This document shows, piece after piece, positions 1-64,000 of a DNA stretch of 64,000 nt (positions within the stretch are counted from its first letter, which is position 1; the number at the start of each line of letters is the position of its first letter). A model generated the notes under the pieces. That model ran no database searches and was not told the origin of the DNA. It saw nothing but the letters and a program-made list of their open reading frames with translations. Location: NCBI RefSeq assembly GCF_008327825.1, contig NZ_AP019827.1, positions 1,054,001 through 1,118,000 of the forward strand. The letters are read 5' to 3'. This DNA comes from Leptotrichia shahii. Its GTDB lineage: Bacteria > Fusobacteriota > Fusobacteriia > Fusobacteriales > Leptotrichiaceae. The position numbers and the translations under genes are program-made.

Positions 1-1
1 G

Positions 2-268
2 AATGTTTCAAAAAGATATTTTGATTCTACTAATCGAGATGTGGAACTTATAAAATTAAATGGCTCTATTGAAATAGCACCAATTTTGGGGCTTTCTGAT
101 GTGATTATGGATATTGTTGAAACTGGAACAACTTTGAAAGAAAATAATTTGAAAGTATTGAAAACTATTGAAGATATAAGTGCTAGGTTTATTGCTAATA
201 AGTCGAGCTATAGATTTAAAAATGAAGAAATAGAGAAAATTGTTAAAAGTATAAAAGAAATTTTATAA
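2..268 (+). CDS. hisG: ATP phosphoribosyltransferase, C-terminal part (cut by window edge)
   Basis: Only the last 88 codons are present; the frame is open to the window edge, so the internal GTG at 41 is not the start. The residues LNGSIEIAPILGLSD followed by IVETGTTL are the conserved phosphoribosyl-pyrophosphate-binding end of the HisG catalytic core. HisG performs the first step of histidine synthesis, joining ATP and PRPP. The protein stops about 50 residues after this motif, so it lacks the C-terminal regulatory domain of long-form HisG. It should therefore be the short form, which in known species needs the HisZ partner; hisZ would have to lie outside the window. hisD starts 77 bases downstream in the same direction. 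Confidence 0.9.
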   Translation, partial: NVSKRYFDSTNRDVELIKLNGSIEIAPILGLSDVIMDIVETGTTLKENNLKVLKTIEDISARFIANKSSYRFKNEEIEKIVKSIKEIL

Positions 269-345
269 AGATAGTTAGTATTGTTTTTTTGTTTATATAA
301 AAAATTTATATTTTTAAAATAAAAAATGAAATGGAGTGATCTGTT

Positions 346-1626
346 ATGATTAAAACTATAAAATATTCAAAAGATGTTGATTTGGAAAAGGAGCTTGCTA
401 GAAGTCAGTTTTCTTATGATGATGTAAATGAAACTGTGGAAAGCATTTTGAAAGATGTTAAAGCTAGAGGAGATAAGGCTTTGATAGAATATACTGAAAA
501 ATTTGACGGTGTAAAACTGGAAAATCTGGAAGTTAATGAAGAAGAAATTCAAAAGGCTTTTGATACGATTGATAAGGATTTGATGGAAGTTATTCAGTAT
601 TCTCATGACAATATTAAAAAATTTCACGAAAAGCAAGTTAGAAATGATTTTTTAATAAGACAGGAAAATGGAGTAGTTTTGGGGCAAGTAGTTAATCCGA
701 TTGAAAAAGTTGGACTTTATGTTCCCGGGGGAACAGCTGCATATCCATCAACTGTTTTGATGAATGCAGTTCCAGCAAAAATTGCTGGATGTAAGGAAAT
801 TGTAATGGTGACACCTCCAACGAAAGATGGAACAATTTTGCCGTCTCTTTTAGTTGCTGCTAAAATTTCTGGAGTTGATAGAATCTTTAAAGTAGGTGGA
901 GCTCAATCAATAGCTGCTCTTAGTTATGGTACAGAAACTGTTCCAAAAGTTTATAAAATTGGAGGTCCTGGAAATATTTACGTTGCAATGGCAAAAAAAA
1001 TGGTTTATGGAGAAGTTTCAATTGATATGATAGCAGGTCCAAGTGAAGTATTGATTATTGCTGATGAAAGTGCAGATTCAGTTCATACAGCGGCAGATTT
1101 GTTATCGCAAGCGGAGCATGATAAATTGGCAGCTTGTATATTAGTTACAACATCACAAAGATTAGCAGATGAAGTAGCAATGGAAGTAGAAAAGCAATTA
1201 AAAGAACTGCCAAGGGAGGAAATTGCCAGAACTTCGATTGAAACTCAAGGTAGAATTATTGTTGTAGAAAATATGGATGAAGCAGTTTTTGTAAGTAATT
1301 TTGTAGCACCGGAACATTTAGAACTGGCAGTGGATAATCCTTTTGAATTATTGCCAAGAATAAAAAATGCAGGCTCAATATTTATGGGACATAATACACC
1401 TGAACCACTTGGAGATTATTTGGCAGGCCCAAATCACACATTACCAACAAGCGGAACTGCCAAATTCTCTTCTCCACTCTCAGTAGACGATTTCGTTAAA
1501 AAATCTTCGTTTATTTACTATTCAAAACAAGGACTTGAAGAAGTTAAGGATAAAGTAATTAAATTTGCTGAAAATGAAGGGCTTACAGCACATGCTCGTT
1601 CAGTTTCAAAAAGATTTGATAAATAA
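346..1626 (+). CDS. hisD: Histidinol dehydrogenase
   Basis: A 426-residue protein of normal family length that oxidises histidinol to histidine in two NAD-dependent steps. Visible signatures are GPSEVLIIAD, the zinc-site segment LLSQAEHD, the catalytic APEHLEL pair and GPNHTLPT near the C-terminus. The ATG is preceded by a GGAG ribosome site 9 bases upstream. The gene lies between hisG and an unrelated ATPase gene. The 238 bases after it are AT-rich, with only a weak short hairpin near 1637-1655, and I see no clear terminator. No sign of damage. Confidence 0.97.
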   Translation: MIKTIKYSKDVDLEKELARSQFSYDDVNETVESILKDVKARGDKALIEYTEKFDGVKLENLEVNEEEIQKAFDTIDKDLMEVIQYSHDNIKKFHEKQVRNDFLIRQENGVVLGQVVNPIEKVGLYVPGGTAAYPSTVLMNAVPAKIAGCKEIVMVTPPTKDGTILPSLLVAAKISGVDRIFKVGGAQSIAALSYGTETVPKVYKIGGPGNIYVAMAKKMVYGEVSIDMIAGPSEVLIIADESADSVHTAADLLSQAEHDKLAACILVTTSQRLADEVAMEVEKQLKELPREEIARTSIETQGRIIVVENMDEAVFVSNFVAPEHLELAVDNPFELLPRIKNAGSIFMGHNTPEPLGDYLAGPNHTLPTSGTAKFSSPLSVDDFVKKSSFIYYSKQGLEEVKDKVIKFAENEGLTAHARSVSKRFDK

Positions 1627-1864
1627 AAAATAGAATTTGTCTGAAAACAGATTTTTAATAATTTTTTGATAAGATTGAAAATTATAAATTTCTAGTTTTC
1701 AGGCTTTTTCAAAATATTAAAATTTTTCATTTTTAAAATAAAAAGTATCTAATTTTTAAAGTTTTTATTATAGAAAAGAAAAAAAATTAGAATTATGAAG
1801 TTTTTGATTTAAGAATAAAAATTGATTATATTTCTTTTTGATATACTTTGTATGAGGTGATTTT

Positions 1865-3058
1865 ATGGTTAAAAGAACTGAATACTTGGAAAAATTGAAA
1901 AAAATAAAAGATATGCAGATAATAAAGGTTATCACAGGCGTTAGGAGGTGCGGGAAATCTACATTGCTATCTCAATTTAAAAATTTTTTAATAGAATCTG
2001 GTATCTTGGAAGAACAGATAATTTCCATAAATTTTGAGGATTTAAAGTTTGAAGATTTAAAAGATTATAAATTATTGTATCAATATATAAACGAAAGACT
2101 TGTGCCTAATAAAAAAAATTATATATTTATTGATGAAATTCAGGAAGTTGAAAATTTTCAAAGGGCAGTGGATTCTTTATTTATAAAGGATAACACAGAT
2201 ATTTATATAACAGGCTCCAATGCGATGATGCTATCTGGCGAATTAGCAACACTGCTTTCAGGCAGATACATTGAAATATCCATATTGCCTCTATCTTTTT
2301 CCGAATATCTTGAATTGAATGAAACACAGGACGTGAGACAGACTTGGAATAAATATTTTGAAAATGGCGGATTTCCTTATGCGACACAAATAAATGATGA
2401 TGATATAAGAAAAGACTATTTAATGGGAATATACAACACAGTTTTGTTAAAAGATATAGTTGCAAGAAATAAAGTACAGGATATTACGTTACTCGAATCT
2501 GTAGTAAAATTTCTATTTGAAAACATCGGAAATATCGTCTCACCCAAAAAAATAGCAGATACACTTGTTTCCTATGGCAGAAAAACTACATCTTCTACCG
2601 TTGAAAATTATATAGAAGCCCTGAAATCATCGTTTATTTTGTACAAAGCTGGACGTTATGATATAAAAGGAAAGCAACATTTAAAGTCGCTGGAGAAATA
2701 TTATATAGTTGACATAGGACTAAGAAAATTGCTTATAAATAAAAAACATAGCGATATTGGGCATATTTTGGAAAATATAGTTTATTTGGAATTGATTAGA
2801 CGTGGATATACTGTGTATATTGGTAAAATTGGAGATTTAGAAATAGATTTTATAGCAGAACGAAATAATGAAAGAGAATACTATCAAGTGTCAGCAACGA
2901 TACTTGATGAAAATACATTCAAGAGAGAGATAATGCCATTAAAGAAAGTAAAAGATAATTTTCAGAAGTTTATAATTTCGATGGATGAAATAAATTTAAG
3001 CGAAGATGGAATAAAGCATATAAATATTTTAGATTTTTTACAAAATCGAGATAATTAG
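1865..3058 (+). CDS. AAA ATPase with DUF4143 nuclease-like C-terminus
   Basis: A 397-residue protein of the widespread AAA_14/DUF4143 type. The N-terminal half has a Walker A motif GVRRCGKST (about residues 25-33), a Walker B motif YIFIDEIQ (about 94-101) and sensor-like ITGSNAMML. The C-terminal half has the DUF4143 segment ending in a conserved block, YIGKIGDLEIDFIAE, that resembles restriction-nuclease folds. The function of the family is not established. A ribosome site GAGGTGA precedes the ATG. The gene sits between hisD and hisC, breaking the histidine operon. Parts of it (2200-2600) look richer in GC and GGC/GCG codons than its neighbours, which suggests acquisition; I judged this by eye only. 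Confidence 0.85.
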   Translation: MVKRTEYLEKLKKIKDMQIIKVITGVRRCGKSTLLSQFKNFLIESGILEEQIISINFEDLKFEDLKDYKLLYQYINERLVPNKKNYIFIDEIQEVENFQRAVDSLFIKDNTDIYITGSNAMMLSGELATLLSGRYIEISILPLSFSEYLELNETQDVRQTWNKYFENGGFPYATQINDDDIRKDYLMGIYNTVLLKDIVARNKVQDITLLESVVKFLFENIGNIVSPKKIADTLVSYGRKTTSSTVENYIEALKSSFILYKAGRYDIKGKQHLKSLEKYYIVDIGLRKLLINKKHSDIGHILENIVYLELIRRGYTVYIGKIGDLEIDFIAERNNEREYYQVSATILDENTFKREIMPLKKVKDNFQKFIISMDEINLSEDGIKHINILDFLQNRDN

Positions 3059-3190
3059 AACAAAAAATTAATAGAAGAAACAAAAAAAGAATTAAATGAA
3101 ATTACCAAAGAAAGCCGTTTTCTTGAGTTTAAAAAAATAAATGGAAAATGGCAAACAAAAGACAGCTTATATAATTTTACCAGAGCTTAA
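3059..3190 (+). pseudogene. In-frame coding remnant after the ATPase stop
   Basis: Directly after the TAG of the ATPase gene the same frame stays open for 43 codons to TAA at 3188. The translation looks protein-like (for example LEFKKINGKWQTKDSLYNF). It has no start codon of its own and no ribosome site. It may be the end of a lost gene, or a former C-terminal extension separated by a nonsense change. I do not recognise the family. Confidence 0.3.
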
Positions 3191-3243
3191 CTAAAACAAT
3201 TAGAAATTGTACCAAAGTTCTTATTTAAAGGAGGAGTTATAAA

Positions 3244-4332
3244 ATGAGTAAATTCTGGAATGATAAAATAAAAGAAATAGAGCCTTATGTTCCTGGAGAG
3301 CAGCCGAAAGATAAAAAATACATTAAACTTAATACAAATGAAAATCCTTATCCGCCATCAGCAAAAGTTATAGAAAAAATAAAATCTATGAATTTGGAAG
3401 ATTTGAAATTGTATCCAGATCCAGATGTAACGGAGCTTGGAAAAGTTATTGCTGAGTATTTTTCTAATAAAATAAATAATAAAATTACATATAAACAGGT
3501 ATTTATTGGAAATGGATCAGATGAGATTCTAGCATTTATTTTTATGACGTTTTTCAATGCGGGAGATAAAGTGTATTATCCAGATATTACATACAGTTTT
3601 TATCCAGTTTATGCAGATTTATTTAATGTAAAGGAAATCAAAATTCCATTAAATGATAATTTTGAAATTGAAATTGAAAAATATTTCGGACTTGATGGGC
3701 ATATTATTATTACAAATCCAAATGCACCGACTTCGATTGCATTGAAATTAGAAGAAATTGAAAAAATTGCAGAAAAAAACCCTAGTCAACTTGTTGTTGT
3801 AGATGAGGCTTATGTTGATTTTGGTGCGGAAAGTGCTGTGAAATTGGTGAATAAATATGATAATGTTCTTGTTGTGCAGACATTTTCAAAATCTCGTTCA
3901 TTTGCAGGAATGCGTCTAGGATATGCGATTGGTTCGGAAAATACAATAGAAGGGCTTAATAGGCTAAAATTTTCGTTCAATTCATACACAATTGACAGAA
4001 TCTCGATTGAAGCTGGAATTGAATCGTTTAAGGATGATGAATATTTTGAAAAAACTAATGCTAAAATTATTCAGACTAGAGAAAAAACATCTGAAGAATT
4101 GAAAAAATTAGGATTTAAAGTATTAAATTCAAGTGCTAATTTTATTTTTATTTCTCATAACAAAATTTTCGCAGGCGATTTGTATAAACAGCTAAAAGAA
4201 AATGGAGTTTTAGTAAGATATTTTGCAAAAGATAGGATTGATAATTATTTGAGGGTTACAATTGGGACTGATGAGGAAATAGGGATTTTTATTGAAAAAT
4301 TGGAAGATTTATTAGGAAATAATGTAAATTAA
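3244..4332 (+). CDS. hisC: Histidinol-phosphate aminotransferase
   Basis: A 362-residue fold-type I pyridoxal-phosphate enzyme that transaminates imidazole-acetol phosphate to histidinol phosphate. Landmarks are LNTNENPYPPS at the N-terminus, TNPNAPTS, VDEAYVDF with the cofactor aspartate, the Schiff-base lysine in TFSKSRSFAGMRLGYAIG, and YLRVTIGT near the end. A very good ribosome site (AAAGGAGG) lies just before the ATG. Between the ATPase remnant and this start there is room for a promoter, but I cannot identify a convincing one. hisB follows 39 bases later. Confidence 0.96.
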   Translation: MSKFWNDKIKEIEPYVPGEQPKDKKYIKLNTNENPYPPSAKVIEKIKSMNLEDLKLYPDPDVTELGKVIAEYFSNKINNKITYKQVFIGNGSDEILAFIFMTFFNAGDKVYYPDITYSFYPVYADLFNVKEIKIPLNDNFEIEIEKYFGLDGHIIITNPNAPTSIALKLEEIEKIAEKNPSQLVVVDEAYVDFGAESAVKLVNKYDNVLVVQTFSKSRSFAGMRLGYAIGSENTIEGLNRLKFSFNSYTIDRISIEAGIESFKDDEYFEKTNAKIIQTREKTSEELKKLGFKVLNSSANFIFISHNKIFAGDLYKQLKENGVLVRYFAKDRIDNYLRVTIGTDEEIGIFIEKLEDLLGNNVN

Positions 4333-4371
4333 GAATTATGATAAATAAATTTACAATGAAAGGATAATGCT

Positions 4372-4962
4372 ATGAGAAAATCTAAAATTGAAAGAAATAC
4401 ATTTGAAACAAAAATAAAAGTTGAATTGAATATTGACGGGACTGGGAAATATGAAAATAATACAGGAGTTGGATTTTTAGATCACATGCTTGATTTATTT
4501 GCAAAACATGGAAGATTCGATTTGAAAGTTTATTGTGACGGAGATACAAAAGTTGATGATCATCACAGTACGGAAGATATTGGAATTGCACTTGGGAAAT
4601 GTTTTTATAAGGCCCTAGGAGATTTAAAAGGGGTTAATAGATACGGAAACTTTCTTTTGCCGATGGATGAGGCTCTGACATTGGTTGCAGTTGATTTGAG
4701 CGGAAGATATTTTTTGAATTTTGATGTAAATATTCCGACTGAGAAAGTTGGAACTTTTGATACTGAATTAGTGGAAGAGTTTTTTGTTGGATTTACACGG
4801 CATTTGAATGCAACGTTACATATAAAAAATATGGCAGGGACAAATTCGCATCACATAATTGAGTCAATTTTTAAAGGCGTTGCTAGAGCTTTGGCACAGG
4901 CTATGAGTATTGATGAGAAATATAGGGATGAGATTCCATCGACTAAGGGAGTTTTGGTTTAA
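4372..4962 (+). CDS. hisB: Imidazoleglycerol-phosphate dehydratase
   Basis: A 196-residue monofunctional HisB, without the N-terminal phosphatase domain found in enterobacteria. This fits the separate PHP-type histidinol-phosphatase at 10741. Metal-binding histidine clusters are visible: FLDHMLDLFAKHGRFD, DDHHSTEDIGIALG and NSHHIIESIFKG. A ribosome site AAAGGA precedes the ATG. It belongs to the his cluster with hisC upstream; an AlkD-like gene follows after 143 bases. Confidence 0.96.
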   Translation: MRKSKIERNTFETKIKVELNIDGTGKYENNTGVGFLDHMLDLFAKHGRFDLKVYCDGDTKVDDHHSTEDIGIALGKCFYKALGDLKGVNRYGNFLLPMDEALTLVAVDLSGRYFLNFDVNIPTEKVGTFDTELVEEFFVGFTRHLNATLHIKNMAGTNSHHIIESIFKGVARALAQAMSIDEKYRDEIPSTKGVLV

Positions 4963-5105
4963 TCAAATTTATTAACAATTTCAAATAATTTTGAAAATAA
5001 TGAATAGTAATGATAGTGATGAGAATTTTAATAATACACTGATAAAAGCAGAAATAACAAATGAAGATATGGATAATAAGGAAAACTTGAATAGGAGGGG
5101 TTAAA

Positions 5106-5783
5106 ATGAAAATACAAAGAGAACTATTTTCACTTCAAGATAAAGAATACATGAAATTTTTAAGTAAATTGACGCCAAATGTACCAGAGAATACAATTAT
5201 TGGAGTGAGGATTCCTGAAATAAGAAAATTGGCTAAAAAATTGGTGAAGAATAATGAATATGAAAATTTTTTGAAAAAGTTGCCACATAAATATTATGAT
5301 GAGAATTTATTGCATGGAGCAATTATTTCAGAGATCAAAAACTTTGAAAATTGTATTCAATTACTTGATAACTTTTTGCCATTTATTGATAATTGGGCGG
5401 TTTGTGATACGATTTCTCCAAAAATTTTTAAAAAACATAAAAGAGAGCTAATTGAAAAAATAAGGGAATGGGTTAAGTCAGATAAAACATATATTTGTAG
5501 ATTTGGTGTAGAAATGTTGATGACACATTTTTTGGATGAAGACTTTGAAAATGAATATTTGGAAATGGTAGCGAATATTCATTCTGAGGAGTATTATGTG
5601 AAAATGGTAATTGCTTGGTTTTTTGCAACGGCACTTGCAAAAAAGTGGGATTGTGCAGTGATTTATTTAGAAAATGACAGATTGAATAGTTGGGTGCATA
5701 ATAAGACAATACAGAAGGCCCGAGAAAGTTTGAGAATTACTAATGAGAAGAAGGAGTATTTGAAGGGATTGAGAAAAGAATAA
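5106..5783 (+). CDS. DNA alkylation repair protein, AlkD-like
   Basis: A 225-residue, all-helical HEAT-like protein of the AlkD DNA glycosylase family, which removes bulky or cationic alkylated bases. The segment FIDNWAVCDTISP carries the Trp and the Asp four residues later that correspond to the AlkD catalytic pair; RFGVEMLMTHF and KWDCAVIYLE follow. The start has a strong AGGAGGGG ribosome site. It sits inside the his cluster with no obvious metabolic link. A 34-codon ORF at 5000-5104 overlaps its ribosome site but has no ribosome site of its own. Confidence 0.85.
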   Translation: MKIQRELFSLQDKEYMKFLSKLTPNVPENTIIGVRIPEIRKLAKKLVKNNEYENFLKKLPHKYYDENLLHGAIISEIKNFENCIQLLDNFLPFIDNWAVCDTISPKIFKKHKRELIEKIREWVKSDKTYICRFGVEMLMTHFLDEDFENEYLEMVANIHSEEYYVKMVIAWFFATALAKKWDCAVIYLENDRLNSWVHNKTIQKARESLRITNEKKEYLKGLRKE

Positions 5784-5916
5784 GGGGAAGAATAAAAAAC
5801 TGGAAAAAGAATTAAAATCTGAATCTTTAACTTTATTTGAAAAGGAAGGCATTTTTTGGGAAAAGAATTAAGGTGAAATATAAAATTTTGAAAAATTAAA
5901 AAATTTTTTTGAATAG

Positions 5917-5945
5917 TTGACATTATACTAAAAATAAGGTAAAAT
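5917..5945 (+). promoter_or_regulatory. Strong sigma-70-type promoter
   Basis: TTGACA (5917-5922), a 17-base spacer and TAAAAT (5940-5945), close to consensus. The expected start is near 5952, only 17 bases before a terminator hairpin at 5969. It lies in the 521-base gap between the AlkD gene and hisH. Confidence 0.6.
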
Positions 5946-5968
5946 TGTGTTCCTTGGCAGGGGAGCAA

Positions 5969-6003
5969 AAAAAGGTCTCGTAAAAAAATGAGGCCTTTTT
6001 AGT
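5969..6003 (+). terminator. Intrinsic terminator just behind a promoter
   Basis: AAAAAGGTCTC (5969-5979) pairs with GAGGCCTTTTT (5990-6000) apart from one T-G wobble, and the right arm runs into the T tract. It could end AlkD transcription, end a very short RNA from the 5917 promoter, or act as an attenuator ahead of hisH. Confidence 0.65.
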
Positions 6004-6089
6004 TTAGCATAATTTTTTTTAAACTTTTTAATATCTTTTCTTATACTATTTCTCGCTAAAATAATAGATTTATTACAACTTCTATTATG

Positions 6090-6109
6090 CAAGGGGTCAA
6101 GACCCCTTG
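6090..6109 (+). repeat. Perfect CAAGGGGTC/GACCCCTTG hairpin
   Basis: A 9-base perfect inverted repeat (6090-6098 and 6101-6109). It is not followed by a clear T tract. Related hairpins occur at 13192-13212 and 51402-51422, so this looks like a small repeated hairpin family of the genome. Confidence 0.5.
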
Positions 6110-6183
6110 TCAGAAAACAAATAAAAAATGGGATTATTATAAATAGGGCATTATTTCTTTTTTTAAATCAGGTTTAGTATTAA

Positions 6184-6212
6184 TTGCAACAATATACTTT
6201 TTTTGGTATAAT
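6184..6212 (+). promoter_or_regulatory. Candidate promoter for hisH
   Basis: TTGCAA (6184-6189), 17 bases, then TATAAT (6207-6212) preceded by TGG, which makes an extended -10. The start would be near 6219, giving a leader of about 85 bases before hisH. The same TTGCAA-17-TATAAT arrangement occurs before mscL. Confidence 0.55.
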
Positions 6213-6304
6213 TTAATTAAGTTAATTATGATTCTTTGATAAAAAAGTTATATAAAGTTACTTAAAACTTGAAAAAAATTATACAAAGAAAGGAAATTTT
6301 AATT

Positions 6305-6940
6305 ATGATAGCAGTGATTGATTATGGAGTGGGAAATCTTTTTTCCTTACTATCTTCTCTAAATTATGTTGGACTTGATACAAAACTGACTAATAATGTT
6401 GAAGAGATTAAAAGTGCGAAAGGAATAATTTTGCCAGGAGTGGGGGCATTTAGGGACGCTGTTTCTAATCTTGAAAAATATGGGTTAAAAGATATTTTGA
6501 TAGATGAAGCGAAGAATGGAAAGCCGTTTTTGGGAATTTGTCTTGGAATGCAAATGCTTTTTGAGAAAAGTTATGAATATGGTGAATTTGAAGGGCTTGG
6601 GCTTATAAATGGAACAGTTGAGGAAATTAAGAAATATATTCCAAAAAATTCTGATTTGAAAATACCTCATATGGGTTGGAATAGCTTGAAAATAAATGAT
6701 GAATTTAAAAATGATAAAATTTTGAAAGATGTGAATACTGAAGATGAAGAATATGTGTATTATGTGCATTCATATTTTGCAAAAACTGATATAAAAAATA
6801 TTGTTGCATATTCAGAATACGGAATAAAAATTTCTGGAATTGTGAAAAATAAAAATGTTTATGGAATGCAGTTTCATCCTGAAAAATCTGGAAATACTGG
6901 TTTGAAGTTATTGAAAAATTGGGGTGAATTGGTGAAATAA
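6305..6940 (+). CDS. hisH: Imidazole glycerol phosphate synthase, glutaminase subunit
   Basis: A 211-residue class I glutamine amidotransferase that supplies ammonia to HisF. The nucleophile cysteine is in GICLGMQML (about residue 79) and the His-Glu of the triad are in GMQFHPEKSG (about 194-196). An in-frame ATG-less extension from 6269 exists, but the ribosome site AAAGGAAA lies directly before 6305 and homologues begin with MIAVIDYG, so I use 6305. It is followed by a secreted-protein gene, and its partner hisF is at 8832. Confidence 0.95.
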   Translation: MIAVIDYGVGNLFSLLSSLNYVGLDTKLTNNVEEIKSAKGIILPGVGAFRDAVSNLEKYGLKDILIDEAKNGKPFLGICLGMQMLFEKSYEYGEFEGLGLINGTVEEIKKYIPKNSDLKIPHMGWNSLKINDEFKNDKILKDVNTEDEEYVYYVHSYFAKTDIKNIVAYSEYGIKISGIVKNKNVYGMQFHPEKSGNTGLKLLKNWGELVK

Positions 6941-7014
6941 AAGTGAAATTACGATTATTTTACTTAATTTATTCATTTTTGGGTTGGTTTTGATTAATTG
7001 AGAAAAAGGTATTT

Positions 7015-7869
7015 ATGAAGAAGATAATATTATTGATGAGTATTTTTGCAATAGTGAATTTGAATGCGAAAAGTCGAAGCGAGATGATAAGTCAGGATTT
7101 ATCAAAATTAGGAGTTTCTCAAGAAATAATATTAAAAACAATAGAACTGGATAAGGAAATGCCTAATGTAGTGAGTGAACCTGACAGAGAAAAAGTAAAA
7201 AAATTGGCATTAAAGATTGAAGAATTGTTGAAAAAGAATGAGAAGAATTTTGTGCTGTCAGAAAACTTGATAAATATTTATAATGCACTTGGAAAAAGTG
7301 ATGCAGAAAAATTAAATAATTTAAAACGATATGAAAAGTATAATCCTTATGAAGTGTCAAAATTGTTTTTTTCAAATATGTATTATTCCAATAAGGGAGA
7401 TTTTGATTCTTACAATAAAAATTATGAAAAACTTAAGGAAAAATATCCAGATTATTTGATTACTAGAATTGCTGTAACATATACAATAGGAGAAAATGCA
7501 ATTTGGAATATTATGCAAACAGATGAAAAAACAGCACTTGCAAGCTTAAATTCTATTATGAAAATGTGTGATGATAAGAAAAAAACGGAAGAATCACATA
7601 TTTCTGATGAACAGGCTTGGGCGTATAAATTAACAATGGGATGGTTTGCAATAAGTTTCTATTTAAATGTGAATCGTACACAGGATGCAATTAATTTTTA
7701 TTATAAAAATTTTGAAGGAAAAAATAAGCCTAATAAAGAAATATTAGATTATAGTAAGTATCAAAATTGGTTTATAAAATCAGAGTTGGCAAGAGCAAAT
7801 AAAAATGATTTCTATAATAATAAAAAATTGTTTGAAGAAAATTTAAAAAAAATAAATATGTTTGATTGA
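7015..7869 (+). CDS. Secreted helical protein of unknown function
   Basis: A 284-residue protein with a short hydrophobic N-terminus (KKIILLMSIFAIVNLNAKS) that looks like a signal peptide, followed by a soluble, lysine-rich helical body. Spacing of aromatic and small residues suggests TPR-like helices (for example around YKLTMGWFAISFYLNVN), but no standard motif is certain. It has no evident role in histidine synthesis although it lies between hisH and hisA. There is no strong ribosome site; the ATG follows AGAAAAAGG. I do not recognise the family. Confidence 0.7.
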   Translation: MKKIILLMSIFAIVNLNAKSRSEMISQDLSKLGVSQEIILKTIELDKEMPNVVSEPDREKVKKLALKIEELLKKNEKNFVLSENLINIYNALGKSDAEKLNNLKRYEKYNPYEVSKLFFSNMYYSNKGDFDSYNKNYEKLKEKYPDYLITRIAVTYTIGENAIWNIMQTDEKTALASLNSIMKMCDDKKKTEESHISDEQAWAYKLTMGWFAISFYLNVNRTQDAINFYYKNFEGKNKPNKEILDYSKYQNWFIKSELARANKNDFYNNKKLFEENLKKINMFD

Positions 7870-7955
7870 TATTTTAAAAATAACTAATTATTGTAAAAGT
7901 AACAACATAAAAATTCAATTTATAAAAATTTTAAAAATAAAAGGAGAAAATAACT

Positions 7956-8672
7956 ATGATAGAAATTTTTCCAGCGATAGATTTACATAACGGACAGGCA
8001 GTTAGATTAAGACAGGGGGATTATAACCAAGTGGAAGTATTTTTTAAAAATCCTGTTGAAGTTTTGGACTTTTTTAATAAAAATAATTCAAAAAATCTTC
8101 ATATTGTGGATTTGGATGGAGCAAAAAATGGGAATACAAAAAATTATGAGGTTATAAAAGAATTGGTTGAAAAAAGTGATTTTTTTGTTCAAGTAGGTGG
8201 TGGAATCCGTGATGAAGAAAGAATAAAAAAATATATTGAATTAGGAGTAAATCGTGTTATTTTGGGAACAATTGCCGTTGAAAATGAAGAATTTTTGAAG
8301 GAAATGGTAAAAAAATATGGCGATAAAATTGCAGTTTCTGTAGATGCGAAAGATGAGAAAGTTGCGGTTAAAGGATGGACTGAAACTGTAGAATTGAACT
8401 CGGTTGAATTTTGCAAAAAATTATCGGATATAGGTGTGCAAACAATAATTTATACCGATATTTCAAAAGATGGAATGTTAAATGGAACAAATCTTGAAAT
8501 TTATAAAAAATTGTCAAAAGTAGTTAATTCAGATATTATTGCTTCAGGTGGGATTACTTTTTTGGATGAGATTAAAGAACTTAACAAAAATCATATTTAT
8601 GGAGCAATTGTGGGAAAGGCGATTTATTCAGGAAATCTTGATTTGAAAGAAGTACTTAACATTAGTAAATAA
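7956..8672 (+). CDS. hisA: ProFAR isomerase
   Basis: A 238-residue TIM barrel that isomerises ProFAR to PRFAR. The first catalytic aspartate is in FPAIDLHNGQ (residue 8) and the second in SVDAKD (about 129). Phosphate-binding loops VGGGIRDEERI and SGGITFLDEI are both present, reflecting the half-barrel duplication shared with HisF. An AAAAGGAG ribosome site precedes the ATG. hisF follows after 159 bases that contain no gene. Confidence 0.95.
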   Translation: MIEIFPAIDLHNGQAVRLRQGDYNQVEVFFKNPVEVLDFFNKNNSKNLHIVDLDGAKNGNTKNYEVIKELVEKSDFFVQVGGGIRDEERIKKYIELGVNRVILGTIAVENEEFLKEMVKKYGDKIAVSVDAKDEKVAVKGWTETVELNSVEFCKKLSDIGVQTIIYTDISKDGMLNGTNLEIYKKLSKVVNSDIIASGGITFLDEIKELNKNHIYGAIVGKAIYSGNLDLKEVLNISK

Positions 8673-8831
8673 TATTTTAAAAATTATATAAATGAAATTA
8701 AAAATCTAAATATTGTAAATCTGTTTGATAACTAAAAAAATTATGATTATAGCAAAGGGGGGAAAGGTCTCTTATCATAGAGAAATATTAAGTTATTGAA
8801 CAACATCTATTAAAAGAAAGTTGGTATAAAA

Positions 8832-9587
8832 ATGCTTGCAAAGAGAATTATTCCCTGTTTGGACGTAAGAAATGGAAAAGTTGTAAAAGGAGTTAATTTT
8901 ACTGGAATAAGAGAAGTTGACAGCCCTGTGGAATTAGCAAAATTTTATAATAAATCAGGAGCTGATGAGCTTGTTTTTTATGATATTACGGCAACTGTTG
9001 AGGAAAGAGGCTTGTTTACAGATATTTTGAAAGAAGTGGCAAGTCAAATTTTTATTCCGCTTACTGTTGGCGGTGGGATAAATACGCTGGATGATTTTGA
9101 TAGAGTTTTAAAAGCTGGAGCTGATAAAGTAAGTGTCAATTCTGGGGTAATAAGAAATCCAAAATTGATTGAAGAAGCTGCAAAAAAATATGGAGATCAA
9201 TGTGTTGTTTTGTCAGTTGATGTAAAACGAGTTGATGGTAAATTTAAAGTTTTTGCAAAAGGTGGAAGAGAAAATACTGGAATTGATGCAATAGAGTGGT
9301 TTGTAAATGGTCAGGAAAATGGTGCTGGAGAAGTTGTCGTAAACAGTATCGATACAGATGGAGTTAAAAACGGATTTGACTTGGAATTACTTGAAATTTT
9401 ATCAAAAAAATTGTCGATTCCAATAGTTGCATCAGGCGGAGCTGGAAATATGGAGCATTTTAGAGATTTATTTAAAATTCCGGGAATTGATGCGGGACTT
9501 GCGGCTTCGATTTTTCACTTTAAGGAAGTGGAAATTATGGAGTTGAAAAAATATTTGAAGAGTAATGGTGTTGAGATGAGAATTTGA
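8832..9587 (+). CDS. hisF: Imidazole glycerol phosphate synthase, cyclase subunit
   Basis: A 251-residue TIM barrel that with HisH makes imidazole-glycerol phosphate and AICAR from PRFAR. Catalytic aspartates are in IPCLDVRNGKVVKG (residue 11) and LSVDVKR (about 130). Phosphate loops VGGGINTLDDF and ASGGAGNMEHF are visible. The ribosome site is weak (AAAGAAAG). The gap before it (8673-8831) holds a G-rich stretch, 8755-8765, but no structure I can name. Confidence 0.96.
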   Translation: MLAKRIIPCLDVRNGKVVKGVNFTGIREVDSPVELAKFYNKSGADELVFYDITATVEERGLFTDILKEVASQIFIPLTVGGGINTLDDFDRVLKAGADKVSVNSGVIRNPKLIEEAAKKYGDQCVVLSVDVKRVDGKFKVFAKGGRENTGIDAIEWFVNGQENGAGEVVVNSIDTDGVKNGFDLELLEILSKKLSIPIVASGGAGNMEHFRDLFKIPGIDAGLAASIFHFKEVEIMELKKYLKSNGVEMRI

Positions 9588-9632
9588 TGTTTAATGAGAA
9601 AAATTTTGAAAATGGACTAAGAGGAAATTATT

Positions 9633-9952
9633 ATGAAAAAAGAAGAAATTTTAAAAAAACTAAAAGAAATTAATAAAAAGAAATATTCAATTTTAAAATT
9701 AGGACTTTTTGGTAGTTTTTCTAAAAATAACGATACTTTTAATAGTGATATCGACATTCTTGTAAAAATGGAATTTAAAAAGGGAATGTATCAAAATTTT
9801 TGTAATTTACACAAAAGACTTGAAGAAATTTTTCAAAAAAAGTGGATTTAGTTGATGAAAGTATGTTTGAGTATAAATTTAAAAATCCGAAAGTTCAGAA
9901 ATATAAAGATGAAATAAAGGAAGAAATTTTACGGAGTGTAATTTATGTGTAA
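9633..9952 (+). pseudogene. MNT-type nucleotidyltransferase, frameshifted
   Basis: The first 72 codons encode a minimal nucleotidyltransferase with the polymerase-beta signature LGLFGSFSKNNDTFNSDID (Gly-Ser and first Asp pair). The frame is lost in a run of seven A at 9835-9841 and stops at 9851. With one more A the reading continues KVDLVDESMFEYKF and so on to TAA at 9950, which restores the usual VDLV end of the family. MntA-like proteins are antitoxins of HEPN toxins. A 34-codon ORF starting at 9945 overlaps the restored end, as a HEPN partner would, but it is short and I cannot recognise it as HEPN. Confidence 0.7.
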
Positions 9953-10062
9953 AAGGAAGAGAAATATACTTCAGTTTACTTATTTTGAAATGGAAAATTT
10001 ATTAAAATATATTTACTTATTGAGAGAGAATTTGAAAAATAAATTTTAGAAAAGAGGTAAAA

Positions 10063-10716
10063 ATGAATACAGAGCAAATAAAATTTGATGAAAAAGGGCT
10101 TGTTCCTGCAATAATACAGGATTACTATACAAAAAAAGTATTGACACTTGCATATATGAATAAAGAAAGTCTTGAAATAACTTTAAGAGACAAGAAAACT
10201 TGTTTTTTTAGCAGAAGTAGACAAGAACTTTGGTTAAAAGGGGAAACTTCAGGGAATTATCAGCATGTTGTTTCAGTAAAATATGATTGTGATGCGGATG
10301 CTTTGCTTGTGGAAGTAAAAAAAGATGGGCCTGCTTGCCATACTGGTGCTGAAAGTTGCTTTTTTAACTCGTTGTTTGAAGCAGAAGATTATAGCAGTTT
10401 TACGCCTGAAAGCCTTTATGAATTGATAAAATATAGAAAAGTTAATCCAAATGAAAAATCTTATACGACTTATTTGTTTGAAAAAGGGCTTGATAAAATT
10501 TTGAAAAAAGTTGGAGAAGAATGTACAGAAGTTATAATAGGGGCTAAAAATAACGATAATGATGAATTGAGATATGAAATTGCGGATTTATATTATCACA
10601 CTTTGGTTTTAATGATTGAGCAAGGTCTTACTATTCAAGATGTGAAAGATGAACTGGCTAAAAGACATGTTATTGACCATAAAGTTAAGCAGGAAAAAAT
10701 GGGTGGTAAAAAGTAA
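10063..10716 (+). CDS. hisIE: Phosphoribosyl-AMP cyclohydrolase / phosphoribosyl-ATP pyrophosphatase
   Basis: A 217-residue fusion doing the second and third steps of histidine synthesis. The HisI part (about 1-110) has the zinc and magnesium ligands DCDADALL and CHTGAESCFF. The HisE part (about 120-217) has the MazG-like helices with KVGEECTEVIIGAKN and YEIADLYYH. A GAGG ribosome site precedes the ATG. The gene is followed after 24 bases by the phosphatase gene. Confidence 0.96.
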   Translation: MNTEQIKFDEKGLVPAIIQDYYTKKVLTLAYMNKESLEITLRDKKTCFFSRSRQELWLKGETSGNYQHVVSVKYDCDADALLVEVKKDGPACHTGAESCFFNSLFEAEDYSSFTPESLYELIKYRKVNPNEKSYTTYLFEKGLDKILKKVGEECTEVIIGAKNNDNDELRYEIADLYYHTLVLMIEQGLTIQDVKDELAKRHVIDHKVKQEKMGGKK

Positions 10717-10740
10717 AAATAATTAAAGGAGTTGACAAAA

Positions 10741-11592
10741 ATGCAAACTAAAAAAATAATTTTTCCGTCAAATCTTCACGCCCACACTTTCTACTGCGAT
10801 GGTAAAAACAATCCTGAAGACTATATTTTAACAGCAATAGAAAAAGGATTTACAAGTGTCGGTCTTTCAGGGCATTCTTTTACAAAATTTGATACGGAAT
10901 ATTGTATGTCTGAAAAAGGTACATTAGAATATCTGAAAGAATTAAAAAATTTGAAAGAGAAATATAAAGATAGGATTCAAGTTTATATTGGAATTGAAGC
11001 TGATTTCTATTCGGGATTTAATCCAAAACTTGATGATAATTTAGGACTTGATTTTAGAATTGGATCGGTTCATTATATAAAGGATAAAGAAAAAGAGGAG
11101 TATTACTGTGTTGATAATACGCCTGAAATTTTAGAGTACGGAATAAAAAATTATGCAAATGGAGATGAAAAGGCATTTATTGAAGCATATTTTGATAATA
11201 TTGTAGAAATGGTGCACACTCAAAAGCCTGATATTATTGGGCATTTGGATTTGGTAAAAAAATTTAATAAAGATTTTAAATATTTTGATGAAAGTGCTGA
11301 ATGGTATAAAAATAAAGTCGAATATGTATTGGATGAAATTGCTAAGTCTGAAGCAATTATTGAAATTAATACAGGAGGAATGTCACGTGGATGGACTCAG
11401 ACACCTTATCCAAGTTTTTTTATACTTGAAAGAATTTTAGCTAAAAATATTCCAATTACCATTTCTTCTGATGCACATGAAACTAAAAACATTGATTTTT
11501 ATTTTGATGAGAGTTTGGAAATTATACGAAAAATCGGATTTAAGAGTATTAAAATATTAAAGGATGGAAAATTTCAGGACTTTAATATTTAA
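10741..11592 (+). CDS. hisK: Histidinol-phosphatase, PHP family
   Basis: A 283-residue PHP-domain hydrolase that removes phosphate from histidinol phosphate. Metal ligands are in NLHAHTFYCDG, SGHSF, GIEADF, IGHLDLV and SSDAHE. An upstream TTG at 10732 abuts the ribosome site AAAGGAG, so the ATG at 10741 with 9-base spacing is the better start. Together with monofunctional HisB this completes the pathway from hisG to hisD apart from the missing 5' part of hisG. Confidence 0.9.
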   Translation: MQTKKIIFPSNLHAHTFYCDGKNNPEDYILTAIEKGFTSVGLSGHSFTKFDTEYCMSEKGTLEYLKELKNLKEKYKDRIQVYIGIEADFYSGFNPKLDDNLGLDFRIGSVHYIKDKEKEEYYCVDNTPEILEYGIKNYANGDEKAFIEAYFDNIVEMVHTQKPDIIGHLDLVKKFNKDFKYFDESAEWYKNKVEYVLDEIAKSEAIIEINTGGMSRGWTQTPYPSFFILERILAKNIPITISSDAHETKNIDFYFDESLEIIRKIGFKSIKILKDGKFQDFNI

Positions 11593-11621
11593 AAAATAAC
11601 AGGACATAATGGGGTGATAAA

Positions 11622-13139
11622 ATGTTATTAGGTGGAAATGAAACTACGAAAAAAATTGATAATTATGCGATTAATGAATTGAAGATACCGAGTATTGTGC
11701 TTATGGAAAATGCAGCGATTTCATTTACAAAGCATATTGGAAAGAATGAAGATAATTTTCTTATTATTTGTGGAAAGGGAAATAATGGAGGCGATGGATA
11801 TGCAATTGCACGACAATTATTTTCAAAAGAAAAAAAAGTTAAGATTTTTTGTATTAGTGATGAAAATATGAGCAATAACTGTTCTGTAAATTATGAGATT
11901 TGCAAAAATTCAGGAATTGAAATTTTTTATAAGTTGGAAAAATTGGATAAGCTGCTTTTAGAATGTGATGTTGTTGTTGAAGGGATTTTTGGAACAGGCT
12001 TAAATTCAGAAATAAAAGGCATTTATAAAGATATTATTTTGAAGATAAATGAATATTCTAAAAATAAAAAAGTTTATGCGATTGATATTCCATCTGGAAT
12101 TAATGGCGATACTGGAGAAATAATGGGAGTATCTGTTAAAGCTGATGTTACCATTTCTTTTGTCACATACAAAAAAGGCTTTTTAAAATCAGATATAAAA
12201 GAATATTTAGGAAAAGTGATTATTGAAAATATTGGATTGAATAAAAATAATATTGTTCATATTGTCAGTGAATATTACTTGACATCTGAAATAATAAAAG
12301 GTTTTCATATAAAAAGAGATGAAAATTCTCATAAGGGAGATTTTGGGAAAGTATTAATTTTTGCTGGAAGTAGTGGATTTTATGGTGCAGGGAATATTGT
12401 GGCAAAATCGTGTGTAAGAAGTGGAGCTGGACTTACTACTGTAATTACTGATAAAAATAATTTTTCACTTAATGTATTTGTTCCTGAAGCTATGAGTTTT
12501 CCTATAAATTTTGAAAACATAGAAGAAAATTTTGAAAAATTGGAAAAAGAAATCTTAAATAGTGATGTAATCGCTATTGGACCTGGAATTGGAAAAAGTC
12601 AGAAAGCATTAAAAATATTTGAAAAACTAATTAGTATTGAGAAAAATAATAAAGGAAATGTGATAAAACTTGTGCTGGATGCAGATGCTTTGAATTTATT
12701 GTCTGAAAATAGAGAACTTTTTGAAAAAATAAAAAGTAGAAGTGTATTAACTCCACATTTGATTGAATTTTCAAGATTATCAGGATTTTCTCTAGAAGAA
12801 ATTAATAGGGATAAATTTGAAATAGCAAAAGATTTTGCTCAAAAATATGAAATAACTTTACTTTTAAAGGGGAAAAATACAATTATTACAAATGGGAAAA
12901 CTCTTTTTGTAAATAGTACAGGAAATTCCCGTATGGCAAATGGAGGAATGGGAGATTGCTTGACTGGTATAATTTGTTCATTGGCGGGACAAAAATATGG
13001 GTTAGTGGAATCTGCTTGTATAGGGGCATATTTGCATGGTAAAATAGCTGATAAGTTGGTAAAGCAACAGTATATTGTGAACGCAAGTCATATTATTGAA
13101 AATATTTCAGAATGTATGAAAGAAATTTTTGAAGTTTAA
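11622..13139 (+). CDS. nnr: Bifunctional NAD(P)HX epimerase / dehydratase
   Basis: A 505-residue two-domain enzyme that repairs hydrated NADH and NADPH. The N-terminal epimerase (about 1-210) shows GNNGGDGYAIARQL and IDIPSGINGDTG. The C-terminal ADP-dependent dehydratase (about 225-500) shows HKGDFGKVLIFAGS, IGPGIGKS, LDADALNLL, LTPHLIEFSRL and NGGMGDCLTG with the catalytic aspartate. A GGGGTGAT ribosome site precedes the ATG. It is the last gene of the his-cluster transcript, before the hairpin terminator at 13192. Confidence 0.95.
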   Translation: MLLGGNETTKKIDNYAINELKIPSIVLMENAAISFTKHIGKNEDNFLIICGKGNNGGDGYAIARQLFSKEKKVKIFCISDENMSNNCSVNYEICKNSGIEIFYKLEKLDKLLLECDVVVEGIFGTGLNSEIKGIYKDIILKINEYSKNKKVYAIDIPSGINGDTGEIMGVSVKADVTISFVTYKKGFLKSDIKEYLGKVIIENIGLNKNNIVHIVSEYYLTSEIIKGFHIKRDENSHKGDFGKVLIFAGSSGFYGAGNIVAKSCVRSGAGLTTVITDKNNFSLNVFVPEAMSFPINFENIEENFEKLEKEILNSDVIAIGPGIGKSQKALKIFEKLISIEKNNKGNVIKLVLDADALNLLSENRELFEKIKSRSVLTPHLIEFSRLSGFSLEEINRDKFEIAKDFAQKYEITLLLKGKNTIITNGKTLFVNSTGNSRMANGGMGDCLTGIICSLAGQKYGLVESACIGAYLHGKIADKLVKQQYIVNASHIIENISECMKEIFEV

Positions 13140-13191
13140 CTGTGCTTAATAAAGAGAAAAGTTTCTTTTTATCAATAAATTTTAGTATTAG

Positions 13192-13220
13192 CAAGGGATT
13201 TAAGATCCCTTGTTTTATTA
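13192..13220 (+). terminator. Terminator after nnr (CAAGG hairpin family)
   Basis: A perfect 8-base stem CAAGGGAT/ATCCCTTG (13192-13199, 13205-13212) with loop TTAAG, followed by TTTTATTATTATTT. It belongs to the same hairpin family as 6090 and 51402. Confidence 0.75.
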
Positions 13221-13264
13221 TTATTTCATAATATCTTTTATTTGTAATTAAAAAATAATAATAA

Positions 13265-13390
13265 AATAAAAAAACTAAATTAATTAAAATTTTAGTTGTT
13301 GTAGGAGCAATGATGGCATTAACTAGTTGCAATACATTATTATGTGAAATGGGATCAAAAACAGCTTGTATAGATTATTTCAAACAATAA
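13265..13390 (+). pseudogene. Small lipoprotein gene without a start codon
   Basis: One frame from 13265 to TAA at 13388 reads as a lipoprotein: KKTKLIKILVVVGAMMALTSC is a charged start, hydrophobic core and lipobox LTSC, followed by about 20 residues with three more cysteines. The codon where ATG is expected is AAT, with a stop just upstream. The internal ATG at 13310 follows a GGAG site but would remove most of the signal peptide. It is either decayed or uses an unusual start. Confidence 0.45.
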
Positions 13391-13397
13391 AATAATA

Positions 13398-13450
13398 AAA
13401 ACTGTCTCAAATAATTAATAAAGATATGTAATTTTTAGAGGCAGTTTTAT
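13398..13450 (+). terminator. Terminator with long loop
   Basis: AAAACTGTCTC (13398-13408) pairs with GAGGCAGTTTT (13438-13448) with one wobble, enclosing a 29-base AT-rich loop. It follows the small lipoprotein frame and would insulate the bactofilin promoter. Confidence 0.6.
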
Positions 13451-13509
13451 TTTCATATAGTTTTGCTCCCTTTTTATTATTGACTATATAGAAAAAATTA
13501 AAAAAATAT

Positions 13510-13538
13510 TTGAAAAAACAAATCAAATGTAGTATACT
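13510..13538 (+). promoter_or_regulatory. Promoter for the bactofilin gene
   Basis: TTGAAA (13510-13515), 17 bases, TATACT (13533-13538). The start point would be near 13545, giving a leader of about 48 bases that ends in a purine-rich ribosome site. Confidence 0.5.
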
Positions 13539-13592
13539 ATGATATATACTTGACTTTAATTAATTAATAAAAGAAGGAAGAAGGAAAGAACA

Positions 13593-14081
13593 ATGGCATT
13601 ATTTTCTAGTGAAAAAAAATCAAAGGAAAAAAGAGAAAACGAAGGATTAAACAGACAATTTTCAGCAAATAATGATGAAAATACAAATGGAATTAGTACA
13701 ATTTCAATGGAAACGACAATAACAGGAACTATTGAAACAAATTCTGTATTTAATATGGAAGGTGTGTTAAATGGTGATATTAAAGGAAATAAACTTATTC
13801 ATGTTGGAAAAACTGGGCAAGTGAAAGGAAATATTACTGCTGAAACAGTTGTTGTAGATGGGGAAGTTTCAGGAGAAATTGTGGCGGATAAAGTTGAAAT
13901 TGGGAATACAGGGAAAGTTTATGCTACAATAACATCAGCTGTGTTTGTAATTCAGGAGGGTGGATTATTTGAAGGAAGAAAAAAAATAAAAATAGCCCTT
14001 ATAAAAGAAGAAAATGAAGGCAAAAAATCTGAAGAAGAAGCAAAAACAGATACGATTGGAAAAAATAGTAAAGAATTATAA
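13593..14081 (+). CDS. Bactofilin-family cytoskeletal protein
   Basis: A 162-residue protein with a central bactofilin domain (about residues 38-130), which folds as a right-handed beta helix and polymerises without nucleotide. Repeated turns are visible, for example MEGVLNGDIKGNKLIHVGKTG and VDGEVSGEIVADKVEIGNTG, each with the short V-x-G-x-I pattern. Both tails are charged and disordered, as usual. Family members act in cell shape and wall placement. The gene has its own promoter and terminator, so it is probably monocistronic. Confidence 0.9.
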   Translation: MALFSSEKKSKEKRENEGLNRQFSANNDENTNGISTISMETTITGTIETNSVFNMEGVLNGDIKGNKLIHVGKTGQVKGNITAETVVVDGEVSGEIVADKVEIGNTGKVYATITSAVFVIQEGGLFEGRKKIKIALIKEENEGKKSEEEAKTDTIGKNSKEL

Positions 14082-14105
14082 AATATGAAATAAAGAAAGT
14101 TAAAG

Positions 14106-14148
14106 AATAGTTATAAAGTTTATTAATTAAGTTTATGACTATTTTTTT
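14106..14148 (+). terminator. Terminator after bactofilin gene
   Basis: AATAGTTATAAA (14106-14117) pairs with TTTATGACTATT (14132-14143) with one wobble, followed by five T. Confidence 0.7.
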
Positions 14149-14318
14149 ATTGTATTAATCTTTTTTCACTATACATTGAATTGAAATTATGATAAAATCT
14201 AATAAGTAAATATTAGTAAAGATTATAAATGTTAATCATAAATTGTATAAATATTATAAAATATTTTTTAAAGTATGAAAATAGATAACTAAAAAAATAA
14301 AAAAAGGAATGAAAATTG

Positions 14319-15314
14319 ATGAAATTTATCACAGAAAATTTAACAGAGATAAAAGATATTATTGAATATTGTAATGTAGAAGTTCCTGATTACTATAAAA
14401 ATATTGAAGAAATAAAACATAATAAGAATATTGTCATTTTAGGAAATTTTGACGGCGTTCATAAAGGGCATCAAGTAATTTTGCAAAAGGCTGTAGAAAG
14501 GGCAAAGGATAAAGGGTTAAAGACAATAGTTTACACTTTTAGTGAATATCCTAAAAATCAGCAGACTAAAATAACAACTTGCTCTGAAAAGGCTTATTTT
14601 TTAGATAAAAATAAAATTGATTATCTTTGTTTGGAACAATTTGAAAAAGTTAGGAATTATTCGCCTGAAGAATTTGTAGAAAAAGTGATTGTTAATGATT
14701 TGAATGCAGCTGAAGTTTATTGCGGATTTAATTTTACTTTTGGAAAAGGGAAATCTGGAAATGTTGAAACACTTAAAAAATTGTTAGAAGTGAGAAAGCT
14801 AAAGTTAAATGTGCAGAAGGCTGTGTTAGATGATGATGGGGAAATTATAAGCAGTACAAGAATTAGAAATTATATTAAAGAAGGAAACTTTGAAAAAGTT
14901 AGTGAGCTTCTTGGGCATAATTTTATTATTCTTGGAGAAGTTATCTATGGAAAACAGCTTGGAAGAGTTATAGGTTTTCCTACAGCAAATTTAAAATTTG
15001 AAAATAAGATTTATCCAGAATTTGGAGTTTATGGAGTAAAAATTCATATTCAAGGTGATGAAAAAATTTATAATGGAGTTATGAATATTGGGCGGAATCC
15101 TACAGTTAATGTCGGCATACTTAGCGTTGAAACTAATATTTTTGATTTTAATGAAGATATTTATGGAAAAATTATTTTAATTGAAGTTTTAGAAAATATT
15201 CGATATGAAAAAAAATTTAGTTCAGTAGAGAAATTAAAAGAACAAATTGGAAAAGATGCAAGTTATTGGAAAAACAAAATTGATAAATATCAAAAAGAAA
15301 AAGAAAATAGGTAG
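14319..15314 (+). CDS. ribF: Riboflavin kinase / FAD synthetase
   Basis: A 331-residue bifunctional enzyme making FMN and FAD. The N-terminal FAD synthetase has the nucleotidyl-transfer motif LGNFDGVHKGHQ (about residues 44-55) and ISSTRIRNYI. The C-terminal kinase shows GRVIGFPTANL and NGVMNIGRNPT. It carries about 40 residues before the usual core start. A TTG lies one codon upstream, but the ATG at 14319 is better placed for the GGA-containing ribosome site. No FMN riboswitch is recognisable upstream. scpA follows after 3 bases. Confidence 0.93.
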   Translation: MKFITENLTEIKDIIEYCNVEVPDYYKNIEEIKHNKNIVILGNFDGVHKGHQVILQKAVERAKDKGLKTIVYTFSEYPKNQQTKITTCSEKAYFLDKNKIDYLCLEQFEKVRNYSPEEFVEKVIVNDLNAAEVYCGFNFTFGKGKSGNVETLKKLLEVRKLKLNVQKAVLDDDGEIISSTRIRNYIKEGNFEKVSELLGHNFIILGEVIYGKQLGRVIGFPTANLKFENKIYPEFGVYGVKIHIQGDEKIYNGVMNIGRNPTVNVGILSVETNIFDFNEDIYGKIILIEVLENIRYEKKFSSVEKLKEQIGKDASYWKNKIDKYQKEKENR

Positions 15315-15317
15315 AAT

Positions 15318-16040
15318 ATGGAAAACGTAATACAAATAAAAATTGAAAATTTTGAAGGGCCTCTTGATTTACTTATTCATTTGATTGAAAAAAATAAAAT
15401 GGATATAAATTCGATAAATATTTCACAAATTATAGATGATTATTTAAATTATATTCATAATGTACAAAAGGAATTGAATTTAAAAATAAAAGTTGAATTT
15501 TTGATAATGGCAACTGATTTGATTGAAATTAAGGCTTATTCAGTATTAAATAGAGATAATAAAAAATTTGAAAAAATTGAAAATTTAGAGAAAAAAATAA
15601 TTGAATATCAATTATTTAAAGAAATTTCCGAATTATTTTCAAAATATGAAAATGAGTATAATGTTCCTCATACAAGGACAGGAACGGAAAGTATAGGGAA
15701 TGAAATAATTGAATACGATATTTCAAGTCTAAATTTAGATAATTTATTCAAAAGTTTAAAGAACTTAATTAATTCAAAAATAATGAAAAAAGATAATTTA
15801 GGAGAAAGGATGATTCTAAACTTAGAAGATGATAATTATTCAACAGAAGAGGCTCATAATGAAATTTCTGAAATTATAAAGGAAGATCGAAGAGTTGAAT
15901 TTAATCATCTATTAAAAAATAAGTTTTCTAAATCTAGAATAGTAACTTTATTTCTTTGTATTTTAGATATGTTTAAAAATGGAGAAATTGATATAATTGT
16001 AGAAGAAAAAAATTTTTTCATTAAATCTATAAAGTCATAA
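15318..16040 (+). CDS. scpA: Segregation and condensation protein A
   Basis: A 240-residue kleisin that bridges SMC heads with ScpB in chromosome compaction. The diagnostic N-terminus FEGPLDLLIHLIEKNKMDI is present, followed by LIMATDLIEIKAYSVL. The C-terminal winged helix ends TLFLCILDMFKNGEIDI. Its ATG lies 3 bases after ribF, so translation is probably coupled. scpB is not next to it. Confidence 0.93.
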   Translation: MENVIQIKIENFEGPLDLLIHLIEKNKMDINSINISQIIDDYLNYIHNVQKELNLKIKVEFLIMATDLIEIKAYSVLNRDNKKFEKIENLEKKIIEYQLFKEISELFSKYENEYNVPHTRTGTESIGNEIIEYDISSLNLDNLFKSLKNLINSKIMKKDNLGERMILNLEDDNYSTEEAHNEISEIIKEDRRVEFNHLLKNKFSKSRIVTLFLCILDMFKNGEIDIIVEEKNFFIKSIKS

Positions 16041-16083
16041 AAAAAATAGAAATTAAAAAAAATAAGAAAGGAAATTAATTTTA

Positions 16084-17586
16084 ATGTTTAAATCTAGTTT
16101 TATAGTAATGATAATAAATATGTTAAGCCGAATTTTAGGACTTATAAGGGAAATGATTATTGGAAGTGTTTTTGGGGCAACGGGGATGACAGATGCCTAT
16201 GTCAGTGCTACAAAAATTCCAAACTTTTTTACGACATTATTTGGAGAAGGATCACTTGGAACAGTATTTATTCCGATTTATAACCGTGGGATGGAAGAAG
16301 AAGGGAAAGAAAGAACAGATGAATTTGTATTTTCACTTTTAAATTTAATAGTCGCATTTACATCAACACTTTCAATTATCATGATATTTTTTTCCAAGCA
16401 AATTTTAAAAGTAACAACAGGTTTTAACGATCCGAAAAGATTTGATGCGGCAAATAACTTATTGAAAATTGTAGCTTTTTATTTTTTATTTATCGCACTA
16501 TCTGGAGTCGTATCTTCACTATTAAATAATTACAAAAAATTTGCAGTTTCAGCATCAATGGGGATCGTATTTAATCTGACAATCATAGTTGGAACTTTAA
16601 TGTTAAAAAATAAAATGGGAATTTACGGACTTGGTGTAGCTTATTTGCTTTCTGGAGTTTTTCAGTTAGTAATAATGCTTCCCCAATTTTTTCAAATTAT
16701 GAAAAAATATAAATTTATTTTAAACTTAAAAGATAAATATGTAAAAGAAATGTTTGTTTTAATGATTCCAACATTAGTCGGAATTTTTGGATATCAAATA
16801 AATGAAATTGTTGACAATAGATTTGCAACTTCACTTCCAGCAGGAACTGCAAGTGCATTAAATTATGCAAGTAGATTATATTTATTGCCAATAGGAGTTT
16901 TTGCAATTTCATTAGCAGTCGTAATTTTCCCAACATTGTCAAAAGCAGTTGTAAAAAATGATGACAGAACGGTAAAACGAGTTGTGCATCAAGGATTATA
17001 TATGCTATCTTTCCTAATTATTCCATCAAGTGTAATTTTATTTGGATATGCAAAAGAAATAGTGAGATTAGTCTATGAAAGAGGGAAATTTAATACAGTA
17101 GCTGTAAAAATTACTTCAGAAACACTGCAATTTTATGCTTTAGGACTTCTATTTTTCTCAACAATACATTTGCTTACAAGGAGCCATTATGTTTATAATG
17201 ATAGAAAAACACCTGTTATTTCATCATTTACTGCGATATTTATAAATATAGTTTTAGATTCACTTTTGTACAAACAATATAGACATGTAGGTTTAACATT
17301 TGCAACTTCATTTTCTGCAATGGTAAATTTTATAATTTTGTATATTTCATTAAACAAAAAATATGTAAAATTAAGAAATTTAAAATACATTGCAATTTTA
17401 GGAGTGACATTTATAGCTTCAATGATTTCTTATTGGGGTTCAAGCGTGATAAAATTTCAAAATAAATATGGAATTGTTGTTAATTTAACTATATTTGCAA
17501 TAATATATTTGATTATTTGGTTTGTTTTAATATATACTTTTAGAAAAGATTTGATAAGAAAATTTTTGAGAAGAAGAAAATGGTAA
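16084..17586 (+). CDS. murJ: Lipid II flippase MurJ
   Basis: A 500-residue integral membrane protein with about 14 predicted membrane helices, normal for the family. The N-terminus has SRILGLIREMIIGSVFGATGMTDAY with the conserved charged residues, followed by GEGSLGTVFIPIY. It moves lipid II across the inner membrane for peptidoglycan synthesis. An AAAGGA ribosome site precedes the ATG. A small gene follows after 4 bases. Confidence 0.93.
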   Translation: MFKSSFIVMIINMLSRILGLIREMIIGSVFGATGMTDAYVSATKIPNFFTTLFGEGSLGTVFIPIYNRGMEEEGKERTDEFVFSLLNLIVAFTSTLSIIMIFFSKQILKVTTGFNDPKRFDAANNLLKIVAFYFLFIALSGVVSSLLNNYKKFAVSASMGIVFNLTIIVGTLMLKNKMGIYGLGVAYLLSGVFQLVIMLPQFFQIMKKYKFILNLKDKYVKEMFVLMIPTLVGIFGYQINEIVDNRFATSLPAGTASALNYASRLYLLPIGVFAISLAVVIFPTLSKAVVKNDDRTVKRVVHQGLYMLSFLIIPSSVILFGYAKEIVRLVYERGKFNTVAVKITSETLQFYALGLLFFSTIHLLTRSHYVYNDRKTPVISSFTAIFINIVLDSLLYKQYRHVGLTFATSFSAMVNFIILYISLNKKYVKLRNLKYIAILGVTFIASMISYWGSSVIKFQNKYGIVVNLTIFAIIYLIIWFVLIYTFRKDLIRKFLRRRKW

Positions 17587-17590
17587 AATT

Positions 17591-17956
17591 ATGATAAAAG
17601 AAAAAATTAGATATACAAAGACAGGAAAACGAATAGAAGTTTATGAATTTAAAGCCAAATTACATCAAAAAGTTGTAATGAGTAAAAATCAGTTTGAAGA
17701 ACATATTTTTCCAAAGCATCCTGAGATATCATTGGAAATTATAAAAGAAGTTCTGGAAAATCCAGATTTTGTAACAAAACAGTCAAAATCCCGTAAAGAA
17801 CATTTTTACCAAAAAAAAATTGGAAAGCTAAATTATTTTGTAGTAATTTCGCAACATAAAAATGTAAAAAATCTCAGATTTGTTCTGACAGCCTTTATGG
17901 CAAAAGATTCAGACTTTTTAAAAGAAAAAAATATACACTATAGATATAAAAAATAA
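17591..17956 (+). CDS. Small protein resembling PBECR/RelE-like nuclease domains
   Basis: A 121-residue basic protein. The pattern KHPEISLEIIKEVLENPDFV, then a conserved-looking arginine/lysine stretch, then YFVVISQHKNVKNLRFVLTA resembles the phage-associated Barnase-EndoU-ColicinE5-RelE-like (PBECR) families. I place it there by pattern only. It starts 4 bases after murJ, with no strong ribosome site, so it is probably translated by coupling. No antitoxin-like gene is adjacent. Confidence 0.55.
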   Translation: MIKEKIRYTKTGKRIEVYEFKAKLHQKVVMSKNQFEEHIFPKHPEISLEIIKEVLENPDFVTKQSKSRKEHFYQKKIGKLNYFVVISQHKNVKNLRFVLTAFMAKDSDFLKEKNIHYRYKK

Positions 17957-17969
17957 ATAATAATCTTTA

Positions 17970-18045
17970 AAAAAATCACCGCGTAAAAAGCCGTATAAGC
18001 GCTTAAAATTAATTAAGCCATACTTTTTATCGTCGATGATTTTTT
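17970..18045. terminator. Long imperfect hairpin, probable two-way terminator
   Basis: The two halves of 17970-18045 are imperfect inverted copies of each other: AAAAAATCACCG pairs with CGATGATTTTTT, then TAAAAAG with CTTTTTA, then GCTTAA with TTAAGC. T tracts occur on both sides, so it can end transcription of the 17591 gene and of anything arriving leftward from 18278. Confidence 0.65.
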
Positions 18046-18271
18046 ATTGCTTCAAATTGCCTTATTTTAATAAAAGTAGATTTAGAGTATATTTGAGTAT
18101 ATTTTTAGAATTTTTTCGATTTATGTGAACCTTAAATAGAATTTTATTCTATACATACTATAAAATAATGGTTTTATTGTTATTTTAAAAATCTGAAAGT
18201 TCTATAAAAGTTCTATTTTTTAGTTTTTTCAAAATTTTTATCATAAACTTCAAAATAATTACCTTATATAT
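18046..18271 (-). ncRNA. Candidate non-coding RNA beside the integrase
   Basis: The stretch has no gene on either strand; the longest leftward ORF is 19 codons. It is bounded by a good leftward promoter (18278-18306) and by the strong hairpin at 17970-18045. It contains a short direct repeat GAGTATATTT near 18087-18105. A transcript of about 300 bases is possible. It could equally be an attachment-site region of the integrase. Confidence 0.25.
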
Positions 18272-18277
18272 ATTTAT

Positions 18278-18306
18278 AGTATAGCATTTAAATTTCAATA
18301 ATTCAA
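18278..18306 (-). promoter_or_regulatory. Leftward promoter at the end of the integrase gene
   Basis: On the minus strand: TTGAAT (18306-18301), 17 bases, TATACT (18283-18278) preceded by TGC as extended -10. The -35 overlaps the integrase stop codon. No protein gene lies downstream. Confidence 0.4.
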
Positions 18307-19415
18307 CTGTTACTATTTAACTTTTTCATAAGCTGCTTATTGGCATCTTTATATAAATGAGAATAAGTATTTATAGTAGTTTGCAGATTGTCGTGCCCTA
18401 GACGTTTGCTGATTGCGGTAATGTCAGCTTGAATAAATAGCAAATATGAAGCATGAGAATGTCTAAAATCATGAAGTCTTATTTTTTCAACATCAGCTTG
18501 AATACTGTATTTTTCCAAAATATAACGTAATTGAGATTTTTTTAAATTAAAGGCTCTTTGAGATTTTAGATCTTTTTTTGACGACTCTAACTCAAATTTA
18601 GAAAAATATAATTTTAAATCTGAAATTAGATTTTCAGGAAGAAGGACTTTTCTTATTGATCCTAAAGTTTTTGGAGCGGTTATATATTCTTTCTTCTTTA
18701 TATGTGAAATAGTTTTATTTACATCTATAAATTTTTCCTCCAAATTAATGTCATCAAATGTAAGAGCTAAAACTTCTCCAATTCGTAATCCGGTCCAAAA
18801 TAAGATTTTAAATACGACAATCGTATTAGAATATTTACCATTTTTTTCTTTATTTTTTGATTCAAGAAGATTTATAAATTTATTAAAATCATCTACTGAC
18901 CAGATTTTCATTTCAGAACGATTTTTTTTACTTCCAAATGCCCCTAAATTTTTAGAAGGATTTTCATTCAATCCTTGATATTTTGCAGCCCAATTAAACA
19001 AACTTTTTAAAGCTGCATAAATATTAGCCTTAGAATTTTCACTAAACGGCTTTCCGTTTTCATTTTTCTTTTCCAGCATTTCGTTTTGCCATTCCCGAAT
19101 CATATAGGAATTAATCTTGCTAATCTCAACATCGCCAAAAAAAGGCAATATATGTAACCTAAAAAAATTTTCCACAGTATTGATAGCTGTAGGTTTATGT
19201 CTTTTGCTATAATCCTCAAAATAAAGTTCATACAATGATTGAAATGACATATTTACAGATTTAGCAATTTTTTTCTTAAATTCATATTCATATTCCTGAG
19301 CTTCCTTTTTCTTCTTAAACCCAGTTTTTTTGTACTTTTTATTTACACCCTTGTAATCTTTAGCATAAAACATCGCATACCATGTTTTTTTATCTGCATT
19401 ATAATAAACTGGCAT
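18303..19415 (-). CDS. Tyrosine recombinase (integrase)
   Basis: A 370-residue integrase of the Tn916/phage type. The N-terminal 60 residues form an AP2-like arm-binding domain, followed by a SAM-like core-binding domain (about 70-170). The catalytic domain has Arg in TGLRIGEV, Lys in TAPKTLGS, His-x-x-Arg in HDFRHSHAS, His in KRLGHDN and the nucleophile Tyr in TINTYSHL, so it looks intact. An AAGGAG ribosome site precedes the ATG. No excisionase, relaxase or phage gene is near; the only associated genes are the damaged helicase and exonuclease to its right. Confidence 0.92.
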   Translation of the reverse strand: MPVYYNADKKTWYAMFYAKDYKGVNKKYKKTGFKKKKEAQEYEYEFKKKIAKSVNMSFQSLYELYFEDYSKRHKPTAINTVENFFRLHILPFFGDVEISKINSYMIREWQNEMLEKKNENGKPFSENSKANIYAALKSLFNWAAKYQGLNENPSKNLGAFGSKKNRSEMKIWSVDDFNKFINLLESKNKEKNGKYSNTIVVFKILFWTGLRIGEVLALTFDDINLEEKFIDVNKTISHIKKKEYITAPKTLGSIRKVLLPENLISDLKLYFSKFELESSKKDLKSQRAFNLKKSQLRYILEKYSIQADVEKIRLHDFRHSHASYLLFIQADITAISKRLGHDNLQTTINTYSHLYKDANKQLMKKLNSNS

Positions 19416-19487
19416 TTTTAAATCTCCTTAATTTTTGATCTTGAATAATTATATTGGTATTACAAATTTTACGATAAATTATATAAT

Positions 19488-22400
19488 CTAGTCTAAATTA
19501 TACAATTCATATATCAACTCCTGTGGTATTTTCTCTTCTAATTTCCACAAAATCCTCATCGGCTTATCTCCAAAACTTTTATAATAATCAGCTTTTCCCA
19601 AATAAATAAACGGATTAGTTTTATTGCCATCCATAAAGGCAAATTTTCTTATAAATATATGCACATTATATCCCAATTTCTTATGATTTATAAACATTTT
19701 TCCTACACTTGAAGTATGAGCAGTTTTAGGCTGACTTATCCATTGAATTATGTCATCTGCAAAAAGAGAATTATCGTATTTCAAATTTTCCTGCAAAATA
19801 TGAGTTTTATCAATTGTTGCAAAAAGGCAAATATCTTTATCTGTATTAGCATATCCTGCTCTCCAGCTGCCTTTCGGAACTTTTGAATCCAGCAAGATTT
19901 GCAGTTCAACTCTTTTATATTTTTTATATGGAATCAAAATGTTTTCATGAAATATTGAAAGATTATTGTTTTTCTTAAATTCTGATAATCCTAAATACAG
20001 TAAATCTTCTATCCTGTTTTTAAAATTGTAATTTGAGTTTTGAGAATTATCTAAATCTATAAGCTTTAAATTTATTTCGTTATTTTCTTTTCTACTTTCA
20101 AATATTTTATTATATTTTTTTGAAATTTTAAATAATCTATTTTTTGAATTTTCTTCTAAAATTTTATCTTCAACTAATTCTGTAAAAATACGATTTATTA
20201 CATATTCTTTTGAAAATCATCTTTAATATTAAAATAATTTTTATATTCATTAATTATGATTTCTGAATTTATAAAATTGTTGTTTATCAAATATTTTGCA
20301 ATCAAATATGTAAATGGTTCTACGAGAGTTAATTTTTTTTCTAAATATGCCAAAAATTCAATTTCTTCTGAATTTAAAGATATTTTATTCTGCTTTAAAA
20401 TTTCAGGATTTTCAAATTGTAATTGTGCATTATAAAATGAACCTAATTTTAAGGACAATTCTTGAAATAATTCGACATCTGTATCAAAGTCACTTATTTT
20501 TAAAATTTCATTTTCAGATTTGCCAATTTCCTGTTTATAATCCAAATATAATTCTTTTAAAATATTTTTAGAACTAAAGTTAATTTTTTCGATTTTTTCA
20601 ATAATACGATTTTGGCAAACTCGATCAAGTTCCACATAGCAAGATTTTGGGATATTTGAAAATTGATTTTTTATTTCGTTTATTATTTTCCCTTTTTTTG
20701 TGAATAAAGTATCTTTATTATCAACTTCATTTGAAAAATAATTTATTAACAAATAATCTTTCTTGTGATTTCCGATAAAATCAATAATTGTAACAAAATC
20801 CTTATTTTCAGCCTTTCTTAATCCTCTTCCAATTTGCTGTATAAAAATCGTTGAGGACATTGTAGGACGTAAAAATAGCAGTAAATTAATTGTCGGAATG
20901 TCAATTCCTTCATTTAAAATATCTACTACACATAAAATTTCAATTTTTTTGTTTTTAAATTTGTCTAAAATTTCTGATCTTTCGTTTGAACTTGTATTTG
21001 CTGTGATTACAGCGGATTTATAGCCTTTGTTTGTAAATTCTTTTTTCATGAAAAAAGCATGCTCTATATTTTGGCAAAATGCGACAGCACTTAATTTATC
21101 GCCATCAAAACCAAACTTATTTATTTTTTCAACAATATAATCGGTACGTGTGTTCAGTAATAAATTTTCTAATAACACTTTTTCATTATATTTTCCATTT
21201 TTATAAGGAATATTATCATAATTAACTGCATAATCATTTACTCCAAAATAATGAAAAGGAACAATCAAGTCTTCTTCTAAAGCCTCCTTTATTCCAATTT
21301 CATCTACTACGTTATAATCACAAAGTGATAGAATGTCTTTGCCGTCCATACGTTTTGGAGTTGCTGTTAATCCTAATAGAAATTTTGGATTAAAATATGA
21401 TAACGTCTTTAAATAACTGTCTGACATTGAGTGATGAAATTCATCAACGATAACGTAATCAAAAAAATCAGGATTAAATTCATTGTAACAATTTCTCAAT
21501 GATTGAATTGAAGCAAAAATCATACTTTTATCAATTTCTTTTAAACCACTGTAGATTCTACCAAATTCATTTTTATCAATTGTAAGAATTCTTGAAAAAA
21601 CATTCATTGCATTTTCTAGTAATTCTTCACGATGAGCAATGAATAAAAATTTTATGTTTGAAATTTTTGATTCATTTATTTCAAATAATTTATTTTCAGT
21701 ATTAGAATTAATTTCAAAAAATTGTTTTATATCCATTGCGGCAAGATAGGTTTTCCCTGTACCAGTTGCAGAGATTACAAGACCCTTTTTATTTCCGTTT
21801 ATTCTAGTTTCTCTTAATTTTTGCAAAACTCTTTTTTGCATGCTGTTTGGTACAAATTCATTTTCCTGTTTAATTTTAGTTTTTCTATAATCAAAAGTAT
21901 TTTGTACATTTATAGATTTTTTGTATTTTTCATATTCATCAATAAAATCTTCTGTTAATTCTATTGCTTCATTGCTGTGCCACAATTTCTCAAATTGATT
22001 TAATGATTTTTTATAAATATTAAAAAAACTGCTGTCTGTCAGTTTCACATTCCATTCTTCTGCCGAATACAAAGCACTTTGGCTAATATTAGACGAGCCG
22101 ATTATAACACTATGATATTTTTCCTTTTCAAACAAATATGCTTTTGTGTGAAAACTCTCGCTTGAATTATTGTAAATCTTTACTTTTATATTTTCATACG
22201 ACAAAAGTTTTCTTAACGCCTTTGAATCCGTAATATTCAGATAAACAGAAGTTATAATTTCACCTTGAATACCTTGTTTTTCAAGTTCATCCAAAGTGCT
22301 TATTAATAGCTGGATGCCTGAGTATTTTACAAAACTTACTATAAAATAGAATTTTTTACAGTTTAATAATTCCTGTTTTAAATAAATAAAAAAATTACGA

Positions 22401-22741
22401 AACTTTACTTTTTCGTTTATAATTAATTCATTTATGTTTCCGATTATATCGCTATTTTTTCGTTTTAGCGGTAACTCAAAGTGAAAATCAGTATTTTGAA
22501 TTTTTATTTTTTCTGATTTATCTGTAAATGACTGATTTAATAAATACAACTGTTTTTCAGTAAATTCAATAACTTTTTGATAATCATTTTTCCCAATAAA
22601 ATCAGAAATTTTTTCTGAAAAAGTTTCTAGAACTTCAAATTCCAAATTTTCTTTGTATTCGGTTATTTCTAAAAAATTATTATTTTTTTCTTCTGTATTT
22701 ATTAAATTATTTGGCTCAGATTTTTTTGCTAAAATACTCAT
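19488..22741 (-). pseudogene. PLD-nuclease / DEAD helicase / DUF3427 protein, one frameshift
   Basis: The main frame (22741 to 20198) encodes a single HKD nuclease domain (about residues 110-260; FHTKAYLF and GSSNIS) and an SF2 helicase with ATGTGKTYLAA, VDEFHHS, LGLTATPKR and QQIGRGLR. It ends early at 20198. A second frame then runs without a stop from the overlap to 19488 and encodes the DUF3427 domain typical of the C-terminus (SKVPKGSWRAGY). One base missing in the A4 run at 20213-20216 explains the break; with it the protein would be about 1,084 residues. The TTG at 19937 is not a real start. The ATG at 22741 follows AAGGGG. Homologues are often found in defence islands. Confidence 0.8.
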
Positions 22742-22796
22742 TTTCACCCCTTTTATTTTATTAATTTTTACAAGAATTTAAGCCCAGACCCTTAAA

Positions 22797-23434
22797 TTAC
22801 TCTTTTTCTAAAAATTCAAAAATCCGTTTGTTTCCAGTCTTATGCTTCATCATTTTAAAAAATATTCTAAACATTATTAAAACATCATAATAACTGCCGT
22901 GCAACTGGCTTTCTTCAAATGGAACATTATAATAATTGGCACATTCCATAAGTTTTGGCCATTTATAATTTCCGTATGAAGAACCGTTTACTTTGACAAT
23001 GTCTATATTTGTTAGCATTGTGTCAAATTGATTTTGCAATGGAAAATCTACGAAACTTCTGTCAAATTTTATGTTATGGGCGACAAAATGGCTTGTGTCC
23101 TGACAAAATAAAAAGAAATTATCCATATCTTCCTTAAAAGTCAAAGGATATTCAATTCCTGTATTTTGAATAATATTTTTTCTTTCGCTTAAAATTACAT
23201 CATCTGTCAAGCCATTTACACTAACTGCACCTTCATTTAACTCTTCACCTTCATTTCTGAAATAAAATCTGTTAAATTCCGACACTTTTTTCCATTTATT
23301 TCTTTCTTCTCCAGTATTTTCAGAATTATAATTCACTTTTATTGCAGACATTGACAAAACAGAACTTCCTTGAAATCCATTTGTTTCCACATCAAAAATA
23401 TTATATTCTTATTTAGTTTTTTTTCTTTGTTCAC
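22797..23434 (-). pseudogene. DEDDh 3'-5' exonuclease, frameshift at the N-terminus
   Basis: The body is a DnaQ/RNase T-type exonuclease: DVETNGF (motif I), HNIKFDRSF (motif II) and LHGSYYDV (motif III with the DEDDh histidine). In the present frame there is no start before motif I; a stop lies five codons earlier, and the GTG at 23390 would delete the catalytic aspartate. One more T in the T5 run (A5 at 23394-23398 on the plus strand) joins the frame to a GTG at 23434 reading MNKEKKLNKNIIF then FDVET. This gives about 212 residues. The helicase gene starts 56 bases after its end. Confidence 0.7.
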
Positions 23435-23475
23435 TTTTTCTCTTTTCCTTATATTCTTACACAAGATATAAAAAA

Positions 23476-25272
23476 TTAATCATTTAGTTTTAATACTGAT
23501 AAAAACGCCTCTTGCGGTATTTCTACATTTCCGATTGCCTTCATACGTTTTTTACCTTCTTTTTGTTTTTCTAATAATTTTTTCTTACGTGTAATATCTC
23601 CACCATAACATTTTGCAAGTACGTTCTTTCTAAGTGCCTTAATTGTTTCCCTTGCAATTATTTTTGTACCCAATGCAGCCTGTAATGGTATTTCAAACTG
23701 CTGTCTTGGAATTACATCTTTTAATTTTTCAACGATTGCACGTCCTCTGTAATAGGCATTATCTTTATGGGCAATGAATGAAAAGGCATCTACTGGATTT
23801 CCACTTACCAAAATATCCACTTTTACCAAGTCTGATTCCTTGTATCCAATCATTTCATATTCAAACGAAGCATACCCTTTTGTACGTGATTTCAATTTAT
23901 CATAAAAATCAATTACTATCTCTGCAAGTGGCAAGTCGTAACTAATCATTGTACGAGTTTCATCAAGGTAATTCATATTAAGGAAAGTTCCTCTTTTTTC
24001 CTGACAAAGTTCCATTACATTTCCAACATAATCCTTTGGAACAATAATTGTCCCTTTTACATAAGGCTCTTCAATGTACTTTTTCCCTTCTGGAAATTCT
24101 GCAGGGTTGTCAATTACAATCATTTCCCCTTGTTCAGGTGTTACATTATATTTAACCGACGGTGCTGTTGAAATCAAGTCAATGTTGAATTCACGACGCA
24201 ATCTTTCTACAACTATTTCCATGTGTAAAAGCCCTAAGAATCCACATCTGAATCCAAATCCCAATGCAAGTGAAGTCTCTGGAGCATAAGATAAAGAAGC
24301 ATCATTCAACTGTAATTTTTCCAATGCCTCTCTTAAATCTTCATAATCATCTGTTGAAACTGGATAAATTCCCGCAAAAACCATGCTTAATGCAGGACGA
24401 TAACCTTCAAGAGCTGTATCTGTCGGATTTTTCACATGTGTAATTGTATCCCCAACTTGTGTATCTTTGATTGACTTAATTCCTGTAATAATATATCCAA
24501 CTGAGCCAACTGTCAATTCATCAACTTCCTTCATTTTAGGCGAGAAAATTCCAACTTCCAATACGTCAAATTCCTTTTCGGTAGACATAATCTTAATTCT
24601 GTCCCCTTTTGCAATTTTCCCTTCAATTATTCTAATATACGTTATAACTCCTCTAAAATCATCATAATGCGAGTCGAAAATTAACGCTTTCAAAGGATTG
24701 TCAATTTCTCCTTTAGGTGCAGGAATATGCTTAATAATTGATTCCAGCAAATCTTCAATTCCAAATCCAGTTTTTCCAGAAACAAGAACAGCATCATCTG
24801 CTGGAAGCCCAATAACTTCCTCTATTTCCAGCTTAACCTTATCAGGATCTGCTGAAGGCAAGTCAATCTTGTTTATTACAGGCAATATTTCCAAATCGTT
24901 TTCCAAAGCCAAATACACATTTGCCAATGTCTGTGCTTCAATTCCCTGTGCGGCATCAACTACAAGCAAGGCCCCGTCACAAGCTGCAAGCGATCTTGAT
25001 ACTTCGTAAATAAAATCGACGTGTCCCGGTGTATCAATTAAATTTAACTCATAAGTCTCCCCGTTTCGAGCCTTATACTTTAATGTAACTGCCTGTGCCT
25101 TAATCGTTATCCCTTTTTCCCTTTCTAAATCCATGCTATCTAACAGCTGATCTACCATTTCCCTTTGCGTTACAGTTCCTGTCTGCTCCAAAAGCCTGTC
25201 TGCAATAGTGGATTTTCCATGATCAATATGTGCTATTATCGAAAAATTTCTTTTATTTTTTTGATCCAACAT
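23476..25272 (-). CDS. lepA: Elongation factor 4 (LepA)
   Basis: A 598-residue translational GTPase that binds ribosomes and back-translocates. GTPase motifs are AHIDHGKST (G1, residues 14-22), DTPGH (G3) and NKIDLP (G4). Unlike EF-G it ends in the LepA-specific C-terminal domain with [19 protein letters not shown] and [32 protein letters not shown] ribosome site precedes the ATG. The upstream leader contains a perfect 10-base inverted repeat. Confidence 0.98.
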
Positions 25273-25327
25273 TTATATTGTTTCCTCCGTTTACTCGTTT
25301 ATTATCTTCTTTGTTATATTTTTAAAA

Positions 25328-25360
25328 TGAGTAACTATTCTATCCGAACCTAGTTACTCA
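25328..25360 (-). promoter_or_regulatory. Inverted repeat in lepA leader
   Basis: TGAGTAACTA (25328-25337) and TAGTTACTCA (25351-25360) are perfect complements around 13 bases. It lies 56-88 bases before the lepA start and could be an operator or an RNA hairpin. A weak T-rich stretch follows on the minus strand, so attenuation is possible. Confidence 0.45.
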
Positions 25361-25623
25361 GCAATATGTATATTATATAATAATTTTACATTTTTTCATA
25401 GTCTTTGTGAAAAATATTTTACCAAAATTCAGTTATTTTTTATATTATATTCCAAATTTTCGTAAAATTATAGAAAAACCACTTTAAAACTGAACTTCAA
25501 GACCATGACTATTTTACTCAAACCGTGAGTTTATATAATTTTTAATAGTTTAATTTTAAATAGGTTCTCGTACATTTTAAAATTGAAAATAAAAATTATA
25601 TTTGTATCACTTAAATTATAAAT
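25361..25623. other. AT-rich gap between ydcF-like gene and lepA
   Basis: No gene is seen. A TATAAT on the minus strand near 25370 could be the -10 of the lepA promoter, but its -35 is poor. A 5-base hairpin ACTCA/TGAGT near 25518-25532 is the only other structure noticed. Confidence 0.3.
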
Positions 25624-26289
25624 TTATTTAACTTTTAACTGATTCCCAGATTGAAAAATAAAATAATTTATATTTGACAAAAATTCTCTAAAATATGATT
25701 TTGGTATGGAAATAAGCAGTGTTTTCGCTGGAAGTCCGTAAATTTCATAATTTCCATTATCAAATCCAACTTTTCTAGCAATATTTTTAGAACGGAAAAT
25801 ATGATAATCATTCGTTACAATCAATACTTTTATTTTTTGATTTTTTTTATTATTGTTTAAAATATTTTTACTATTTTCAATATTTTCTATCTTCTCGAGA
25901 CTAAACCTAAAATTTTCAACAGTATTCTTAGATTTGTCCTCCAAAATAATTCTATCCTCACTAATTCCATTTTTCAAAAGTTCCCTTTTTATCGCCAATC
26001 CTTCAGCAACACCTTCATTTTTACCTTGTCCACCAGTTGCAATAACCTTAACTTCTAGATTTTTCTTTAAATACTCCGTTGCAGCCTTTATCCTTTCCAT
26101 AAGTGATTTAGTCGGGTTTTCTCCTTTTACTCTTGCTCCCAGTATTATTACATAATCTACTTTTTTATTCTCATTTACGGCTTTTCTATCAGTTGTATAT
26201 TCTTTTATTATAAAATATTGCACAAAGCAAAATAAAAAAACAAATAAGATAATAGAAATTTTTATTGATATTATAATTGTATTCTTCAT
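25624..26289 (-). CDS. YdcF/SanA/ElyC-family membrane protein (DUF218)
   Basis: A 221-residue protein with one N-terminal membrane helix (about residues 5-27) and a DUF218 domain. Typical segments are VDYVIILGARV, ATGGQGKNEG, ILEDKSKNTVENF and VTNDYHIFRS. Characterised relatives (ElyC, SanA) affect envelope integrity and lipid-carrier metabolism; the substrate here is unknown. The ribosome site AAGGA is distant. A hairpin terminator separates it from vapD upstream. Confidence 0.85.
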   Translation of the reverse strand: MKNTIIISIKISIILFVFLFCFVQYFIIKEYTTDRKAVNENKKVDYVIILGARVKGENPTKSLMERIKAATEYLKKNLEVKVIATGGQGKNEGVAEGLAIKRELLKNGISEDRIILEDKSKNTVENFRFSLEKIENIENSKNILNNNKKNQKIKVLIVTNDYHIFRSKNIARKVGFDNGNYEIYGLPAKTLLISIPKSYFREFLSNINYFIFQSGNQLKVK

Positions 26290-26327
26290 AAGTTTTCGAT
26301 TTTAAAAATATCCTTTCTTAAAATAAA

Positions 26328-26351
26328 GGCTGTTCCATTTCTGAAACAACC
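26328..26351. terminator. Hairpin between vapD and the DUF218 gene
   Basis: GGCTGTTCCA (26328-26337) pairs with TGAAACAACC (26342-26351) with two wobbles around TTTC. On the minus strand it is followed by TTTATTTT, so it probably terminates vapD. Confidence 0.6.
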
Positions 26352-26363
26352 ACTATAAAATAA

Positions 26364-26648
26364 TTATTCTTTCACTATAGCTGTAAAATCACTCCAATCT
26401 TCAACTTTAAAAGCTCTAATATCCCTTACAGAATTTTTAAACCATTCGATAGATTTTAGTTTTGTTATGGCTTTATAAACTTCAGCTAAAGTATTTTTTT
26501 CAGTACTATTCACATATAAACTGCCCTGTGTCCATTCAAAACCTAGCATCTCCAATTCCTGTCGAATTTCATCGTAAGCCCTATTATATGGATCACCATA
26601 ATTTTTTTTCAAATCATCAATTTTTAAATCAAATGCAATTGCATACAT
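26364..26648 (-). CDS. vapD: VapD-like endoribonuclease
   Basis: A 94-residue protein matching the VapD family, which has a Cas2-like ferredoxin fold and cleaves RNA in characterised members. The N-terminus [13 protein letters not shown] carries the conserved aspartate, and Y[20 protein letters not shown] is the second conserved block. A GAGGAGGGA ribosome site precedes the ATG. It stands alone without a visible antitoxin and is divergent from the yefM-yoeB pair. Confidence 0.88.
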
Positions 26649-26734
26649 CTGTAATCCCTCCTCTTTTAAATATTTTACAACAATATTTTATTATATTTTA
26701 CCATAATTGTCAATTTCTTGTTTTTATTTTTTTA

Positions 26735-26774
26735 TTGATATTTTGTAAAAAAAGAATTATAATAAATTGTACAA
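26735..26774 (+). promoter_or_regulatory. yefM-yoeB promoter and TGTACA operator
   Basis: TTGATA (26735-26740), 17 bases, TATAAT (26758-26763). The palindrome TTGTACAA (26767-26774) covers the expected start point. TGTACA is the established core of YefM-YoeB operators in E. coli, so autoregulation by the complex is likely. Confidence 0.7.
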
Positions 26775-26796
26775 AAACTATAAAGGAGAGATAAAT

Positions 26797-27051
26797 ATGT
26801 TAGTTGTAAGTTTTTCAACTATGAGAAATAATTTAAAAAGTTATTGTGATAAAGCAGTGAAAGAAAATGAAGATGTAATTGTAACAAGAAAAAATGAAGA
26901 AAATGTAGTTTTAATAAATCTTGAAAAATATAATCAATTTTTGAAAGCAGTCCAAAATGCTGAATATCTTGCAAAAATAGATAGAGGGTTTTCTCAGATG
27001 AAAAGTGGAAAAGGACAAGTTCATGATTTAATCGAGGTCGACGATGAATAA
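26797..27051 (+). CDS. yefM: Antitoxin YefM
   Basis: An 84-residue Phd/YefM antitoxin. The N-terminal DNA-binding part has SFSTMRNNLKSYCDKAVKENEDVIVTR split over the usual Phd fold, followed by NVVLINLEKYN; the acidic C-terminus (DLIEVDDE) should neutralise the toxin. The frame is open further upstream to 26767, but the GGAGAG ribosome site fixes the start at 26797. It overlaps yoeB by 8 bases. Confidence 0.95.
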   Translation: MLVVSFSTMRNNLKSYCDKAVKENEDVIVTRKNEENVVLINLEKYNQFLKAVQNAEYLAKIDRGFSQMKSGKGQVHDLIEVDDE

Positions 27052-27298
27052 ATTATGGACTGATGATGGCTGGGCAGATTATTTATATTGGCAATCTCAA
27101 GATAAAAAAACTTTAAAAAGGATTAACGAACTCATAAAAGATATTGAAAGAAATGGAGTATTGAATGGAATAGGCAAACCTGAAGCTTTGAAATATAGAA
27201 AAGGATTTAGTCGAAGAATTGACGAAACTAACAGGCTTGTCTATGCTATTGATGAAAATGGAGTTTTATGGATAATTTCTTGTAGAGGACATTATTAA
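27044..27298 (+). CDS. yoeB: Toxin YoeB, ribosome-dependent mRNA nuclease
   Basis: An 84-residue RelE-fold toxin of exact family length. The catalytic glutamate lies in GKPEALKY, the arginine in RRIDETNRLVY, and the protein ends with the diagnostic GHY, where His and Tyr act in cleavage. It overlaps yefM, the usual arrangement. All active residues are present, so it should be functional. A strong terminator follows. Confidence 0.96.
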   Translation: MNKLWTDDGWADYLYWQSQDKKTLKRINELIKDIERNGVLNGIGKPEALKYRKGFSRRIDETNRLVYAIDENGVLWIISCRGHY

Positions 27299-27317
27299 AA
27301 TTGTTTTTGGTTGACTA

Positions 27318-27349
27318 AAAAGAGTGGTACTACCCACTCTTTTATTTTT
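27318..27349. terminator. Strong terminator after yoeB
   Basis: Perfect 10-base stem AAAAGAGTGG/CCACTCTTTT (27318-27327, 27334-27343) with loop TACTAC and T tract; the A tract on the left allows use in both directions. Confidence 0.85.
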
Positions 27350-27428
27350 TATATTATATCACTATTTTGAGTATTTTAACAAATACTCTGGTTTTTATGC
27401 TATCACAATTAAAATTAAATCATTTAAT

Positions 27429-29324
27429 TTACTGATTTTCAAATCCCCCTGTATAAAGCTGATAATAAGTCCCTCTTTGTTCAATCAGTTCATCGTGATT
27501 TCCACGTTCAATAATTTTTCCTTGATCAAGTACCATTATCACATCAGAATTTTTAATAGTTGAAAGTCTGTGAGCAATTACGAATACTGTTCTTCCTACC
27601 ATTAACTTATCCATTCCTTCCTGTACAATTTTTTCTGTTCTTGTATCAATGCTTGAAGTTGCTTCATCTAGAATTAAAACTGGTGGATCGGCGATTGCCG
27701 CTCTTGCTATTGATAATAATTGCCGTTGTCCTTGTGAAAGGCTGGAACCATCACCGCTTAAGTAAGTGTCGTAGCCTTGTGGCAAGTGTTTTATAAAATG
27801 ATCGGCGTTGGCAAGTTTTGCGGCTGCACGTACTTCTTCGTCTGTAGCATCAAGTTTTCCGTATCTGATGTTGTCGGCAACTGTTCCAGAGAATAAGTGT
27901 GTGTCCTGTAATACAATTCCAAGCGATTCTCTTAAATCCTGTTTTTTTATTTTTTTAATGTTAATTCCATCATATCGGATTTTTCCAGAATTAATATCGT
28001 AAAATCTGTTAATTAAGTTTGTAATTGTAGTTTTTCCAGCTCCTGTTGCACCAACGAAGGCAATTTTTTCTCCTGGCTTAGCATAAAGATTGATATTGTG
28101 AAGTATTGTCTTTTCATCGTTATAGCCAAATGTTACATCTTCAAAAACAACATCTCCCATTAGTCTTTCATAAGAAATTGTTCCATCAGAATGCGGATAT
28201 TTCCAAGCCCATGCACCTGTGTGCTTTTCTGTTTCTGTAATTTTTCCATTTTCATCAATATTTGCATTTACAAGAGTTACATAGCCGTTATCTTGTTCAG
28301 GTGTCTGATCTAACAGGTTAAATACTCTTTGAGCTCCAGCCGATGCCAGTATTACTGATGTTAATTGCTGTGCAATTTGTGAAACAGGTTGATTTATTAC
28401 TTTTATAAACTGTAAAAACGATACAAGCCCTCCGATTGTAAAACCTGCAATATTATTAAACACAATTATTGAGCCAAGAACCGCTGTAAGTACAAAGTTT
28501 ATATTTCCAAGATTTCCCACAGCAGGACCTAGAATGTTTGCAAATTTCATCGCATTGTTCGCCCTGTTAAATAATGCAGTATTTAGTTTGTTAAAACGTT
28601 CGTCGGCTTTTTTTTCGTATGAAAATACTTTTACAACTTTCAGTCCTTCTATCATTTCTTCTACATATCCATTTACAATACCGATATTTCTTTGTTGAGC
28701 AGTATAGTTTTTTGAACTTTTTGAAGAAATAGTTTTTGTTGTAATAATCATAATAATAATCATTATTACTACGAAAATTGCTAGTGGAATATTTAAGATG
28801 AACATTGAAATAAGGACACTTACAATTGTAATAATCGATGATATTACCTGTGACAGACTTTCAACCATCATATTTCTTAAAGCGTCAATATCACTTGAAT
28901 AGACACTCATTATATCTCCATGTGCATTTGTATCAAAATATTTTATAGGAAGTGATTCCATATGTATAAATACATCATCCCTTAATCTTTTTAACGTTCC
29001 CTGTGCAACGTAAATCATAAATATTTCATAAATATATGTACAAATTACAGCTCCGCCATATACGACCGCCATTTTTAAAATTAGTCTCACAAGCTCATTG
29101 ATAAAGTTGGGATTATTTTTCCCAATGTTAGGAATAATGATTCCATCAATCAATTCTTTTGAATACATTGTCCCAATAACCATTCCAAATGAACTCAAAC
29201 AAATAAATACAATAACAAATAGCGTCTGTATTTTATAATGCTTAAACATATATCCAAGTAATCGAATTAATCCTTTTATCTGATTTCGTGATTGCGAATT
29301 TTTAGCTTTTTTGTTTTTACTCAT
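27429..29324 (-). CDS. ABC exporter subunit with catalytic NBD
   Basis: A 631-residue half-transporter: six membrane helices (about 30-330) and an ATPase domain. Walker A is GATGAGKTT, Walker B ends in LILDEATSSID with the catalytic glutamate, and the H-loop histidine is in IAHRLSTI. The signature is SLSQGQRQ, deviating from LSGGQ. This is the pattern of the catalytic-site-bearing half of heterodimeric exporters such as TM287/288, BmrCD and LmrCD. An insert of about 40 residues before the NBD is notable. The start overlaps the stop of the partner gene by one base (TAATG). Confidence 0.92.
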   Translation of the reverse strand: MSKNKKAKNSQSRNQIKGLIRLLGYMFKHYKIQTLFVIVFICLSSFGMVIGTMYSKELIDGIIIPNIGKNNPNFINELVRLILKMAVVYGGAVICTYIYEIFMIYVAQGTLKRLRDDVFIHMESLPIKYFDTNAHGDIMSVYSSDIDALRNMMVESLSQVISSIITIVSVLISMFILNIPLAIFVVIMIIIMIITTKTISSKSSKNYTAQQRNIGIVNGYVEEMIEGLKVVKVFSYEKKADERFNKLNTALFNRANNAMKFANILGPAVGNLGNINFVLTAVLGSIIVFNNIAGFTIGGLVSFLQFIKVINQPVSQIAQQLTSVILASAGAQRVFNLLDQTPEQDNGYVTLVNANIDENGKITETEKHTGAWAWKYPHSDGTISYERLMGDVVFEDVTFGYNDEKTILHNINLYAKPGEKIAFVGATGAGKTTITNLINRFYDINSGKIRYDGINIKKIKKQDLRESLGIVLQDTHLFSGTVADNIRYGKLDATDEEVRAAAKLANADHFIKHLPQGYDTYLSGDGSSLSQGQRQLLSIARAAIADPPVLILDEATSSIDTRTEKIVQEGMDKLMVGRTVFVIAHRLSTIKNSDVIMVLDQGKIIERGNHDELIEQRGTYYQLYTGGFENQ

Positions 29325-31063
29325 TACTTATCACTCCCTTCTGTCTGGGATTGATAAACTTCACGATATACCTTGCTTGTTTTAAGCAATTCATCGTGTG
29401 TCCCTGCAGCTGTAATAATTCCATCTTCCAGAACTAATATTTTATCAGAATCTCTTATTGATGATACTCTTTGACCAATAATAATTTTTGTAATGTGTGG
29501 TAATTCATTTTTGAAGGCTTCTCTTATTAGTTTGTCTGTCTTTGTGTCAACTGCACTTGTAGAATCATCTAAAATTAATATTTTGGGAGATTTCAGCAAG
29601 GCTCTAGCAATACACAACCTTTGTCTTTGCCCTCCAGACACATTTGCTCCGCCACGTTCGATACGAGTATCATATTTTTTAGGAAATTTCTGAATAAACT
29701 CATCGGCTTGTGCCAATTTGCAGGCATGTTCCATTTCCTTGTCAGTTGCATTTTCATTTCCCCAACGTAAATTATCCTTTATAGTTCCTGAAAACAGCAC
29801 ATTTTTTTGAAGAACCATCGCCACATTATCCCTAAGCGTCTTTATATCATAGTCCTTTACATTCACTCCGCCAACTAGAAGTTCCCCATCTAGAACATCA
29901 TATAATCTTGGAATTAACTGAACAAGAGCCGATTTTGCACTTCCAGTTCCCCCAATAATTCCAATAGTTTCTCCAGACTTTATTTCTAGATTGATTTTTG
30001 TCAAATTCAACACATCAGGATTGTTGCTGTAACTGAAATTCACGTTTTTAAACACGATTGAACCGTCTTTTACCTCTGTTATCCCATTTTCAGGATTTTT
30101 AATGCTTGGCTCCTCATCCAGCACCATTACAATCCTATCTCCAGACGCTCTTGAAAATACAATATTTACAAGCATCATTGCTAGCATAAGAAGACTCATA
30201 AGAATATTGGTTGTATAAGCAAAAAGACTTGTAAGCTGCCCAGTTGTGAGCTCATTTACAACAATCATCTTTGCCCCGAACCATGAAAGTAGTAAAATAC
30301 AACCAAATACTGTTATCTGCATTACAGGAGATACAAATATTATAATCTTTTCCCCTTTTAACAGCATACTTCTCAAATTTTCTGTAGCTTTCTTAAATTT
30401 TCCAGTTTCATATTTTTCACGAATATATGCTTTTACAACACGAATACCATTAATGTTTTCCTGAAGGCTGGAATTTATGTCATCATATTTTTTAATTGCA
30501 GCTGTAAAAATTGGATGCACCTTAAAAATAACGAAGGCTAAAAAACTTCCTAAAAATAAAACTGCAACAATAAATATCATCGACAATTTTGGACTTATCA
30601 TAAATGACATAAATATAGCAACGCACATCATAAGCGGAGCCCTTACAAATCCTCTGATTAATAACTGAAACGAATTCTGAATGTTATTAACATCTGTCGT
30701 AAATCTTGTAATCAGTCCAGCTGTAGAAAATTTATCAATATTAGTGAATGAAAAAGACTGTATCTTAGAAAATAAATCCTTTCTCAAGTTTTTAGCAAAT
30801 CCAGCCGAAGCATAAGAAGCGTATTTACTAGCCTGTATTCCACACAACAACGACAGCATAGCCACTCCGAACGTTGCAAGTCCCATTATTACAATAAATT
30901 TCATATCTCCCTTGCCATTATTTCCATTAAGCCCGTCATCTATAATCACAGCCATAAGTGTTGGAATAAGCATTTCAAAAATAACTTCTATTCCAATAAA
31001 TACTGGCGAAATTAACGCACTTTTTTTATACTCCCCAAGATGGGAAAATAGTTTTTTTAACAT
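29324..31063 (-). CDS. ABC exporter subunit with degenerate NBD
   Basis: A 579-residue half-transporter, partner of the following gene. Its signature motif is near canonical (NVSGGQRQR), but Walker B reads LILDDSTSAVD with Asp in place of the catalytic Glu, and the H-loop reads IGQRVSS with Gln for His. Walker A is GGTGSAKS. The dimer therefore has one consensus and one degenerate ATP site. Substrate cannot be read from sequence; relatives export drugs or lipids. An AAAGG ribosome site precedes the ATG. Confidence 0.92.
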   Translation of the reverse strand: MLKKLFSHLGEYKKSALISPVFIGIEVIFEMLIPTLMAVIIDDGLNGNNGKGDMKFIVIMGLATFGVAMLSLLCGIQASKYASYASAGFAKNLRKDLFSKIQSFSFTNIDKFSTAGLITRFTTDVNNIQNSFQLLIRGFVRAPLMMCVAIFMSFMISPKLSMIFIVAVLFLGSFLAFVIFKVHPIFTAAIKKYDDINSSLQENINGIRVVKAYIREKYETGKFKKATENLRSMLLKGEKIIIFVSPVMQITVFGCILLLSWFGAKMIVVNELTTGQLTSLFAYTTNILMSLLMLAMMLVNIVFSRASGDRIVMVLDEEPSIKNPENGITEVKDGSIVFKNVNFSYSNNPDVLNLTKINLEIKSGETIGIIGGTGSAKSALVQLIPRLYDVLDGELLVGGVNVKDYDIKTLRDNVAMVLQKNVLFSGTIKDNLRWGNENATDKEMEHACKLAQADEFIQKFPKKYDTRIERGGANVSGGQRQRLCIARALLKSPKILILDDSTSAVDTKTDKLIREAFKNELPHITKIIIGQRVSSIRDSDKILVLEDGIITAAGTHDELLKTSKVYREVYQSQTEGSDK

Positions 31064-31120
31064 TTAAACACCTTTCCTCTCTTTTTTGTTATGATTTTTT
31101 TAAGTAATCAATATAAATTT

Positions 31121-31182
31121 AAAAGCACGAAACTTATTGAAAAAATAAAAACTCATTTTCATTAATAAATTTCAGTGCTTTT
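31121..31182 (-). terminator. Terminator after the esterase gene
   Basis: Arms 31121-31138 and 31164-31182 share AAAAGCAC/GTGCTTTT and a further imperfect stem around a 25-base loop. Confidence 0.7.
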
Positions 31183-31211
31183 TATTTGTTATTAAAATTA
31201 ATTAGCTTTAC

Positions 31212-31949
31212 TTAAATATCCAAATGCTCCATAAAATATCTTATTTGCAATCGCCACCAATCCCAGTCGTGGGCAACATCATAACCCCAGAAATCTGTCC
31301 ATGCTGGAACTTGTTTTTCATAAAGAATATGTGCTAGTTCCCTATTACTTGGAAGTAATTCACCTTCCCATGCACCTTGTCCGATACATACGATAATATT
31401 TTTTTGTCTATACAAATCCAAATAATAATGATCCCAAGGCATATCTCTTAAAAAGTCAACAACAGAATTATTGTAAACTAAATCATCTTTATAATCTCCA
31501 AAGAACATTGATGCATCAAACATTCCACTTAGCGAGATTAACGTGTCAAACAAGTCAGGTCTACGGAAAAATAAAATTCCGGCGTGAGCTCCTCCCATGC
31601 TACATCCTGTAACAATAATATCACTTCTCCAAGAAATATCCTGTATTCTTGGCACAAATTCATTTGCGATAAAGTTAAACCATTTTTCCTGCATTTCTAT
31701 TCTGTATCTTGGATTGCCATTCAGATCTGACCAACTTTCTCTGTCAACGCTTCCTACGCAAAACAGCTGCAATCTTCCTTGTTCAATATAGTCTGATAAA
31801 ACATCTACCATCCCAAATTCTTCATATTGATTGCAATCTCCATCTTGTGAAGGAAATACTAAAACTGGCTTTCCAGCATGCCCATATCTTTTAAATTCCA
31901 TTTCTCTTCCAAGATTGTGACTGTATTCTTTTCTGTATTCTACTTGCAT
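31212..31949 (-). CDS. Esterase-fold hydrolase (alpha/beta)
   Basis: A 245-residue soluble esterase-D/PF00756-type hydrolase. The nucleophile elbow is GCSMGGAHAG, and VAHDWDWW near the C-terminus should carry the catalytic histidine. It has no signal peptide, so it acts in the cytoplasm. It is 23 bases downstream of an ATP-grasp gene and shares its promoter, suggesting joint work on a small metabolite or peptide. The substrate is not evident. Confidence 0.85.
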   Translation of the reverse strand: MQVEYRKEYSHNLGREMEFKRYGHAGKPVLVFPSQDGDCNQYEEFGMVDVLSDYIEQGRLQLFCVGSVDRESWSDLNGNPRYRIEMQEKWFNFIANEFVPRIQDISWRSDIIVTGCSMGGAHAGILFFRRPDLFDTLISLSGMFDASMFFGDYKDDLVYNNSVVDFLRDMPWDHYYLDLYRQKNIIVCIGQGAWEGELLPSNRELAHILYEKQVPAWTDFWGYDVAHDWDWWRLQIRYFMEHLDI

Positions 31950-31972
31950 TTTTTCTCCCTATAATTTATTTT

Positions 31973-33172
31973 TTATGCTTTTTCATGTACAAAGTTTATA
32001 AACTCTTCCATTTCCTCTTTTGTAGCAAATTTTGCTGTATACATATAATTTCCCATTGCTCCTGCAAAAATATCAGGCATTCTTTCGTCCATTACAATTG
32101 CATTTCCATATTTTTGTTTAATTTCGTCATGTGAATGAACATAATTATTGTTATCACGACGGCTGGCATAAACACAGTAATTTTTTTCTAAATCTTCATT
32201 TAGATTAGCTTTTTCAATTTTATCAAAAGCCACCATATCAGCCCAAACTTGGTAAACATCTGTATTATTGGCATAGTTGTACATGTCAGGAGTATATCCT
32301 CCCGCTGGTCGCATATTTGCTTCCAGCCCAATATAATCACCTTTTTTACCTAATCCATCTTTATCTTTATTAAGTTTAAAAAATTCCAAGTGAACAAATC
32401 TGCTTTTCACTCCAAATCCTTTTATAGATTTTCTTCCTGCATCCAGCAATTTTTCAGACATTTCCTTTTCCACATAATAAAAAACATCAAGCCCGTCATT
32501 TACAACATCCATAATTGCAGGTTCAAATATACCAGTTTCAAAAAGAGGATTACCATTAGAGTCAATAATGGCATCATAAGATACAAGATCTCCATCAACA
32601 TACTCTTCCATAATATATTTTATATCTTTATTACGATTTTCAAAAAATGCCTTTAACTCATCTTCATTTTTAATTTTATGAGTATCGCTCGCTCCAACTC
32701 CGTTGTCAGGCTTAGTTACAACTGGATACCCAACTTTTTCAATAAATTTTTTTGCCTTTGCAAGTGTTGTTACCAATGAAAAATCTGCGGATGGTATTCC
32801 TGCTTTTTTATATGCCTTTTTCATTTTTGATTTTTCTTTAATATTAGCAATCTTATCCGCTTTTATTCCTGTTGTAATATTAAAGTCTGAACGAAGTTGT
32901 GCATCTTGTGCAAGCCAATATTCGTTATTTGACTCAAGCCAGTCTATTTTTCCGTATTTATGAGTAAAAAAAGCCACCGCCTTCAATACTTCATCATAAT
33001 TTTCAAGACTAGAAACTTTATAATATTCAGTCAAGCTGTCCTTTAATTTTTGATCCAATTGATCATACTCAATATCTGCTATCCCTAATATATTTACTCC
33101 ATTCTTTTTCAATCTATCACAAAATTCCCAGTTTGTTTTTGGAAATTGTGGTGAAATATAAACGAAATTCAT
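31973..33172 (-). CDS. ATP-grasp ligase of unknown substrate
   Basis: A 399-residue carbamoyl-phosphate-synthase-like ATP-grasp protein. The N-terminal Rossmann-like part starts NFVYISPQFPKTNW; the ATP-grasp fold follows with GYPVVTKPDNGVGASDTHK and YIMEEYVDGD, and LEANMRPAGGYTPDM supplies metal ligands. Enzymes of this fold join a carboxylate to an amine or thiol. A GGGAG ribosome site precedes the ATG. It is the first gene of a two-gene unit with the esterase. Confidence 0.85.
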   Translation of the reverse strand: MNFVYISPQFPKTNWEFCDRLKKNGVNILGIADIEYDQLDQKLKDSLTEYYKVSSLENYDEVLKAVAFFTHKYGKIDWLESNNEYWLAQDAQLRSDFNITTGIKADKIANIKEKSKMKKAYKKAGIPSADFSLVTTLAKAKKFIEKVGYPVVTKPDNGVGASDTHKIKNEDELKAFFENRNKDIKYIMEEYVDGDLVSYDAIIDSNGNPLFETGIFEPAIMDVVNDGLDVFYYVEKEMSEKLLDAGRKSIKGFGVKSRFVHLEFFKLNKDKDGLGKKGDYIGLEANMRPAGGYTPDMYNYANNTDVYQVWADMVAFDKIEKANLNEDLEKNYCVYASRRDNNNYVHSHDEIKQKYGNAIVMDERMPDIFAGAMGNYMYTAKFATKEEMEEFINFVHEKA

Positions 33173-33224
33173 TTTTTATTCATCTCCCTTATTTATTTAC
33201 AAATGATTATAGTTATTATATTTT

Positions 33225-33254
33225 ATTATAACATAAAAAATATGTTTTTTACAA
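33225..33254 (-). promoter_or_regulatory. Promoter for ATP-grasp/esterase pair
   Basis: Minus strand TTGTAA (33254-33249), 18 bases, TATAAT (33230-33225). The spacer contains ACATA/TATGT as a short inverted repeat. Confidence 0.5.
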
Positions 33255-33329
33255 GTCACTTAGAATATAAAATTTCTAAAAATTTGATAATTTTAATTAA
33301 ATTAATTATTTTATTTTTCATTTTTTCCT

Positions 33330-34046
33330 TTATTTATACTCATTCAAGTCAATCCCTTGATCTAATGCCGCAAAAATACATCCACAATAACATTGACGAT
33401 AAACATCATATTCTGCACACATATCTACAGAACGCTTATATCCATTATTTTTCTTAAAATCTGACGGCAAATAATTTACATCAAAAATTTCTTGAATCTC
33501 TAATCCAAGAGTGTTTATCAACTGGCTATTTTTATGAGGGCTTAATGTTAATGCACTTCCAAAATAATCAAATCCCAATTCTTGGGCCTTTTTTGCAACA
33601 ATATCTAATCTCATTTGAAAGCAGACAGTACATCTTTCTCCACCTTCTTTTTCGTTTTCCAAACCTTTCACAGCCCGATAAAAATCAGCCGGCTTATATT
33701 CATCTTCAATAAACCCCACATTATTTCCAGTTCTTTCATTAAATTTATTTATAAATTCCTCCTGCACCAAGGCCCTTTTCTCATATTCAGCTTTAGGATG
33801 AATATTGTTATTAGCAAACAGCACAGTTACATCAGCATATTGTGTAAGGAATTCCAAAGTATAGGTACTGCAAGGTGCACAGCAGCTGTGAATCATTATT
33901 TTGGGACGAATATTTTTACTTTCCCAATCTGAAATCAATTTTGTTAAAATCGTATGATAATTAATTTTTTGATTTGGATTCATTTTTTCTAAAATTTCTT
34001 TTGCATTTTTTATATCCTTTTCAATAAAATTTTCTTTATTTGTCAT
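33330..34046 (-). CDS. queH: Epoxyqueuosine reductase QueH
   Basis: A 238-residue protein of the QueH (DUF208) family, the cobalamin-independent enzyme for the last step of queuosine synthesis in tRNA. The cysteine set is complete: IHSCCAPCS near residue 55, ERCTVCFQMRL, and CAEYDVYRQCYCGC at the end, which bind the FeS cluster and metal. An AAGGAG ribosome site lies 13 bases before the ATG. No other queuosine gene is in the window. Confidence 0.93.
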   Translation of the reverse strand: MTNKENFIEKDIKNAKEILEKMNPNQKINYHTILTKLISDWESKNIRPKIMIHSCCAPCSTYTLEFLTQYADVTVLFANNNIHPKAEYEKRALVQEEFINKFNERTGNNVGFIEDEYKPADFYRAVKGLENEKEGGERCTVCFQMRLDIVAKKAQELGFDYFGSALTLSPHKNSQLINTLGLEIQEIFDVNYLPSDFKKNNGYKRSVDMCAEYDVYRQCYCGCIFAALDQGIDLNEYK

Positions 34047-34151
34047 AAAAATTATTTTCTCCTTATTTTTTTACAAGAAGATTTGTCTTCTTGTTACTAT
34101 AGTTACTTAATTTTAAAGATTTCACTTTTATAATTGCCTATATAAAAATTA

Positions 34152-34201
34152 GACTTGCTTAAATAATTACAAAAAATTAATTTTGAATTACTAAACAAGT
34201 C
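34152..34201 (-). terminator. Terminator after aminotransferase gene
   Basis: GACTTG (34152-34157) and CAAGTC (34196-34201) close an extended imperfect stem; a T-rich run follows on the minus strand. Confidence 0.6.
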
Positions 34202-34210
34202 CAAAGAAAT

Positions 34211-35422
34211 CTATTTATTTATTTTGTTATATTCTTTTAATGCCTTTTTCAGTACTTTCATTCCATTTTCAATTTCAATCAAGTTATGAGTGCAAAATGA
34301 AAATCTTGCTTCTTTCATTCCTTTTCCAGGTGTTGTATAAAATCCAGGCCCTGGTGCAAATGATAATGTCTGATTTTCATACCTAAATTCAGTCAATAAC
34401 CAAATTGCAAATTTTTCGATGTCATCTACAGGTAATTCAGCGATTAAATACAATGAACTGCTTGGTTTGTACGTTACGACACCAGGTATTTTAGTAATAT
34501 TATTGTAAATCATATCTCTTCTAACTTTATACTCTAACTTTGTATTGTCAATATACGTATCCAAAGTATTTATCAAGTTTGTACTAGCATATTGCTCAAT
34601 TGTTGAAACTGATAATCTAGCTTGACAAAATTTTAGTGCTTGTGCCATAAAATCTTTATTTTTAGAAGCAATAACACCAATTCTTGCTCCAGTTGCACTA
34701 TAGTGCTTAGAAATACTGTCTACAAGAATCACTCTGTCTTCAATTTCTGGAATTGACATAAATGATTGATAACTTTTTGCAATTTCTTCGTCATAAATAA
34801 ATTGTCTGTAAACTTCATCTGTAATTATGTATAAATCATATTTTATCGCAATTTCTTTTATTAATTCCGTTTCCTCAGGCCTAAAAACAATCCCTGTCGG
34901 ATTACTTGGATTAGAAAACATTATTGCCTTAGTTCTTGGTGTAATTAATTTTTCAATTTCTTCTCTTGCTGGTAAATGATAATGATTTTCAATCGAAGTT
35001 TCAATTGGAATTAATTTTGCATCTGCAATTCTCAAAAAACTGTCATAATTTGTATAATATGGTTCTGGTACTAAAACTTCATCCCCAGGATTACAAAGGG
35101 TTTGAAGTGTAATTTGAATTGCCTCACTTCCACCTTGAGTAATCAAAATTTCTTCTGGTAAAAGATCAATTTCAACTTTTTTATAAGATTTAGAAAATGA
35201 CTCTCTAAGTTCTATTATTCCAGCTGAATTTGTATATTTTACGATTTTTTCCTTATAGTTATTCAATCCTTCAAAAAATGTATCTGGAGTTTCTACATCA
35301 GGTTGTCCAATATGTAATTGATACACTTTTACTCCATTCCTTTTAGCTTCATCAATGTATGGAACTAATTTTCTAATCGGTGAATAGTGCATATTTAAAA
35401 CTCTATCTGAAAAATTTTTCAT
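34211..35422 (-). CDS. Pyridoxal-phosphate aminotransferase, class I/II
   Basis: A 403-residue aspartate-aminotransferase-fold enzyme. Cofactor contacts are visible in TQGGSEAIQ, FSNPSNPTGIVF, ITDEVYRQF and the Schiff-base lysine in VDSISKHYSATGARIG; the C-terminal arginine is in ARFSFCT. The substrate cannot be fixed; aspartate or aromatic amino acids are plausible. An AAAGGA ribosome site precedes the ATG. It appears monocistronic. Confidence 0.9.
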   Translation of the reverse strand: MKNFSDRVLNMHYSPIRKLVPYIDEAKRNGVKVYQLHIGQPDVETPDTFFEGLNNYKEKIVKYTNSAGIIELRESFSKSYKKVEIDLLPEEILITQGGSEAIQITLQTLCNPGDEVLVPEPYYTNYDSFLRIADAKLIPIETSIENHYHLPAREEIEKLITPRTKAIMFSNPSNPTGIVFRPEETELIKEIAIKYDLYIITDEVYRQFIYDEEIAKSYQSFMSIPEIEDRVILVDSISKHYSATGARIGVIASKNKDFMAQALKFCQARLSVSTIEQYASTNLINTLDTYIDNTKLEYKVRRDMIYNNITKIPGVVTYKPSSSLYLIAELPVDDIEKFAIWLLTEFRYENQTLSFAPGPGFYTTPGKGMKEARFSFCTHNLIEIENGMKVLKKALKEYNKINK

Positions 35423-35534
35423 TTTATAATTTTTTCCTTTCTTCTGGTTCTTTTAATTGTCTAGTTGCTGTGAAAAGTTCTGCTATGGAATGTTTCTATT
35501 TATAATAATAATCTTTAATTTTTAAATTTTAATA

Positions 35535-36527
35535 TTATTTCTTATTATTATATTTTTCATTTAATGCTTTTAAAATAGCAAATGTTTCAACATCCATTTC
35601 TCCGTTGTAATTTGATGGTCTAAAATGATGCTGGAATGCTTTTATTACGTTTTTAGTTTGTTTATCCCAAGAACCTGTTATACTAATGCCGTATCCAAAT
35701 TTGTTTAATTCTCTTTGAACGTCAGAAACAGGTGTCATACTTAGTTTAGTTTCATATTCTCTTTCATAGTTATTTTTTGTCTCGTTGTCATACCACATTC
35801 CAATATTATACTGAGTATATAGTTCCCTCCAAGGAAATAGTGGACCTGGATCAGATTTTCTTTGTGGTGCAATATCTGAATGTCCCAAGATATTTGTTGC
35901 TGGGATTTCATATTTATCAGCCAAGTATTTAACTAAAACAGCAACTTCTTTTATTTGAAAATCTTTATACGGAACAAATGTACCGCTCACATCACCATCA
36001 TTTACAATTTCAATTCCAATTGAAGTATCATTTAAATTATTTCTTCCTTTCCAATCACTGACTCCAGCATGCCAGGCTCTCTTATTTTCATCCACTAATG
36101 AATAAACAGGTTCTGATTTATTGTCTGAAACCATATAATGTGCGCTTACTTCATTTTTAGTTAATGTTTTTAAAGATGATTCCCTGTTTCCAGCTGTATA
36201 ATGTAGAATTATAAATTTTTGTCTATAATCTTGTCCTTGAGAGCTATATGAAGCGTCAACTTTAATTGTTCCTGCTGAATTTGATATTGTTTCAGTTCCC
36301 CCCCTTTGGGCATCTGTGCTTATACGGGCATTTTGACCACTTTGTCCATTATTATTGTTATTTTTGCTGGAACCAGACTGATCCCTTATCACTTGTCCAT
36401 TATCATCAATACGTATTTCTATTGGTTTCTTTACATCTTTTGAAATATCTTGATTATTCGCATTTAATATATTTCCAACAGACAGTACTGATATTAAAAA
36501 TAATAAATTTGCTATATTTTTTTTCAT
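35535..36527 (-). CDS. Secreted N-acetylmuramoyl-L-alanine amidase
   Basis: A 330-residue exported wall hydrolase. A signal peptide (about residues 1-24, ending near LNANN) is followed by a low-complexity Asn/Gln/Ser linker (about 45-90), an Amidase_2 domain (about 100-245) with zinc ligands in ILHYTAGN and LGHSDIAPQRKSDPG, and a C-terminal peptidoglycan-binding-like helical segment (about 265-325). A GGAGGAG ribosome site precedes the ATG. The uncharacterised membrane-protein cluster lies upstream. Confidence 0.92.
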   Translation of the reverse strand: MKKNIANLLFLISVLSVGNILNANNQDISKDVKKPIEIRIDDNGQVIRDQSGSSKNNNNNGQSGQNARISTDAQRGGTETISNSAGTIKVDASYSSQGQDYRQKFIILHYTAGNRESSLKTLTKNEVSAHYMVSDNKSEPVYSLVDENKRAWHAGVSDWKGRNNLNDTSIGIEIVNDGDVSGTFVPYKDFQIKEVAVLVKYLADKYEIPATNILGHSDIAPQRKSDPGPLFPWRELYTQYNIGMWYDNETKNNYEREYETKLSMTPVSDVQRELNKFGYGISITGSWDKQTKNVIKAFQHHFRPSNYNGEMDVETFAILKALNEKYNNKK

Positions 36528-36575
36528 TTGTTTATTCTCCTCCTGCTTTAAGTTTTTTATTTATTTTTTTAATTA

Positions 36576-37211
36576 CTAATTTTTTCTATTGCTTATCCTG
36601 TTCCTTTTGTCAAATTTTATAATATCATTTTTTAAATAATAAATGATTGCTAATATTGCAATAATAATTCTCATAATTGCAGTAATATTTGCATCAAAGT
36701 CTAGCCATATCATTACAGAAACTATTATATTTATTGCTGAGATAACAATCAATAAAGCATTTCTTCTGCTTGCTGTGATAAAAATAAATATTATTGCTGA
36801 AAAGATAAATAAAATTCTTGTACCACCGATAAATACAGTATATGAACCTACAGTTGAAGCTATATCATTTATATAAGGTGAACTTGTTAGAATCACACGG
36901 GAAATATCTACACAAATTAGACTTGCCATAAATATAAAAAAGCAGATTACTAAATCTCTCATATCTCTTTGAGCCTCTTTTTCCCTTTCTTCCCTTGTTT
37001 TATCAATTTTTTTCACACTTTTATCTTCAAGTTGAAATATTGAAAAAAATAATGTAATCCAAAAAAATACCTCTATAATTCCAAAACATGTTGTCATTTG
37101 AAAAAGTTTATCATTTGTATATTCATGAAAAATTGAATTATAAAAAGCACAATTTACAAATATGTAAAAAATAGATGCTGCTATTGCTGTTATTTTTTTA
37201 TAAAAAAGCAT
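36576..37211 (-). CDS. Multi-spanning membrane protein, unknown
   Basis: A 211-residue protein with about six membrane helices and a charged cytoplasmic loop rich in Lys, Glu and Arg between the second and third (KTREEREKEAQRDMRD). No family recognised. Its ATG lies 4 bases after the TPR gene stop with a GGGGGA site, so the two are co-transcribed and probably act together. Confidence 0.75.
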   Translation of the reverse strand: MLFYKKITAIAASIFYIFVNCAFYNSIFHEYTNDKLFQMTTCFGIIEVFFWITLFFSIFQLEDKSVKKIDKTREEREKEAQRDMRDLVICFFIFMASLICVDISRVILTSSPYINDIASTVGSYTVFIGGTRILFIFSAIIFIFITASRRNALLIVISAINIIVSVMIWLDFDANITAIMRIIIAILAIIYYLKNDIIKFDKRNRISNRKN

Positions 37212-37214
37212 AAC

Positions 37215-39203
37215 TTATTCCCCCGAAAATTTATTTATCCAGCTCAAATAATTTGAATCTGTAATATTTAGAGCCTCTATGTTTGCTTGAAAATTAACGT
37301 CATCATCATATATTTTAAATATAATTGGTGCAAGTATTTTTAACGTTTGGGTTTCAAATATGCCGTGAATATTCATGCTATAAATAAGAGGTTTTTGGAA
37401 TTTCAAAAGCTGGCTATTTGTCTGCTTTATTTCACATAGAAGTGCTAAAAGATTTATTTTTTTTAGATCATTATTTCTATCTTCAAGCACTACATCAATC
37501 TGATCCGAGAGAAGTTTTTTATATCTCCATGACTGATGTTCCTTATGATTTTTACTTTGTATCAAAAATTTTAATTTAGGCGAGAATAAAACTAAATTAT
37601 TTAAGTTTCTCTCATATTTTATGGAAAAATCTCTTTCAAAAAAAGTACTTACAGCTTTTAATAAATCATTTTGAACACTGTATACATTATTTTCATCATA
37701 AATTTTATTAACTAAAGTTGACTTTTGCTCATTAAACGTATCATAAAGATAAATTTCAATTTCATATTTTTCTACATTTGGCATTTTTAAAATATTTCCT
37801 GCAAGAACAAAATTCAAATTGTTGTTTTGCTGTCTTATAAGTTTCATATAATCTATACTATAGCGTTTTTTAGATACAAATAAACTTTCTTTATTATAAG
37901 CTATTGCCAATTGATAATTCAAATTTGTCTTATAATGTAAGTTTTCATTTAAATGCAGCGGCAATGAAACTGCTAGATTTTCAGCTAACTCTGATTTTTC
38001 TCCTATTGAAGTAAATGTTAATATAAGAACATTTGGCTTTACACGTCTTTTTTGATTCAACATAAATTCTGGATGATTAAATTCATAATACCATATTGGT
38101 TTATTTGTTGAAAAAAATCTATTTGCAACATTAACATTTTCATTATTATGTCCACTTTCAGAATTCACTTTCATTTTCCAAAAATAATCTTCATAATACA
38201 TAAATTTCTTATAGTGTTCAATCCAAGGAAATTTTGATGTAAATTTACATAACTCAAGTCCTTCTTTATAGAGATTTCTTACTTTATAATATTTAAGAAC
38301 ATTTAAAGCAGTATAGGCATTATGTTTTTCAGGATTATAATATGCTAAAACATATTGTCTAAATTCATCATATAATTCATTGAGAATATAAATGCTTGAG
38401 GCAATATACATTACTTCAGAATTATATCCAGATTCTTTCATAGCATTTATTAAAAAATAATTTCCGCTTTCTTTATCACCTTTTTTAAAGAAAACTATAG
38501 CTCTCATCATTTTGGCACGCCAATTTCCATTTATTTCAGATAATTTTTCAAGTTTACTTTCATATTCCTTAATATTTCTTCGTTTAACAATATCAAAGTA
38601 TTTTTTAAATGCCGTTGCTGAATTTGGATTAATTTCGAGTGCATCATAATATTTTCTCTCAGCTTCCGGAGCCTTTCCACAAAGTTCCAAAACTTCTGCA
38701 TAAGCTATGCAAAGTCCCTCTGTAATGTTGTCAATATTCAAATTTTTTTCATATAGCTCAAGTGCATTCTGATAAGCCCCTGTTTTCGTATGGTAAGTTC
38801 CAAGCAAAATTAACTTTCTTTCAAAATTTTCATCAGATGCATAGAATCTTAACACAGCTTCCTTTACTTCTGTATAGATTCCTTTTGAAAAGGAATCTTG
38901 AATTATTGGATATAGTCCATCCATATTATTCCAGTTTTTCCTTATAGATGGATATAGTTTTTTATCAAGCCAGTCCTTTTTGGGCATCTTAAATTCTTTT
39001 CCAAAATCATCATAATAGGAAATATCTTTAAAGTCATCAGAATAATTTCCGCTCTCCATCATTTCTGATTCATTATTTGTAATATCGTAGATTTTTCTTC
39101 TAATTTGAATATTTTTATTATTATTATCCTCATTATTGACTATTTCTTTTTCCTTTTCCTTATCTTTCTTTTCGGAAGATTTAAAAAAATCAAAAATCCC
39201 CAT
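37215..39203 (-). CDS. Large TPR-containing cytoplasmic protein
   Basis: A 662-residue protein. After an acidic/Asn-rich N-terminus it has tetratricopeptide repeats at about residues 130-300, for example GAYQNALELYEKNLN and KAPEAERKYYDALEINPNSA. The C-terminal half (about 380-660) contains no motif I know. There is no signal peptide or membrane helix. AGGAGGATAT precedes the ATG. It leads an operon with the membrane protein at 36576. TPR parts usually mediate assembly, so a scaffold role with the membrane partner is likely. Confidence 0.75.
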   Translation of the reverse strand: MGIFDFFKSSEKKDKEKEKEIVNNEDNNNKNIQIRRKIYDITNNESEMMESGNYSDDFKDISYYDDFGKEFKMPKKDWLDKKLYPSIRKNWNNMDGLYPIIQDSFSKGIYTEVKEAVLRFYASDENFERKLILLGTYHTKTGAYQNALELYEKNLNIDNITEGLCIAYAEVLELCGKAPEAERKYYDALEINPNSATAFKKYFDIVKRRNIKEYESKLEKLSEINGNWRAKMMRAIVFFKKGDKESGNYFLINAMKESGYNSEVMYIASSIYILNELYDEFRQYVLAYYNPEKHNAYTALNVLKYYKVRNLYKEGLELCKFTSKFPWIEHYKKFMYYEDYFWKMKVNSESGHNNENVNVANRFFSTNKPIWYYEFNHPEFMLNQKRRVKPNVLILTFTSIGEKSELAENLAVSLPLHLNENLHYKTNLNYQLAIAYNKESLFVSKKRYSIDYMKLIRQQNNNLNFVLAGNILKMPNVEKYEIEIYLYDTFNEQKSTLVNKIYDENNVYSVQNDLLKAVSTFFERDFSIKYERNLNNLVLFSPKLKFLIQSKNHKEHQSWRYKKLLSDQIDVVLEDRNNDLKKINLLALLCEIKQTNSQLLKFQKPLIYSMNIHGIFETQTLKILAPIIFKIYDDDVNFQANIEALNITDSNYLSWINKFSGE

Positions 39204-39310
39204 ATATCCTCCTATCTAATATAATTTTACAGCGATTCTTTCTTTGTTTCTGTTTTTAAATTTCAAAATTTGAAAACTTAACTTTAAAGCATAGCCGCTA
39301 TATTATTTTT

Positions 39311-39330
39311 ATACTATAAATAGTATAGCA
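39311..39330 (-). promoter_or_regulatory. Inverted repeat with extended -10
   Basis: ATACTA (39311-39316) and TAGTAT (39321-39326) form a perfect 6-base repeat. On the minus strand TGC-TATACT (39330-39322) is an extended -10 reading toward the TPR gene. Its -35 is weak. Confidence 0.35.
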
Positions 39331-39443
39331 CAATTTTTTAAATAATACATCATTATTTTATCATAAATAATTTGAAAACACAACGTAATCAAAATAAAAT
39401 ATTTAAAATTTAAAATAGAGGTTTTCACAGAAATTTTTACACA

Positions 39444-39476
39444 CTAAAAAAAGTGGAACTATTAAAAATTCCACTT
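39444..39476 (-). terminator. Terminator for membrane protein pair
   Basis: Perfect stem AAGTGGAA/TTCCACTT (39451-39458, 39469-39476) followed on the minus strand by seven T. Confidence 0.85.
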
Positions 39477-39501
39477 AAATCGTTCACTTTTTATATTTTA
39501 A

Positions 39502-40422
39502 TTATAACTCCAATTCCAAATTATCACTACTATTTTCGTTCTTTTTTTCATCTTGCTTTTTTAAATAATCGTATTCCACATTTAAGAACACTATTACTTT
39601 CATTAGTATATCAGCAATTCCAAAAATTCCTGAAAAGAAACCACATATAATAGAAATTAAAAATGTGATTAAAGATGGTAAAAAATTAAATATTTGAAAA
39701 GAAAAAGGTAGTATAAATACAAGATTTACTAAGGCAATGATAATCACAGGAACAATTATTCTAAGTCTATTTTTTTTAGATAATTCTAAATTATATTTGA
39801 ATGAATCCCATATTTTCATATTTCTAATATAAAATATTTGAAAAAAGTAAAGAATATTCAATACAAATAAAAGTATGATTGCAATATAAACTATTAATGG
39901 TATTGCAATTATAATATATTCGACAAAAACCGAATCAATTTCTCTAGTAGCGATAGCAAGAATAATCGTCAGCAATACTAAGGCCATTACTATAATCATA
40001 ATTGCAACTACAAATATCAGATACAGTCCAATATATTTTAAATATTTAACAAAGGCATTTTCAAAACGATATTCCTTTTCCCTTCCTTCAATTCTATAGC
40101 CTGCTTTTGTATAAATTATTACCCTCAACAAACCTAATACAAGTGATACTATGAAAATACTAAAAATTATTAAAAGATTTAAAAAGAGTCCTCCAAGAAT
40201 CTCTCTATTATTTCCAACGTTTTCTGCAATTCTTATGTCTATTGCAATCTGCTGCTGCAATATACTGGAAAAAAATATCCAAGTATTTCCAGCTGTAAGT
40301 AAAATAAACCATAATTTATTTTCTTTTAGAAATACTTTTAAAAGTTTAAATGTTTTTGAAAAATATTCTTCTAATTTAAGTTTTCTTTCAAACAGATCTT
40401 TTTGTAAATTTTCAAAATTCAT
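39502..40422 (-). CDS. Membrane protein, paralogue of next gene
   Basis: A 306-residue protein with about six membrane helices and a short charged tail. It shares layout and motifs with the 40497 gene: an N-terminal amphipathic segment, a long cytosolic loop rich in Glu/Lys, YFFQIFYIRNMKIWDSFKYN, the SKKNRLRIIVPVI block and a final VFLNVEYDYLKK. The family resembles DUF-type glycerophosphodiester-phosphodiesterase membrane parts, but I cannot name it. An AAGGAG site precedes the ATG; the two genes form an operon. Confidence 0.75.
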   Translation of the reverse strand: MNFENLQKDLFERKLKLEEYFSKTFKLLKVFLKENKLWFILLTAGNTWIFFSSILQQQIAIDIRIAENVGNNREILGGLFLNLLIIFSIFIVSLVLGLLRVIIYTKAGYRIEGREKEYRFENAFVKYLKYIGLYLIFVVAIMIIVMALVLLTIILAIATREIDSVFVEYIIIAIPLIVYIAIILLFVLNILYFFQIFYIRNMKIWDSFKYNLELSKKNRLRIIVPVIIIALVNLVFILPFSFQIFNFLPSLITFLISIICGFFSGIFGIADILMKVIVFLNVEYDYLKKQDEKKNENSSDNLELEL

Positions 40423-40496
40423 AATCTTATCTCCTTTTTATTTTATAATAAATATTACTATTATTCAATCTTAATTTTTATATTTTTTACTTTTTT

Positions 40497-41387
40497 TTAT
40501 TTTAATTTCTTCAAATCCATGTATTCTACATTAAAATATACAAGATTTTCAGATATTATCGTATACAAAGTCGAAAAAGTCTTAACAATTCCACCAGTTA
40601 CTGATGTAACGATTCCTAGCATTTGTAAATTTTCAATCACTATTCCAACAAAATGACCTAAGGCATAATTAATAAAAAAAGCAATTAGTGCAATCGTTAT
40701 TACTGGTAGCAATATTCTTAATCTTTTTCCCTTGCTTAAATATAAATTATATTTAAATGCTTCTGCTAAATTAACATCTCTTAAATAATATACTTGTTGA
40801 AAATATAAAACATTAAAAAATAGTGCAAGATATATGACAAATATTATGAATAGTACAGAAGAACTATCTAAAATTAATGAAAATATGGCAATAAGCATCA
40901 TTAGAGCCAAACCAATAATTAAATATACTGCCATCATTTTTATGAATTTAAGTATAATTTCCCCAAATTTAAAATTACCTTTTTTTATTTTTTCTTCTTC
41001 TGTTTCAACTTTTTCTTCCGCCTCAATTTCTAGACCTGCCTTTTTCCTTATAATTACTGCTACAAACTGAATAATTAGTGAAATTAAAACATATAGCAAA
41101 AGCATAGAAAATAGGCTGGATAAAAGGGAAGTATATTCATTCATATTTTCTTGCATCTTTTCATTGTTTACTTTTTTTGTAAATTCATACATTTTTATTA
41201 CCTGTTCTGTAAACGGAAATGTAATAAAAAGTACCATAATAGTTGAAAATACAAAATGTGAAAAAACTAGTAAAGAATGATTTTTTACGAAAATTTTAAA
41301 AACTTCAAATCCATTATTCAAGTATTCCCACATTGAAAAATATCTGCTTCTCATATTATTTCTTAAATTATGTAAATCCAAATCCAT
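40497..41387 (-). CDS. Membrane protein, paralogue of preceding gene
   Basis: A 296-residue protein with about six membrane helices. Shared segments with its neighbour are FQQVYYLRDVNLAEAFKYN, SKGKRLRILLPVI and VYFNVEYMDLKK. The open frame extends to 41447, but AAAGGAGAGG lies just before the ATG at 41387, which I take as start. The duplication is old, since identity is modest. Function unknown. Confidence 0.75.
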   Translation of the reverse strand: MDLDLHNLRNNMRSRYFSMWEYLNNGFEVFKIFVKNHSLLVFSHFVFSTIMVLFITFPFTEQVIKMYEFTKKVNNEKMQENMNEYTSLLSSLFSMLLLYVLISLIIQFVAVIIRKKAGLEIEAEEKVETEEEKIKKGNFKFGEIILKFIKMMAVYLIIGLALMMLIAIFSLILDSSSVLFIIFVIYLALFFNVLYFQQVYYLRDVNLAEAFKYNLYLSKGKRLRILLPVITIALIAFFINYALGHFVGIVIENLQMLGIVTSVTGGIVKTFSTLYTIISENLVYFNVEYMDLKKLK

Positions 41388-41525
41388 TAAATCTCTCCTC
41401 TCCTTTGTTATTTTTATTTTTAAAATCGCAATGTATTTAACAAGCATTAAAATTATAGCATACTTTATTTATTTTTAGAAATTTTTTTATAATCATATTT
41501 TTCTAAGATAAATATAATTAACTAT

Positions 41526-41534
41526 TGGTATAAT
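41526..41534 (+). promoter_or_regulatory. Extended -10 promoter for repeat protein
   Basis: TGG-TATAAT (41526-41534) 35 bases before the start codon. No good -35, as is common for extended -10 promoters. Confidence 0.5.
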
Positions 41535-41568
41535 GAAATTAATATTTAAAAAAGGAGGAAAAATTATT

Positions 41569-42471
41569 ATGTTAAAAAAATCAATAATAGTCTTATTTTC
41601 ATGTTTATCTATAAGTATCTTGTCATCAGCTGCTATTCCAAGAGTTTCCGCCAAAAGAAGCAGCGAATATTCAGCTCAATCTTCACGTGCATTAACTTCA
41701 TACTATAGTACAGTTAACAATGTTGCAATTGCTGAAAATTTTGCCACAGTAAAAGAAACTGGACAGCCATTTACTGGAGTTTATGTTGAATTTGACAAAG
41801 CTGGAAATGCTCAGGCTGTTAGAAATTATCAAAATGGTACATTAAATGGGCCTATGTTCTTATATTTTCAAAATGGTGACTTGCAGAAAGTTGTAAATTA
41901 TACAAATGGTATAAGAGAAGGTGAAGATATTGACTTTTACGGAAATGGTAATTCTAAAACTATAAGAAATTACAAAAATGGAATGTTAAATGGTGAAAGT
42001 TATGATTTTGATGAATTTGGACGTCTAACTTCATTGCTTGAATATGCAAATAATATCAAAAATGGAAAAGAAGTTAAAATTTCAAACGGAGTTGTAACAA
42101 ATGAAAATACTTATTCAAATGGACAATTAAATGGAGAAGCTAAGTCATATTATTCTAATGGAGTTGTTCGTTCAGACGGAAACTATTCTCGTAATTACAG
42201 AAATGGACAATGGACTTGGAACTATGAAAATGGTACAAAAAAACTGACTGAAAATTATCAAAATGGTATAATTACCGATATTTTAGGCTATTCAAGAAAT
42301 GGTTCAAAAGAACGTGAAATGAAATTAGTAAATGGAAACGGTAATTTTACTCAATATTATGACAATGGAAAAGTTAAAGTTCAAGGAACTTTAAGAAATT
42401 ACAAAGCTTACGGAAATTGGACTTTTTATAATAAAGATGGTTATGTAACAGATACACAAGGATTTTATTAA
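41569..42471 (+). CDS. Exported MORN-like (YwqK-type) repeat protein
   Basis: A 300-residue protein with a signal peptide (about residues 1-23) and about nine repeats of roughly 22 residues, each with a core such as YQNGTLNGPMFLYFQNGD or YSNGQLNGEAKSYYSNG. This is the toxin_immunity/YwqK-type variant of MORN repeats. The frame starts earlier at 41533, but AAAGGAGG fixes 41569. Such proteins sit on the cell surface or in the periplasm; their partners are generally unknown. The following gene also encodes an exported protein. Confidence 0.8.
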   Translation: MLKKSIIVLFSCLSISILSSAAIPRVSAKRSSEYSAQSSRALTSYYSTVNNVAIAENFATVKETGQPFTGVYVEFDKAGNAQAVRNYQNGTLNGPMFLYFQNGDLQKVVNYTNGIREGEDIDFYGNGNSKTIRNYKNGMLNGESYDFDEFGRLTSLLEYANNIKNGKEVKISNGVVTNENTYSNGQLNGEAKSYYSNGVVRSDGNYSRNYRNGQWTWNYENGTKKLTENYQNGIITDILGYSRNGSKEREMKLVNGNGNFTQYYDNGKVKVQGTLRNYKAYGNWTFYNKDGYVTDTQGFY

Positions 42472-42564
42472 AATTAATTTTGAATTTAATGAAAAATAGT
42501 GTATAATATATTAGAAGGAGAATTTAAAAAAGAAAAGTTTTTTCTTTAGAAGGTGGTGTTAAAT

Positions 42565-42933
42565 ATGAAAAAGTTTTTATTCATTTTAATGTTTTTATTA
42601 AATGTTTTAGGATTTTCAGCGTTAAAAAATGGTATTTATTCTGTTGAAAAAAGATACGATGGAAATTGGAATTCATTTGTTAAATTAACAGTTAGTGACG
42701 GGAAAATAATCGGTGCTCAATATGATAGAAAAAACCAAAATGGTGAATTATTTTCAATGAGCCAGAATTCATTCAGAGATATAGCTCTTGAAATTTCAAG
42801 AAGCCTTATAAGCTCACAAAATGTAAATTCTGTAACAGGAAAAGATGCAAAAGCAGTATCAGAATTTAAAGAAATGTCAAACTTTTTGATAGATAAAGCC
42901 AATAATGGCGAAACTGGAGATTTTCAAATGTAG
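42565..42933 (+). CDS. Small exported FMN-binding-like protein
   Basis: A 122-residue protein with a signal peptide (about 1-18) and one domain that resembles FMN_bind: GIYSVEKRYDGNWNS, then VTVSDGKI-like LTVSDGKIIGAQY, and VNSVTGKDAKAVSEFK at the end. The threonine motif for covalent flavin attachment (S-G-A-T) is not conserved, so any flavin would be non-covalent, or the fold is used otherwise. An AGAAGGTGGTG site precedes the ATG. Identification is by pattern only. Confidence 0.6.
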   Translation: MKKFLFILMFLLNVLGFSALKNGIYSVEKRYDGNWNSFVKLTVSDGKIIGAQYDRKNQNGELFSMSQNSFRDIALEISRSLISSQNVNSVTGKDAKAVSEFKEMSNFLIDKANNGETGDFQM

Positions 42934-42974
42934 TTAGACAATTAAATTTTTGATTTTAAAGAAAGTTAAGAAAC

Positions 42975-43022
42975 AAAAAAGGAGTCCTCTCGTAGTTAAT
43001 CTGTGAGATTGCTCCTTTTTTT
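42975..43022. terminator. Two-way terminator between convergent genes
   Basis: AAAAAAGGAG (42975-42984) pairs with CTCCTTTTTT (43012-43021); an inner stem CTCTC/GTGAG strengthens it. Confidence 0.8.
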
Positions 43023-43023
43023 C

Positions 43024-43566
43024 TTAATTATTTTCTTCTAAAAATTTTAAAAATTTCCGTATTTTTCTATCTTTTTCATCTTCCACTAATTTTACTTCAA
43101 AAAGTTTTCCAATATTTTTATAATCTATAGCTTCTTTTTCAAATTCTTTTGAATAATCAACTTTTTTCAAATACAATATCTGTCTTTCTGGAAAATAAAT
43201 CTGTTTTCTATTATATGGCAATATAAAAACATAAAATACATCTTTACTGCCTATCTTCCATTTCCATCCAATTAAATGTCTTTTAAAGTTAAAATGATAC
43301 AGCCTAACTGTATCATTAAGTGAAAATCCATAATTCATTACATAAAGTTTCCTTTTGAAATCAAAATCCTGAACATACCAGAAATCATATTTTCGATTCT
43401 CTTTTACAAGTCTAATTCTCTCATCTTTCAGAAAGAAAATCAAACTTCCTGCATAAATTGAAATTATAAAAATAAAAATACTTATAACTATACTTTTTCT
43501 TTTCCTATAGTAAGCTCTCACTTTCCAAAATAGCTCTTCTAAAAAATCTAATATATCGTATATCAT
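43024..43566 (-). CDS. Membrane-anchored basic protein, unknown
   Basis: A 180-residue protein with one membrane helix (about residues 26-46) after a basic patch YYRKRK, so the bulk is probably outside. It is rich in Lys, Tyr and Phe. The GTG at 43575 is inside the ribosome site AGGTGAG; the ATG at 43566 is better. No family recognised. It lies 25 bases after an OsmC gene and is probably co-transcribed. Confidence 0.65.
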   Translation of the reverse strand: MIYDILDFLEELFWKVRAYYRKRKSIVISIFIFIISIYAGSLIFFLKDERIRLVKENRKYDFWYVQDFDFKRKLYVMNYGFSLNDTVRLYHFNFKRHLIGWKWKIGSKDVFYVFILPYNRKQIYFPERQILYLKKVDYSKEFEKEAIDYKNIGKLFEVKLVEDEKDRKIRKFLKFLEENN

Positions 43567-43591
43567 TTTTCTCACCTAAATGCAGTTTTAA

Positions 43592-43987
43592 CTATTCCAC
43601 ATCATAAATAAATGAATAGTTTTGTTTCACATCTTTACTTAAACTTCTGCCAACTACACACATTTCTTCTACTGATTTTTCAGCTTTTTCTCTTACTTCC
43701 TGACTATATTCCTTTTTCAGATGAAATGCAATATTGATTTCTGTAACTTTAAAAGTTGTTAAATCGACTTTTTTCCCAACTTCTGCATAGCAATTTTGAA
43801 AATTCTGGTTATTAGATTCCAATTTTATTGATAAAACTGTCATAGCACATGAAGCTACAGATGCAGCGAGAAGTTCCGATGGAGAAAGCATTTCACCATT
43901 ACGATCTGTCAAAATAATCTCGCTATTTCTGTTATTTTTGATTTTCATTCTGAAATTTTTGTCATATTTTACTATTATTTTATCCAT
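43592..43987 (-). CDS. OsmC/YhfA-family protein
   Basis: A 131-residue OsmC-fold protein. Both family cysteines are present: one in AASVASCAMTVLSI, one in EEMCVVGRSL. In OsmC and Ohr these reduce organic peroxides with dithiol donors; the short form here is closer to the YhfA subgroup whose substrate is not settled. An AGGAG site precedes the ATG. It follows the NADH oxidase gene by 26 bases, which suggests a shared role in oxidative defence. Confidence 0.88.
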   Translation of the reverse strand: MDKIIVKYDKNFRMKIKNNRNSEIILTDRNGEMLSPSELLAASVASCAMTVLSIKLESNNQNFQNCYAEVGKKVDLTTFKVTEINIAFHLKKEYSQEVREKAEKSVEEMCVVGRSLSKDVKQNYSFIYDVE

Positions 43988-44013
43988 TTTTTATCTCCTA
44001 ATTATCTCAAATT

Positions 44014-45345
44014 CTATTTTAAAGCATTCAATCCTGCTAAATTTAAGAAATTCCAAGGTTTATTATAATGAGGCTGGAAGAAAAAGTCAACAAATGCCAA
44101 TTCTTCTATTGTCATTTTATTTTGAATACATACTGACAATGTATTAATTGATTGTGTCAAATCAATCTTAGAAGTTAATTGTGCCCCTAAAATTACTCTT
44201 CTGTTTTTATCATAAATTACTTTTAATGTTACTTTTTCATAAGTTGGCATAAATTCAGGTCGGTAGTTGTCGATAGCAATTACGCTTTCCACTTCTATTC
44301 CTTCTTCTTTTGCACTTTCTTCTGTTAATCCAGTTGCCGCCATATTATTTTCATAAATTTTTATTCCAGAAGTCCCTTGTGTCCCAATATGTCTAATTTT
44401 ATTTTCAAATAAATTTATACCTGCCAACGTTCCCATTCTCACGGCATTTGTCGCAAGCGGAATATATACTTTCTTTTGTAAAGGATTATAAAATACCGAA
44501 CAGCAATCTCCCGCCGCCATAACATCCTTATTGCTTGTTCTCATATACTCATCAACTTTAATTGCTCCATTTGGCAACATTTCCAGCTGTCCTTTAAATA
44601 ATGAGGTACTTGGCAGGAATCCAACACACATAATTACCATATCAGCTTCATATTCATTTTTATCAGTAATTACTTTTGTCACATTTCCATTATTTCCTTC
44701 AAATTTTAAAACCTTTTCCCCAGTTGCAAGCATAATTCCTCTTTGTTTAAATGATTCTTCAGCAACATCTGTAAATTCCTTATCAAAATATTTACTTAAA
44801 ATTCTTTCTTCAGCATCTACTAGGACAACTTCTTTCCCATTATCCCTAAATGCTTCCACCAGTTCCACTCCAATATACCCAGCACCAACAACAACAATCT
44901 TTTGAGAATTTTTTGCCCTTTCAATGATTTCATTTGAATGATTATAATTTTTACAAAGCAAAATATTATTCAGATCAATTCCTTCAATTGGCGGAATAAT
45001 TGGCCAAGAGCCTGATGTAATAATCAATTTATCAAAAGTTTCATCAAATTCATTCCCATTTTCAAGATTTACAACATGGATTTTCTTACCTTCAATATCA
45101 ACATTTTTAACTTCATGTTTCATCTTCGTATCAACATTCAATTCCTTTAATTTTTCAGGAGAAGAATAAAACAACCCTTTAGGATCCTTCACTACTCCTC
45201 CAACATATAAGGCAATCCCACAAGAAAGAAATGAAATATTATCATTCCTTTCAAATACAGTTACCTCCGCTTCAGGATTCATCTTTCTCAAATTCAAAAT
45301 TGCCGCCGTCCCAGCATGCGTACATCCAATTACTACAACTTTCAT
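44014..45345 (-). CDS. nox: NADH oxidase / CoA-disulfide reductase family flavoprotein
   Basis: A 443-residue FAD enzyme. FAD binding is seen at the N-terminus (VVVIGCTHAGTAA), the redox cysteine in NISFLSCGIALYVGG (residue 43), the NADH site in VVVGAGYIGVELVEAF and the second FAD contact in DVMAAGDCCSVF. The single cysteine is the type that reduces oxygen to water in NADH oxidases, or CoA disulfide in CoADR. In an anaerobe it probably removes oxygen. An AAGGAG site precedes the ATG. Confidence 0.92.
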   Translation of the reverse strand: MKVVVIGCTHAGTAAILNLRKMNPEAEVTVFERNDNISFLSCGIALYVGGVVKDPKGLFYSSPEKLKELNVDTKMKHEVKNVDIEGKKIHVVNLENGNEFDETFDKLIITSGSWPIIPPIEGIDLNNILLCKNYNHSNEIIERAKNSQKIVVVGAGYIGVELVEAFRDNGKEVVLVDAEERILSKYFDKEFTDVAEESFKQRGIMLATGEKVLKFEGNNGNVTKVITDKNEYEADMVIMCVGFLPSTSLFKGQLEMLPNGAIKVDEYMRTSNKDVMAAGDCCSVFYNPLQKKVYIPLATNAVRMGTLAGINLFENKIRHIGTQGTSGIKIYENNMAATGLTEESAKEEGIEVESVIAIDNYRPEFMPTYEKVTLKVIYDKNRRVILGAQLTSKIDLTQSINTLSVCIQNKMTIEELAFVDFFFQPHYNKPWNFLNLAGLNALK

Positions 45346-45506
45346 ATCTATTTCTCCTTTTCTATCAAAATATTATTATTTAAATAATAACAATTAGTAT
45401 GTCAAATTATTTTTTTCTCAATCTATTTAATTATACTATATTTTAGAAAAAAATCAATAGTTTTTTGTAATTTTTACAAATTTATATTTAAATAATATTT
45501 TAAAAT

Positions 45507-46073
45507 CTAATCATTCAAAATATATTTTTTCTCTTGAGGAAGCATAGATTCTGAAAAAGTTCCATTTTGAATACTATTTCTCATTTCAATAACTTTATCT
45601 GTTATATCCGTTATATTTACAATCCAGTCATTTATATATTTTTTTACCGTTTCTCCTTTTATACCTAGCTGTATCGCTCTTCTTTCTATTGGATTGCCGT
45701 AAATATCCCTATCAGGATCCCATTGACATCTTACTTCTGAATTTTCCAATTTTTCTTTCCATTCCTCCTTAGATAAATCAGAAACTTCTCTAAAAGATGA
45801 AAGTACAGCATTTTTCACTATTTCATCAAATCCTTCCCTTTTCAAGTCAATTGCCAGTATTCTTTCCTGTCCTTGCTTAGTAGCCCAGCCACTTCTGTAC
45901 ATCATCCATAAAAATGATGGCTTTATCCAGGTCATTCTTGTAAAGCTGAATTTACTTCCAAACTTTCCTAATTTTAAAGCCTCGTCTGCTATTTCATTGT
46001 TATATGCCTGATAAACTCTTATTGTTTTATCATCAAATACAGCATAAATATTTCTTTCTTCTTCTTTTTTCAT
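45507..46073 (-). CDS. DUF4291 protein
   Basis: A 188-residue protein of the DUF4291 family: YAVFDDKTIRVYQAYN at the start, FSFTRMTWIKPSFLWMMYRSGW in two parts, and CQWDPDRDIYG. Function is unknown. The upstream ATG at 46088 overlaps the preceding stop; AAAGGA favours 46073. It lies next to the immunity-like gene of a toxin locus, but family members are usually independent of toxins. Confidence 0.85.
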   Translation of the reverse strand: MKKEEERNIYAVFDDKTIRVYQAYNNEIADEALKLGKFGSKFSFTRMTWIKPSFLWMMYRSGWATKQGQERILAIDLKREGFDEIVKNAVLSSFREVSDLSKEEWKEKLENSEVRCQWDPDRDIYGNPIERRAIQLGIKGETVKKYINDWIVNITDITDKVIEMRNSIQNGTFSESMLPQEKKYILND

Positions 46074-46084
46074 AATTAATCCTT

Positions 46085-46642
46085 TCATTCAACATCTTTA
46101 TTTGCAAAATTATGTCTGTTTAATTCTCGTTTTGCTGATTCTCTTAATTCTTCAGTTTCATTTAAATTATTAGCCAAAAGTTCCAATTTTTCTTTTGATT
46201 TAGGAGTATTTATTTTCCCTAGTGCATGAATACATTTTCTAGCCATTGCAAGTCCTCCTTCATATCCTTCAAATTGATGTGCCAACGCTAAATAATATAC
46301 CCATTCTATTGTTTTTGGTGATGCTATATCTTCAAATGCACCTGCTATATTTTCATGGTCATAGTGCCAATCTCCTGTTATCATTTCCTCAATACTGTCT
46401 TCAACTTCATCAAAATCTATTTTTGATGAAAAAACGAAACAAAAAACTAAATGAGAATAATACATCATCATATCCGCATTTTTTAATGTACAAGCTTCTT
46501 TTAATTTTTCTTTTGCAATTTCAGGAACTTCTCTTCTATACCTAATTTTTTCCAATTTAAATTTTTCTAAGAACTCATCATCAGTCAATTCTTTATTATA
46601 CCATTTTGATAATAATATAATTTCATCAAGATATTTATTCAT
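46085..46642 (-). CDS. Helical HEAT-like protein, probable immunity protein
   Basis: A 185-residue acidic helical protein. Its C-terminal half has a HEAT-like pair of helices (ALGKINTPKSKEKLELLAN). It starts 5 bases after the stop of a toxin relic (46648-47112), with its ribosome site AGGAG inside the toxin 3' end. That placement is the standard order for polymorphic toxin and immunity genes, so an immunity role is inferred from position, not from a known family. It looks intact although the toxin is broken. Confidence 0.65.
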   Translation of the reverse strand: MNKYLDEIILLSKWYNKELTDDEFLEKFKLEKIRYRREVPEIAKEKLKEACTLKNADMMMYYSHLVFCFVFSSKIDFDEVEDSIEEMITGDWHYDHENIAGAFEDIASPKTIEWVYYLALAHQFEGYEGGLAMARKCIHALGKINTPKSKEKLELLANNLNETEELRESAKRELNRHNFANKDVE

Positions 46643-46647
46643 AATTA

Positions 46648-47112
46648 CTATTCTCCTATTACTTTATAATCTATAATATTATCACTAAAGATATTCAATG
46701 CTTTTCCGCTTTCTCTTCCTAATCCTATATTTACATTATAGGGATCTTTTATTATAGGTTTTTTTTGAATTGTTATTTCCAATTTAAACATTGCATGATT
46801 ACTTCCCTAACCTTTAAAATCATTTGGCAATTTTGAATAATTATAATCAGGATTCACCATTATGCCGCTTATTTGTTTTTTACTTTTAACCCCTATATTC
46901 ATTAATTCATTCGTTGTTCCTGGATTAAGTTTAAATTCTAATGTTACACCTCCATAATCATATTTTTGAACATAGGATAATGAAGGAGAAATATAGGTTT
47001 TGCTCTTATATCCTTCAGGCATTCTTCCTGTACTTCTTAATATATCATAATGCTCTTGACTTATTGTTCTATAATAAATTTCATATATGTAATAAAAAAT
47101 GTTAATTATTAT
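46648..47112 (-). pseudogene. Polymorphic-toxin C-terminal domain, decayed
   Basis: On the minus strand one frame reads YRTISQEHYDILRSTGRMP, YISPSLSYVQKYDYGGVTLEF, ELMNIGVK and then, after an in-frame TAG at 46809-46807, IGLGRESGKALNIFSDNI. This matches, in order, the conserved steps of toxin tips of the HYD1/ADP-ribosyltransferase-like kind (YRTMS...tFISP...IGV...NIGLGKGKALDIFN). The fragment has no N-terminal delivery part and begins after tandem stops at 47118-47113. An internal ATG at 47022 is unlikely to be a start. It is therefore a relic with one nonsense codon. Confidence 0.6.
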
Positions 47113-47403
47113 TTATTATAAGCAACTGAAATTTCTTTTTTTATTGTAGCTGTTTTACCTTCATTTTCTATTACAAACTCTAAATCAAATCCTTTTTCCA
47201 TATAGATAGATGTGGTAATTTTATATTTTTCGTTTTTTGAACCTAAAATGTGAGTTATTTCTTTATCTATTGAATAAATAAATTCTTTTTTATCAACATC
47301 AATATATTTGGCATCTTTTAAACTATCAATTCCTAATCTTTCATTTACAATAATTTCACCAATTTTTTTATCTTTATAATACACTATTATTTTTTAATTC
47401 CAT
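47109..47403 (-). CDS. Small hypothetical protein, start region shifted
   Basis: From a GTG at 47384 there is a 91-codon frame (YYKDKKIGEIIVNERLG to ISVAYNK). No ribosome site supports GTG. One A fewer in the A6 run (47390-47395) would join it to an ATG at 47403 reading MELKIIVYYKDKK. The protein is soluble and beta-rich by eye. It lies just upstream of the toxin relic and has no recognised family; it may be a decayed immunity-like gene. Confidence 0.4.
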
Positions 47404-47404
47404 T

Positions 47405-47624
47405 TTATTGTATATTTTTTAACTTTATAATAATATTTTTAAAATAATCAATTTCAATATTTTCAACTAAATAATCAATTTCAATATTTTCAACTTGAAA
47501 AATCTTTTCTTTATTGTCAGAATAAAAAATGAAACTGAGTAAAATCCTTCTTTTTACTTCTCTTGAATTATTAAAATAAAGAAATATAACTAATATAATT
47601 AATAATAATACAATATTTTTTCAT
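47405..47624 (-). pseudogene. Small membrane-anchored protein, frameshifted
   Basis: An ATG at 47624 is followed by an A6 run (47616-47621) after which the frame soon stops. In the next frame the reading is NIVLLLIILVIFLYFNN, a membrane helix, then about 45 further residues ending NIQ at a TAA (47407-47405). A nine-residue segment VENIEIDYL occurs twice because of the tandem repeat at 47443-47496. Not recognised. Confidence 0.4.
47443..47496. repeat. Two tandem copies of a 27-base unit
   Basis: Units 47443-47469 and 47470-47496 are identical over 26 bases. The period is a multiple of three, so the reading frame of the surrounding gene remnant is kept. A recent duplication. Confidence 0.9.
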
Positions 47625-47642
47625 TTTATTTTCTCAAACTTT

Positions 47643-48056
47643 CTATCCAACTTTCAAAAATTCTTCTTGTTCCTTAACACTGCCAATTTTTAATTCACTA
47701 TCGTAATCAAAAATATCTACTACATCAGATAAAGTTGCTTGTTTTCCCATTTGTAATTTATACGCCTTTGTCCCTCCAAATTCTTTTTGCATTCCAGAAG
47801 GATAAACATTAATAACCGAAGCATTACAAAGTAAATAAATGTTTTTTAATTCTAATTTTTTTCGTAATTCTACAACAGAATCAAAGATATTATCACTTTT
47901 TGAAAAATATACCATATTTTCAATTTCTATTTTCAAATTAATTTCATCTTCAATTTCTAATAAAAATAGTTTACTTTTTTCTACTTTTTCATTGTTTAAA
48001 ATTCTAATGTTTTGTATTTCTGTACTATTTTCTTCTTTTTTCCAAAAACTTTCCAT
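47643..48056 (-). CDS. Hypothetical protein of the toxin-immunity locus
   Basis: A 137-residue acidic protein without signal peptide. The frame opens at 48065, but AGGGTGATTGCA directly before the ATG at 48056 supports that start. The part NVYPSGMQKEFGGTKAYKL followed by DVVDIFDYD is probably a conserved motif, and similar small proteins occur beside polymorphic toxins; I cannot name the family. It is the first gene of the decayed locus that runs to 45507. Confidence 0.6.
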   Translation of the reverse strand: MESFWKKEENSTEIQNIRILNNEKVEKSKLFLLEIEDEINLKIEIENMVYFSKSDNIFDSVVELRKKLELKNIYLLCNASVINVYPSGMQKEFGGTKAYKLQMGKQATLSDVVDIFDYDSELKIGSVKEQEEFLKVG

Positions 48057-48187
48057 TGCAATCACCCTTATATTCTAAAAATTTTTCAGTCCATCATAAA
48101 TAATTTCTATTTTTATTCTAATATTTTAACATAAAATTATTATAAATTAATATATGAAATTTTTCAATATTTAAATCTAAATAAAAA

Positions 48188-48225
48188 AACTGTACTTTTT
48201 ATTATTTAAAATACTAAGTACAGTT
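48188..48225 (-). terminator. Terminator of the asr operon
   Basis: Perfect 10-base stem AACTGTACTT/AAGTACAGTT (48188-48197, 48216-48225), followed on the minus strand by seven T. It lies 22 bases after the small acidic ORF. Confidence 0.88.
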
Positions 48226-48247
48226 CAAATTTATTATTTTTTATAGG

Positions 48248-48394
48248 TTAATCTTTATCACAATCATCCTTATCCTGATGTTCTTCATACTCGTCATATT
48301 CGTCATACTCATTAACTTCACTAGGATCTTCACCATGATAATCTTTTTTGTTAAAATCATTTTTTAATTTTTTATATTTATCCATCCAAGACAT
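48248..48394 (-). CDS. 48-residue acidic small protein after asrC
   Basis: A short frame from ATG at 48394 to TAA at 48248. It starts MSWMDKYKKLKNDFNKKD and continues with an acidic tail rich in Asp, Glu, Tyr and His with one Cys near the end (DDCDKD). A ribosome site AAAGAAGTGA lies 6 bases before the ATG. It begins 31 bases after asrC and ends before the operon terminator, so it is probably co-transcribed with the sulfite reductase. The acidic His/Cys-containing tail could bind metal, but this is a guess. Confidence 0.55.
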   Translation of the reverse strand: MSWMDKYKKLKNDFNKKDYHGEDPSEVNEYDEYDEYEEHQDKDDCDKD

Positions 48395-48424
48395 TCAAAT
48401 CACTTCTTTCGTATTTAAAATATT

Positions 48425-49402
48425 TTATAATATTCCTTGATATTTTATACCATTTCCCCAATAAATATTATTTACCATAACGGTTTCTTCAGGTAAATTT
48501 ACCCCTTTTAAAGCCCATTTCTTAAATTCTTCAAATCCAGTTCTGTCAACAATATAACCGATATGCTCTTTTGGGAGGCTTCTATCAATATATTTGTCAA
48601 CATATTCATAGGTATTTTTCATAATTTTTATTATTGACTCTTCATCTGCCCAAAATAGCCAATCTTCAGCAAGTCTTGGATTCTGCTTTCCAGTTCTTCC
48701 CATTATCGTAAGTTTATAATATTTTTTAGGTGATCTTGTCCATGCACCTGTCGGACAGTTTAAAACACATTCACCACAGCCAATGCATCTTTGATGATCT
48801 CTCACTGGTTTGTAATTTTTATATGAAATTGCTCCTGTTGACAATTTTTTACATTTTCTTTCACACATTCCACACGAAACACATCTTGATTCATCTAGTT
48901 CAGGCTTTGCCATTCCGATTATTCCAAAATCGTGCATTCTTACTTTTTGACAATCATTTGGACAGCCAGTTAGAGCTACTTTGAAGTGAAAATCATTTGG
49001 AAAAATCGCTTTTTCTATTTTTTTTGCAAGTTCAGTTGTGTTGTAAGCTCCTTTTGGACAAACTTTGTTTCCAATACAAGCTGCCACATTTCTTGTCCCT
49101 GCAGCCGCATATCCCTTATCTTTATCCTTGTAATTAATATCCAATTTTTCCATAATTGGCTGAACCATTTTGTTAACTTTTTCAATGTCCTTCCAATTGA
49201 TTCCCAAAACTTCAAATCCTTGACGAGTTGTAATATGCACATTTCCGTCTCCGTAAGTATTTGCTATGTCTGCAACTAAGCCCATTATTTCCGCTGTAAC
49301 TGCTCCGCCTGGGACTCTTACACGAAGTGCAGTTTTTGATCTGTCTTTTGTCACTCTATATGCATTTTTTGTAACAACTTTTCTATTTAAATCCATACTC
49401 AT
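48425..49402 (-). CDS. asrC: Anaerobic sulfite reductase subunit C
   Basis: A 325-residue siroheme-dependent subunit that reduces sulfite to sulfide. The siroheme/4Fe-4S ligands are in NVAACIGNKVCPKG and LTGCPNDCQK. Two further ferredoxin clusters follow in SRCVSCGMCERKCKK and QRCIGCGECVLNCPTG. The N-terminal part has TTRQGFEVLG, the conserved sulfite-reductase half-domain motif. An AGAAGGC site precedes the ATG. Last enzyme gene of the asr operon. Confidence 0.95.
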   Translation of the reverse strand: MSMDLNRKVVTKNAYRVTKDRSKTALRVRVPGGAVTAEIMGLVADIANTYGDGNVHITTRQGFEVLGINWKDIEKVNKMVQPIMEKLDINYKDKDKGYAAAGTRNVAACIGNKVCPKGAYNTTELAKKIEKAIFPNDFHFKVALTGCPNDCQKVRMHDFGIIGMAKPELDESRCVSCGMCERKCKKLSTGAISYKNYKPVRDHQRCIGCGECVLNCPTGAWTRSPKKYYKLTIMGRTGKQNPRLAEDWLFWADEESIIKIMKNTYEYVDKYIDRSLPKEHIGYIVDRTGFEEFKKWALKGVNLPEETVMVNNIYWGNGIKYQGIL

Positions 49403-49444
49403 TTTATTGCCTTCTTTCTTAAATTCAAATTTCTAAAAATTTTT

Positions 49445-50317
49445 TTAATCCAACAATTTTTGTGCTTTATCATACTTAAATACAGGTCCTTCTAAGCAGA
49501 TATACGTTTCATCAATTTTACAATGTCCGCATTTCCCAACTGCACACGACATTTTTCTTTCAAATGAAACCCATATTTTTTCAACTGGCACATTTAATTT
49601 CAAAATTTCAAGACAGGCAAAATGCATCATTATTGGCGGTCCCACTACGATAAATTCAGTTTCATCCATATTTTCAATTTTCAAATCTGGGATATATTTA
49701 GTCACCATTCCTTCGTGAAACTCTTTTTCAGTTTTTCCTAAATTTCTCGCACTTTCAGCATTATCCAAAGTGACTAAAATCTCAATATTTTCTCTCCAAC
49801 GAGAAAACTCTTCTTCAAAAATCACGCTTTCATAATTTTTATAACCTACAATTATTTTAAAAGACTTCATTTCTTTAGGATATTTTATAAAATATTCAAT
49901 AATCGGACGAACTGGTGCAATTCCACTCCCACCAATAACCATCACAATATGTTTATTTTTATATTCCTCAATCGGAAATCCATTTCCATAAGGACCTCTT
50001 AAAAAAACTCTATCTCCTGCCTTTAATTCAAAAATTTTATCTGTAACCTTCCCAACTTTTCTAATCAAAAAATCAAGATATCCTTCTTCCAAGTCAAAAT
50101 TTGCAACAGAAATAGGAGATTCTCCAACTCCTGGTAGCGAAACTTGCATAAACTGTCCAGCATTTACGTTTCCTTCTTTATATTCTACACGAAATAGCCA
50201 TTCTAGTTCTGTAACCTTCTCAATAAATAAAAGTTTGTGAACAGTCGGTAAATATACATTCATATTCATAATATCCTGTTCATCCATATTTATTGTATTT
50301 AATATATTAGTATTCAT
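49445..50317 (-). CDS. asrB: Anaerobic sulfite reductase subunit B
   Basis: A 290-residue NADH-dependent ferredoxin-reductase-type subunit feeding electrons to AsrA and AsrC. FAD and NAD sites are visible in FLRGPYGNGFP and IGGSGIAPVRP, and the 2Fe-2S cysteines in KMSCAVGKCGHCKI followed by YICLEGPVF. The ATG overlaps the asrA stop (ATGA). The N-terminus is about 20 residues longer than the core requires; an internal ATG would be possible but has no better ribosome site. Confidence 0.94.
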   Translation of the reverse strand: MNTNILNTINMDEQDIMNMNVYLPTVHKLLFIEKVTELEWLFRVEYKEGNVNAGQFMQVSLPGVGESPISVANFDLEEGYLDFLIRKVGKVTDKIFELKAGDRVFLRGPYGNGFPIEEYKNKHIVMVIGGSGIAPVRPIIEYFIKYPKEMKSFKIIVGYKNYESVIFEEEFSRWRENIEILVTLDNAESARNLGKTEKEFHEGMVTKYIPDLKIENMDETEFIVVGPPIMMHFACLEILKLNVPVEKIWVSFERKMSCAVGKCGHCKIDETYICLEGPVFKYDKAQKLLD

Positions 50318-51378
50318 TCTGACTTTTCACCTCTTTTTTCAGCTGAAATTCTTTTTAATTCCGCACTTAGTTTATTTATACAATTTGAAAATGAAATATA
50401 TTCAGGACAAGCATCATCACATCGTCCACATCCCGTACACATTTGATAACCAAATCTCTTTTTAAAGTCAGAAATTTTATGCATAACTTTAAATCTCATT
50501 CTATCTCCATGTCTTTGTCTAAATGAATGACCGCCAGCCATATCAGTAAATCCATTTACATGGCATGAAGCCCACACTCTTCTTCGTTCTCCATTATTGT
50601 CATTCTCGCTGTAAAATACATCTTGTGTCGTCGTACAAGTACAAGTTGGACAAACGAAATTACATTTTCCACAAGCTATGCAACGGCTATCATATTCACG
50701 CCATAAATCTAAATTTATAATATCGGAAAGCTCAATGTTATCCGGAATATCTACATGAATTTCATTATCTTCCACAAATTCCATTTCAAATTCTACATTT
50801 TCATTTATTTTATTATTTTCTTTATTTTCAGAAATAACTTCATCAAAATATGCCTTTAATTCGTCATCTCTTATATCGACAAATATTTTATTATCTGTAA
50901 CTTTTATCCCAATATTATATTCATCAGTCTTATTAGTTTTCATATCCACACAAAAACAGTTTTCAAACGAATTTGGACATCCAAATACTACAAATTTTAC
51001 TTTATCTCTTACTCTTTTATAGTAAATATCCAAAAATTTATTATTTAAATAAACTTCATCGACTCTTTTCACAGAATGCAAATCACAGCTTCTAAGAAAT
51101 ATAAGATATTTTCTATCTTGTTCTTTAGGCATTGTACATCCATCTTCTGTAAAATAAAACATTGTCTGTGTTATTGGCAGCATTACTTCCTTTGCTGAAA
51201 AATGAGATTTTTTATCAAAACATATCTCTTCAATCTTATCAATTTCAGAATATCTAATTACAGAAGTATCTGAAAATGTCCCACGAAATGGTATTTCAAT
51301 TGGGGCATATATTTTATACTCCCTCTTCAGCTTTTCAAGTGCTGAATTAAAATTTTCACGATTTAAACTAATTTTCAT
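50314..51378 (-). CDS. asrA: Anaerobic sulfite reductase subunit A
   Basis: A 354-residue iron-sulfur subunit of the AsrABC complex. Two 4Fe-4S motifs are visible: DSRCIACGKCNFVCPTCTC and YQMCTGCGRCDDACPEY. RKYLIFLRSCDLHSVKRVD is a typical segment of the family. The open frame starts at 51405, but GGAGGAG immediately before the ATG at 51378 fixes the start. A CAAGG-type hairpin lies between this gene and the channel gene upstream. Confidence 0.95.
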   Translation of the reverse strand: MKISLNRENFNSALEKLKREYKIYAPIEIPFRGTFSDTSVIRYSEIDKIEEICFDKKSHFSAKEVMLPITQTMFYFTEDGCTMPKEQDRKYLIFLRSCDLHSVKRVDEVYLNNKFLDIYYKRVRDKVKFVVFGCPNSFENCFCVDMKTNKTDEYNIGIKVTDNKIFVDIRDDELKAYFDEVISENKENNKINENVEFEMEFVEDNEIHVDIPDNIELSDIINLDLWREYDSRCIACGKCNFVCPTCTCTTTQDVFYSENDNNGERRRVWASCHVNGFTDMAGGHSFRQRHGDRMRFKVMHKISDFKKRFGYQMCTGCGRCDDACPEYISFSNCINKLSAELKRISAEKRGEKSE

Positions 51379-51401
51379 TACTCCTCCTAAATTTTTCATA
51401 A

Positions 51402-51422
51402 ACAAGGAATTAAGCTCCTTGT
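51402..51422. repeat. CAAGG-family hairpin between channel gene and asrA
   Basis: ACAAGGA (51402-51408) and TCCTTGT (51416-51422) are perfect complements around seven bases. No T tract follows, so it may stabilise or partly attenuate the transcript rather than end it. Confidence 0.5.
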
Positions 51423-51447
51423 TATATTATCCAATTATTTCAATTCT

Positions 51448-52209
51448 TTATTTTTTTATTTCTTTTTTTCCCAAATAGTAACAGACATATCCAATAAAGC
51501 CTCCGCCAACAATATTTCCTAATGTTACAAATAGCAAATTATAGAAATATCCATTCAAAGTAATTCCCTTATACATAATTCCCATCATTAAAAGCGTCAT
51601 ATTAGCTACACTATGCTCAAATCCAGCAGTGATAAATGCAAAAAGACACCAAAAAACCATTATCAGTTTAGCAGTTTCCTCTTTTAACTTTATCCCAGCT
51701 AGAACGGCAAGACATACTAAAATGTTACACAGAATACCTTTAAAAAACAATTCTTGCGGTAAAGCTGCAACTTTAGCCTTTGAAACTTTCACAATAAAAT
51801 TTACAACAGGCTTTGAAGCAGAATTTGAAAACACATATATAATTGCAAGTACAACTGATCCAACAACATTTCCCAAATAAGCTGCTATCCACATAAAGAT
51901 CATATCTTTAAAAGTTATTGCCTTATTTAGCATCCCTGTTACTCCAACCATATTATTTCCCGTAAAAAGCTCCGTTCCAAACACAACTACAAGACTAAGT
52001 GCTATCCCAAAACTAACTCCCATAAGAATTTTATTAGTTGGCAATCCACTGCTAACTCCACCAACCGTAAATGTCAATAAAATCCCCAATCCAATAAACA
52101 TCCCAGCCATAAATGACGATAAAAAATATTTCCCCTTAGAATTTTTTAGCAACTGAACTTTACTTTCTGCTGCATTTGACACTTGTTCCAAAGTTTGATT
52201 ATTTCTCAT
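51448..52209 (-). CDS. Formate/nitrite-family channel, probable hydrosulfide channel
   Basis: A 253-residue FNT-family protein with six membrane helices; GTELFTGNNMV and FEHSVANMTLL are the pore motifs with the conserved central histidine in the second. It is the first gene of the asrABC operon. The Clostridioides difficile FNT protein linked to asrABC (HSC, FNT3) exports HS-, so by context this is more likely a sulfide or sulfite channel than a formate or nitrite channel. The ribosome site is 32 bases from the ATG with a perfect hairpin in between. Confidence 0.88.
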   Translation of the reverse strand: MRNNQTLEQVSNAAESKVQLLKNSKGKYFLSSFMAGMFIGLGILLTFTVGGVSSGLPTNKILMGVSFGIALSLVVVFGTELFTGNNMVGVTGMLNKAITFKDMIFMWIAAYLGNVVGSVVLAIIYVFSNSASKPVVNFIVKVSKAKVAALPQELFFKGILCNILVCLAVLAGIKLKEETAKLIMVFWCLFAFITAGFEHSVANMTLLMMGIMYKGITLNGYFYNLLFVTLGNIVGGGFIGYVCYYLGKKEIKK

Positions 52210-52219
52210 TTTTCATATC

Positions 52220-52247
52220 GTGATAAGATAGCTTATCACATCTCCTT
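52220..52247 (-). promoter_or_regulatory. Hairpin between ribosome site and start codon
   Basis: The Shine-Dalgarno AAGGAG (52247-52242, minus strand) is followed after 2 bases by GTGATAAG-CTAT-CTTATCAC (52239-52220), a perfect 8-base stem, then 10 bases to the ATG at 52209. Linear spacing is 32 bases, folded spacing about 12. The upstream frame has a stop next to the ATG, so no longer protein is possible. Confidence 0.6.
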
Positions 52248-52434
52248 TCTAATTTTTTTGTCTTTATAAAAGTTTCTTTTTTAAATTAAATTTATTTGTG
52301 AAAAAATTCATAATTTGTTTTCATTAAATTATTACATAATTATAATAAAAAGTCCACAAAAAAAATATTTTTTTTATATTTGTATTTAGAATATTTTGAT
52401 TTTCTAATTATTGATTCATATAAATAAAAATAAA

Positions 52435-52458
52435 ATCGCTGCCTTTTACAACAACGAT
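52435..52458 (-). terminator. Terminator after dusA
   Basis: ATCGTTG/CAGCGAT on the minus strand (52458-52452, 52441-52435) with one wobble, followed by TTTTATTTTTATTTA. The rest of the 301-base gap (52248-52434) is AT-rich and should hold the asr promoter, which I cannot place with confidence. Confidence 0.6.
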
Positions 52459-52510
52459 CAAATAATTTAAATTTATCTAAATCTATTAAGACTTTTTGCT
52501 ATCTAAAATT

Positions 52511-53506
52511 TTACATTTCTTTTAACAATTTTCTTAATGTTCCAGAATTTGCATTTGTCTCATTAATTGCTCTTTTCCAAGCCTTGCTACCACGTACATT
52601 ATGAAACAATCCATGAGTGTGCATTAAAAATAGATGTGGACGAAGATTTTTCTTTTCCATATTTTCAACATAATGAATCATTTTTTCAATGATTTCTTTA
52701 CGTGTAATATTTATTTCCCCTTCACTTCCATAATATTTTCCAAATTCAGTCAAAATCATAGGATTGTCATAAATTTCACGACCTAACATTACAGAATCCA
52801 CATATTTTAAATGCTCATCAATTTCCTCGATTGTTTTTATTCCACCATTAATTTCTATATGCAAATTAGGATTTTCTTTTTTCACACGATAAACCTCATC
52901 ATATCTAAGTGGTGGAATACTTCTATTTTGTTTTGGATCAAGTCCAGCCAATATCGCTATTCGTGCGTGAATAATATATTTATTTACTCCAGCTTTTTCA
53001 GTAATATGAATAAAATTCATCATATCTTCATATTTATCAAGCAATGTTTGTTCAAAAGTATCAGGTAATACATTCTTTCCATCAATTCCAATTCTATGTT
53101 TTATAGAAATTGGCTTATTTGTTGCATCTTTCATTGCTTTTACAATATTTGCCACTTCTTTTGGAAATGCCATAAGATAAGCTCCCATCATATTTCCTGA
53201 AACTCTATCTGATGGACATCCAACATTCAGATTAATTTCATCATAAGCATATCTTTCAGCAATTTTTACAGCCTGATAAGCCTCTTTTGGATTAGTTGCT
53301 GCAATTTGCAACACAATTGGATGTTCCACTTCATCAAATCCCAAAATATAATCCAAATCTCCATTAAGAATTGCCTGTGCCGTTATCATTTCTGTATACA
53401 ATAAAACATCTTTGTTTATCATTCTCACAAAATTTCTAAAATTTCTATCTGTCCTGTCAACCATTGGAGCTATACTTATCTTATTTTCCACTGCATTTCC
53501 TTTCAT
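52511..53506 (-). CDS. dusA: tRNA-dihydrouridine synthase A
   Basis: A 331-residue FMN enzyme reducing uridine in the D-loop of tRNA. DusA-type motifs are APMVDRTDRNFR, LYTEMITAQA, INLNVGCPSDRV with the catalytic cysteine, IKHRIGID, HARIAILAGLDPKQNR and NGGIKTIEE. Two starts compete: ATG at 53506 without a good ribosome site, and GTG at 53491, 6 bases after AAAGGA. The protein core begins after both. It is 24 bases downstream of an M48 protease gene. Confidence 0.94.
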   Translation of the reverse strand: MKGNAVENKISIAPMVDRTDRNFRNFVRMINKDVLLYTEMITAQAILNGDLDYILGFDEVEHPIVLQIAATNPKEAYQAVKIAERYAYDEINLNVGCPSDRVSGNMMGAYLMAFPKEVANIVKAMKDATNKPISIKHRIGIDGKNVLPDTFEQTLLDKYEDMMNFIHITEKAGVNKYIIHARIAILAGLDPKQNRSIPPLRYDEVYRVKKENPNLHIEINGGIKTIEEIDEHLKYVDSVMLGREIYDNPMILTEFGKYYGSEGEINITRKEIIEKMIHYVENMEKKNLRPHLFLMHTHGLFHNVRGSKAWKRAINETNANSGTLRKLLKEM

Positions 53507-53530
53507 AATTTTATTTTTCTTTATAATTAT

Positions 53531-54328
53531 CTATTTTGCATTATAATATTTCATTGCTTCAGGTAAAAATTTTCTAGCTGCTTCAATTCTATTTTTTCCA
53601 GATGGATGTGTTGACAAAATTTCTGCACCTTGTTTTGCACCTATCGAATCCATTCTTTCAAGAGCTGTAATTGCTTCAGATGGATTATAACCAGCCATTG
53701 CCATAAATATCATTCCATACTTATCTGCTTCATATTCCTGAGTTCTGTTAAATTTTAAAAGTGTAATAGAAAGTCCACTTGAAACAAGAGAAGATACAAT
53801 GTTGCCACCTGTTATTGCATCTGTTACACTTGCTGCAATTCCAGCAAGAGCACTATTACTCGAAGCCTCAGCATGGTGTCCTCCAATAACATGTCCAATT
53901 TCATGCCCCATTACAAAAGCAATTCCAGAATCACTATTTAAAACCGGTAATATTCCAGTATAAAAAGCAATTTTACCACCTGGCATAGCAAATGCATTTA
54001 TTTCATTAGTTTTTATTAAATTAAATTCCCATTGCAAACCAGATATTTTTTTAGACATTCCATTTTCATTCAGATATTTTTCAACTGCTGCCGACATTCT
54101 TCCACCAATTCTTTTCAATCTTTGTCCATCAGCCGTATTGTTTGCCAAAAGTCCTTTAGCTCCAGCCTGTTGAATAAATTCTCTATATGTGGAAACGTAT
54201 TCTTGTGCAACACTTTCATCACTTACCAATTTTATTTGTTTTCTTCCAGTAAGTGGTGCTACTGTACAACTGGAAATTATTGTTAATGCTGTAATTAAAA
54301 ATAATATTTTTGAATATTTCTTTATCAT
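53531..54328 (-). CDS. M48-family metalloprotease lipoprotein
   Basis: A 265-residue exported zinc protease. A signal peptide ends in the lipobox IISSC (cysteine 21), so it is lipid-anchored. The zinc site is GHEIGHVIGGHHAE (HExxH) with the third ligand glutamate in RTQEYEADKYG. NAFAMPGGKIAFYTGIL and STHPSGKNRIEAA are typical of the LoiP/BepA-like group, which handles misfolded envelope proteins. An AAGGAG site precedes the ATG. Confidence 0.92.
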   Translation of the reverse strand: MIKKYSKILFLITALTIISSCTVAPLTGRKQIKLVSDESVAQEYVSTYREFIQQAGAKGLLANNTADGQRLKRIGGRMSAAVEKYLNENGMSKKISGLQWEFNLIKTNEINAFAMPGGKIAFYTGILPVLNSDSGIAFVMGHEIGHVIGGHHAEASSNSALAGIAASVTDAITGGNIVSSLVSSGLSITLLKFNRTQEYEADKYGMIFMAMAGYNPSEAITALERMDSIGAKQGAEILSTHPSGKNRIEAARKFLPEAMKYYNAK

Positions 54329-54605
54329 TTTAAAACTCCTTCTTTATTTTTTTTGTAATTTTTATTTATTATTATTTTAGATTTTTTGTTGTTAATTATA
54401 TCATATAAAATATAATGTTTCAATTTTTTATTACTTTCATCATTATAATTATATGATTAAATTAGTAAGAGTAATTAAAAAAATAAAGTCCGATAATATT
54501 TATTTTAATTAGATAATTAATTATTGATTATTTATTACTTGTTTTATACATCTTTATCCAATTTACATTATTTATTCACACACATTCATTTCACTTTATT
54601 TTGTT

Positions 54606-54675
54606 AAAAAAAAGAAAAAAAGAGCATAAAGTTAAAGTTTAAACTGACTAACTAACTGACTTCTTCTTTATACTC
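54606..54675 (-). terminator. Leftward terminator in the galU-M48 gap
   Basis: GAGTATAAAG/CTTTATGCTC on the minus strand (54675-54666, 54631-54622) with one wobble, followed by TTTTTTTCTTTTTTT. The loop carries repeated TAGT units. It would end RNA coming from the galU side. Confidence 0.7.
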
Positions 54676-54699
54676 TCAATTACCACTATTTTATTAACT

Positions 54700-54975
54700 A
54701 TCTATCATGGCTAAAGCCATGAGATTCTCTTAAATACTATTTAGTTTCTTTTTTATTTTTTTTAAATATTGTTGAATATCTAGTATTCAAATATTAGCTA
54801 ATTTCCTCGACTTTAACGGACAAGCCTTCCATCTCTGACATTAGTGTCCTGTTGGCTCGATTCAAAACAATATGACTTCATAGTACATTTACAATCTATG
54901 TATTATTTAAAATTTTTTGTAAACAAAAAATATGCCATTCATCTCACGACTAAAGTTGCGAGTATTCTGGCATAA
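54700..54975 (-). mobile_element. Possible IS200/IS605-type relic
   Basis: Two related hairpins flank about 210 bases: CATGGCTAAAGCCATG (54706-54721) and CTCACGACTAAAGTTGCGAG (54943-54962, inside TATGCCA/TGGCATA arms at 54931-54974). Both have a TAAA-containing apex followed by GAG and then an ATTCT, as in IS605-family ends. Between them the minus strand has one short frame ending LMSEMEGLSVKVEEIS, which could be a TnpB C-terminus, but I cannot confirm it. The right-hand hairpin also has a T tract and probably serves as galU terminator. Confidence 0.35.
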
Positions 54976-54991
54976 TTCACAAATTCAAAAA

Positions 54992-55894
54992 TTATAATTT
55001 ATCTACTAGATTTTTTAAATATTCTTTTACTTTATCCTTTAACTCTTCATGTCTAAGTCCAAACTCGACATTTGCAACAAACATCCCAAATTTATCTCCA
55101 GTATCGTATCTCAATCCATCAAAATTATAGGCATATAATTTTTCGCCGTTATTTTTCATTGTCAAAATTGCATCTGTCAGCTGTATTTCTCCACCTTTTC
55201 CAGGTTTTGTATTTTTTAAATATGAAAAAATTTCAGGTTCTAATACGTAACGTCCTAATGCGGCAAGATTACTCGGAGCTTCATCAACTGATGGCTTTTC
55301 AATAAAATCCTCCACAGCAACTGTCTTCTCATCAATTTGTTTCAATGGTTTTATTATTCCATATTTTGAAACATTTTTGTGAGGAACTTCCTGAACACCT
55401 AAAATTGTTCCACCTTGCAGTTCATTATATTTTTCTATAAGCTGTTGTGTTACAGGAAACTGCCCCTTCCCTCTATCTGTGTAAATAATGTCATCTCCTA
55501 AGAGCACAACAAATGGCTCATCTCCCACAAAAGATTCTGCGCAGCTTATTGCATGTCCTAATCCCAATGGCTTTTTCTGACGCACATAATAAATATTTGA
55601 CATCTCAGAAATATGATTTACCACTTTTAAAAGATCTTTTTTCCCATTTTCTTCCAAAGTTCTTTCCAATTCATACGAATAATCAAAATGATTTTCAATT
55701 GATCCTTTATTTCTTCCAGTAATAATTAAGATTTCTTCAATTCCAGCTTCCAAAAGCTCTTCCACAAGATATTGCAATGCTGGTTTATCTACAATTACAA
55801 GCATTTCTTTAGGTTGTGCCTTTGTAGCAGGCAAAACTCTCGTTCCAAGTCCTGCTGCTGGTATAACGGCTTTTCTTATTTTTTTTACGCCCAT
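54992..55894 (-). CDS. galU: UTP-glucose-1-phosphate uridylyltransferase
   Basis: A 300-residue nucleotidyltransferase making UDP-glucose for envelope glycans. The N-terminal signature VIPAAGLGTRVLPATKAQPKE with the catalytic lysine spans the start; DEPFVVLLGDD and IEKPSVDEAPSNLAALGRY follow, and GKGGEIQLTDAI is the sugar-binding motif. An AGGAGGT site precedes the ATG. It is separate from other sugar genes here. Confidence 0.95.
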   Translation of the reverse strand: MGVKKIRKAVIPAAGLGTRVLPATKAQPKEMLVIVDKPALQYLVEELLEAGIEEILIITGRNKGSIENHFDYSYELERTLEENGKKDLLKVVNHISEMSNIYYVRQKKPLGLGHAISCAESFVGDEPFVVLLGDDIIYTDRGKGQFPVTQQLIEKYNELQGGTILGVQEVPHKNVSKYGIIKPLKQIDEKTVAVEDFIEKPSVDEAPSNLAALGRYVLEPEIFSYLKNTKPGKGGEIQLTDAILTMKNNGEKLYAYNFDGLRYDTGDKFGMFVANVEFGLRHEELKDKVKEYLKNLVDKL

Positions 55895-55945
55895 AACTTA
55901 CCTCCTGTTATATTCAAGAATATCATTTCAATTTAAATTTGAAAA

Positions 55946-56488
55946 CTAAAATATATGTCCATCGTCTGAATAACTAACTTTTATTGCTAACGGCTCAAAT
56001 AAATTTAATTTATCAAAATATTCTTTTGCTTTTGAATTAGCTATCATTTGATATTCCTTTGTCTTTAAGTCATACTCATATTTTCCAATTATAATAATAC
56101 TTTTTTCATCTGGAAACTGTACATAAAATCGTACGATTTCCTTATCTGGCAGTGGAGCTTTTCCAAGGTTTTTTGTATCAACTTTTGTAAAAAAGTTTTT
56201 ATATTCATTAAATTTTTTATAAAATTCTTTTTTAAACTCATCATTTGTAGTTGTTGGGGTAGCTTTTATAGCAACTCCTATATTGGCATTGTAATCTTCA
56301 TTTTCAATTGTATAGTAAGCCATTTTTATACTATCTCTATCACAAAAAATATCATTTGACCTTTTTTCAGCTTGAATTTTTTTAATAACTCTATCTAAAA
56401 AAGGATCAGGATCATTTGTAAAGTTACAAGTATTACTAAATCCTTCTATTCCTAATAAAAATAAAAGTGATGATACTATTTTTTTCAT
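55946..56488 (-). CDS. Exported protein, unknown
   Basis: A 180-residue protein with a signal peptide (about residues 1-18) and three cysteines near the mature N-terminus and at FCDRDS that could form disulfides. The rest is a mixed soluble domain with no motif known to me. An AGGATGTAGG site precedes the ATG. It lies 51 bases before galU in the same direction, so co-transcription is possible. Confidence 0.7.
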   Translation of the reverse strand: MKKIVSSLLFLLGIEGFSNTCNFTNDPDPFLDRVIKKIQAEKRSNDIFCDRDSIKMAYYTIENEDYNANIGVAIKATPTTTNDEFKKEFYKKFNEYKNFFTKVDTKNLGKAPLPDKEIVRFYVQFPDEKSIIIIGKYEYDLKTKEYQMIANSKAKEYFDKLNLFEPLAIKVSYSDDGHIF

Positions 56489-56576
56489 TTTACCTACATC
56501 CTTCCAAATATAATTTAATTAACGATATGCTTAATTATATCATAATTTTAGAAATTAATGAAATATTTTTGATCTA

Positions 56577-57086
56577 TTATTTTAAAAGTTCTTTCTTTTT
56601 TTTGTTAAATTCTCCTTGCGTTATTACTCCTTCATCCATTAATTTTTTTAATTTTACTAGCTCATCTGCAACAGACGAACCTGAAGATTTTTGTGATTTC
56701 TCAAATTCTCCTATTGAATCATTCACAGCATTTACAAATGGAATAAGAGTTTTCTTTGATATATTTTTTACTTTATACATTGAAGCGCCATCCCATATCT
56801 CGACTTCTCCCATGAATAATCTCTTTTTATATTTTATTGCATTTACTTTACCAAGTGGAATCTCAATCTGATTTACACCAAATAACATTCCCTTATCTAA
56901 AAAAATAATCCTTTTACTCGTTGAAACAACTAACCACGTATGTCCATCATACCATCCTGAAGTAGCATAAGTGATAATTTCATCATCTCCAATAATATTT
57001 GGTAATTCTTTAACTTCTTTCTTTGTCCCAACAATATACGCTCCACAGTTTGATAACATTTGTTTTATATCTTTTAAAGTTTTCAT
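56577..57086 (-). CDS. Bacterial PH domain protein with SHOCT tail
   Basis: A 169-residue cytosolic protein. Residues about 35-125 look like a YokE-like bacterial PH domain (DGHTWLVVSTSKRIIFLDKG, then VNAIKYKKRLFMGEVEI). The last 30 residues are a SHOCT helix pair: LVKLKKLMDEGVITQGEFNKKKKELL. SHOCT tails mediate oligomerisation. An AAAGGAGA site precedes the ATG. Cellular role unknown. Confidence 0.85.
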   Translation of the reverse strand: MKTLKDIKQMLSNCGAYIVGTKKEVKELPNIIGDDEIITYATSGWYDGHTWLVVSTSKRIIFLDKGMLFGVNQIEIPLGKVNAIKYKKRLFMGEVEIWDGASMYKVKNISKKTLIPFVNAVNDSIGEFEKSQKSSGSSVADELVKLKKLMDEGVITQGEFNKKKKELLK

Positions 57087-57600
57087 TTTTTATAATCTCC
57101 TTTCAAATTATCATTTTAGCCATTTGTAACAGACTAAAATTTTTTGATGATTGCAATACTTTTATAGTTCTAATTGTTACCATTTTTCTCCAGCATTTTT
57201 TCAATAAAGTTCTAATATTTTTAGATAAAATACTATCTTTATTTATTTTATCACTTTTGCAATCGCCTAAATTATTATTTACATCATTATACTATAACAT
57301 TACAATTGATTTATATAATTTTTCTTAAAATAAGGGTTATTTATTATAGCCCTTCTCTTTTCAATGGCTATATTATTTTATCACAAATATTTTTGAAACT
57401 CAACGGAACAGAAATGAAAATTTTAAAAGACAAGTTATAATTTAATTGGAATTATTTATCAAAATTTTCTATTTTACAAAATTTATAGCAGTTTTTTCAA
57501 ATTGCAAATATTAATTGCAATATTTTAACCAATCTTTTTAAATTCTTCAAAGGAAATTTCATTTTTTATTTTATTTTTTTCAAATAATAACATATAAAAG
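57087..57600. other. AT-rich gap before mscL
   Basis: No convincing gene. A hairpin AAGGGTTAT/ATAGCCCTT at 57332-57354 (one wobble) is the clearest structure. A 26-codon minus-strand frame near 57105-57185 starts after GGAGAAAA but has no support beyond that. The divergent promoters of the PH-SHOCT gene and mscL must lie here. Confidence 0.4.
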
Positions 57601-57629
57601 TTGCAATTTTTGAAAAAATACATTATAAT
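57601..57629 (+). promoter_or_regulatory. mscL promoter
   Basis: TTGCAA (57601-57606), 17 bases, TATAAT (57624-57629); 32 bases before the start codon. Confidence 0.65.
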
Positions 57630-57661
57630 TAACGATATATATGAAAGGAGAGTTATTTTTA

Positions 57662-58057
57662 ATGTTCAAAGAATTTAAAGAATTTATATCAAGAGGAAAT
57701 GTAATGGATCTTGCAGTAGGAGTTATAATCGGAGCTGCTTTTGGGAAAATAGTAACTTCATTAGTTGATGACGTAATTATGCCTGTTATTGGAATAATCT
57801 TAGGAAAAATTGATTTTTCAAATTTAAAATTAGTTATTACGCCTGCTAGCGGAACAACTCCTGAAGCTGCAGTAAAATACGGATTATTTATTCAAAATAT
57901 AGTTAATTTCTTTATTATGGCTTTTGTTATCTTTATTATGGTAAAATTTGTAAATAAATTAAGAAAACCTGCCGTTGTTGAAGAACCTGCTGAGCCAGCT
58001 CCAACAAAAGAAGAAGTATTATTATCTGAAATTAGAGACATTTTGAAAAATAAATAA
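57662..58057 (+). CDS. mscL: Large-conductance mechanosensitive channel
   Basis: A 131-residue pentameric channel that opens under membrane tension to prevent lysis. The amphipathic N-terminus [21 protein letters not shown] leads into TM1 with the pore-lining [20 protein letters not shown]2 is about residues 73-98 and the C-terminal helix carries [12 protein letters not shown]. The frame opens at 57641, but GAAAGGAGAG supports 57662. It has its own promoter and terminator. Confidence 0.96.
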
Positions 58058-58076
58058 TCAAAGGCTATTGTTTATG

Positions 58077-58111
58077 GACGGAATAGAAAAATTATTCCGT
58101 CTAATCTTTTT
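58077..58111 (+). terminator. mscL terminator
   Basis: Perfect 9-base stem GACGGAATA/TATTCCGTC (58077-58085, 58093-58101) and T tract. Confidence 0.9.
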
Positions 58112-58151
58112 TTATTAAATTTAATATTATTAAAGTATTGTGGAGGTTATT

Positions 58152-58646
58152 ATGGATTTTGAAAATAATAAAAATGAACAATGTCATTCAAGTCATGATA
58201 TAGAAGAGTTAGATAGAATAAGAAATCAAGTAATAAATAACTTTAGCTCAAATTCCAGCGATTTTTATTCTAGTTCTAATAATAATGAAAATGGCTCAGT
58301 TACCCTAGCCCTAGATGATTTAACTGTAAAAAACATAAAATTTATGGCAACCGTAATAAAAGTTTTATCAATTTTAGGAATTATAGTAGGTGTTTTTCAA
58401 ATAATAATACTATTTCTTGGAATTTTTACTATTATAATTTCAATAAAATTTTTTAAATCGGCAAATGCTCTGGAAGACACTCTTATTACAAAAAACGGAG
58501 AACAATTAAAAACATATTTCAATGAGCAGTCCAAAGCTTTAAAATTATATATTATTTTTATAATAGTCAGCATTATTATAGGCATTCTTTTTTTTAGTTT
58601 CCTTATGTTATGTGTAATAGGTGCTTTAGCCAATGATAGCTTTTAA
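58152..58646 (+). CDS. Membrane protein resembling DUF5362
   Basis: A 164-residue protein: about 60 polar N-terminal residues rich in Ser and Asn, two close membrane helices (about 67-105), a polar loop with a helix (ALEDTLITKNGEQLKTYFNEQ), and a third helix at the end. The layout fits DUF5362-type proteins. The TTG at 58140 is within the ribosome site; GGAGG before the ATG at 58152 supports that start. Function unknown. Confidence 0.65.
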   Translation: MDFENNKNEQCHSSHDIEELDRIRNQVINNFSSNSSDFYSSSNNNENGSVTLALDDLTVKNIKFMATVIKVLSILGIIVGVFQIIILFLGIFTIIISIKFFKSANALEDTLITKNGEQLKTYFNEQSKALKLYIIFIIVSIIIGILFFSFLMLCVIGALANDSF

Positions 58647-58661
58647 GTAAGTTTAATCTTA

Positions 58662-58754
58662 AATTGAGAGTGTTCAAATTTTTTGTAACATAGATATAAA
58701 TCCAATAATACAGGGATTCTTAACTATAATTACAAAAAAATTACACCCTCAATT
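58662..58754. terminator. 93-base inverted repeat between convergent genes
   Basis: Outer arms AATTGAGAGTGT (58662-58673) and ACACCCTCAATT (58743-58754), next arms TTTTTTGTAA and TTACAAAAAAA, and an inner AATCC/GGATT make an almost continuous hairpin. It lies between the ends of two converging genes and may terminate both; its length also fits a small palindromic mobile remnant. Confidence 0.5.
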
Positions 58755-58787
58755 CTTAAAATTTTAATTTAAAGATTTTCTAAAAAA

Positions 58788-59732
58788 TTAAACACTTGAT
58801 ATTACAACTGTTTTTATCTTTCTAATCTCATCATAACTTGGATCAATTACGACTCCCCATATAAGGTTAACATTTTTATCCTTCACAATATCTGAGATTC
58901 TTTCTGTAATTTTTCCAATATCCACAAGCGAAACACTTGGTCCTGTCGTAAAATTTATTAAAATTCTTTTAGCATTTTCCAATTTCCCTTCAAACAAGTT
59001 ATTTTCTATAAGCTGTTCAATTATTTTCTCAACAACATTATCTCCCTTGCCTTCTCCAACCCTAATAATCGTATTCTTAGCATTATGAAGAACTGCTTTT
59101 ACATCAAAAAAATCAATATTCATAAATCCAACCTCAGTTAAAACATTTACAATACCTTCAATACCTTCCTTTATAATCAGATTTACTGTATTATAAACAG
59201 ATCCAAGCGGTTCTTTCCTATCAATATAGTTATACAATTTTTCATTTGGAATAATAATTAAACTATCCGTAAGTTTCTCAATTTTTTTCATTCCTGTATT
59301 TGCAATTTTCAAAGTTTCAAACCCTTCCAGATAAAACGGGCGTGCAACAATACTAATAGTAAAAATTTTTAGTTTTTTTGCAATCTCAAGAATAACAGGC
59401 ATTATTCCGCTTCCAGTAGATCCACCAATTCCTGAAATCAAAAATAAAATATTTGTCCCCAAAAGTAATTCCTGAAACTGGTTTTCACACTGCAATGCCA
59501 CTCTTTCAGCCTGTTCTCTGCTACATTCCTTAACACCAGTATCTAAAAAAATTTTCTTTTCCGCATGGCTCAACCCAGAATTTTCACTATCTGTATCAAT
59601 CGTTATATATTCGACTTTCTTCACACCTGAAGCTATCATAAAATTAACAAAGTTTATTCCCATCCCGCCAATTCCGATAACTTTCATATTCATCTTATCT
59701 TTCATACCGTTATCCCAATCTTGCAAATACAA
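58788..59732 (-). CDS. FtsZ-family GTPase lacking the C-terminal tail
   Basis: A 314-residue tubulin-like GTPase. T1 loop GIGGMGINFVN, T4 signature GIGGSTGSG and the T7 loop NIDFFDVKAV with both aspartates are present, so GTP hydrolysis is likely. The chain ends at ...KTVVISSV, the last strand of the fold; the flexible linker and conserved peptide that bind FtsA, ZipA or SepF are absent. The T4 loop differs from GGGTGTG. The start is unsure: TTG at 59732 follows GGGAG by 13 bases; ATG at 59705 lacks a site. A multi-spanning membrane protein gene lies upstream. No ftsA or ftsQ nearby. It may be a second FtsZ. Confidence 0.85.
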   Translation of the reverse strand: MYLQDWDNGMKDKMNMKVIGIGGMGINFVNFMIASGVKKVEYITIDTDSENSGLSHAEKKIFLDTGVKECSREQAERVALQCENQFQELLLGTNILFLISGIGGSTGSGIMPVILEIAKKLKIFTISIVARPFYLEGFETLKIANTGMKKIEKLTDSLIIIPNEKLYNYIDRKEPLGSVYNTVNLIIKEGIEGIVNVLTEVGFMNIDFFDVKAVLHNAKNTIIRVGEGKGDNVVEKIIEQLIENNLFEGKLENAKRILINFTTGPSVSLVDIGKITERISDIVKDKNVNLIWGVVIDPSYDEIRKIKTVVISSV

Positions 59733-59881
59733 ATTATATGCAAATCTCCCTTCTATTAAAGATTTTTAACATTAAAATTAAACTTTTTATAGTTATATTT
59801 TATCAAATTAAAGGTAGTATTTCAAGGGAGAAAAAAATTACAGTTAATTTAATAACTGCAACTCCTCATCCTTATTTCTTA

Positions 59882-60838
59882 CTATTTTTTTCCAACTCCA
59901 CCAATCTTCTCAAAAACAATCGACTTCGTAACCACATAAAGTAAAATTACTATCAGCAACGGAAATACTATTGAAGTAAGCAAGATTATTCCAATAATAA
60001 CTGGTGCATCCTCAACTAAATCCTTTGAAATAGTATCTATTTCCTTTGTAAAATTATCAATTTTAACTTTAGCACTGTCAATTTGTCCTGGAATGTTAAA
60101 AATGCTTTTAGACTGATCTAGTGAAAGCATCTCATCTTTCACTTTATTCAGCCTTCCCAGATCCTGATTTAGTTCAACAATTGCAGGCTCTTTATATTCC
60201 TTTTCAAAATATCTCGATATTGTTGAATTTATAAAAATTGCACTTGGTAAAACTATGTAAATATAAAGCAATATGAAAAATGAATATTTAGAAATCTTTC
60301 TAAAAATTTTTGTAACTTTATTTTTATAAATTGTATACGGAAAAATTGTAATTAGTGAAATAAACGTCAAGATCGTAGCCAATTTTACCTTAAAAATTTC
60401 ATAATAAATCGTTTCCAGCTTCAATATAATAACGCTCGCAAGCGACACTTTCCACAAAATATTTATCATATCGTAAATAGGCTGAACAATATCTCCAATT
60501 TCAATTTCCATCCCAACAATCATACTGACATTAACCGTGCTTCCTTCAATAATATCTGTAGTTCCTTTCAAAAGCGACAGTGTTAAAAACATATTTTTAG
60601 ATTCCTCATAAGTTTTTTCCAAATATGGCATTGTTAAATTTTTAAAAAAATTAAAAACTGTATGCTCAAAAATTTTATCCATTATCCCAAAAATACATAA
60701 AACCAATCCAACTACAATTAATATTTTTACTAAAAGACTCTTTTTCTCAGAATCCCATTTTGGAAAATCATTTTTTTGATTTTTCTCCAATTTTTTTCCA
60801 TTTTCTGCTGCCAAAACAGCCTCATTTTTTTCTGCCAA
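59882..60838 (-). CDS. Membrane protein with periplasmic coiled segment
   Basis: A 318-residue protein with a charged cytosolic N-terminus, about five or six membrane helices (first near 37-57, last near 280-305) and a helical hydrophilic stretch at about 205-270 before the last helix. The start is TTG at 60838, supported by AAGGAGTGAG 8 bases upstream. No family recognised. It lies 34 bases after tcdA and precedes the FtsZ-like gene, so a link to the latter is possible. Confidence 0.7.
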   Translation of the reverse strand: MAEKNEAVLAAENGKKLEKNQKNDFPKWDSEKKSLLVKILIVVGLVLCIFGIMDKIFEHTVFNFFKNLTMPYLEKTYEESKNMFLTLSLLKGTTDIIEGSTVNVSMIVGMEIEIGDIVQPIYDMINILWKVSLASVIILKLETIYYEIFKVKLATILTFISLITIFPYTIYKNKVTKIFRKISKYSFFILLYIYIVLPSAIFINSTISRYFEKEYKEPAIVELNQDLGRLNKVKDEMLSLDQSKSIFNIPGQIDSAKVKIDNFTKEIDTISKDLVEDAPVIIGIILLTSIVFPLLIVILLYVVTKSIVFEKIGGVGKK

Positions 60839-60872
60839 TTAATCTCACTCCTTTTTTTCTTTTTTATTAAAA

Positions 60873-61694
60873 TCAATCCCATTCTAAAATTTTTCTCACA
60901 ACATAAGAAGCCAACACAAGCCCAGCTGTTCCAGGTACAAATGAATTACTTCCAGGCGTAGTTTTTCTCGGAATCTCATTATTCTCCCTAAATTCAGTTG
61001 GTAATTCTTCCTTAAATAATTCCGATTTGTCAGGTTTAACTGGAATTTCTCTTGAATACACAACTGGTATATTTATAATCTTTTTCTTTTTTAAAATGCT
61101 TCTAATAGTTCTTGCCATCGGACAAACAGATGTATTTTTTATCTTTGCAATTTCTACCATTTCTGGATGCATTTTATTCCCAAATCCCATCGAAGAAATA
61201 ATATTTATTTTGTTTTCTACACAATATTTAATTAAATTAACCTTACTTCCAATTACATCAATAGCATCCACAACAAAGTCATATTTATATTTACAATTTT
61301 TCTTACCATTATTCAAATCTTTTGATTCTTCAAAATTTTCAACCTTTTCAAAATTCCCTAAAACTTCCTCAACATTATCAGCAACCAGTTTTTTCACAAG
61401 TTCAACTTCACATTCAGGATTAATATCCAAAATTCTCTCCTTCATGACCTCAACTTTAGACTTCCCAATCGTACTTCTAAGTGAATGAAGCTGTCTATTA
61501 ATATTTGATTCTGAAATCTCATCAAAATCAACCATCGTAATATGCCCAACTCCAGCTCTCGCCAAAGCTTCCACAGTATAAGATCCAACTCCGCCAACTC
61601 CAAAAACTATAACTCTCGAATTATTCAACTTTTCAATTCCATCTTCTCCAACCATCATTGAAAATCTGGCAAATGTCTGATTCTTATTATTCAT
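60873..61694 (-). CDS. tcdA: tRNA threonylcarbamoyladenosine dehydratase
   Basis: A 273-residue E1-like enzyme that cyclises t6A in tRNA. It has the ATP-binding GVGGVGSYTVEALARAGVG, DFDEISESNINRQLHS and the catalytic cysteine region SVCPMARTIRS, and ends near GSNSFVPGTAGLVLASYVV as in TcdA/CsdL. A loop with Asn/Lys-rich sequence lengthens the middle. The frame opens at 61721 inside the ribosome site AAAGGAGA; the ATG at 61694 is the better start. The 276 bases upstream (61695-61970) show no gene or clear signal. Confidence 0.9.
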   Translation of the reverse strand: MNNKNQTFARFSMMVGEDGIEKLNNSRVIVFGVGGVGSYTVEALARAGVGHITMVDFDEISESNINRQLHSLRSTIGKSKVEVMKERILDINPECEVELVKKLVADNVEEVLGNFEKVENFEESKDLNNGKKNCKYKYDFVVDAIDVIGSKVNLIKYCVENKINIISSMGFGNKMHPEMVEIAKIKNTSVCPMARTIRSILKKKKIINIPVVYSREIPVKPDKSELFKEELPTEFRENNEIPRKTTPGSNSFVPGTAGLVLASYVVRKILEWD

Positions 61695-61970
61695 ATTTAA
61701 AATATTTCTCCTTTTCAACACTTATTTTTAGTCATTTACAAAAGTATAAAAATCCGAATAAAAACAGCATCTTTAAATTTCTATCTTTATTATTTCCTCT
61801 CTACTTTTTTATTATTTAAAAAGAGCAGAATTTCAAATAAATTAGACTTTTATTCCTCACATACCTTTCTTTTCAATTTTTAAAATTTCGCCCCTATTAT
61901 ATCACAAATTTAAAAAATGTAAATAGCCAAAATATAAAAATTTTATTATCTACTTTTATTATATTCGATT

Positions 61971-63152
61971 TCATTTTTTCTTTTCAAACTCTTTCTCAAA
62001 CGAACTCAAATCCATATTTTTTAACACTCTCTCAAGTAAAAACGGCAATTTTTCAGGATTACAAGCAAAACATGGAATTCCAAGCGAAGCAATTTTTCCA
62101 GACATTTGTGAGTCATAATAAGGTTTCCCATCTCCAGATATTGCTAAAAGACAAACTACTATTACTCCCGAATCTTTCATTTCTTGTAATCTTCTTAACA
62201 TTTCACCACGATTCCCACTTTCAATTAAATCAGAAATTAGAAAAAATATTGTCTTTTTCGGATTTTCAATATATTTTGTACAATATTTAATTGATTTATT
62301 GATATTTGTTCCACCACCTAGCTGAAATCCATATAGCAAATCAACTGGATCATCTGATTTTTCTGTCAAATCCACAATTTCAGTATCAAAAGCTACTACT
62401 CGTGTTTTCAGTGAAGCGATACTTGCTAAAATACAAGCCATTACTGAAGAATAAATTACAGATTCTCCCATTGATCCACTTTGGTCAATATCCAAAATGA
62501 CTGTAAATTTACTTGTGGGATTAACACTTGCTCGCTCGAAAAAATAATAATGCTCTGGAACAATTTTTTTTAATTCCCTATTGTAATTTTTTATCCCTCT
62601 TCGTATCGTTGTTTTAAAATCCAAAGATGACGCAGATGGAATTGGCGAGTGTTGTTTCTTGTTAAGTGCTGCTCTAACTGCTCTTCTAATATCACTTTCC
62701 AACAATTTATTAATTTCCTCTACAATTTTTTTTATGAAATTTCTAACACTTTCTTTACTTTTTTGTGGAATTTGCTCTTTCAAAAGCATAATTGTTGAAG
62801 CAAGATTTATGTTAGGTTCTACTTGATCCAATATTTCAGGCTCAAAAAGCAATTGTTTCAACCCACATCTTTCCATCGCATCCGTCTGAATAATTTTCAC
62901 CAATTCTTTATCAAACAAAGTCCTAACATCTCCAAGCCATCTACTAATTTGCGGATTAGATGGTCCTCGCCCAGCAGAATCTCCACCCATAAATTGTCCT
63001 GTCGGATTATAAATCGCATCCAACGCCTTATCCATCAACCAATCTTCCTCTGTAAAACTTGGAAGAGCTTCTGAATCCATAGACGAAAATTCTTCTTCCG
63101 TATCTTTTCCAAGAATTAATCGCCAACGTTTTATATCTTCTTTATAGTCCAT
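61971..63152 (-). CDS. VWA-domain protein, CoxE-like
   Basis: A 393-residue protein. The C-terminal half (about 205-385) is a von Willebrand A domain with an intact MIDAS: DIDQSGSMGES, GGGTNINKS and LISDLIES. The N-terminal half is helical with a Gly-rich segment (GQFMGGDSAGRGPS). Such proteins work with MoxR AAA+ ATPases, which load or remodel a target through the metal site. GGGAGGTG precedes the ATG. The upstream gene is probably DUF5682, the usual neighbour. Confidence 0.85.
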   Translation of the reverse strand: MDYKEDIKRWRLILGKDTEEEFSSMDSEALPSFTEEDWLMDKALDAIYNPTGQFMGGDSAGRGPSNPQISRWLGDVRTLFDKELVKIIQTDAMERCGLKQLLFEPEILDQVEPNINLASTIMLLKEQIPQKSKESVRNFIKKIVEEINKLLESDIRRAVRAALNKKQHSPIPSASSLDFKTTIRRGIKNYNRELKKIVPEHYYFFERASVNPTSKFTVILDIDQSGSMGESVIYSSVMACILASIASLKTRVVAFDTEIVDLTEKSDDPVDLLYGFQLGGGTNINKSIKYCTKYIENPKKTIFFLISDLIESGNRGEMLRRLQEMKDSGVIVVCLLAISGDGKPYYDSQMSGKIASLGIPCFACNPEKLPFLLERVLKNMDLSSFEKEFEKKK

Positions 63153-63228
63153 TTTTACACCTCCCTAATATTTTATTTTTTTATCAATTATCTAGTTTTT
63201 AATTTTTCTTTCAAAAAATTATTTTCAA

Positions 63229-64000
63229 TCAAATATCATCAAAATCAAATTCTTCTAATCCTGCAATTATTTCTTTCTCATTTTCTCCCAAATCATCATT
63301 TATTACAGCACTTACATCATTTTTATTCAAGCCCCATATTTCTGCAATATTTTCTGCAATATCATGCTTTTCATTTGAAGTAAAATCAGCAAAAGCTCTT
63401 CTTAAAAATAATAATGCTCTTTTAAATTCTTCCTCATCTAAGTTTGAAATATAGTTTTGGAGTTTTTCCCAAAGTCCAAGTCTTGCAATTAAGGTGTAAT
63501 GATTTTTCATCGATAGACCTTCAAACCAAGTTGCTCCTAAATCTGCGGGAACTCCTTTTGATAATCTTTTTTCGACTTCTTTTCCAAGTACTTCATTATC
63601 AATTTTTCCAGCTTCCAATAATATAGCCATTGCAAGTCCTGAGATTTTTGTATTTAAATCGTCTCTTTTTGAAATTTCTGAAAGAAGTGAATACCATCTT
63701 TCTCTATCTAAAAAATCATGATTTTCAATTACAGTATGCATTATTATTATACTTTTAGCTAGTTCTACTGCTGCATTATTGTCGCAAAAAGACTCGCTTG
63801 GCAATATTAAGCAAACTCTTAAAAAGAGTTGCTCAAGAATAGGAATCAGCACCTTTGTATCTAATTTTCTGATATCGCCATAACGAAGCATTAGTGATAA
63901 AGTTGACATCGTCTTGGCTATTTCATCAATAGGGACGTCGCCTGTTATGAAATTTTGCAATGCTTGAAACGCTTTTTCTAGTGCTTTTGGCATTCCGCAA
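63229..64000 (-). CDS. C-terminal part of a DUF5682-like protein (cut by window edge)
   Basis: The frame is open to the window edge (the codons before the ATG at 63993 read Cys-Gly), so only the last 257 codons are visible. The fragment is helical, with EEFKRALLFLRRAFADFTSNEKHDIAENIAEIW split in two helices and an acidic end (GLEEFDFDDI). This resembles the C-terminal region of DUF5682 proteins, which are encoded with VWA, MoxR and DUF5691 genes; that assignment is by pattern and context. The VWA gene starts 76 bases after it. Confidence 0.65.
   Translation of the reverse strand, partial: CGMPKALEKAFQALQNFITGDVPIDEIAKTMSTLSLMLRYGDIRKLDTKVLIPILEQLFLRVCLILPSESFCDNNAAVELAKSIIIMHTVIENHDFLDRERWYSLLSEISKRDDLNTKISGLAMAILLEAGKIDNEVLGKEVEKRLSKGVPADLGATWFEGLSMKNHYTLIARLGLWEKLQNYISNLDEEEFKRALLFLRRAFADFTSNEKHDIAENIAEIWGLNKNDVSAVINDDLGENEKEIIAGLEEFDFDDI

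Follow-up and report, generated by a model that had tools for sequence, protein, structure and literature searches.

The Z ring of most bacteria is built from one FtsZ. Tailless FtsZ paralogues are already known elsewhere. Plant FtsZ1 has no C-terminal peptide (CTP), gets to the ring through the tethered plant FtsZ2, and raises the turnover of that partner (PMC8142252). Agrobacterium tumefaciens has three FtsZ homologues, with a linker and CTP in one only (PMC13170164). The FtsZ-like protein encoded in the mamXY operon of Magnetospirillum is a tailless second FtsZ of 323 aa that is dispensable for division there; its loss leaves division normal and makes magnetite crystals smaller (PMC3905215). 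Odinarchaeota have two FtsZs with different tethers (PMC12583498). Fusobacteria do not appear among the phyla listed as having two FtsZ copies in a survey that covered FtsZ, SepF and FtsA (PMC8178401). None of the open-access papers that we searched describes FtsZ paralogues in Leptotrichia. Leptotrichia is an oral bacterium, and the DNA analysed here is a stretch of 64,000 nucleotides from Leptotrichia shahii (the window; NZ_AP019827.1, positions 1,054,001 to 1,118,000), from a genome of 2.16 Mb that is 99.96% complete.

The window encodes an FtsZ homologue, below called FtsZ2; FtsZ1 is the full-length FtsZ of the same genome. As in chloroplasts, a second FtsZ without a tethering CTP occurs alongside a tethered one (PMC8142252). 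By contrast, co-assembly has been shown for the chloroplast proteins, whereas the Leptotrichia case is known from sequence, and the two have separate origins. Chloroplast FtsZ1 also needs its GTPase activity, whereas Leptotrichia FtsZ2 has lost the T3 loop and R143. The likeness to A. tumefaciens is to a bacterium of another phylum. The Magnetospirillum protein is similar in being a tailless second FtsZ, but it belongs to a magnetosome operon and polymerises with GTP, whereas Leptotrichia FtsZ2 has no operon.

An FtsZ homologue that ends at the GTPase fold

The original prediction described the longest open reading frame at positions 58788–59732 (minus strand; 314 aa from a TTG codon) as an FtsZ homologue that ends at the GTPase fold, and this description holds. 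FtsZ2 is a member of the tubulin/FtsZ superfamily and falls within its FtsZ branch. It matches the Tubulin/FtsZ GTPase domain (PF00091; 2.6e-25, 90 bits with a cut-off of 33) and FtsZ_C (PF12327; 1.1e-13, 52 bits with a cut-off of 27), and the domain search gave no match to Tubulin_2, the domain of CetZ, TubZ and FtsZl. In a sequence search it matched solved FtsZ structures with E-values down to 4.5e-61, and an AlphaFold2 model of the monomer (pLDDT 82.7) had TM scores of 0.8–0.85 to the FtsZs of Staphylococcus aureus and Mycobacterium tuberculosis. In a tree of fusobacterial FtsZ, built without CetZ or TubZ sequences, FtsZ2 clusters with the other FtsZ paralogues found in Leptotrichia. FtsZ2 fails three features of a canonical division FtsZ, namely the equivalog score (209 bits for TIGR00065, below the cut-off of 295; FtsZ1 scores 390), the tail, and T3/R143. 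Identity to FtsZ1 is ~33%, and the C-terminal domain, which is part of the subunit interface, is the most diverged at 28%.

The predicted extent of the gene needs correction at its 5' end. The same TTG in one relative (L101) meets an in-frame stop, and in our reading of the alignment the equivalent of the downstream ATG opens most relatives; hence the TTG is probably wrong and the ATG is probably the true start (Table 1). The sequence after the upstream TTG also changes in length from species to species. The leader, which reads GGGAGATTTGCA(T)ATAATTTGTATTTGCAA and contains the direct repeat TTTGCA..TTTGCAA, is probably untranslated and is conserved nonetheless. A genome-wide search of the L. 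shahii genome for a regulon sharing this leader returned only the one site. Upstream lies a gene for a 318-aa membrane protein; between it and ftsZ2 we noted by eye a weak A+T-rich stem plus a T run, and a terminator scan of this region found none.

Table 1. Positions of ftsZ2 and its features in the window, and of FtsZ homologues at other loci.
Feature	Position	Strand	Remarks
ftsZ2 coding sequence, with likely ATG start	58788..59705	(-)	305 aa; longest ORF extends to TTG 59732, 314 aa
ftsZ2 stop codon	58788..58790	(-)	right behind the last strand of the fold, protein end ...KTVVISSV; no linker or C-terminal peptide, common to all orthologues
T1 phosphate-binding loop GIGGMGIN	59652..59675	(-)	canonical GVGGAGGN; G, G, G, G, N kept 14/14
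Shortened T3 region LDTGVKECSR	59517..59546	(-)	without the gamma-phosphate loop GAGADP of FtsZ1; C70 invariant in FtsZ2
T4 loop GIGGSTGSG	59406..59432	(-)	FtsZ1: GMGGGTGTG; family GG(A/S)(T/A)GSG, 14/14
T7 catalytic loop GFMNIDFFD	59103..59129	(-)	N, D, D (S. aureus N208, D210, D213) invariant 14/14
ftsZ2 leader GGGAGATTTGCATATAATTTGTATTTGCAA...	59715..59750	(-)	kept across 10 Leptotrichia genomes; occurs once in own genome
Promoter-like site TTGAAA-17-TAAAAT, TG before -10	59797..59825	(-)	10/12 consensus match; a consensus match only, weak, similar sites being frequent across the region
DUF5362 membrane protein gene, convergent neighbour	58140..58646	(+)	next to ftsZ2 in 10/14 genomes; not an operon partner
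FtsZ1	L004:7496-8650		384 aa
FtsZ3	L005:8949-9884		311 aa
FtsZ4	L005:3371-4225		284 aa
Mini-FtsZ	L163:5708-6394 (own genome C1:1207207-1207893)		also L165-L173; 228-235 aa
Divergent second FtsZ of another family	L126:873-1964		363 aa

The same genome has a full-length FtsZ1 and SepF

A search for a second, full-length ftsZ, the check proposed with the original prediction, was positive. FtsZ1 is encoded after murG-murC-murB-ftsQ in the division (dcw; mur/ftsQ/ftsZ) cluster, and its tail has an acidic linker and the terminal sequence ...SGDFVLPPFFEE (end also given as DSGDFVLPPFFEE; ...DFVLPPFFEE). We found SepF in the L. shahii genome and in all 40 genomes searched. By contrast, FtsA scored above its curated cut-off in none of 24 genomes of the family, versus 15 of the 16 searched from the rest of the order. 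By these searches, FtsA has been lost throughout the family and SepF retained, which makes SepF the likely anchor of FtsZ1. In the FtsA-less family, ftsZ sits directly after ftsQ. We also observed that, in Leptotrichia as in several sister genera, FtsZ1 is missing four residues before T3 (LG----KG, versus LGEKLTKG in other fusobacterial FtsZ).

Two explanations had been put forward for the tailless protein: a lineage that anchors FtsZ in a new way, or a second polymer of the tubulin type that does something else. Given that the genome also encodes SepF and, in the division cluster, a tailed FtsZ1, FtsZ2 is not the sole FtsZ; it is an extra paralogue, there is no sign of a new anchor, and we reject the first explanation. 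The second stands only in that FtsZ2 is a second, conserved and distinct FtsZ. As had been predicted, no division genes lie near ftsZ2, and a neighbourhood comparison of 14 genomes found neither genetic linkage to division genes nor a conserved operon partner. The surroundings of ftsZ2 thus offer no clue to its function.

FtsZ2 is conserved across Leptotrichia

Every one of the 13 Leptotrichia genomes has a single copy of FtsZ2, as does one sister-genus genome (57–95% identity), with close orthologues in Leptotrichia hongkongensis JMUB5056 and Leptotrichia oral taxon 879; orthologues are absent from the nine other genera of the family. The C-terminal endpoint is identical in all 14 orthologues, each without linker and CTP as the original prediction had it. 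The prediction had also allowed for a frameshift that restores a tail, but after the stop codon no frame that would give a tail is open in any of the 14 genomes. Median dN/dS (Nei-Gojobori) was 0.126 for FtsZ2, a figure restricted to unsaturated pairs, compared with 0.111 for FtsZ1. Close-pair dS of FtsZ2 resembles that of FtsZ1 (0.43 and 0.40 in one example), as expected under vertical inheritance. Invariant columns of FtsZ2 cluster in the active-site loops (30/49, versus 66/265 elsewhere; p=2e-6). FtsZ2 is inherited vertically throughout the genus, under purifying selection as strict as that on a normal FtsZ. Among viral contigs, phages and plasmids we found no close relative of FtsZ2, the best phage and plasmid matches being ordinary FtsZ at ~30% identity; hence we reject a phage or plasmid origin.

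The T7 loop is intact and the nucleotide face is altered

In T3 of S. aureus FtsZ, A71 and A73 are the residues that bind the gamma-phosphate and the catalytic water is held by G72, and R143 is arginine-finger-like; T3, Q48 and R143 lie on the nucleotide side of the interface, and N208, D210 and D213 come from T7 of the neighbouring subunit (PMC8936486). The substitutions D46A, R143Q, N208L, D210N and D213N each block assembly of that protein (PMC8936486). FtsZ2 has in common with canonical FtsZ (its own FtsZ1 and that of S. aureus) the fold, T1, a nearly normal T4, the base contacts and the T7 triad; the T1 glycines, E139, N166, Y183 and N187 are all kept. By contrast, T3 is deleted in all 14 orthologues, with A71 and G72 absent and A73 replaced by Cys, Q48 is replaced by E, K or R, and R143 is lost in 13 of the 14. 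Position 46 is D in 10 orthologues and N in four. The original prediction described the GTP-binding and catalytic loops as kept and did not mention the loss of T3, Q48 and R143. T4, which it singled out, does depart from the consensus, but the departure is mild (GG(S/A)TGSG, essentially one glycine replaced) and smaller than that of T3. Retention of T7 together with loss of T3, Q48 and R143 predicts that FtsZ2 would donate T7 to a neighbour yet would be a poor acceptor.

The L. shahii genome encodes three further FtsZ homologues, of 311, 284 and 228 aa, that have lost the GTP pocket and kept T7. The two longer ones, FtsZ3 (T4 sequence AEMGEKTGTL) and FtsZ4 (TEMSEKKNNE), are tailless and have lost T3 and the base contacts; their T7-H8 regions are 83% and 61% identical, respectively, to that of FtsZ1. 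FtsZ3 occurs in 10 of the 13 Leptotrichia genomes and full-length FtsZ4 in nine. When the longest rows were left out of the tree, FtsZ2, FtsZ3 and FtsZ4 formed one group (96/89), within which each paralogue was a group of its own; with the long rows included, FtsZ2 joined FtsZ3 and FtsZ4 weakly (56/85). The median dN/dS of FtsZ4 was 0.43, higher than that of FtsZ2 or FtsZ1. FtsZ3 and FtsZ4 are mostly neighbours, located between an msr-ccdA operon and hldE-tsaE-tsaB, and this block plus its flanks is unusually similar between species, so that it looks as if it has been exchanged. In L. shahii, conjugation-like genes and a copper-type ATPase separate FtsZ4 from FtsZ3; the two are nearly adjacent in other species.

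A possible accessory subunit of FtsZ1 filaments

The reading that we consider most likely, with a probability of about 0.5, makes FtsZ2 an accessory subunit without a tether, which would enter FtsZ1 filaments and alter their dynamics. According to this reading, gene duplication would have yielded a lineage-specific accessory protein with an FtsZ-like fold and no tether of its own, which would reach the division ring via head-to-tail joining of tethered FtsZ1 filaments. The intact T7 of FtsZ2 would dock onto the GTP of an FtsZ1 subunit and help to hydrolyse it. The pocket of FtsZ2 itself probably binds guanine nucleotide; with T3, Q48 and R143 gone, it would be unfit for the normal gamma-phosphate-driven stacking and hydrolysis. 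Each FtsZ2 that enters might then form a weak or slow joint, setting filament length, turnover or end stability. We infer nucleotide binding, co-assembly, the effect on dynamics and the division role from sequence comparisons. The accessory role is supported by the presence of FtsZ1 and SepF, by single-copy conservation under purifying selection across the genus, by the invariant T7 and the clustering of invariant columns in the active-site loops, by the loss of T3, Q48 and R143, and by retention of T7 in paralogues of the same clade, with plant FtsZ1, which also lacks a CTP, as a precedent. The low identity to FtsZ1, the divergence of the C-domain (the most diverged part, and one that contributes to the interface) and the lack of linkage to division genes argue against it. 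Moreover, FtsZ2 maintains a conserved pocket of its own kind, such that it may still polymerise alone.

The main rival, which we regard as possible but clearly less probable, takes up this last point: FtsZ2 would build its own GTP-dependent filament, independent of the Z ring, for another job such as cell shape, the envelope or chromosome organisation. Strong conservation of T1/T4 and T7 within FtsZ2, the deep divergence from FtsZ1 on a long stem branch and the distance from division genes are all consistent with such a filament, and the tailless Magnetospirillum protein, which polymerises with GTP, is a precedent (PMC3905215). However, T3 is deleted, Q48 and R143 are replaced and D46 is N in 4/14; S. 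aureus FtsZ no longer assembles when it carries D46A or R143Q (PMC8936486). Nor is any dedicated partner gene conserved beside ftsZ2.

A conditional inhibitor of division is a weaker candidate still. Produced under some particular condition, FtsZ2 would use T7 to cap the nucleotide-exposing end of FtsZ1 filaments, halting or delaying division and giving long cells. This proposal fits the retention of the T7 donor face alongside a nucleotide face that FtsZ2 has in weakened form and the sister paralogues have lost; it also fits the gene's own promoter-like site and conserved leader. However, FtsZ2 retains most of the pocket, unlike FtsZ3 and FtsZ4, and presence across the whole genus fits a constitutive role equally well.

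We consider it unlikely that FtsZ2 is self-anchored by a short terminal helix or held by neighbouring membrane proteins. OdinFtsZ1 is membrane-bound via an N-terminal amphipathic helix (PMC12583498), but from its likely start FtsZ2 has only about a dozen residues before the first strand, and its C-terminus is the last strand. The gene for the 318-aa membrane protein lies upstream in several species and the DUF5362 gene is a convergent neighbour in 10/14, but the genes upstream differ between species, and four genomes have no DUF5362 gene next to ftsZ2. We reject an operon partner as the anchor: the 318-aa gene adjoins ftsZ2 in some species only, with the weak stem and T run in between, and the DUF5362 gene is convergent and not always there. 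Lastly, that ftsZ2 is a decaying or truncated gene, a sequencing error or a mobile-element tubulin, as its shortness relative to FtsZ1 and sub-cut-off equivalog score could suggest, is very improbable given the shared endpoint, strict selection and invariant active-site loops of 14 orthologues and the lack of any close viral, phage or plasmid relative.

Other FtsZ homologues in Leptotrichia and related genera

The T7 face is kept in nearly all FtsZ2, FtsZ3, FtsZ4 and mini-FtsZ proteins, the last being the 228-aa homologue of L. shahii. A tentative reading, which we consider possible but clearly less likely than not, is that these are 'one-faced' subunits, with the pocket partly lost in FtsZ2 and lost in FtsZ3 and FtsZ4, that act as dedicated donors or caps regulating the FtsZ1 ring. 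If so, duplicated FtsZs would do the job that the unrelated MciZ or SulA does elsewhere. The Leptotrichia family, in which the nucleotide face has been lost by degrees, seems not to have been described. A genus with up to five FtsZ homologues, in which the nucleotide face is lost stepwise and T7 is kept, amounts to a natural experiment that bears on the role of each subunit face and on the control of filament ends. The setting is a family without FtsA and with SepF, and the set may also be relevant to the way in which the long cells of Leptotrichia divide.

In mini-FtsZ, the fifth homologue, FtsZ_C is the sole domain that can be recognised, and there is a T7-like loop. Mini-FtsZ follows a WYL/HTH regulator and precedes a nuclease-like gene (Mrr_cat-like or PDDEXK_4). 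Its DNA is 99.7% identical across two genera (FtsZ1 is 73% identical) and lies at varying sites, and it therefore looks mobile; it may be part of a mobile, possibly anti-phage, cassette. PADLOC recognises the WYL regulator beside mini-FtsZ, but not mini-FtsZ itself.

Other Fusobacteriaceae (genera coded g17 and g20) have a second FtsZ of 314–332 aa that, like FtsZ2, is tailless and keeps T7. Unlike in FtsZ2, T3 and T4 are largely intact and the proteins form their own tree branch, indicating a separate duplication. In a genome of another family we observed a very divergent second FtsZ (Table 1), whose T4, GLGGSTGSG, is like that of FtsZ2 but whose tail ends KIKIPDWIKG.
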